Shown piece by piece: positions 1 through 31,073 of a stretch of 31,073 nucleotides of DNA. The DNA is from a virus. Below the pieces are notes generated by a model. That model was not told where the DNA came from. It did no database searches and saw only the letters and a program-made list of their open reading frames with translations. Both the position numbers and the translations under genes were made by a program. Where the stretch lies: positions 1 through 31,073 of IMG/VR virus record IMGVR_UViG_3300042465_006312. One strand, written 5' to 3'. Position 1 is the first letter of the stretch. The number at the start of each line of letters is the position of its first letter.

Positions 1-1
1 C

Positions 2-1660
2 TCAGCAGCTGCATTAATTGTAGATGGTAAAGTTGTATCGGCTCAAGAAGAAGAACGATTTACAGGTATAAAGCACGACCAACGATTTCCTACAAATTCC
101 ATTAAGTGGATTCTAAAACAAAATAAATTAAAGATTAACCAAATAGATAAAATTGTTTGGTACGAAGACCCTAAGAAAAAATACGAAAGATTTAAAGAAC
201 AATATTTTACTTATTTTCCAAAAACAATTGGATTAACTAAAAAACTTTGGAATTGGAAAAAGAATAATAACATTGAAGATATTATTCGTACACAATTAGG
301 ATATAAAGGTTCAATAGAATATGTGGAACATCACATATCACATTTAGCATATTCATTTTATACATCACCATTTGAAAACGCACATTTATTTTCGGTAGAT
401 GGTGTTGGTGAAGATGAAACGGCAATATTAGGATTAGGATTAAAAGGAAAATACATCCAACCATTAGAGAGAAATTTCTTCCCACATTCATTAGGATTAT
501 TATACGCATCAGTTACGGCATTCTTAGGATTCAAACCTAATAGTGGTGAATACAAAGTAATGGGATTAGTAGCATACGGTAATCAAAAAGATTTATATAG
601 AGAACAATTTGAAAAGATTGCTAAACTCAATGGTAATACTTTAGAATTGGATTTAAAATACTTTTCATTTCATTATTCAGAGAAAGGGATGTTTACTTCT
701 AAAATGGCGGAGTTATTTAATATAGCACCAAGAACACCTGAAAGTGAGTTAGAGCCCATTTATATGGATATTGCATTTTCATTACAAGCACATTACGAAA
801 GATTATTTTTCCAAATGTTAAATAATTTCTACGAACATTACCCACAAGATAATTTATGTTTAAGTGGTGGGTGTGCATACAATGGATTGGCAAATGGTAA
901 GATAACAATAAATACAAAATATAAGAATGTATATGTACCACCTGCTCCATCGGATGCAGGTAGTGCTATTGGATGTGCATTATATGTTTACTATAAATCA
1001 CCAAACTATAAAAGAGTAGATAATTCAAATCCATTCTTAGGACCTTCATATGGTGCAGCTGATTTTATATCTGCAATTGCTAATTTAGTTCCCAATGGTA
1101 AAGTACAACGATTTGAAAATTATAATCCATTAATAGAAAAAGTAGCGGGATTAATTAACGATGGTGCAATTATAGGTTGGTTTCAAGATGGTAGTGAATT
1201 TGGACAAAGAGCATTAGGACATCGTTCTATATTAGCTAATCCAACAATTAAAGATATTAAACCAAAGGTAAATAGAGTAATTAAAAAGAGAGAAGGATTT
1301 AGACCTTTTGCACCAATGGTTACGGCAGATGATGCAAATAAATACTTTGAAATGTTAGGACAAGAAGTTCCTTATATGAATCAGGTATTTAAAGTTAAAG
1401 ATAGTTTTATTGCAGGTCTACCATCTATTACTCACATTGATGGTACTGCTAGAGTTCAGACAGTTCGTTCTACTTTCAATCCACATATTTTTACACTACT
1501 TAAGAAATTTGAAAAATTAAGTGGTTATCCTATCTTACTTAATACCTCATTCAATCTTAGAGGTCGAACAATGGTATTAGAACCAGAAACTGCAATTAAA
1601 ACATTTTACTCATGTGAAATGGATTACTTAGTATTGGGAAATTATTTAATATCAAAATAA
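2..1660 (+). CDS. Carbamoyltransferase, NodU/CmcH/TobZ family (5' partial)
   Basis: The family transfers a carbamoyl group from carbamoyl phosphate, via a carbamoyl-adenylate, to a hydroxyl of a sugar, antibiotic or modified base. The frame is open from base 2, so the start is off-window. The first codons read SAAALIVDGKVVSAQEEERF, the family's N-terminal signature, so only about 10-15 residues are missing. Further motifs are EHHISHLA (326-349, metal-binding His cluster), FSVDGVGEDE, LSGGCAYNGLANGKI, APSDAGSAIGCAL, then the C-terminal domain with GQRALGHRSILANP, GFRPFAPMV, DGTARVQTV and PILLNTSFNLRG. About 552 residues are visible, the normal two-domain length. The GTG at 323 is an internal Val codon, not the start. 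The gene lies directly upstream of a tail fibre, so a glycan on the virion or host is possible. Viral relatives acting on 5-hydroxymethylcytosine in DNA are also known. Family is confident; substrate is unknown. Confidence 0.93.
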   Translation, partial: SAAALIVDGKVVSAQEEERFTGIKHDQRFPTNSIKWILKQNKLKINQIDKIVWYEDPKKKYERFKEQYFTYFPKTIGLTKKLWNWKKNNNIEDIIRTQLGYKGSIEYVEHHISHLAYSFYTSPFENAHLFSVDGVGEDETAILGLGLKGKYIQPLERNFFPHSLGLLYASVTAFLGFKPNSGEYKVMGLVAYGNQKDLYREQFEKIAKLNGNTLELDLKYFSFHYSEKGMFTSKMAELFNIAPRTPESELEPIYMDIAFSLQAHYERLFFQMLNNFYEHYPQDNLCLSGGCAYNGLANGKITINTKYKNVYVPPAPSDAGSAIGCALYVYYKSPNYKRVDNSNPFLGPSYGAADFISAIANLVPNGKVQRFENYNPLIEKVAGLINDGAIIGWFQDGSEFGQRALGHRSILANPTIKDIKPKVNRVIKKREGFRPFAPMVTADDANKYFEMLGQEVPYMNQVFKVKDSFIAGLPSITHIDGTARVQTVRSTFNPHIFTLLKKFEKLSGYPILLNTSFNLRGRTMVLEPETAIKTFYSCEMDYLVLGNYLISK

Positions 1661-1683
1661 CAATTTTTAATTCGTTTTGTGTA

Positions 1684-1712
1684 TTCCTTAATATTTATTA
1701 TAAAATAAGGAA
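1684..1712 (+). promoter_or_regulatory. Inverted repeat enclosing a promoter-like motif and the fibre RBS
   Basis: TTCCTTA (1684-1690) is perfectly complementary to TAAGGAA (1706-1712), leaving a 15-nt AT-only loop. The 3' arm contains AAGGAA, the best Shine-Dalgarno sequence in the window, 9 nt before the fibre ATG at 1722. The loop holds TATTTATT (1692-1699), one of the recurrent upstream motifs. If transcription starts upstream, the hairpin could mask the RBS. If the loop motif is itself the promoter, the hairpin would not form in RNA. The arms are only 7 bp and AT-rich, so function is tentative. Confidence 0.35.
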
Positions 1713-1721
1713 ACAAAAACA

Positions 1722-4700
1722 ATGGCAGGATTAACAGTAGACCAATTATCAGCATCATTCGACGCAAGATTGGATAACAACGCACAAAATTTAATATTAT
1801 TTAGTGGTTCATTTGAACAAAAACTAATACCAATAAGTTCTAGTAATGTAAATTTAATACAAGATGTATCTGAATTAACTGCAGATTTATCTAATCTCAG
1901 TTCAAGTGTACGTATGCAATCAGCATCGTTTAATTCAAGAATAAATGTATTAAAAACTAATAGTGGTGGACTTGAAGCGGCTACATTTAATGCATACACT
2001 AGTTCAACTAATACTAAATTAAGTAATTTAGAATCATATACTAGTTCATATGCAACTACCGGTTCAAACACATTTAGTGGTGCACAAACTATAAATTCAG
2101 ATTTAACAGTTGCCGGTAAAATTACTGCTAGACTTTATCATACTGAATTAGTTTCTTCATCAATTGTATACGAAAGTGGTTCAACTAAATTTGGTAATAC
2201 ATCGGATGATGTGCATGCATTCACTGGGTCAGTTTCTATAACTGGTAGTTTAAACACTAATCATATACATATAAGTTCAGGTTCTAATACAGAACTATTA
2301 ATTAGTAATACAGGTGTGGGCTCTCAATATCGTATTCAAGCCGGCGTATCTGGTCATCTTGCTATCCGAGATATTAACACCAATTCTACGATTTTGAGAA
2401 TTGGTACGGGTTCAGTTGATTTCTTAGATTCAATCGAAGTAAGTCATAATATAACTGCAAGTTTTGGGAAGTTTATAGATGTAACCCTACTTGGTGATTT
2501 AACGGCGAGTAACTTTACTGGTACAGCTGCATCAATTGCAGTTTGGGGAGCATCAAACTCATTAACTAGTAGCAACTATATTAATTTAACAAATGGCAAT
2601 CAAACATTAGCAGTTGGTACATTAGGCTACACAGAGGGTGCACCGGAAGCATTGTTGATAACACAGATAGCAGATTCAATAAACATCGCCACATTTAAAG
2701 GAAACGTATATGATTATGCACAATTAAATGTTACAAATGAAAATAGTAGTACGGCTTCTTCTACTGATATTGTAGCTACTGCAGATAATGGTACTGAAAC
2801 CAATATGTATGTAAATTTGGGTATCAATTCATCTACATATACAAAAGGTGAAGTGGGATTTGAAAATGATGGTTATTTAATTAATGCAGGTGAAGATTTA
2901 TACATTGGATCATTAAGTACTGGTTCACATGGACATGTGCATTTATTTGGTGGTGGACATTGGCAATCATCATCTATTTCAATCTACCAAGATGGTAAGA
3001 TTGGTATTAATACTGACAAATTAAATCCACTAGCAGATACTATTCCAACGGCAGGATATGCAGTTGAAATTAGTGGTAGTGTTAAATTTAATAATAGTTT
3101 AAATGTAACTGGTTCGGTATATGTTTCGGAGTTAGTGCAGGCAACAACTATACAAGGAACTGGTTCAATGTATTTGCAACCTGATGTTAATGATACAAGA
3201 AAAATTCAAATCTACAATACCGGTGCTAGTGATACACATATTAAAGCAAGTGGTGGATTAACTTTCTTAGGTGATGATACTAACTATGTAAAAATAGATG
3301 ATAGTTTACAAACCATAACTATCGATTCAACTAATGGTGTAAATATTGATACATCCGTAAACATAACCGGTTCATTAATTGTAAGTAGTAGTTCCGATGC
3401 ATTATTTTTAAGTGGTGGACAAATTGTTAGACTTGGTAGAGCTTCATTATATACTGGAACCGGTGCATATGATGGTAATGTATTTTTACAAGGATTACAA
3501 ACTAAATTATATGCAGATAAAGTTGTTTTAGAAGGTACGTATGGTACAGAAATAATCGGTGATACAACTATAACTGGTTCTTTATTGGTTAGTTCATCTA
3601 ACGCAGTTGATGTAAATGTAATTGGTAAGATGAATGTTACCGGTTCATTAGAAGTATCTTCATCTAATAGTTTAACTTTTTATACTCCATCATTTAATTT
3701 ATACAATCCAGACCCAAGTGGAGCTTCTTCATTCCAATTAAATAAATATAGTACCTCATTAGGTGGTTATTATAACTTTACTATTAGAAATAATGGTGAT
3801 TCAGCTAATGGTGTTTGGCTTAGTAATGGTGACCAACCTCTTAAAATAATGACATATGATGTTATTACATTGGGTGGACCTAATGGTGATAATTGTAATA
3901 GAATACAATTAAACGGACCTCTTAGTGTATCTGGTTCTACTACTTTAGGTAATGATGTAAAGGTAATAGGTAATACAACTATATCCGGTTCATTAATAGT
4001 TAGTTCATCAGCAGCAGTTGATGTAAATGTAATTGGTGCAGTAAATATAACCGGTTCACTAAAAGTATCTGATTCAATTTTAGCAACAGGTACTGATTAT
4101 CCACTTTCCATTTGGCATGGTACCGGTACTACAAAAGAATACAATGTAGCAATAGGACATAGTACATTAGCATCTAATACAACTGGAAATGGAAATGTTG
4201 CATTGGGATGGACTGCATTGGTTCGTAATACAACCGGACAGGGTGTGACTGCTATGGGGTCTACGGCTGGATATTATAATACTACCGGAGATAGAGCTAC
4301 TTATATTGGTAATGCAGCCGGATTTAATAATATTACGGGTGATGATAACACATTTTTAGGTTATCAAGCGGGATATGGTATATCAACTGGTGCGTATAAT
4401 ACTAGTGTTGGTTTGAATTCATTATTTAACAACAATGGTTCTAATAATGCAGCGTTAGGAATGAATGCAGGAGCATATGCTAGTGGCTCATCTAACTCAA
4501 ACGTTTATATAGGAAATGCAGCTGGACCTTCGGTTGATACAACTGAAAGTAATAAATTGTATATAAACAATAATAATGGTAGTCCATTAATTGGAGGTGA
4601 TTTTGCAGAAAAAACTGTAACTATTAGTGGCTCACTTACATTAGTACCACAAGGAGCACCATCTTCACCGGCAAGTGGTTCACTTTACTTTAGTAGTGGT

Positions 4701-4754
4701 GATTCTCATTTCTACGGATGGAATGGTGTACAATGGAAACAATTGGATAACTAA
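1722..4754 (+). CDS. Modular tail fibre protein with YadA-head-like repeats
   Basis: This 1010-residue, Ser/Thr/Gly/Asn-rich, Cys-free protein is most likely a trimeric tail fibre. The N-terminal ~130 residues look helical (QLSASFDARLDN, DLSNLSSSVRMQSASF), suggesting attachment or coiled coil. A long stretch of short beta modules follows, repeatedly using variants of ITGSLxVSSS. Residues ~808-935 hold about eight units of 16-17 residues of the type NxTxIGNAAGxNxTTG, like YadA-type head repeats. The tail ends in SGSLYFSSGDSHFYGWNG, an end-cap form I associate with phage fibres. No S74 chaperone domain is visible. The start is supported by AAGGAA 9 nt upstream, and a rho-independent terminator follows. 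Its receptor is unknown. The fibre role is inferred from repeats, composition and context. Confidence 0.85.
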   Translation: MAGLTVDQLSASFDARLDNNAQNLILFSGSFEQKLIPISSSNVNLIQDVSELTADLSNLSSSVRMQSASFNSRINVLKTNSGGLEAATFNAYTSSTNTKLSNLESYTSSYATTGSNTFSGAQTINSDLTVAGKITARLYHTELVSSSIVYESGSTKFGNTSDDVHAFTGSVSITGSLNTNHIHISSGSNTELLISNTGVGSQYRIQAGVSGHLAIRDINTNSTILRIGTGSVDFLDSIEVSHNITASFGKFIDVTLLGDLTASNFTGTAASIAVWGASNSLTSSNYINLTNGNQTLAVGTLGYTEGAPEALLITQIADSINIATFKGNVYDYAQLNVTNENSSTASSTDIVATADNGTETNMYVNLGINSSTYTKGEVGFENDGYLINAGEDLYIGSLSTGSHGHVHLFGGGHWQSSSISIYQDGKIGINTDKLNPLADTIPTAGYAVEISGSVKFNNSLNVTGSVYVSELVQATTIQGTGSMYLQPDVNDTRKIQIYNTGASDTHIKASGGLTFLGDDTNYVKIDDSLQTITIDSTNGVNIDTSVNITGSLIVSSSSDALFLSGGQIVRLGRASLYTGTGAYDGNVFLQGLQTKLYADKVVLEGTYGTEIIGDTTITGSLLVSSSNAVDVNVIGKMNVTGSLEVSSSNSLTFYTPSFNLYNPDPSGASSFQLNKYSTSLGGYYNFTIRNNGDSANGVWLSNGDQPLKIMTYDVITLGGPNGDNCNRIQLNGPLSVSGSTTLGNDVKVIGNTTISGSLIVSSSAAVDVNVIGAVNITGSLKVSDSILATGTDYPLSIWHGTGTTKEYNVAIGHSTLASNTTGNGNVALGWTALVRNTTGQGVTAMGSTAGYYNTTGDRATYIGNAAGFNNITGDDNTFLGYQAGYGISTGAYNTSVGLNSLFNNNGSNNAALGMNAGAYASGSSNSNVYIGNAAGPSVDTTESNKLYINNNNGSPLIGGDFAEKTVTISGSLTLVPQGAPSSPASGSLYFSSGDSHFYGWNGVQWKQLDN
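3564..3659 (+). repeat. 96-bp intragenic direct repeat, copy 1
   Basis: This segment of the fibre gene is about four-fifths identical to 3975-4070. It encodes two consecutive SGSLxVSSS-type beta modules separated by AVDVNVIG, with an 18-base block (gatgtaaatgtaattggt) identical in both copies. Confidence 0.85.
3975..4070 (+). repeat. 96-bp intragenic direct repeat, copy 2
   Basis: Second copy of the 3564-3659 repeat, 411 bp downstream and in the same reading frame. Recombination between the copies would delete or duplicate a whole number of codons (137), so fibre length could change without a frameshift. Confidence 0.85.
4143..4526 (+). repeat. Eight tandem YadA-head-like protein repeats
   Basis: Units of 16-17 residues follow one another: NVAIGHSTLASNTTG, NVALGWTALVRNTTG, VTAMGSTAGYYNTTG, ATYIGNAAGFNNITG, NTFLGYQAGYGISTG, NTSVGLNSLFNNNG, NAALGMNAGAYASG and a final NVYIGNAAG. 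The IG/LG-xx-AG core and the TTG linker fit a left-handed beta-roll, as in trimeric adhesin heads. At DNA level the units have diverged, so this is an old expansion. Confidence 0.8.
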
Positions 4755-4774
4755 TAAAACTTAAATAGAAAACT

Positions 4775-4804
4775 AAAGGTGGTAAGAAATTATCACCTTT
4801 TTTT
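4775..4804 (+). terminator. Rho-independent terminator after the fibre gene
   Basis: An 11-bp stem (4775-4785 with 4790-4800, one G-U pair) closes a GAAA tetraloop and runs into a T tract of seven bases, 20 nt after the fibre stop. It separates the fibre from the baseplate operon, which has its own upstream motif at 4813. Confidence 0.85.
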
Positions 4805-4812
4805 ATTGTATA

Positions 4813-4820
4813 TATTTATT
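4813..4820 (+). promoter_or_regulatory. ATATTTATW motif upstream of the baseplate operon
   Basis: TATTTATT lies 11 nt before the ATG at 4832 and directly after a terminator, where a new promoter is expected. It matches motifs at 1692, 13695, 18844, 20793, 21909 and 28401. The promoter role is inferred from position only. Confidence 0.4.
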
Positions 4821-4831
4821 AAAAAGTATTT

Positions 4832-5254
4832 ATGGCAAATGTAGACATGAATTTCCCATTGTTTAAGGGGAAAACATTTAGTGATATCTTAAGTGATATT
4901 TACGATAACCAACAAAGCAAAAAGAAAAACATTTCATCTTTAATTGAAGAAATGCGAAAGTTAGTTACAAAACCCACCGATGTAATTACAATCGGCCCTA
5001 TCATTACACAATTAATTGAAGCGAGCATATCTAACGATGATCATTTAATTAAAATAGCAACGATTGCACAAAGATTAGTATTAGCAAACACTAAGAAAGC
5101 GGGTGATGAAGGTTGGTTAAGTGAAGATGATAAAAAGCAATTACTAAATGAAATAGAAATAACTGCACGTAGTATTGAGAATAAAACAGATGATAAGATT
5201 GAAGATTTAGAATTTGAAATTGAATCATTAAAAGAAACATTGGGAAATAAATAA
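4832..5254 (+). CDS. Hypothetical small baseplate-operon protein (140 aa)
   Basis: I do not recognise the family. The protein is soluble, acidic at its C-terminus, Cys-free and appears mostly helical. The last ~45 residues (KKQLLNEIEITARSIENK, then KIEDLEFEIESLKETLG) look like a coiled coil. The start MANVDMNF is the ATG after the terminator and fits the Met-Ala start habit of the structural genes. Its stop overlaps the next ATG by one base (TAATG), implying translational coupling with the gp5-like gene. A structural or assembly partner of the spike is plausible from context only. There is no signal peptide or membrane segment. Confidence 0.75.
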   Translation: MANVDMNFPLFKGKTFSDILSDIYDNQQSKKKNISSLIEEMRKLVTKPTDVITIGPIITQLIEASISNDDHLIKIATIAQRLVLANTKKAGDEGWLSEDDKKQLLNEIEITARSIENKTDDKIEDLEFEIESLKETLGNK

Positions 5255-6561
5255 TGGCATCACAATTTGGACAAAGTTCAACAGGCGCGGGTAGATCATC
5301 GGTCGGACAATCTACAAAAGCAGAGGCTGCACAACTTGGTATTGTTAATTTTGTATTTACCGAAATGGATGAGTTGGTTGAAAAAACACCAGATGCAGAT
5401 AAAGGCTTTGAAGAAATAAAAAACGATTCAGATTACGAAGAAAAGGATGGTACATATTATGGTGCTATAAAATATAGATTACCGGAAAGCAAAGAAACAA
5501 AAGAGGAGAACTTACCAATTGCATTTCCATTGAATAGATATAACTTCACATTGCCTGTTAAAAATGAAACGGTTTATGTTCAGAATATAAATGGTAAAAA
5601 TTTCTATACACCAATTGCATTTCAAAATACCACCGGTTTCAACACTAACATTAATATATTAGGTTCAAGTATAAAGGTAACCGATGAATCAACTACTGGT
5701 GGTGGAAATGAAAATTATAAAGAAGTATCGCAAACGGGGATTGCAAATAGTAATACACCTTCCAACACTAAATCAAAAACAAACAAAGGATTTCAAGGAA
5801 AATATTATAAAAGAAATGTTAAATTACACCAATTAAAACCGAATGAAGGTGATACTATCATACAAGGTAAATTTGGTAATAGTATTAGATTAAGTGGTTA
5901 TATACACACCGATAAAACAGATGGTAAACAACATCCTGCAATATTAATTCGTAATGGAGAAAACGCAGATTCACAACAAAATAATAAAGTATTTGCAACA
6001 ACGATTGAAGATATAAATAAAGATGGAACTTCAATACAAATTACTTCGGGTGAATATATTACATTATACGATTCTACTACCATAAAGGTTAACAAAGAAG
6101 CAATTGCCAAATATCCATCTTCTGATGATTTAAAGGGTGAGCAATTAGTCGTTAATAGTGGTAGAATAATTCTTTCATCAAAAACTGCTGAAACTTTTTT
6201 GTTTAGTAAGAAAACATTTAGTATCTTTACGGATGATGTTGTTACAATAGATACTGAAAAAGGATTGAATATTGTATCTCAAAATGGTAACATTGAAATA
6301 AATTCTAAAGCAAATAAAAATATTATATTAGCAGTTAATAGTGGTGGTAAAGTATTTCATGGTAAAGATGAGGCAGACCAACAAGCTATCTTAGGTAACA
6401 AATTAGTAACATTATTGGGACAATTAATTGATGCTATAAATATAATGCAATTTCAAACATATATCGGACCTACAATGCCTGGTCCAATAGATAAAGTAAG
6501 TTTCAACAAAATTAAAAATGAATTGAAAACTACATTATCTAAAAACAATTATTTAATATAA
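5254..6561 (+). CDS. Baseplate hub/tail spike, gp5-like (OB-fold plus beta-helix, no lysozyme)
   Basis: This is a 435-residue puncturing-device protein. Residues ~183-235 carry the hub OB-fold region (YYKRNVKLHQL, EGDTIIQGKFGNSIRLSG), a form typical of gp5/VgrG-like phage spikes. Residues ~296-365 (VVNSGRIILSSKTAETFLFS, VTIDTEKGLNIVSQNGNIEI) show the alternating pattern of the trimeric gp5 beta-helix. The N-terminal ~180 residues are polar and include a low-complexity stretch, ~140-180. Unlike T4 gp5 I see no lysozyme domain between OB-fold and helix, so peptidoglycan cleavage must come from elsewhere or be absent. The gene overlaps both neighbours through TAATG. Spike identity is good; an exact gp5 orthologue is inferred. 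Confidence 0.82.
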   Translation: MASQFGQSSTGAGRSSVGQSTKAEAAQLGIVNFVFTEMDELVEKTPDADKGFEEIKNDSDYEEKDGTYYGAIKYRLPESKETKEENLPIAFPLNRYNFTLPVKNETVYVQNINGKNFYTPIAFQNTTGFNTNINILGSSIKVTDESTTGGGNENYKEVSQTGIANSNTPSNTKSKTNKGFQGKYYKRNVKLHQLKPNEGDTIIQGKFGNSIRLSGYIHTDKTDGKQHPAILIRNGENADSQQNNKVFATTIEDINKDGTSIQITSGEYITLYDSTTIKVNKEAIAKYPSSDDLKGEQLVVNSGRIILSSKTAETFLFSKKTFSIFTDDVVTIDTEKGLNIVSQNGNIEINSKANKNIILAVNSGGKVFHGKDEADQQAILGNKLVTLLGQLIDAINIMQFQTYIGPTMPGPIDKVSFNKIKNELKTTLSKNNYLI

Positions 6562-7313
6562 TGTCTTGGAAACAATTTGAAAAAGAAGTAGTAGAAAAAT
6601 TAGAAACAGAAGGATTTAAAAATCCAGATGATTTTGCAAAATTTTTTACAAATAAATATGATGAATGTGTTAAGCGAGGGGTAGATTTAGTTACGTTTAA
6701 TACGGTATTAAAGGGTAATAAAGATTTTATGTACGCAATGCTACAAATAGCAAATCTTACATCAATAGCGGCCACTACACCTGCGTTATACGATTTATAT
6801 TTTAATATGTTAGGAGATGCGGTAGTAGGTTATTGGGGTGGTGCTAAATTAACAACCTTCTTTACTCCTATTATTCCTGCACCTGGAACTATTATGAATA
6901 TAGGTGTAACTGATAATAGTGTTATTAATCCTGGAATTTGGGTTAAAACAAAAGTTCCACCAATGAAAACGGTTAGAGTATTTGTTAAAACATTTGTATC
7001 GTTTGCAAAAATACATTTAGCGACAGTACAAGGATTATGTAGTACAATATCATTATATCCCCCACTTTCTACACCTGGTTCCGCAATGTTACAATGGCAA
7101 GGGTTTAAAGTAGTTGAACCAAAAACAAAATATACAAATGATTTTGCCGATAGTTATGAAGCACCAATTGATGGAGCTAAAGTAAATTTCACATTTGATA
7201 AAGGAATAGAAATATCCGTTACAAAAGTAAATGATAATTGGTCTTTCGCAAAAGATACAAATAGTAAAAGTGGTTTTATCAAAAAAGAATTTATAACAGA
7301 TAAGAAACCGTAA
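6561..7313 (+). CDS. Hypothetical baseplate-operon protein with possible C-terminal SH3-like domain
   Basis: The family is not recognised. The 250-residue protein has a helical N-terminus (~1-85), then a Pro/Gly-rich, hydrophobic central part (TTFFTPIIPAPGTIMNIGVT, STISLYPPLSTPGSAMLQW) containing small apolar residues. The last ~50 residues (AKVNFTFDKGIEISV, NDNWSFAKDTNSKSGFIKK) resemble a bacterial SH3-like beta-barrel, a fold often used to bind cell-wall or protein ligands. It sits directly after the gp5-like spike (TAATG overlap) and ahead of gp25, so a role in hub or tail-tube end assembly, or in wall contact, is plausible. The SH3-like reading rests on pattern only. Confidence 0.72.
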   Translation: MSWKQFEKEVVEKLETEGFKNPDDFAKFFTNKYDECVKRGVDLVTFNTVLKGNKDFMYAMLQIANLTSIAATTPALYDLYFNMLGDAVVGYWGGAKLTTFFTPIIPAPGTIMNIGVTDNSVINPGIWVKTKVPPMKTVRVFVKTFVSFAKIHLATVQGLCSTISLYPPLSTPGSAMLQWQGFKVVEPKTKYTNDFADSYEAPIDGAKVNFTFDKGIEISVTKVNDNWSFAKDTNSKSGFIKKEFITDKKP

Positions 7314-7353
7314 TTAGAAAAAAACAATAATTATATATAGAAAAAACAATTTT

Positions 7354-7815
7354 ATGGATCAAACACAATTAATCAAAGCTTTAGTAAAAGTTCTTAGAGA
7401 GGATATCAAAAAAACTCTTAAGGAAGAAATACGAAAAGCTGTTCACGAAGTGTTAAACGAAACGGTTGAAACACCGAAGAAACAAGTGAACGAAGGTTAC
7501 GAATTTAAATCAAAAGATGATGGTAGTTATGGTACAATCCAATACGGACAAAGACCACAGACTGCAAGACCTATGATTTCACCTGCTGATTTAGGATATG
7601 GTGATAACTTTAGAGAATACTCACAACCAGATGCAAGTGTGGGTGGTATTCAATCTGAGTATGGTTCTTATATGCAAGGACAAGAGGAAGGTGGTATTCC
7701 ATTAGAACATAAGATGGCAATGGCAGCTAGGAAAAATCCAGAAGCAGCACAATCTGTTATGAACGCAATGACAAGGGATTATTCACAACTGGTTAAAAAA
7801 TTCAATAAGGGGTAA
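7354..7815 (+). CDS. Hypothetical small structural-region protein (153 aa)
   Basis: Family not recognised. The first ~38 residues form a strongly amphipathic, charged helix (LREDIKKTLKEEIRKAVHEV), likely a coiled coil or assembly segment. The middle is Gly/Tyr/Gln-rich and probably flexible (DDGSYGTIQYGQRPQTARPM), and a short helical C-terminus ends in DYSQLVKKFNKG. A 40-nt AT-rich gap with TATATATAG (7332-7340) precedes the ATG. The stop is 5 nt before the GTG of gp25, so it is probably co-transcribed. Shape and context suggest a baseplate accessory or chaperone-like protein, but no function can be assigned. Confidence 0.75.
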   Translation: MDQTQLIKALVKVLREDIKKTLKEEIRKAVHEVLNETVETPKKQVNEGYEFKSKDDGSYGTIQYGQRPQTARPMISPADLGYGDNFREYSQPDASVGGIQSEYGSYMQGQEEGGIPLEHKMAMAARKNPEAAQSVMNAMTRDYSQLVKKFNKG

Positions 7816-7820
7816 CCTAA

Positions 7821-8243
7821 GTGGCAATAGTATTAGAAAAGAAATTTGTAATTGATGAGCAAGACAAAAGTGTCGGTATTACATTACCTATTAGAAAAGG
7901 GAATAATGGATATTTTGAGGTATCATATACAACCAAAGAACAAATTAAAACTAATATTAAATCATTAATACTAACCAACAAAGGTGAACGATTAATGGAA
8001 CCAGAGTTTGGTGCCGATTTAAGAAAAGTTTTATTTGAACCAATTACATCAGACTTAGATACTATATTAGAAACAAGAATTACAGAAGCAATTGATAGAT
8101 GGATGCCATATGTTAATGTTGAAAGTATTGTGTATGATGTATCTAACACATTAAAGGATATGAATAGAATAGATTTAGAATTAAAATATAGTTTGAAATA
8201 TTCAAATTCAACAACATTAGAACAATTAAACATAGTAATATAA
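7821..8243 (+). CDS. gp25: Baseplate wedge protein, gp25 (GPW/gp25 family)
   Basis: This 140-residue protein has the family hallmark at residues ~51-73: LTNKGERLMEPEFGADLRKV, then LFEP. T4 gp25 and P2 gpW carry the same block and about the same length. In contractile tails gp25 bridges the wedge to the first sheath ring and is needed for baseplate-dependent sheath assembly. The start is GTG at 7821, giving MAIVLEKKF. It is supported by AAGGGG in the preceding gene's last codons and is the only non-ATG start I assign. Gp6 follows after one base (TAATATG), matching the conserved gp25-gp6 partnership. Confidence 0.95.
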   Translation: MAIVLEKKFVIDEQDKSVGITLPIRKGNNGYFEVSYTTKEQIKTNIKSLILTNKGERLMEPEFGADLRKVLFEPITSDLDTILETRITEAIDRWMPYVNVESIVYDVSNTLKDMNRIDLELKYSLKYSNSTTLEQLNIVI

Positions 8244-8244
8244 T

Positions 8245-10260
8245 ATGGCTCTTAATCCAATAGATAAAAGCTGGTCTACAAATAAAAAGGATATAAAATA
8301 TACCAATAGAGATTTTAGTTCTTTAAGACAAGCATTAATAGAATTTACTAAAACATATTTTAGTAATACATACAATGATTTTAGTGAAGCTTCACCTGGT
8401 ATGATGTTCATTGAACAGGCTTCATATGTAGGGGATGTACTTTCGTATTATACCGATGCTCAATTAAAAGAATCATTTATTAACTTAGCGGGAAATAAAA
8501 ATAATATTTATCAATTAGCACAAAACTTAGGATATAAACCTAAAATTTCATCGCCGGCTGCAACTACATTAACATTGTATCAAACAGTAATCGCTAAAGA
8601 TGGTGAACCAGATGAGAGATATTATTTAAAAATAAATGAAGGAATGGTTGTAAATTCAAACGTATCAGCAGACGTACAATTTATAACAACCGATATAGTT
8701 GATTTTGCAGACCCACATAACCGAGATATTACAATATTTCAAACTGAAAATACTACTGGAAATGTGTTACTATATTTAGTAACCAAAACAGTAACGGCTA
8801 TAAGTGCAACTCGTTATACCCAAACATTTACTTTAGGTGAATTTAAACCAAATCCAATAGTAAACCTTACTAGTACGAATTTTATTAAAATAGAAAAAGT
8901 AGTAGATTCAAATTCAAATATTTACTATGAAGTTCCATATTTGGCACAAGAATTAATTTATATAAAATCACCTAATTCAGAATACGCAGAACCCACACTT
9001 TCACATAGTCCTTCGGCACCACAATATATTTTAAAACTTCAGAAAACCAATAGAAGATTTACAAGTAGATTAATAGATGAAAAAAACATTGAATTAAGGT
9101 TTGGAAGTGGGAATGCTTCTACACCGGATGAGTTACTAATACCAAATACAAAAAATGTTGGACTTGGATTAAGTAATTCAATTAATAGAATGGGTGAATC
9201 ATTTGATCCGTCAAACTTTTTAAAAACAAATACATATGGTATTGCACCTGCAAATACAACATTAACAGTTACGTATTTAGCCGGTGGTGGATTGGTATCA
9301 AATGTACCTAGTGGTGATTTAACACAATTAAGTTTTGTATCTTTTAATGAAGATATACTTTCAATTGCAGCTATAGATTTACCTACGTATCAACAAAGCA
9401 GAAACTCATTAGGTGTTGAAAATTTACAACCAGCAAGTGGTGGTAGAGGTAACGAAACATTAGAAGAAATTAGAGAAAATGCAATTGCAAACTTTGGTGC
9501 ACAAAATAGAGCAGTAACTAAAAAGGATTATGAAGTTAGAACATTGGCAATGGATCCTATGTTTGGTAGTATTGCAAAAGCATATGTAGAACAAGATGGT
9601 AACATTGATACTGGGGCGGCACAACAATTACTAAGAAATCCATCGGTTAAAAAAGATTTTATTGGGCTGGTTAAAAATTTACAAAAAGCTTCCGATAATG
9701 AAATTATAGAAGCCTTAGATGTATTTCTAAAAACAAAACAAACATTTGCAGTAGAAAGTAATCCATTCGCAATTAATTTGTATTTATTAGGATACGATAG
9801 TAATGGCAATCTAAGTATATTAAATTCTACAATTAAACAAAATCTAAAAACATATTTAGAAGAATTTAGATTAATGACAGATGCGGTTAATATAATAGAT
9901 GGGTATGTGATTAACATAGGTGTAAACTTTGATATAACTGTATTTTCTAATTATAATAAAAGAGAAGTTGTATTAAATTGTACACAAGCAATTGCCAATT
10001 ATTTCGATATTACAAAATGGAAAATGTCTCAACCAATTAATATAAGTGAATTAGAATTAGAAATTGCAAACGTAAGTGGGGTTTCATCTGTTCCAAAGGT
10101 TGAAATTTTAAATTTGGTAGATGCAAGTGGTACAACATATTCACAATACTCATATAACATACAAGAAGCAACTAGAAACAAAATTGTATATCCATCATTA
10201 GACCCTTCTATATTTGAATTAAAGTATCCGGGTAAAGATATTAAAGGGAGAGCATTATAA
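8245..10260 (+). CDS. gp6: Baseplate wedge protein, gp6 (baseplate J-like)
   Basis: At 671 residues it is close to T4 gp6 (about 660). N-terminal motifs (YTNRDFSSLRQALIEF, SEASPGMMFIEQASYVGD, YYTDAQLKESFI) are typical of gp6 and distant P2 gpJ. The core baseplate-J block is at ~398-445 (GGRGNETLEEIRENA, AQNRAVTKKDYEVRTLAMDP). Gp6 dimerises to form the inner wedge ring around the hub and moves in the sheath-contraction trigger. It lies immediately after gp25 and overlaps the next gene through TAATG. No truncation or frameshift is seen. Confidence 0.95.
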   Translation: MALNPIDKSWSTNKKDIKYTNRDFSSLRQALIEFTKTYFSNTYNDFSEASPGMMFIEQASYVGDVLSYYTDAQLKESFINLAGNKNNIYQLAQNLGYKPKISSPAATTLTLYQTVIAKDGEPDERYYLKINEGMVVNSNVSADVQFITTDIVDFADPHNRDITIFQTENTTGNVLLYLVTKTVTAISATRYTQTFTLGEFKPNPIVNLTSTNFIKIEKVVDSNSNIYYEVPYLAQELIYIKSPNSEYAEPTLSHSPSAPQYILKLQKTNRRFTSRLIDEKNIELRFGSGNASTPDELLIPNTKNVGLGLSNSINRMGESFDPSNFLKTNTYGIAPANTTLTVTYLAGGGLVSNVPSGDLTQLSFVSFNEDILSIAAIDLPTYQQSRNSLGVENLQPASGGRGNETLEEIRENAIANFGAQNRAVTKKDYEVRTLAMDPMFGSIAKAYVEQDGNIDTGAAQQLLRNPSVKKDFIGLVKNLQKASDNEIIEALDVFLKTKQTFAVESNPFAINLYLLGYDSNGNLSILNSTIKQNLKTYLEEFRLMTDAVNIIDGYVINIGVNFDITVFSNYNKREVVLNCTQAIANYFDITKWKMSQPINISELELEIANVSGVSSVPKVEILNLVDASGTTYSQYSYNIQEATRNKIVYPSLDPSIFELKYPGKDIKGRAL

Positions 10261-11345
10261 TGATATTATTTTATACAGCATCACAAGATGCAACTATATA
10301 CTTACAACAACCTTACCAAAATACCGGTATAGATGAAATGCTGGAATTATCAAAAGTATATTATGGTGAAACACCTGATATGAGTAGGGTACTAATTCAA
10401 TTTGAAAATATTGATATACCAAGTGGTTCATTTAGTGCATCATTACAATTGAAAATAACAAAGGCAGATGAAATTGCTTCGAGATTTAATATTGAAGCGT
10501 ATCCAATTTCTCAAAGTTGGGAAAATGGTACTGGTACTCGTTTTGATAATATTACTACCAATGGTACAACTTGGTATTATAGAAATGGTGATGATACATC
10601 TACTATTTGGAATAATACATATGTAGTAGGGCAAGGAGCTAGTTACAACCCCTTTACAACTGGTTCTCAGACTGGGCTTGGCGGTACATGGTTTACATCA
10701 TCGGTATCAACACAATCGTTCCAGTACACAATCGAGGATATAACTTTAGATGTTACTGATTTTGTTAAAAAATGGAATAGTGGTAGCATAGAAAATAATG
10801 GAATTATAATTAAGTTCCCAACTGATAAAGAAAATGATTTGGTAGATTATGGTAGTATTAAAATGTTTTCAAAAGAAACTAATACAATATATCAACCTAA
10901 ATTGGTTATTACTTATTTAGAGAATGATGCAGTTAGTGGTAGTTTAAGAACAATTACTGATTTTATTAATAGTAGTAGTTATGATGTATCGTATAGATGT
11001 TATTCACCCAATTTGAAAACATCATATAACGAAGGCCAAAAAGTAAGTATTAAAATTGATGCTAGAGAATTATATCCAATAAAACAATTTAATTCTACAT
11101 TCGCATATCAAGTTAAATACTACTTACCATCTACGGCGTATTATAGTGTAATTGATACTTTAACAAAAGAAACAATTATAGGATATTCAAACGCCAGTAA
11201 AGTGATAAAAGGACAATTTAATAACTTAGTAAACTTAAACTTTTCAAATTGGTCAGTTGGTAGAAATTATACATTATTAATTAAATCAATAGAATCTAAT
11301 AATGAAGAAATTTTCGAAATTGGTACATTTGATATTTACAAATAA
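10260..11345 (+). CDS. Baseplate-region protein with DNRLRE-type beta domain
   Basis: Residues ~8-222 follow the DNRLRE/disaggregatase-type beta-sandwich pattern: DATIYLQ near the start, SRVLIQFENIDIP, ASLQLKITKAD, IEAYPISQSWENGTGT, then the diagnostic LDVTDFVKKWNSGSIENNGI and KMFSKETNTIYQPKLVITY. Such domains normally occur in secreted carbohydrate-binding or adhesin proteins. The remaining ~140 residues (VSYRCYSPNLKTSYNEGQKV to FEIGTFDIYK) look all-beta and Ig-like. The gene overlaps gp6 and the next gene by TAATG, so it belongs to the baseplate operon in the place where T4 has gp7/gp8. It may be an exposed wedge decoration or a glycan-binding element. Domain call moderate; role inferred. 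Confidence 0.78.
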   Translation: MILFYTASQDATIYLQQPYQNTGIDEMLELSKVYYGETPDMSRVLIQFENIDIPSGSFSASLQLKITKADEIASRFNIEAYPISQSWENGTGTRFDNITTNGTTWYYRNGDDTSTIWNNTYVVGQGASYNPFTTGSQTGLGGTWFTSSVSTQSFQYTIEDITLDVTDFVKKWNSGSIENNGIIIKFPTDKENDLVDYGSIKMFSKETNTIYQPKLVITYLENDAVSGSLRTITDFINSSSYDVSYRCYSPNLKTSYNEGQKVSIKIDARELYPIKQFNSTFAYQVKYYLPSTAYYSVIDTLTKETIIGYSNASKVIKGQFNNLVNLNFSNWSVGRNYTLLIKSIESNNEEIFEIGTFDIYK

Positions 11346-12406
11346 TGGCATTAACTAAAAAATATATAGACCTAAGTAATAGCACAGAGGAAAGGATTAC
11401 TACTAAATTATATTTAGACCAATACAATAATAATGAATTGTCTAAATCGGTTAATTTACAAGTAACTGAACTTATAAAACCATTACCTGAAATACGATTG
11501 GATTTAGTACCAAAACCTGTGTATGATACAGAAGTATCTCATTCTCAACAATTAGAATTAGATATAACTAAATTAGAATTACAAATTGCAGATTTAACAG
11601 CAAGAGTACAAGCATTAACATCGGATAGTAGTTCTTTGTATATATCAAACGATAATTTAAGAGTTACTAATGCAAAATTAGAAAATACAGTTGCTTCCGT
11701 TCAACAAACAACACTAGATTTAAAATCTAATTTAACAACATCGCTAACTAAAGCTATAAATGAAGCAACTGAAAGAACTTCACTAGAAGCTGAAAACTCT
11801 GGATTGGTTGCACAAAAAACAGCATTGATTAAACAAATAGATACATTAAATAATTTACTAGCACAAGCAAATGCAAGTTTACAAGTGGCGGCACAACAAT
11901 TAAGTGCTAAGGCACAGGCAGTAGCCGGTGGTGGTATATCAACCGGTGAATTATCAACTATTGTATTTGATATTGGTGATATAACTAAAAAGAAAGTTGA
12001 AGGTAAGGATTTGGCAAATGATTATAACGGAGGAACGGCGGCGGCTGGTAAATTTGCAGCGGCCGGGGACCCTTGGAAAAATAGTTTTAGTGCATATTTT
12101 GATGTAGTTGCCGGTCCTAAAGATATAATGGTAACAGTTGAGCCAATTAGTGGCTATAAGCAAATTCCTTGGGATTTTGGATTTGTATTACCAATTAAAT
12201 TAAAGGCAAATGAAACAAAACGATTTACAACCGATAAAGCAAATCCAACGTGGGTAACAAATAATGGTGGAAATGATGGTGGAACTTTTTGGAGAAGATC
12301 TAGACCATCGGTTACCGATTGGAAATTCGCAATTAAAGTTTCTGATGTAGATCCTGATGGAAAAACTGAAAACAAGGATTTTTCAATGAGAACGCACAAA
12401 TACTAA
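11345..12406 (+). CDS. Baseplate-region coiled-coil protein
   Basis: Family not recognised. The N-terminal 60 residues are globular. Residues ~66-192 form a long heptad-rich coiled coil (LELDITKLELQIADLTARVQ, KTALIKQIDTLNNLLAQ) that becomes Ala/Gln-rich and ends in GGG. The C-terminal ~155 residues are beta-like with many Trp, Gly and Asp (DPWKNSFSAYFDVVAGPKDI, DGGTFWRRSRPSVTDWKFAI), possibly a lectin-like or Ig-like tip. Such an architecture suits a short fibre or trimeric spike attached to the baseplate. It lies between TAATG coupling upstream and a 3-nt gap downstream. The local region around 12025-12075 is unusually GC-rich for this genome because of Ala/Gly codons. Confidence 0.75.
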   Translation: MALTKKYIDLSNSTEERITTKLYLDQYNNNELSKSVNLQVTELIKPLPEIRLDLVPKPVYDTEVSHSQQLELDITKLELQIADLTARVQALTSDSSSLYISNDNLRVTNAKLENTVASVQQTTLDLKSNLTTSLTKAINEATERTSLEAENSGLVAQKTALIKQIDTLNNLLAQANASLQVAAQQLSAKAQAVAGGGISTGELSTIVFDIGDITKKKVEGKDLANDYNGGTAAAGKFAAAGDPWKNSFSAYFDVVAGPKDIMVTVEPISGYKQIPWDFGFVLPIKLKANETKRFTTDKANPTWVTNNGGNDGGTFWRRSRPSVTDWKFAIKVSDVDPDGKTENKDFSMRTHKY

Positions 12407-12409
12407 ACT

Positions 12410-13666
12410 ATGGCAATAAAAGATTTTAAAAATATTGAAAATATTAATCTTAATTTAGATTCAACTGCACAATTAGTTAGTTCTAAAGATTTGAATGTAT
12501 TTAAAACCGTAGCTAAAAACGTAACTGATTTTGGAATGTCAAAAAATGATGTTATAGAATTTAGATTATATGATTTAGCAAATAATTTATTACAACAAAC
12601 AAATGGAGTTACGGCTAGATACATACATAAAGATGATTTAACAAAATATCTTAAAAGTGATATAGATCCATTAACTCAAGAAAAAATATTTGATATTGAT
12701 GTTGAGAAGTTGGTGAATGATGCGGGGTATGGTAATGGTGAATTTAATGTAGTATTTAATTTTGTTAAAAACTATATTGGATTGGATGATAAAAAACAAA
12801 GAGTTTGGATACATGAAATTTCACCAAGTAGAACGGAGATTCGTATTCAACCATTAATAACTACGGATGTTGTTCAAAATAATAAAATAACAGCTAGATA
12901 CAATTCATTTATTGACAATGCATTAGAATTAAGAGAAAATTTAGATTTAATACAAAAACAAATAGATTCAATACAATTACAAATAAGTGATTTAATAGAT
13001 AACTATTTAATAAAAGAATATGGTAAAAATTGGTTAAATGTAGTTAAGCGTGATTTTAAGTTTGGAAACGATTCACAATATAAAGCATTTAAAGAAAAAA
13101 TATTTACAGATTTTAAAAAAAGTTTATATAACCAATTTGAAGGTAAAGAATATATTTTAGGTAATTCTAATTATGGACAATTGTCATCGCAACCAATTGA
13201 TTTAGATGAGTTTTATAATGTACAACAAGTAGGACAATTATTAACAAATAGATTAAGTGATTCTATTGATTACAATATGAAAAATATTACATTCGTAGAT
13301 TATCCACAAGATATAAAAGATGTAATAAACACCAAAGTAGATAATCAATTATTGCAATCATTAATAACAACTACGGTTACCGCTACTTCTAATCTAACAC
13401 AAAACGATAAATTAAAAGGATTAGATAAAACAATTACAATTACACCAAATACACCGATAAAAGATGATCGTTCTATAAAAGCAGGAGTTGAACCGGATAT
13501 ACAACCGGTTGAGAAACCTGTCCCTGATATAGTGAAACCTGTTAAGTCTGGTAATAATAGAACTAGACGTATTGGTGGGTTATTTGGACGTGGTACGTTT
13601 GCGGATGAAGTAAATATTTCAACTACACTAAACCGTGGGATTTTTGGTAAAATAAGACCAAAGTAA
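12410..13666 (+). CDS. Hypothetical baseplate/tail structural protein (418 aa)
   Basis: No named family is recognised. The N-terminal ~150 residues contain a beta-domain (DVIEFRLYDLANNLLQQTNG, then VWIHEISPSRTEIRIQPL) of a style I associate with virion proteins of environmental T4-like phages. Residues ~165-260 are helical and charged (LRENLDLIQKQIDSIQLQI). The C-terminal ~70 residues are Pro-rich and then basic and Gly-rich (VEKPVPDIVKPVKSGNNRTR, GGLFGRGTF), a likely extended anchoring tail. It lies 3 nt after the coiled-coil gene and is the last gene before the giant 13707 protein, so it is probably another wedge or connector component. Structural role is inferred from location and composition. 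Confidence 0.75.
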   Translation: MAIKDFKNIENINLNLDSTAQLVSSKDLNVFKTVAKNVTDFGMSKNDVIEFRLYDLANNLLQQTNGVTARYIHKDDLTKYLKSDIDPLTQEKIFDIDVEKLVNDAGYGNGEFNVVFNFVKNYIGLDDKKQRVWIHEISPSRTEIRIQPLITTDVVQNNKITARYNSFIDNALELRENLDLIQKQIDSIQLQISDLIDNYLIKEYGKNWLNVVKRDFKFGNDSQYKAFKEKIFTDFKKSLYNQFEGKEYILGNSNYGQLSSQPIDLDEFYNVQQVGQLLTNRLSDSIDYNMKNITFVDYPQDIKDVINTKVDNQLLQSLITTTVTATSNLTQNDKLKGLDKTITITPNTPIKDDRSIKAGVEPDIQPVEKPVPDIVKPVKSGNNRTRRIGGLFGRGTFADEVNISTTLNRGIFGKIRPK

Positions 13667-13694
13667 TATTAATAATATAAAAGTAATAATAGGA

Positions 13695-13702
13695 TATTTA
13701 TA
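13695..13702 (+). promoter_or_regulatory. TATTTATA motif upstream of the 1702-residue gene
   Basis: A perfect TATTTATA lies 4 nt before the ATG at 13707, in the 40-nt AT-only gap after 13666. It is so close that, as a -10-type element, it would give a leaderless or nearly leaderless mRNA. Role inferred from recurrence. Confidence 0.4.
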
Positions 13703-13706
13703 GATA

Positions 13707-16700
13707 ATGGCAATACGACACAATAGACAATATAGCAAGCCGGTGGATAACTGGGATTATTTATATAATCCAATGGGAGAGTTATTGAATGATGGTAGCC
13801 TTTCAGGTGGAGGTGCTTTCGGTGGTGGAGGAAATAGTGGTGGTGGATTTGGTGGTGATGTTGGAATGCCGGTGCCTGTACCTAAATCAACCACCGGGAG
13901 TGATATAAAATTAAACTTATCCAATATAAGTGAATTTAAAAATCAAATTACATTCAATATACAAAATAATGTATATCAAGAAGGTGCTACTGTTTTAATT
14001 GATTCAAATACAATTAACGATACACTTTTAATTAAACCAATTGTAAATGATAATTTTAAATCAAAAAATTATTCTGCATTAGTAAAGACCGTAATTCCAA
14101 AATATATTCGTACAAGTGAATGGGTAACTGATTATGGTGGTAATTTTGGATTTAATGCTGGTAGTTCTATGTTTGGTGGGATGGGTGGAAATTCAGGATT
14201 TGGGGGGATGGGGTATTATGATGGTTGGAATGGTGGTGGTATTAATACACGTTTAGTAGAAAAAACCGAAAGTGTAAATATTCCTGGTATTAAAATACAA
14301 CAATTTAATGGTGATAATGTTTATCAAGGTAGTACGGATTATGAATTACCATTGACCACCGATTTACAATTTGATTTAGATAAAGTTGCGGTAAAAGTAG
14401 TAACAAATACAATTACACAAGCTATTCAATTTATCTCAAATTACAAAAACGATATATTAAATAATGAAGTAAATATTAAAGTTACCTCAAGCGATGTACC
14501 AAATGGAGTAGTTAATACAAAAATACAAAATGAAGTAAGGTTTGCAAATTCCAATGGGGTAGCGGGTCCTGTTAAAATAGAACTTAGTGGATTTGATAAA
14601 TTTTTATTTAAAAGTATTAGATGGCAATATACTGACAAATTTAGTGAAAATTCTGATTTAAATTTAGGTGATTTCAATGTTGTAAATGATACGGTATTTA
14701 ATATTGATGCATCGGTTTTTAATAAAAACATTTTAATCTTAGTAGAAGTAGAACCAGATAATGCAGATTATCCAGTATTAAAATTAACTACTAATACAAT
14801 ACAACAAAGTATTTTAGAATCAATATATGCATCTACAACCGATTCTAAATTAATTACAATTGATTTTGATTTAAAAAATACAGATTTTGTTAAAGTAACT
14901 ACACCGTATAAACAATATAATGTAGCAGTAAGTGCGACAGGTTTACTTCGTACAAAAATAGATTTAGATTTAAAGAAAGATTTTTTAAATAATGAGGGTG
15001 CATTTAAAATAGCATTAGTTCCAAGTTCCAATTTATATGGCGATGGAAATGTGGAATATGTTATTGTTACCTTATCTAAAATATTTGATACACCGATAAT
15101 TGATAAAATTGATTATCCTACCGATGTATACATACCCTCATATACATTTGGTGATGTTAATTTTAAAGTAACATTTGAGTCCAATTTAGCAACTACTGTA
15201 TTAGTATATCATTCTAAAGAAGATGCTAATACTGCGTTAGGAAAGTTTTCTAATAAAGATTTTATTAGTTTAAACTATAAAGATTTAAAAAATAGAAAAA
15301 TAATTAATTCACCATTAGATTTATTAATTATTCCGTATAATGGAAATGTTAAAGGTGAAATAGAAAGAATTACTATTAATTTTGAAGATGAACAAATATA
15401 TGTTTCTACCCAAGATTTAAAAACTAGTTTGTTTGATGCAATTGCCGTTAATTTAAACTTATCATTAGGAAACGAACAAAAATATTTATCTCACTTAGCT
15501 TCATTTGATATTGATGACAAAGAAATATTAGTTTCTAATTGGGATATAGATTACAGTACATTTACCAAATTCAAAAAAGATAGTGTAGGTAATAGTATTC
15601 CAGATGGTGAAATAAGTAAAAGTATTGTATTAAAATTATATGAAGCATTACCTGTAAATATAAATAAGAACGATACATTATGGATATCTCGTTTAATGTC
15701 GTTACCTATTATCCAAAGAGTAGTAGTAACAAGTAAACCAGAAACAAACGCTTTACCATTAAGAGCACCAAACTTTAATATAGAAGTTGATTATGTAAAA
15801 GGTCAATCAACTATATACGAATCATACGATGATTTAATATTAAGTGGTAGTGAATCATCTCAGCAAATTGTAGATAAATTACTTTCAACTAATTTTGTAG
15901 AAACAAGTAGAATTAATATAGATTATTCTAATTTTTCTAAATTTGTAAAATATAGTAGTGTAGTTGAAAGATTAGCAAACTTTAAATACAAAAAAGAATT
16001 AGCAGAATACTATGAAGATAGAATTGGTTATTTAAACGAGCAAACCAAAAGTATTAATGTAATACAAGATATAACAAAGTATTCTGGAAAATTATCTACA
16101 TTAGTAAGTGGCTTTGATGGGTGGGAAACCAGTTTAGTATCTGGTAGTTTGGTATTTACCGCAGATAGTGCTTCTTATGAAACATTTCCAGGGGGTAGGT
16201 TTAATTTACTAAGTGGTTCATCTGCATTTTCAAATTATGGTTCAACCTATCTTACAAATCCAAATACAACACTTTCTAATTGGTATTTAGGAACAATGGA
16301 TTCTGCATCAGTTTATGATACTATGAATCTAAATGCACTTAAAAACAATATACCACAATTTATAAGTGAAGATGAAGATAACTCAGATTATTTGTTATTT
16401 TTAGATATGGTTGGTAATCATTTTGATATTATTTGGAGTTATATTAAAGGTATGACAGACCAACGTATGATTACCGAAAATAATTCATATGGTATTAATG
16501 ATGAATTGCTTTATAACTATTTAGAATCATTTAGTTGGAATGCTAAGAATTTAAATTCAAATAAAAACCTATGGGGGTATTTGTTTGGGCACGATGGTGA
16601 TGGTGGTAATATGTTAAATGATGCCGATGGGTATACTATTACTCCAGAACAATATACAAAAACAATTTGGAGAAGAATTGCAAATAACTTACCTTATTTA

Positions 16701-18815
16701 TTAAAGCACAAAGGTTCTAAGCGTGGTATAAAAGCATTGATGAGTTCATATGGGATTCCACAATCGGCATTAACCATAATGGAATTTGGTGGTCCGGTTG
16801 CTGATAATTCTGAACCATCTACATTTACATATGAAACATTGAGTTCTACTTTGGTATGTAATACGGGTTCGTATTTAACTGCTAATTGGGATTCTACAAT
16901 TGTACACGCTATTGAATTTAGAGTTAAACCTACCTATGATACAATTGTTGAATTAGCAAGTGGCCTTGAATTTAGATTATATATTAGTGGTTCACAAAAT
17001 ACTCAATTAGGAAGTTTACAATTAGAATTAGAAGGAACTACGGTTTTATCATCTTCGGCCTATTCTTTCTTTGATGGTAATTTTCATTCTATTTTAATAA
17101 ATAATGAGTATGATGGAAATTATTCAGCACATTATGGATATGCAGATAAAAACAGAATTGTAAAGAGAGGAAGTGTAACCGGGAATGGAGTTGCGGCTTG
17201 GTGTGCGGATATCGATATAAAATTTGGTAATTTTAATGGTGAATTAGATGAATTACGTTTATGGAAAGAACCATTGTTATCTTCAGTATTTGATGTGCAT
17301 ATTTTAGGAAGTGAAACTATTGTAGGTAATACAATATATGGTTCAACCGATGAATTGTTATTAAGATTAGATTTTGAATATCCCCATTCGTTATATCCAA
17401 CTGGAATGATTAAGAATGTGGCACCTATTACTACATTTATGAATGATGTAAGTGCAAGTGGATTTATTACAGCATCTCAATATGATAGTAGTTCATCACA
17501 ACATTGGAATTACAAATATGTAGAGAAAGATGTAACTATTACTCTACCAAATACGGGTGTTAATAGATTAGCAAATGATAAAATTAGATTTGAATCACAA
17601 GAATTAGTTGGTGATTTATCTCCATCAAAAAGATCAACTAAGAAAGCATTTGAAACCGCTAAGATGGATTCAAACAGAGTTGGTATATTTTTCTCACCTA
17701 ATAAAGATTTAGATTTAGATATTGCAAAATCATTAGGTGGTGGTAGTTTAGATGATTATATTGGAGATCCGGCTGATGATTATAAAAATACATACAAAGA
17801 GTTAGATACACTTAGAGAATATTATTTTGAAAGAGTATCTAATAGAAACATTTATGATTTTATTAAATTAATTAAATTCTTTGATAAATCATTCTTTGTT
17901 AATCTTAAAGAAATGATGCCGGCCAGAGTTAAGATAACTGAGGGGTTATTAATAGCACCGCATTTTTTAGAAAGAAGTAAAGTTAAAAGAACCAAACCAA
18001 CTGCTATTAATGAACAATACGAAGGAACTATAACCGATACTAAGATAACTGAATTAATTAGTACATTTGATGTATTAGATACAAATTTAAGTTTATCCGG
18101 TTCATTGGAAAATATTAGTGGAGTTAATGAAGGATATGATGTATTCTTAACTGCATCTAACGTTTATAATTTTAAAGGTGAGTATGATACATATGATGCT
18201 AGTATTAGTAATATTATATTAGATATAGCTAGTGGTGAATATGATACATATGAGGCTGAAATTGATTACAGACGAAACGATGCAACTATAACGACAGAAT
18301 TCGATTTATTCGGTGCAGGACAAATTGTTGGTATGGATGACAATTATATTAATTATGGATTTAACACATATTTCAATAATGGTTATGGTAAATATTATTA
18401 TGAAGAAAACGGTGTGTTTAAAGCAAAAGGAATAAGAGCATTTCTAGTAACCAAACAAAAAACAATACTTACTCAGTTAAATCAAAATGGTGTAAGTGGC
18501 AGTGAAGCAAATGTAGTAACATCATCATATTCAAACGAATTGATAGTTCAGGATTTTAATACAAGTGTTGGATTGGAAATTGGTGGTAATATTGTTGCAA
18601 TTCAAACGGCTAGTGGGTATTTACCTTCTCATTATATTTATAAGGGAGATAAACACACTGGTATTCAAAATTTATTTTATAAGGGTTCTAAGCAAACAAT
18701 AGATACTACAATAGATGGTAAAGACCCTGTGGAAACATTTGTAACTAATCCAACTACATTAAGAGTAACTGCTCAAGGTAGAAGTAATAGTGAACCAATA
18801 TTAGAAGTTGATTAA
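13707..18815 (+). CDS. Giant baseplate wedge-like protein with P2-gpI-like motif and LamG-like domain
   Basis: At 1702 residues this is the largest gene of the window. Gly-rich linkers occur at ~28-52 (GGGAFGGGGNSGGGFGG) and ~145-180. Repeated beta or Ig-like segments fill ~60-700. At ~986-1018 it has IWRRIANNLPYLLKHKGSKR followed by GIKALMSSYGIP, reminiscent of the conserved HKGT-containing segment of P2 gpI, the counterpart of T4 gp7. Residues ~1047-1190 look like a LamG/concanavalin-like sandwich (STIVHAIEFRVKPTYDTIVE, FNGELDELRLWKEPLL). A conserved-looking block follows at ~1310-1435 (IYDFIKLIKFFDKSFF, MMPARVKITEGLLIAPHFLE). The position after the gp25-gp6 block fits a gp7-like wedge. LamG could bind host glycans. 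Wedge identity is an inference. Confidence 0.78.
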   Translation: MAIRHNRQYSKPVDNWDYLYNPMGELLNDGSLSGGGAFGGGGNSGGGFGGDVGMPVPVPKSTTGSDIKLNLSNISEFKNQITFNIQNNVYQEGATVLIDSNTINDTLLIKPIVNDNFKSKNYSALVKTVIPKYIRTSEWVTDYGGNFGFNAGSSMFGGMGGNSGFGGMGYYDGWNGGGINTRLVEKTESVNIPGIKIQQFNGDNVYQGSTDYELPLTTDLQFDLDKVAVKVVTNTITQAIQFISNYKNDILNNEVNIKVTSSDVPNGVVNTKIQNEVRFANSNGVAGPVKIELSGFDKFLFKSIRWQYTDKFSENSDLNLGDFNVVNDTVFNIDASVFNKNILILVEVEPDNADYPVLKLTTNTIQQSILESIYASTTDSKLITIDFDLKNTDFVKVTTPYKQYNVAVSATGLLRTKIDLDLKKDFLNNEGAFKIALVPSSNLYGDGNVEYVIVTLSKIFDTPIIDKIDYPTDVYIPSYTFGDVNFKVTFESNLATTVLVYHSKEDANTALGKFSNKDFISLNYKDLKNRKIINSPLDLLIIPYNGNVKGEIERITINFEDEQIYVSTQDLKTSLFDAIAVNLNLSLGNEQKYLSHLASFDIDDKEILVSNWDIDYSTFTKFKKDSVGNSIPDGEISKSIVLKLYEALPVNINKNDTLWISRLMSLPIIQRVVVTSKPETNALPLRAPNFNIEVDYVKGQSTIYESYDDLILSGSESSQQIVDKLLSTNFVETSRINIDYSNFSKFVKYSSVVERLANFKYKKELAEYYEDRIGYLNEQTKSINVIQDITKYSGKLSTLVSGFDGWETSLVSGSLVFTADSASYETFPGGRFNLLSGSSAFSNYGSTYLTNPNTTLSNWYLGTMDSASVYDTMNLNALKNNIPQFISEDEDNSDYLLFLDMVGNHFDIIWSYIKGMTDQRMITENNSYGINDELLYNYLESFSWNAKNLNSNKNLWGYLFGHDGDGGNMLNDADGYTITPEQYTKTIWRRIANNLPYLLKHKGSKRGIKALMSSYGIPQSALTIMEFGGPVADNSEPSTFTYETLSSTLVCNTGSYLTANWDSTIVHAIEFRVKPTYDTIVELASGLEFRLYISGSQNTQLGSLQLELEGTTVLSSSAYSFFDGNFHSILINNEYDGNYSAHYGYADKNRIVKRGSVTGNGVAAWCADIDIKFGNFNGELDELRLWKEPLLSSVFDVHILGSETIVGNTIYGSTDELLLRLDFEYPHSLYPTGMIKNVAPITTFMNDVSASGFITASQYDSSSSQHWNYKYVEKDVTITLPNTGVNRLANDKIRFESQELVGDLSPSKRSTKKAFETAKMDSNRVGIFFSPNKDLDLDIAKSLGGGSLDDYIGDPADDYKNTYKELDTLREYYFERVSNRNIYDFIKLIKFFDKSFFVNLKEMMPARVKITEGLLIAPHFLERSKVKRTKPTAINEQYEGTITDTKITELISTFDVLDTNLSLSGSLENISGVNEGYDVFLTASNVYNFKGEYDTYDASISNIILDIASGEYDTYEAEIDYRRNDATITTEFDLFGAGQIVGMDDNYINYGFNTYFNNGYGKYYYEENGVFKAKGIRAFLVTKQKTILTQLNQNGVSGSEANVVTSSYSNELIVQDFNTSVGLEIGGNIVAIQTASGYLPSHYIYKGDKHTGIQNLFYKGSKQTIDTTIDGKDPVETFVTNPTTLRVTAQGRSNSEPILEVD

Positions 18816-18843
18816 AAATAATGTAAAGAAAAAATATTTTATA

Positions 18844-18851
18844 TATTTATA
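18844..18851 (+). promoter_or_regulatory. TATTTATA motif upstream of the collar-like genes
   Basis: A perfect TATTTATA in the 55-nt gap after the giant gene, 19 nt before the ATG at 18871. The leader is A-rich (aataataaacaaact) and lacks a Shine-Dalgarno sequence. Promoter role inferred from the shared motif. Confidence 0.45.
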
Positions 18852-18870
18852 AAAGAATAATAAACAAACT

Positions 18871-19494
18871 ATGGCATACTTAGATAACACAACAATTACA
18901 GTCGATGCTATCCTTACCAAAAAAGGTAGAGAGAAATTAGCAGCTGGACAGCCTTTAGCAATTAGTCAATTTGCATTAGGTGATGATGAGATTGATTACG
19001 CATTATATGATGCAGCACATCCAAAAGGTTCTGCATATTATGATAATGCAATTTTACATACTCCAATTTTAGAAGCATCTCCTGATGAAACTCAGGCTTT
19101 GAAATATAAATTAGTAACATTACCAAAAAATACAACAAGAATACCACAAGTATCTTTGAACGTTACCGGTATTGCAGCTAAAACAACAGGTGGACAATAT
19201 CCAATTAACCCTTCAACATCTCCGGCTGGAAATATGAATGGTGGTTATACCGCAGTGTTGGGTAATAAAAATGCAGGTAGTATAGTAGGAGCAGGTTTAA
19301 CAAATGTAACTACAACAACTAATACGTTTAGTAATAGTGTAACTGCAACTGCAGAAGTTGTAAAAGGATTAACGTTTACATTTATTCCTAATAGTTCATT
19401 AACTTCAACATTAACAACAACATTGACTATATTTGGTAACGAAACTGGTGGTAGTGTAACTATACCTGTAACAGTTACTTATACAATAGCATAA
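18871..19494 (+). CDS. Tail-collar/fibre N-terminal-domain-like structural protein
   Basis: The first ~85 residues (LDNTTITVDAILTKKGREKL, LAISQFALGDDEIDYALYD, ILEASPDETQALKYKLVTLP) match a widespread phage pattern in which LTxxGRxxLA and a FALGDxE segment start a tail-collar fibre or attachment domain. The C-terminal ~100 residues are Thr/Asn/Gly-rich beta (TLTTTLTIFGNETGGSVTIP), probably a single Ig-like domain. At 207 residues it is short for a fibre, so it may be an adaptor connecting the baseplate to longer fibres. It opens a small operon with 19512. No Shine-Dalgarno sequence is present; the ATG follows an A-rich leader. Confidence 0.8.
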   Translation: MAYLDNTTITVDAILTKKGREKLAAGQPLAISQFALGDDEIDYALYDAAHPKGSAYYDNAILHTPILEASPDETQALKYKLVTLPKNTTRIPQVSLNVTGIAAKTTGGQYPINPSTSPAGNMNGGYTAVLGNKNAGSIVGAGLTNVTTTTNTFSNSVTATAEVVKGLTFTFIPNSSLTSTLTTTLTIFGNETGGSVTIPVTVTYTIA

Positions 19495-19511
19495 AAATAT
19501 AATAAAAGAAT

Positions 19512-20729
19512 ATGGCAACTTTAGGTACAAATACCGGAACACAATTAACCAATGATTTAGCAACATATCTTAACCAACAAAAGCAAGCAGCTAATGGGGT
19601 TATAGATACAAATCAATTGGCGACTATTATTAATACTTACCTTACAACCGGTGAGCAATTAGTAGCAGAAACTGGAGTAACAACTAACTCAGTTTACAAA
19701 AAATTCAATACAACTGATATTGTAACTGCTAAAAATGAAATCGTAACAACTGGGTTGTGGAGTAATGGTAGTGGAAGTTTACAAACTTTTTATACTAGTT
19801 CTACTACATCAATTGCAGGAGCAAGCGGTTCTGCAACGGCTAATTATTATTTCAATGTATATGGTACATCAAACACAGGTTCAGCACCTGTTGAGTTTTC
19901 AGTAGCATACGGTCATAAATATGGTAGTGGTTCTGCGACTTATGCAAACAATTCAAATACTACATTTGCAACTAAAGCAACTTATTTTCAATATAGAGCA
20001 TTACTAACTGATACTGCTGAAACTAGTTTTAATTTTTATTCATCTAGTACATTGGATGGTTATGCTTCTAATGAAATTTATGTAATTAATGTAGCACGCT
20101 CTAATTATAGAGAAAGAATGGATGCTGGTAACTGGCAGATTACTTTAAGTGGTTCTAATGGTTTATTTAATTTTATAGATAATAGTGGTGAAAAATTCAA
20201 TACAACTAACGCAGGTACAAACGAATACAATATCGTAAGTGGTACGTTGAATTTAGGACAAAATATTGATTCAGTTATAAACACATATACGGCATCTAAT
20301 CAACAAGGATTTGGTAAATTCTATCCTGATTATGGTATTTTAGTATTTAATCCAACTGCACTTAGCGCAACCGTTGGAACCGAATTAACACCATCTGGTT
20401 CTACCTTTGATGAGTATGAGCAAAAACGATTATTTAAATCTATTGTTGGTGGAACAAATTTTGAAGCAAGAAGAATTGAAAATGTTTCAACTGCACATTA
20501 TTTTGTAAGAGTTAATAATAGAGAGTTCAACTTTTCTAACAACCCTACATTTGTAGATGCAACAGGTTCAATGGCAAACGTTACGTTTAAAACGGAACCA
20601 TACGTTTATCCTACAACGGTTGGTTTATATAATGATGCAAATGAACTAATAGCAGTAGCTAAAACATCACAACCAATTGCGAAATCTTTCAGTAAAGAAT
20701 TATTATTAAAAGTTAAGTTAGATTTTTAA
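19512..20729 (+). CDS. Tail structural protein, paralogue of 20807 at the C-terminus
   Basis: This 405-residue, Ser/Thr/Asn-rich protein is probably a fibre or collar component. The N-terminal 80 residues look helical with a capped linker (TNQLATIINTYLTTGEQLV). The centre is beta-rich. The C-terminal ~150 residues (GKFYPDYGILVFNPTA, then FVRVNNREFNFSNNPTF, then TTVGLYNDANELIAVAKTSQ and PIAKSF) align with the C-terminus of the gene at 20807 (TTIGLYDENMDMVAIAKLAT, PIKSTP). The ending resembles an assembly cap shared by interchangeable fibre or adaptor proteins. It follows 18871 by 17 nt and is terminated by the hairpin at 20754. No catalytic motif is visible. Confidence 0.8.
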   Translation: MATLGTNTGTQLTNDLATYLNQQKQAANGVIDTNQLATIINTYLTTGEQLVAETGVTTNSVYKKFNTTDIVTAKNEIVTTGLWSNGSGSLQTFYTSSTTSIAGASGSATANYYFNVYGTSNTGSAPVEFSVAYGHKYGSGSATYANNSNTTFATKATYFQYRALLTDTAETSFNFYSSSTLDGYASNEIYVINVARSNYRERMDAGNWQITLSGSNGLFNFIDNSGEKFNTTNAGTNEYNIVSGTLNLGQNIDSVINTYTASNQQGFGKFYPDYGILVFNPTALSATVGTELTPSGSTFDEYEQKRLFKSIVGGTNFEARRIENVSTAHYFVRVNNREFNFSNNPTFVDATGSMANVTFKTEPYVYPTTVGLYNDANELIAVAKTSQPIAKSFSKELLLKVKLDF

Positions 20730-20753
20730 AACAATCTTTCTTATTAATATATT

Positions 20754-20786
20754 AAACCCAACCCTAAAAAGTTGGGTTTTCGTTTA
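20754..20786 (+). terminator. Rho-independent terminator after 19512
   Basis: A 9-bp perfect stem (AAACCCAAC at 20754-20762 with GTTGGGTTT at 20771-20779) with an 8-nt loop precedes a T-rich tail (ttttcgttta). It ends the collar-like operon 24 nt after the stop codon. Confidence 0.88.
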
Positions 20787-20792
20787 TTAAGA

Positions 20793-20800
20793 TATTTATA
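20793..20800 (+). promoter_or_regulatory. TATTTATA motif between terminator and 20807
   Basis: A perfect TATTTATA just after a terminator and 6 nt before the ATG at 20807. As at 4813, the terminator-motif-gene order is what a promoter would give. Confidence 0.45.
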
Positions 20801-20806
20801 TACGAT

Positions 20807-21904
20807 ATGTTAAAACAAATACCTAAATCGGATATTAACTTAAGACCATTTAAGGCTTATAAAAATTGGGAAGTTTCCAGTTCAATGGACTGGGTAACTA
20901 CTTTGACTGCCGAAAATCATACGGCTAGTGCTGATTTGTTAACACCAACTGAATTAAGTCAAAAAACATTGTATCATCAATTATATACAATGTATTACAG
21001 AGATCCTAATAATCCATTTACATCATATGGTGATATAAAACCAACCACAAGTATAATAGATGCTGCAAAGCAAAGATTGTTGGTAGATAGAGCAAGAATA
21101 ATTGCTATTCCACAAATTAAATATGGTGAACAAATAAAACCATTTTCAATAAACATATATGATAATCAATTAAATGAAAGTATATATGATGATGGACATG
21201 GCAATTTAATATCTAATTATAGTGCATATAATTTTAAATTAATTGATATTGAAAATAAAATTTTTATATTTTATGATGCAAATAATAATGAAGTAACAAC
21301 TACTATATTAGCGTTGGATATTGAAAATAATATATTATTAGTAGAAAATGAAGATTCCTTTTTTCTATTAACAATTGATATAGAAGCAGGTACTATTAGT
21401 TTCTTAGGTGTATTTAAAGCTAAACAATTTGATGTACCTACCATTGGAAATGTATTTTATTCACATGGACTAATTGTTATAACAAAACTAACAAAATTAA
21501 ATGAAGTAAGAGAAAACATATTTAATAATTTTAGTGGTTCATATAAATCTACAAATACTATTTATGAAAATGAAGTATTATTAATAGTAGGTGAAGATGA
21601 ATTTAATACATCAACTAATCCTACTGCAGTTACGTTTGTAAATCCAACAATAACTAGTTATACGACATCATTTGAAGGTACTCAAAAATCATTTAATTAT
21701 GATGCATCGTATGAGTTACCGGAATTTAATAATTACGAATATAGTACATCAGTAGATCCAACCGGGTCTTTCATTGCACCTTACATAACAACAATTGGAT
21801 TATACGATGAAAATATGGATATGGTGGCGATAGCTAAATTGGCAACCCCAATTAAATCAACTCCGGACCTTCCTGTAAACTTTTTAATACGATTTGATAC
21901 TTAA
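20807..21904 (+). CDS. Tail structural protein, C-terminal paralogue of 19512
   Basis: 365 residues. The N-terminal ~110 residues (SDINLRPFKAYKNWEVSSS, LYHQLYTMYYRDPNNPFTS, ARIIAIPQIKYGEQIKPFSI) form a recognisable-looking domain of tail proteins in environmental T4-like phages, but I cannot name it. The middle (~140-210) is beta-rich and unusually Ile/Asn/Asp-rich. The last ~150 residues share the GLYDxxxxxVAxAK cap, an EFN-x-S-x-NPT motif and the final xxFDT/KLDF ending with 19512. The two genes are therefore duplicated or domain-swapped versions of one module with different N-termini. It has its own upstream motif and is separated from its paralogue by a terminator, so it can be expressed independently. 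Confidence 0.8.
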   Translation: MLKQIPKSDINLRPFKAYKNWEVSSSMDWVTTLTAENHTASADLLTPTELSQKTLYHQLYTMYYRDPNNPFTSYGDIKPTTSIIDAAKQRLLVDRARIIAIPQIKYGEQIKPFSINIYDNQLNESIYDDGHGNLISNYSAYNFKLIDIENKIFIFYDANNNEVTTTILALDIENNILLVENEDSFFLLTIDIEAGTISFLGVFKAKQFDVPTIGNVFYSHGLIVITKLTKLNEVRENIFNNFSGSYKSTNTIYENEVLLIVGEDEFNTSTNPTAVTFVNPTITSYTTSFEGTQKSFNYDASYELPEFNNYEYSTSVDPTGSFIAPYITTIGLYDENMDMVAIAKLATPIKSTPDLPVNFLIRFDT

Positions 21905-21908
21905 CGTA

Positions 21909-21916
21909 TATTTATA
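21909..21916 (+). promoter_or_regulatory. TATTTATA motif upstream of the 21931 gene and nuclease block
   Basis: A perfect TATTTATA starts 5 nt after the 20807 stop and ends 14 nt before the ATG at 21931, followed by an A-rich leader (aaaacaaaacaca). It marks the switch from structural to DNA-metabolism genes. Promoter role inferred. Confidence 0.45.
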
Positions 21917-21930
21917 TAAAACAAAACACA

Positions 21931-22143
21931 ATGGCAATAATAGACACATACAATAAAAGTGGATTAAGCGAAAAAATTGGTAGCAACGCTAAGCAAACTG
22001 GATTTACACCAAATCAACAACAAGGAAATGATTCTGAGTTTGATTTAAGTGCTACTGCATTAGATAAAAAAAATTTAAACGGTAGTTCAACTGCACCATA
22101 TACTTCAAAGAAAGCATACCAAGCAGTTACACCTAGAAAATAA
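21931..22143 (+). CDS. Small hypothetical protein (70 aa)
   Basis: A polar, Cys-free, Trp-free and likely disordered protein (GSNAKQTGFTPNQQQGNDSE) with a basic end (VTPRK). It starts MAIIDTYNKS after an A-rich leader, and its ATG-GCA start is shared with the virion genes rather than with the enzymes that follow. It lies 2 nt before the endonuclease I start and is probably co-transcribed with it. A minor virion or assembly peptide is possible; nothing in the sequence gives a function. Confidence 0.7.
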   Translation: MAIIDTYNKSGLSEKIGSNAKQTGFTPNQQQGNDSEFDLSATALDKKNLNGSSTAPYTSKKAYQAVTPRK

Positions 22144-22145
22144 TA

Positions 22146-22550
22146 ATGACAAAAAAGGTTACAAAAAAAGGTTGGGTAGCAAAAAAGAATGGTTATAAGA
22201 GTGGATTAGAAGATACCGTTTCCCAACAAATAGAGAGTAAAGGAATTAAAGTAGAATACGAAACTGAAAAGGTTAATTATATTATACCTTCCTCACCTCA
22301 CACATATAGTCCTGATTTTAAATTACCCAATAATATTAGGGTAGAAACGAAAGGTAGGTTTGTATTAGCTGATAGAAAGAAACATCTGTTAGTTAAAGAA
22401 CAAAACCCTACATTAGATATTCGTTTTGTATTTACAAGTTCAAAGAACAAAATCAACAAAAAATCCAAAACAACTTACGCCGATTGGTGTGATAAACATG
22501 GATTTAAGTATGCCGACAAGGTAATACCTGAAGAATGGTTCTCAGAATAA
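22146..22550 (+). CDS. T7-type endonuclease I (Holliday junction resolvase)
   Basis: A 134-residue homologue of T7 gp3, which cuts four-way and branched DNA as a homodimer and trims replication or recombination intermediates before packaging. It has YKSGLEDTVSQQI, HTYSPDFKLPNNIRVETKGR, DRKKHLLVKEQNP, LDIRFVF and the near-diagnostic KSKTTYADWCDKHGF. Active-site residues E22, D57, E67 and K69 match T7 E20, D55, E65 and K67 with identical spacing. Length is close to T7's 149. In T4 this task is done by the unrelated endonuclease VII (gp49), so this phage uses a T7-type resolvase in an otherwise T4-like setting. It precedes primase by 36 nt. Confidence 0.95.
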   Translation: MTKKVTKKGWVAKKNGYKSGLEDTVSQQIESKGIKVEYETEKVNYIIPSSPHTYSPDFKLPNNIRVETKGRFVLADRKKHLLVKEQNPTLDIRFVFTSSKNKINKKSKTTYADWCDKHGFKYADKVIPEEWFSE

Positions 22551-22586
22551 TTTGGTAATTTCAACTATTTTCCATATCTTTGGTAT

Positions 22587-23591
22587 ATGGAGATAATACA
22601 ACTTTTCGATAAATATATAGGACCTAGCAAAACTCTAAAGAAAAATGAGCATGCGTATCATTGTCCTTTCTGTCATCACGCTAAACCAAAACTACAAATA
22701 AACGATAAAACTTTTAAGTTTCATTGTTGGACTTGTGATGCGGGTGGTAATCTTATGTATTTAGGTAAGAGAATTGGGATGAGTGATTTTGACCTAAGTG
22801 ATCTGATTGGTAGATGTGGAATGAGTGAAGAAATTAGAAAAAAACTAAAAGATGATTGGGGTGGTTCTATTAAAGAATTATTAGATAAAATAACTGCAGA
22901 AATTGCGGAAGATGATGATGAAAATACATCACAATTATTTTTACCATCTGAATTTAAATCAGCGTTAGAATTGTCAAACAGTATTACGAATCCATTAGAA
23001 AGAAACGCTATTGCATATCTTAAACAAAGGAATATTGATAAAAAAACAATTATACGATATAACATAGGATTTTGTACAAAAGGATTATATGGGGGTAGAA
23101 TTATCGTTCCTTCATATGATAGTAAAAATCAATTAAATTATTTTATAGCAAGAAGTATATTTCCTGAAGAAAAGCAAAAGTATAAAAATCCACCTGTATC
23201 TAAAGATGTTATAGTATTTTCTAATCAAATTGATTGGAAACAACCTATTACGTTATGTGAGGGAGCATTTGATGCAATAGCACTCAAACGAAATGCTATT
23301 CCATTATTAGGTAAATTTGTTCAAAATACACTAATGGGTGCTATTAAGAATACTAATCCAGATGTCTATATTTGTTTAGATTCCGACGCACAAGAGGATG
23401 CAATTGTATTATATAACAAAATAAAACCATATGTAAAGTCGGTGAGGAACATTAAGTTAGATGGCAAGGATGCCGGTGAAAATAGTTTCCAAAATATTTT
23501 GAAATATCAGAAAAATTCCGTAACTTTAAGTTGGGAAAGCGTATTAAGAGAAAAACTATTGACAATTAATAGTAGTTCAATATTAAAATAG
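22587..23591 (+). CDS. DnaG-type DNA primase (T4 gp61-like)
   Basis: A 334-residue primase, near T4 gp61 (342), that would lay down RNA primers for lagging-strand synthesis with a gp41-type helicase not seen here. The CHC2-type zinc ribbon is at C26-x2-C29 and C47-x2-C50 (HCPFCHH, FHCWTCDAGGN). The catalytic region has GGRIIVPSYD (~169-178) and a Toprim fold with LCEGAFDAIA (E225), YICLDSDAQ (D265, D267) and KLDGKDAGE (~290-298). A helicase-binding C-terminal domain is minimal, as in gp61. The start ATG lies in an AT-rich leader with no Shine-Dalgarno sequence. The stop is TAG, the only one among the assigned genes. Confidence 0.95.
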   Translation: MEIIQLFDKYIGPSKTLKKNEHAYHCPFCHHAKPKLQINDKTFKFHCWTCDAGGNLMYLGKRIGMSDFDLSDLIGRCGMSEEIRKKLKDDWGGSIKELLDKITAEIAEDDDENTSQLFLPSEFKSALELSNSITNPLERNAIAYLKQRNIDKKTIIRYNIGFCTKGLYGGRIIVPSYDSKNQLNYFIARSIFPEEKQKYKNPPVSKDVIVFSNQIDWKQPITLCEGAFDAIALKRNAIPLLGKFVQNTLMGAIKNTNPDVYICLDSDAQEDAIVLYNKIKPYVKSVRNIKLDGKDAGENSFQNILKYQKNSVTLSWESVLREKLLTINSSSILK

Positions 23592-23612
23592 AATTTATCA
23601 AATAAAATATAA

Positions 23613-26600
23613 ATGAATAAATTAAAAAGAATTTATCACATTGCAGACATTCACATTAGAAATCTAAAAAGACACCAGGAATATAGAGAGGTATTTAATA
23701 GATTGTTTGATGATATAAAAAGTAAGGGAGTTGAAGATTCCCTTATTTATTTAGCGGGAGACTTAGCTCACGCAAAATTAGAAATGTCTCCGGAACTTCT
23801 TAATGAAATTAATTATTTTCTTAAGAAGTGTTGTGAATTATGTCCTACCATATTGATAGCGGGAAACCACGATTGTAATTTAAACAACGCTGGTAGATTA
23901 GATGTATTAACTCCAATTGTAGAAGCATTAGATTTACCTAACTTAACTTATTTAAGAAATACTCAAAGTTATACATATGGGGGTGTAAGATTTGATATGT
24001 TCAGTATATTTGATGATAAAGAAAATTGGAAGTTCGAACCATTAACATCAGATACAACTAATATTGCATTATTTCACGGACCAATTTTAGATGCTACTAC
24101 TGATGTGGGGTATCATATTTCTTCTAGACATTTTACAACTGAAATGTTTGATGGTTATCAGTTAGCCCTATTAGGTGATATTCATAAACGACAAACTATG
24201 ATTTCTCCGAAAGGATGCAAAGTAGTTTATCCTGGTTCTTTAATTCAGCAAAATCATGGTGAAGCATTAGACAAACACGGATATGCTATTTGGAGTATGG
24301 AAGACTTATCAGTTGAATACGTAGATATTCCAAATGATTATGGTTATTATACTCTTCATGTTGAGAATGGTATTGTACCAGATGTAACTGATATGCCGAT
24401 AAAACCTAGACTTAGAGTATTTGTATCTAAAACAGATGCCGCAGATATTAAGCGAGTTACTACTGAAATTAAAAAGAAATATAAAGTAGATGAGTTCACT
24501 ATTACTCGTACCGATACTTTAGCTCGTTTAAGGACTGGTACTAAAGATGGTAAATTAAATGTAGGAAATGTAAATGACCCTCAATATCAAGCCGGTCTTA
24601 TTAAAGATTACTTAGGTAGAAACTATTTATTAGATAATGAAACATTAGGTAAGATTGAGGATTTAAACAATAAACTAAATAAAAGATTAAACGATGATGA
24701 CTTAGTTAAGAACATAGCGTGGAAACCAATTAGATTTGAGTTTAATAACATGTTCTCATATGGTGAGAATAATATTGTTAACTTTGAAAATATGAAAGGG
24801 TTAATGGGTGTGTTCGCTCCAAACGCAAGTGGTAAATCATCTTTATTTGATGCATTATCATTTTGTATATTTGATAAGAGTAGTAGAGCATTCAAAGCAG
24901 CTAACATTCTAAACAATCGTAAAACATCATTTAGTTGTAAGTTAGAATTTGATATTAATGAAGAAAGATTTTTCATTGAGAGAACTGCTAAAACTACAAA
25001 GAAAGGTGATGCTGTTAAATGTGATGTAAACTTTTGGAAAATAGAGGGTGGTGAAATTGTAAACTTAAATGGTGATGAACGTAGAGGAACAGATAAAGTA
25101 ATCGAATCTTATTTAGGAAAGTATGAAGATTTTGTATTAACTGCATTATCGTTACAGGGAAACAATTCTTTATTCATTGATAAATCACAATCAGAAAGAA
25201 AGGATTTATTAGCTCAGTTTATGGGTATTAATGTATTCGATAAGTTATATGATTTAGCAAGTGAAGATATTAAAGAAGTTCAGGTCTTATTAAGAAACTT
25301 TAAGAGAACCGATTTTACATCTGAATTAGCAACAGCAGAAAATAAATTAGAAACCTTAAAGGATGAATATGAGGAATTTGAAATTGAGAAAGAAGGTTAC
25401 GAAGATAGACAAGATGAATTGAACGAATACATAACTAATTTATCAGCTCAATTAGTTCCTATTGATGGTAATTTAGATATTGATAAACTACAAACTAAAC
25501 AATCAACTTTACAATCGCAAACAACAGGTTCTAATACAACTATCGAAACCAAATCTGTAAGTATTGGTAAGATAACCGATGTAATGGTGGATTTAACAAA
25601 TGCTATTAAAAGTAAAGAACAATTTAATGGCATTGATATAGAAATTGTATATTCTAATTATCAACAACAACAAAAGAATTTAATTGAAGCTATAAAAATT
25701 TATGATATTGCAAAAGGTCATTTATCTGCAGCAGAAGAAAAGATTTCACATTTGGATAAACATGAATATGACCCTAATTGTAAATTTTGTTTGGATAATG
25801 TATTTGTTAAAAATGCAATGGATGCAAAAAATACATTACCTGAATTAAAAGAAGCAGTTAAACACGCAACAATTAATGCTACAAGCATTCAACAAACTTT
25901 AGATTTGTTTGAAGGGATAGAAGAACAATATTCTCAATTTGAGGATTACAAATCTAAATTAGAAAAGGGTAAAGCACTTCATAAAACTACACAATTAGAA
26001 TTAAGTGGAATAATTACTCAAAAAGAATTATATGAAGCACAATTAACAGCGGTAGAATTAGATATAGAAAAATATCACGCGAATGAAACTACTATTCAAA
26101 ACAATGATTCTTTAGAGGAACAAATTGATATTAAGAAGCAAGAATTAGCAGGTCTTAGTAAAGACCTAAGAGAGATAGCATCTAGATTATTAGAAATGAA
26201 TGGACAAATAGTTCAAACACAATCTTATATTACATCAGTTACGGATAAGATGACTGAAGCAAAGGGGTTAGAAGAACAATTCCAAATTTATGAATATTAC
26301 TTAGATGCAGTTAAACGAGATGGGGTATCATATGAATTAATTGCAAAGGCTCTACCTGTGATAGAAGGTGAGGTTAACAACATCTTACAACAAATTGTAG
26401 AGTTTGGTATCGTCTTTGATATGAGTGGCAAAAATGTGAACGCTAGGATTGTTTATGAGGATCAGCATTGGCCATTGGAAATGTGTAGTGGTATGGAGAA
26501 GTTTGTTAGTGGGTTAGCAATTAGAGTTGCACTTATTAATGTATGTAATTTACCTCGTCCAAATTTTTTAGTAGTAGATGAAGGATTTGGCACATTAGAT

Positions 26601-26759
26601 TCTGATAACTTGCAATCTATCTTTATGATGTTTGATTATTTGAAAACACAATTTGATTTCATTAATATTATTTCTCACTTAGATGCAATGCGAGATATCG
26701 TTGATACATTAGTTGAAATTAAAAAAGTAGATGGTTTCTCTCAAATACAATATAAATGA
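23613..26759 (+). CDS. Single-chain Mre11-Rad50 (SbcD-SbcC; gp47-gp46 fusion)
   Basis: A 1048-residue fusion of the exonuclease subunits that resect DNA ends for recombination and join-copy replication. The Mre11/SbcD half (~1-340) has all five phosphoesterase motifs: ADIH (11-14), GD (49-50), GNHD (84-87), FHG (154-156) and GDIH (188-191). The Rad50/SbcC half has Walker A APNASGKSS (402-410), a coiled coil broken by the zinc hook DPNCKFC (C723, C726), signature CSGMEKFVSG (~958-967), Walker B NFLVVDE (984-990), D-loop TLDSD and H-loop His1022. T4 splits these functions into gp47 (339 aa) and gp46 (560 aa). No frameshift or internal stop is visible, so the fusion looks genuine. The stop TGA overlaps the next ATG (ATGA). 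Confidence 0.96.
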   Translation: MNKLKRIYHIADIHIRNLKRHQEYREVFNRLFDDIKSKGVEDSLIYLAGDLAHAKLEMSPELLNEINYFLKKCCELCPTILIAGNHDCNLNNAGRLDVLTPIVEALDLPNLTYLRNTQSYTYGGVRFDMFSIFDDKENWKFEPLTSDTTNIALFHGPILDATTDVGYHISSRHFTTEMFDGYQLALLGDIHKRQTMISPKGCKVVYPGSLIQQNHGEALDKHGYAIWSMEDLSVEYVDIPNDYGYYTLHVENGIVPDVTDMPIKPRLRVFVSKTDAADIKRVTTEIKKKYKVDEFTITRTDTLARLRTGTKDGKLNVGNVNDPQYQAGLIKDYLGRNYLLDNETLGKIEDLNNKLNKRLNDDDLVKNIAWKPIRFEFNNMFSYGENNIVNFENMKGLMGVFAPNASGKSSLFDALSFCIFDKSSRAFKAANILNNRKTSFSCKLEFDINEERFFIERTAKTTKKGDAVKCDVNFWKIEGGEIVNLNGDERRGTDKVIESYLGKYEDFVLTALSLQGNNSLFIDKSQSERKDLLAQFMGINVFDKLYDLASEDIKEVQVLLRNFKRTDFTSELATAENKLETLKDEYEEFEIEKEGYEDRQDELNEYITNLSAQLVPIDGNLDIDKLQTKQSTLQSQTTGSNTTIETKSVSIGKITDVMVDLTNAIKSKEQFNGIDIEIVYSNYQQQQKNLIEAIKIYDIAKGHLSAAEEKISHLDKHEYDPNCKFCLDNVFVKNAMDAKNTLPELKEAVKHATINATSIQQTLDLFEGIEEQYSQFEDYKSKLEKGKALHKTTQLELSGIITQKELYEAQLTAVELDIEKYHANETTIQNNDSLEEQIDIKKQELAGLSKDLREIASRLLEMNGQIVQTQSYITSVTDKMTEAKGLEEQFQIYEYYLDAVKRDGVSYELIAKALPVIEGEVNNILQQIVEFGIVFDMSGKNVNARIVYEDQHWPLEMCSGMEKFVSGLAIRVALINVCNLPRPNFLVVDEGFGTLDSDNLQSIFMMFDYLKTQFDFINIISHLDAMRDIVDTLVEIKKVDGFSQIQYK

Positions 26760-27898
26760 TAAAATATTACCTATACGATAATATAGAATTAGCAGAGATG
26801 TTTGCATTTAAGTATAATTATGCAGGTAATTTGCATATTGATATTGGTGATATAGCATCTGTTTTGGAACAAACGAATTCAATTGAACTATCGGATATTA
26901 TTCTTATTTATAGAAATAGCATTGAATTTATTGAATATGATTTCTTAGAAAAAAATAAAAATAAAAAAATAATAATAGTAGGTGTTTTAGAAAGATTAGA
27001 ATTAAGAAATTCTTTTTATAAAAATTTAATAGATTTAAACATAAATTTTAAAATAGTAGATGCAAATCCATTTTTTAAAGAATGGTTACAGACACTATAC
27101 AATTACAATTATCCATATAAGGTGTATTCTCCAAATTTCTATTTAAACACTTTTAATTTTTCCGAATTTAATAAACATAAATTTACAAACACAAATATAG
27201 ATAGACAATATAGAATTGTAAGTTTAAATAATAAACAAAAAGAATTAAGAGATATAATAACATTTTTATTTGTTAATAATATTAATATTACGGATGATAT
27301 ATTTTATCAATATGTAGGATCTAACAAAGGATTTTCAGAAATAAATTTAGAAATATTTAATAGAGTATTTTTTGAATCTCTAGATAGAAATAAAATAATA
27401 ACTAACGAAACCGATTTTACAAAGTATATTTTGAACAATGATTTTTTTAAAATAGCAAATAAGAATGGTAAGTTTTTTTGGGATAATTGTATAGAAAAGT
27501 TATCGGATGGTTACCTAAATATTTTATTAGAAACAAATGCGCAGTTTGAAGCAACAGAAGTAAACAAAAATTATAGTACGGCTGTATCTGAAAAATTCCT
27601 ATATTCAGTATTAGCAAATACACTTCCTATTTTTATTTTAAATTCAAATATGGATAATTTTTATAATTTCTTTGGTTTAGTAAATAATAATCAAATTAAA
27701 TATAATACAAACAAAGAATTATTAGAATCATTTACTTGTAAAATACAAGAAATAAATACATTATCTTTAAATGATTGTAAAGAATTACATAATTCTAATA
27801 TAAAATCTATAACCTATAATTCACAAACTGCAATATCTTTAATTTCAGACTTAGAAAAAATACATTACGATTATAATTATATTTTTAATAATTGGTAA
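26756..27898 (+). CDS. Putative glycosyltransferase-like phage protein (divergent)
   Basis: 380 residues, very Asn/Ile/Lys/Tyr/Phe-rich, more AT-biased than the flanking genes. RIVSLNNKQKELRDIITFL (~153-171) and NILLET (255-260) with AVSEKF (276-281) and PIFIL (291-295) resemble a phage family that carries sLNrxxRxHR and IvtEtxF...TEKtfKpi...PF blocks and is usually called glycosyltransferase-like. The match is partial: the TEKT block reads SEKF and the Arg/His pattern is degraded, so activity may be altered. The N-terminal ~120 residues look Rossmann-like (KKIIIVGVLERLELRN). It is coupled to the recombinase by ATGA and to the epimerase-like gene by TAATATG. Function is tentative. Confidence 0.55.
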   Translation: MIKYYLYDNIELAEMFAFKYNYAGNLHIDIGDIASVLEQTNSIELSDIILIYRNSIEFIEYDFLEKNKNKKIIIVGVLERLELRNSFYKNLIDLNINFKIVDANPFFKEWLQTLYNYNYPYKVYSPNFYLNTFNFSEFNKHKFTNTNIDRQYRIVSLNNKQKELRDIITFLFVNNINITDDIFYQYVGSNKGFSEINLEIFNRVFFESLDRNKIITNETDFTKYILNNDFFKIANKNGKFFWDNCIEKLSDGYLNILLETNAQFEATEVNKNYSTAVSEKFLYSVLANTLPIFILNSNMDNFYNFFGLVNNNQIKYNTNKELLESFTCKIQEINTLSLNDCKELHNSNIKSITYNSQTAISLISDLEKIHYDYNYIFNNW

Positions 27899-27899
27899 T

Positions 27900-28409
27900 A
27901 TGATAATTGGAAATGGTAATATCGCAAAATCATTGATATCAAAAGATAAAGAAAATATAACATTTTTTGCAGCGGGAGTTAGTGATAGTGGGTGTTCTGA
28001 TACAAACGAATTTGAAAGAGAATTAAATTTGTTAAAACAACAAGATTATAATAAACATTTAGTTTATTTTTCTAATCTTAAAATTTATTATTCAAATGAT
28101 ACATATACTCAGCACAAAAAACGCATGGAAGAATATGTAAAATCAACGTTTAAATCATATACAATAATAAGAATAGAAGTCTGTGATTGGGTTAAAAATC
28201 CAACAACTATTTTAAATGTTTTTAGAAAAAAAATAAAAAATAAAGAACCAATTGAAATTCAAAATACCATAAGATATATTTTAAGTTTAGATGAATTTTT
28301 ATTTTGGATAGATAGAATACCTGTGGGGATATGTAATGAGATGAACATATTGGGTAAACGTATGAATATACAGGAAATTGTAGATAATATAAAAAGAGAA
28401 TATTTATAA
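27900..28409 (+). CDS. Minimal NAD(P)-dependent epimerase/dehydratase-like protein (SDR)
   Basis: 169 residues with the extended-SDR plan in shortened form: a Rossmann turn MIIGNGNIAKSL (GxGxxxxS), a second strand ending in AAGVSDSG, FSNL with Ser58, and the catalytic pair Y69-x3-K73 in TYTQHKKRMEEYV. SYTIIRI and ILNVFRKKIKNK follow, and NILGKRMNIQEIVDNI at the end resembles the usual C-terminal helix. Typical nucleotide-sugar epimerases are ~300 residues, so the substrate domain is much reduced. It may act on a nucleotide sugar or have lost catalysis and kept binding. It follows the glycosyltransferase-like gene by one base and is equally AT-rich, suggesting a two-gene sugar module. SDR call is fair; substrate unknown. 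Confidence 0.68.
   Translation: MIIGNGNIAKSLISKDKENITFFAAGVSDSGCSDTNEFERELNLLKQQDYNKHLVYFSNLKIYYSNDTYTQHKKRMEEYVKSTFKSYTIIRIEVCDWVKNPTTILNVFRKKIKNKEPIEIQNTIRYILSLDEFLFWIDRIPVGICNEMNILGKRMNIQEIVDNIKREYL
28401..28408 (+). promoter_or_regulatory. TATTTATA motif upstream of the second large fibre
   Basis: A perfect TATTTATA overlaps the last codons and stop of the epimerase-like gene and lies 18 nt before the ATG at 28427. The same spot also reads aataaata (28408-28415), a loose match to a T4-type late element, so either could serve as the fibre promoter. Confidence 0.45.
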
Positions 28410-28426
28410 TAAATACACTCTATTAA

Positions 28427-31073
28427 ATGGCAGTTGATATAAAAGTTGCACCAGAAGAAAAATTAGAATTAGTTCAAACATTGATTGTAGACACTAATAC
28501 TAATTCAGAATATTTCAATATAAGCGAATTACCAGATTCTTTCTCTGGTGGTAAAAATGCATTCCTAATAGCGGGTTCAGATTTATTAGAACCCAATACC
28601 GAAATTAAAATACAAATTAGAGACGCGGATGGTAATATTGTTTACCATGAATTTTCGGATGGATATCCCAATGAATATTATGAGGGAAACTCTAAAGTAG
28701 TTGCAGTATATATCTACCCAACTACAACTGCATTTGGGCCAGCTACGATTACCGTAATAGGTGAACTAAATACTAAAAATGTAAATGTCCCAATTGATTG
28801 GCAAAATAAGTATAACGTAAAGTGGACAGGTAGAGTTAATATCAATCCGGCTTTATCAAATACTACAAGAGTACGATTTAAAAAAAGACCAGTAGTTTCT
28901 ATTGTAGAATTATTACAACCACTATATTCTATTGTAAGTGGCAGTAAAGTTGCATCAATTGTAACTCAATCATTTGCAAATATAACGGTTAATCAATTAG
29001 ATACATTTGCCGGAGATGTCGCAAGAGTAAAAGTATTTAGAACATCTAATGGTGATATATCTGATTATGAATTAATACAAGATATATCAATAGAATCAAA
29101 AAATCTTTTAACTACATACGCACTAAGTGGTAGTGTAGTCGGCAATGCAGGTATATTTGTACCCGATAGTTTAGCAAAAGTTTGGAATACAGGCTCATTA
29201 AATGCAAACTTAAATTCAACTTGGATTGATTCCGGACTACAATTAACGGGTAGTGGTAAACTTATATATACTTCATCTTTGAATTTATTAAGTTCAAATA
29301 CATATGAAATACAATTAGATACATTCTACACCGGATCCTCATCAACAACATTAGTAGCGTATGTAAGTGGTACACAAAACGGAGAAGTTTCAATTGCTTC
29401 ATTTAGTGGTTCAATACCAACAAAAAACTTTGGTACAACTACAACTGCATTTAAAATACCAAACGATGAACCAACGGCAAGTTTATATTTATCACAATCA
29501 AGTGGAAATAATCAATGGCATGTTGGTAACATATCATTAAATCTTTCACAAGATACTGCATTTTCACCAAACGAAGTTAATTTTATTACATCAATGCCAA
29601 CCGTATTGGGTAACGAAACATTTAACTTTAAGTTTGAATTTTACGATATAAATAATAATTATGTACCAGTTGCAGTTACGGCAAGTGCATTATTTACCGG
29701 TGGAAATAACAATGCAGGGGGAACTTTATTATTAATTAGTAGTTCAACATCGGCATCTAACGCGGCACTATTAGAACTATCACAATCAATTAGTGGTACT
29801 ATATCATTTACATCACAGAGTGTAAGTAGTAGTATTTCAATAACAAGTGCTTCTTTACAAAGTTCATCGTTATATATAAGTGCAAGTTTAAGTAGTAGTA
29901 TTTCAAAATCAGCTAGTGACACTAGTGCATCTGCTGCTAATTTTATTATATTAGTTAGTGGTTCATTAAGTAGTTCTATTAATATAGTAAGTGGCAGTGT
30001 ATATGTATTAAGTTCATCTGTAAGTACTTCTATTGGAAATTTAAGCTCATCCTTATTAAATTATAGTTCATCACAATCATCACAATCTTTATATCAAGTT
30101 TATTCTGCTTCAGCATTTTTAGATAAGTTTATTTACACAGATGAAAATGGAAAATTAAATACACCACCTACGGCAAGTGGAAACGGATTATATTTGGGTT
30201 CAACGTATTTAGGATATTACTCACAATCAGTATGGCGAACTTATATGGATGACCAGGGTGATTTTGCTTTAGCAGGTGCAAATCCTAACGCCGGATTTTT
30301 AGCATGGAGTTCCAAATTACAAAGATTACAAGTTCAAGGTGATATTAATATTCAAGGTGGCAATGCAGCAACAACAAGTAGTGTAACAACGGCAGTGAAC
30401 AATGGTACTGCATCATTAAGTTCATCATTAGCTCCAAACATATTTACATCTACAACTGGTTTAATAAATAGACCACCAACGGTTTTAGTTGGATCGGCGG
30501 AAGGTTTATACTTAGGTTCTACAAATTTAGGATATTATAGTGGTAGTGATTGGAAAACCTATATGGCCAATAATGGTAACTTTTATTTAAGTGGGCCTGG
30601 AAGTAATGCATTGACATGGGCAAGTGGAGTGTTAACTATAAATGGTATAATAAACATAACGGGTGGCAATGCAGCAACATCGGCAAGTGCATATACGGTT
30701 GCCACTAATTCAGCAAATACCGCATATACAAATGCATCTGCATCTGCGTTTTTGAATGCCAATACTGCATATGCAAATGCCAAAGCAATAGCAGATAATA
30801 TTGCAAATGGAAGTTATAGTGGTGGTACATTGATAAGTGGACAAAGTGTAATATCACCAATAATAGCAGGTGCGGATGGATACTTCTCAAATACAATAAA
30901 AGTAGGTACTGCAAGTGGCTTAACAATAAGTGGGGCGGGAAAAGCTATATATTCAGGAGCAGGAAATTGGTATAATGCAGATACTGGATTCTATATAAAT
31001 GATGGTGGTTATTTTTCATTAAGTAACAAATTAAATTTTAATGCAGCAAATAATACCCTAACCGTAAATGGAA
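28427..31073 (+). CDS. Large tail fibre/structural protein with tandem modules (3' partial)
   Basis: The frame is open from ATG 28427 to the window end (882 codons), so the protein is longer. Residues ~1-125 form a beta-domain (IKIQIRDADGNIVYHEFSDG, TTAFGPATITVIGELN), then WTGRVNINP and a block of the style of virion proteins of environmental T4-like phages. A carbohydrate-binding-like beta-sandwich follows (~240-380). Residues ~455-565 are Ser-rich with heptad-like SSSIS repeats, probably a trimeric stalk. The tip contains two tandem modules beginning with PPT and GLYLGSTxLGYYS and ending in GGNAAT (30164-30380, 30473-30690), with a related third starting near 30940. Repeats and composition support a host-binding fibre. 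The TATTTATA motif precedes the start, and ATG-GCA is shared with other virion genes. Confidence 0.83.
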   Translation, partial: MAVDIKVAPEEKLELVQTLIVDTNTNSEYFNISELPDSFSGGKNAFLIAGSDLLEPNTEIKIQIRDADGNIVYHEFSDGYPNEYYEGNSKVVAVYIYPTTTAFGPATITVIGELNTKNVNVPIDWQNKYNVKWTGRVNINPALSNTTRVRFKKRPVVSIVELLQPLYSIVSGSKVASIVTQSFANITVNQLDTFAGDVARVKVFRTSNGDISDYELIQDISIESKNLLTTYALSGSVVGNAGIFVPDSLAKVWNTGSLNANLNSTWIDSGLQLTGSGKLIYTSSLNLLSSNTYEIQLDTFYTGSSSTTLVAYVSGTQNGEVSIASFSGSIPTKNFGTTTTAFKIPNDEPTASLYLSQSSGNNQWHVGNISLNLSQDTAFSPNEVNFITSMPTVLGNETFNFKFEFYDINNNYVPVAVTASALFTGGNNNAGGTLLLISSSTSASNAALLELSQSISGTISFTSQSVSSSISITSASLQSSSLYISASLSSSISKSASDTSASAANFIILVSGSLSSSINIVSGSVYVLSSSVSTSIGNLSSSLLNYSSSQSSQSLYQVYSASAFLDKFIYTDENGKLNTPPTASGNGLYLGSTYLGYYSQSVWRTYMDDQGDFALAGANPNAGFLAWSSKLQRLQVQGDINIQGGNAATTSSVTTAVNNGTASLSSSLAPNIFTSTTGLINRPPTVLVGSAEGLYLGSTNLGYYSGSDWKTYMANNGNFYLSGPGSNALTWASGVLTINGIINITGGNAATSASAYTVATNSANTAYTNASASAFLNANTAYANAKAIADNIANGSYSGGTLISGQSVISPIIAGADGYFSNTIKVGTASGLTISGAGKAIYSGAGNWYNADTGFYINDGGYFSLSNKLNFNAANNTLTVNG
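30164..30380 (+). repeat. Fibre-tip module, copy 1
   Basis: Encodes PPT, GLYLGSTYLGYYSQSVWRTY, MDDQGDFALAG, LAWSSKLQRLQVQGDINI and QGGNAAT. It aligns in order with 30473-30690. The shared scaffold is GLYLGSTxLGYYS...W+TYM...G#F.L.G...L.W.S (+, basic; #, D or N), with divergent residues at turns. Confidence 0.8.
30473..30690 (+). repeat. Fibre-tip module, copy 2
   Basis: Second copy of the 30164-30380 module (GLYLGSTNLGYYSGSDWKTY, MANNGNFYLSG, LTWASGVLTINGIINI, TGGNAAT). A third, more diverged unit appears downstream as NWYNADTGFYINDGGYFSLS near 30965-31023 and continues past the window. Confidence 0.8.

Follow-up and report, generated by a model that had tools for sequence, protein, structure and literature searches.

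Gene content and organization of the locus

The DNA analysed here (hereafter the window) is a 31,073-base IMG/VR record that represents a fragment of a T4-like phage. The baseplate gene at 8245-10260 shares 39-42% identity with its counterparts in a Microcystis phage and in Flavobacterium ‘immuto’ phages. The region of interest lies towards the end of the window and contains the following features:

23613..26759, + strand: fused SbcD-SbcC gene (Mre11-Rad50 type; hereafter SbcDC), matching PHROG 100 over residues 2-302 and PHROG 77 over residues 352-1047; fixed upstream flank of the slot
26756..27898, + strand: P0001, a glycosyltransferase (GT)-like protein of 380 aa, putatively of GT-B type, with an ETN...AVSEK...LPI motif at residues 259-292
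27900..28409, + strand: P0002, a compact SDR of 169 aa with a GNGNIA N-terminus, Tyr69 and Lys73 kept and Asn59 at the catalytic Ser/Thr position
28399..28408, + strand: AATATTTATA element that precedes the fibre ATG and overlaps the last P0002 codons
28427..31072, + strand: large fibre-like gene that runs off the end of the contig; it is the constant flank on the downstream side and a possible target, and 66 distinct contigs have a homologue of its N-terminal region after SbcDC

An earlier, sequence-only reading of this DNA had placed two ORFs between a recombination gene and a fibre gene, and both the ORFs and their placement were confirmed, with the SbcD-SbcC fusion before them and the fibre-like gene after; the latter had no match in Pfam and is named from its architecture only. 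The same reading had called the two genes translationally coupled. The ATG of P0001 overlaps the SbcDC stop codon by four bases (ATGA, 26756-26759) and a single base separates P0001 from P0002, a tight packing that fits coupling but does not prove it. SbcD and SbcC occupy a single ORF of 1048 aa, for which a scan of IMG/VR returned 203 relatives, those kept being mostly full-length. At the opposite end of the window (2-1660), a NodU-type carbamoyltransferase (NCBIfam E value 3.6e-43, below the model's cut-off) adjoins another fibre-like gene (1722-4754) and may be a further sugar-modifying gene.

Recurrence, selection and base composition

The association of the two genes was found to extend beyond the window, as a single further contig (G001; 67.9 kb) carries both in synteny, with 75% identity for P0001 and 79% for P0002. 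A third pair-type contig (L022) carries the start of a P0001-type gene and then ends inside it. No further relatives of P0001 were found in IMG/VR by a scan with exact peptide words, which may miss relatives. Searches with tblastn returned no match for either protein in isolated phages and none for P0002 in plasmids, and neither protein matched the PADLOC models of anti-phage defence. Comparison of the window with G001 gave dN/dS values of 0.31 for P0001 and 0.24 for P0002, against about 0.11 for SbcDC and primase; both genes are under purifying selection and are kept as proteins. The corresponding dS values (0.49 for each of P0001 and P0002, 0.42 for SbcDC and 0.35 for primase) suggest that the pair is about as old as the backbone in these two phages.

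It had also been proposed that the pair is more A/T-rich than its flanks and that this composition reflects recent acquisition or relaxed constraint. The first statement holds, as P0001 and P0002 have the lowest GC content of any gene in the window (0.201 and 0.235; next lowest 0.264), but the bias lies at codon positions 1-2 and arises because the proteins are rich in FYMINK residues (fractions of 0.50 and 0.45, against a mean of 0.34). GC3 was 0.126 for P0001 and 0.141 for P0002, compared to 0.12-0.24 in the other genes of the window, and four-fold-site GC was 0.12 and 0.21, compared to a mean of 0.136. Other cargo of the same slot is equally GC-poor (GC 0.21-0.27), and 23 GT-like genes of related phages have a mean GC of 0.23 and a mean GC3 of 0.13. 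Since the bias follows from amino-acid composition and is common to slot cargo and GT-like genes, it gives no evidence of recent transfer. The second statement is not supported by composition. Recent acquisition was rejected on this ground, as synonymous sites match those of the rest of the window; in addition, the phage members of the P0002 family group on a long branch of their own in its tree and are nested in no bacterial group. The dN/dS values, though higher than in the flanking genes, indicate purifying selection.

P0002 belongs to a compact SDR family of surface-polysaccharide loci

Pfam gave only sub-threshold matches of P0002 to NAD_binding_10 and RmlD. The AlphaFold model of P0002 was modest (pLDDT 66), and a Foldseek search of the PDB with this model found the SDR fold that had been anticipated, with WbmG (E value 6e-4), WbmH, CapF and RmlD as the best matches and a TM score of 0.50 on the query. 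In BFVD the best matches were to epimerases and to an NAD(P)-binding protein of 163 aa from a phage.

A first scan of bacterial genomes with P0002 found no relatives. In the second scan, a consensus sequence for the bacterial family was added to the query alignment, and 286 relatives of this alignment were detected in bacteria, of which 80 were kept; these were mostly from Bacteroidota, with some from Campylobacterota and Pseudomonadota. A profile built from the phage proteins only, without the added consensus, still recovered 79 of the bacterial ORFs, the best with an E value of 4e-29. In the reverse direction the bacterial family profile matched P0002 with an E value of 1.4e-32, and hhalign gave 99.9% over residues 1-140; the same profile also aligned with classical epimerases encoded by G001 (96.5% in hhalign, E value 8e-10). 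The immediate neighbours of the bacterial family genes were frequently glycosyltransferases (GT2 in 28/89, GT group 1, i.e. GT1/4, in 25/89) and more rarely WecB, GDP-mannose dehydratase or methyltransferases, and the bacterial loci that were read directly resemble capsule/LPS clusters. By these profile comparisons, P0002 is assigned to a family of compact SDRs that bacteria encode in surface-polysaccharide loci of the capsule/LPS type. A homologue of P0002 with 54% identity is present in an unrelated phage contig (L004), where the same run of genes includes a GT2 gene and a glycosyltransferase recognized by PHROGs.

The description of P0002 as a shortened SDR therefore stood, whereas the residues named for it (Ser58-Tyr69-Lys73) did so in part. 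All three residues are invariant in the three phage homologues, and the Tyr-Lys pair was borne out by a Y..HK motif in 79/79 bacterial relatives. Ser58, however, aligns one position before the catalytic Ser/Thr; at the catalytic position itself, four residues before the VY/IY tyrosine, Thr was found in 56/56 scorable bacterial relatives and Asn59 in all three phage proteins. The phage proteins are also shorter at the C-terminus by about 60 residues (169 aa against a bacterial median of 229). Given the substitution of Asn for Thr and the missing C-terminal residues, P0002 may be an SDR whose chemistry has changed, or else a protein with a binding function.

P0001 and the GT-like family of phage sugar clusters

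P0001 had no match in Pfam, PHROGs, NCBIfam or a sequence search of solved structures; matches to factor V and sialidase were weak and were rejected as chance. Its AlphaFold model, built from two sequences only, reached a pLDDT of 37, too low for use. The remote likeness of P0001 is to a family of GT-like proteins of 340-500 aa, encoded downstream of the fibre in G001 and related contigs, which carry the motif E[ST]x(4-35)[ST]EKx(6-14)P[FILV] and have no Pfam or PHROG name. This motif, which was defined after P0001 had been seen, occurred in 24/897 ORFs of the fetched loci, every one of which was P0001, the P0001 homologue or a protein of the GT-like family, and in 9/20,000 shuffles of P0001. 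Alignment of P0001 and its homologue with the GT-like family by hhalign scored 26.6, with the motif aligned, whereas 150 column shuffles averaged 15.4 and reached 22.0 at most. The results of hmmsearch with shuffled controls weigh against this: the best domain gave a p of 0.01-0.03, and the C-terminal 240 residues of P0001 alone scored no better than shuffles against this profile (p 0.3-0.7). An earlier profile comparison of P0001 with three GT-like proteins of G001 had found no match, the signal emerging only with the larger family. PF00852 (GT10) matched neither P0001 nor anything in 12 related phage records.

The label ‘glycosyltransferase-like’ thus receives moderate support from the remote profile and the motif, although the protein goes unrecognized by Pfam, PHROGs and NCBIfam. 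We regard P0001 as a likely glycosyltransferase, which would be of GT-B type.

The SbcDC-fibre interval is an exchangeable slot

The interval that holds the pair was surveyed using SbcDC as an anchor. From the 203 relatives found, 80 were fetched, and 66 distinct contigs showed both SbcDC and the start of the fibre; some of these contigs are near-copies, and the counts below are not of independent events. No comparable gene was present in 42 contigs, whilst 20 carried a 2OG/Fe(II) oxygenase, two an SGNH-like ORF and two the GT-like/SDR pair. The 42 contigs without cargo have about 250 bases in the slot, which in the one that was read directly hold a short reverse-strand ORF. The oxygenase-bearing contigs (L013-L031, L041-L058) have one 2OG/Fe(II) oxygenase-like gene in 19 cases and two in one case, and all eight slot oxygenases tested matched PF13640 (PF13640/PF13661 families). 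The slot ORFs read by eye as SGNH-like are on the reverse strand (e.g. L052:11160-11940, minus strand), and the sugar clusters further downstream contain SGNH-like ORFs as well.

Three changes of cargo are needed on the SbcDC tree to explain the three contigs of pair type, which group with sisters that bear an oxygenase; for two of the three, this placement has full support. Slot cargo is incongruent with the SbcDC phylogeny and is exchanged between close relatives. The comparison of the window with L013 illustrates this: the two share 94% DNA identity across SbcDC and 74-89% at the start of the fibre, and between them lie 1,667 and 674 unrelated bases, respectively. In Mel-JY01, an isolated Microcystis phage, the SbcDC gene is directly followed by a DNA methyltransferase gene (L097:15171-16475) and then by what appears by eye to be a related fibre start.

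In most relatives, irrespective of cargo, the fibre ATG is preceded at a distance of about 25-40 nt by ATATTTATA or by its shorter form ATATTTAT. Where cargo is present, its final codons overlap the ATATTTAT element, which therefore marks the downstream edge of the slot. It is perhaps also the fibre's own promoter; AATATTTATA has a single copy in the window, is not enriched and by itself is no more than expected by chance, so that a promoter role is suggested by its conserved place only.

A sugar island downstream of the fibre

The window ends inside the fibre-like gene, and the region beyond it is known from the contigs of relatives. Downstream of the fibre, G001 encodes GT-like proteins, a methyltransferase, galactosyltransferase-LamG fusions, a radical SAM protein, three epimerases, an isomerase of RmlC type and a TPP enzyme in two halves. 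Gene order after the fibre is similar in G004, and the first of the G001 island genes also follows the fibre in relatives with a slot oxygenase.

Two gene arrangements within these clusters were recorded separately. The TPP-dependent enzyme is split in the same order in two phages (L007, i.e. G001, 8949-9581 and 16081-16626; L011, 2886-3527 and 6573-7121), with an E1 alpha half that matches PF00676 and a beta half recognized by eye. In L002:18361-19842 and L007:827-3687, a Glyco_transf_7 N-terminus is fused to a laminin-G domain; the former was tested, and the tandem repeat was read by eye.

Proposed function and alternative explanations

Taken together, our data on balance favour a reading of the pair as sugar-modification cargo in an exchangeable SbcDC-fibre slot of a T4-like lineage, at the margin of a modification island that flanks the fibre, acting on the fibre or virion or on a cell-surface glycan. 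The sugar-type character first proposed for the pair is strongly supported for the SDR-like gene, by its capsule-locus family and fold match, and moderately for the GT-like gene. Under this proposal, P0002 would alter a nucleotide sugar in a reductase- or epimerase-like reaction, perhaps with changed chemistry as the catalytic Ser/Thr is Asn, and P0001 would transfer the product of P0002, or another sugar, to a glycan of the fibre or virion or of the cell surface. Exchange of cargo would then change the modification and leave the backbone unchanged.

The position of the slot suggests the fibre as the target, and the family history of P0002 suggests a surface polysaccharide. A stronger version of the former, that the slot exchanges whole modification systems (sugar transfer with a sugar-nucleotide enzyme, 2OG/Fe(II) hydroxylases or an SGNH-type enzyme), all acting on the adjacent fibre, is in our judgement unlikely; if true, such a slot would let phages vary the chemistry of a receptor-binding fibre with its sequence unchanged. 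The polysaccharide reading would have the pair modify host LPS or capsule during infection, for instance to block adsorption of other phages, with the fibre as a neighbour only through a common host-interaction region. It agrees with the surface-polysaccharide loci of the P0002 family and with the interpretation given to cyanophage polysaccharide clusters (PMC7824862), but close relatives carry in the same place a 2OG/Fe(II) oxygenase, which is no obvious polysaccharide enzyme, and the flanking fibre stays fixed while the cargo changes. We consider this explanation rather improbable, if somewhat less so than the fibre-wide version.

DNA stays a candidate target because of the methyltransferase in the Mel-JY01 slot, and 2OG/Fe(II) oxygenases and glycosyltransferases are used together in base modification (PMC3763556, cited in PMC7824862). 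However, the slot oxygenases match PF13640/PF13661, no TET/JBP-type or known base glycosyltransferase family was matched, and the relatives of P0002 are found in polysaccharide loci, so that a role in base hypermodification seems very unlikely. There is also a small chance that the pair is a moron unrelated to sugars, P0001 being no glycosyltransferase and/or P0002 an inactive SDR remnant. The missing domain matches of P0001, the post hoc definition of its motif, and the Asn and shortened C-terminus of P0002 would fit such a view. Purifying selection on both genes argues against it, as do the invariance of Asn59, Tyr69 and Lys73 across proteins only 54% identical, the rarity of the motif among shuffles and a profile score above all 150 column shuffles.

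Sugar clusters in phage genomes are often treated as host-surface or stuffer genes. The phages described here are close relatives with a near-identical backbone that differ in modification cargo only, and thus constitute a natural experiment; as the cargo alone differs, its target and effect are directly testable.

Comparison with known systems

The suggestion that the pair forms part of an undescribed pathway was too strong, as earlier work describes polysaccharide gene clusters in jumbo phages and T4-like cyanophages (PMC3037559, PMC7824862). Examples of phage virion glycosylation are few and include the mycobacteriophages (cited in PMC12619734). Our literature search, of incomplete coverage, found no useful account of glycosylated tail fibres or hydroxylase-fibre pairs, and no description of a fibre-adjacent slot that swaps sugar enzymes for 2OG oxygenases.

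At the level of the proteins, P0002 shares with the bacterial compact SDR family (Chryseobacterium, Chitinophagaceae, Sulfurovum and others; L109-L188) an IGNG-IA start and the motifs F-A-GVS-S, VYFS, Y..HK and NP-T, whereas the phage proteins differ in their length and in having Asn for the bacterial Thr at the catalytic position. The extended sugar-pathway SDRs (WbmG, WbmH, CapF and RmlD) are the best solved-structure matches of the P0002 model, but P0002 is about half their length and the fold match is weak (TM 0.50 on the query; pLDDT 66). A closer counterpart in length is A0A6J5ME75, the BFVD protein of 163 aa with an NAD(P)-binding domain from an uncultured Caudovirales phage, which is 43% identical to P0002 over the structural alignment. 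P0001 has in common with the GT10 fucosyltransferases (FUT9 and H. pylori FucT, 2nzw) an E-N/T...[ST]EK...P-[VI] motif, although this likeness consists of the motif only, P0001 having no PF00852 match. The polysaccharide/LPS clusters of T4-like cyanophages and jumbo phages combine epimerases, cupin sugar isomerases and several glycosyltransferases, as does G001; in contrast to those clusters, the genes described here are two in number and occupy a swap slot directly upstream of the fibre.
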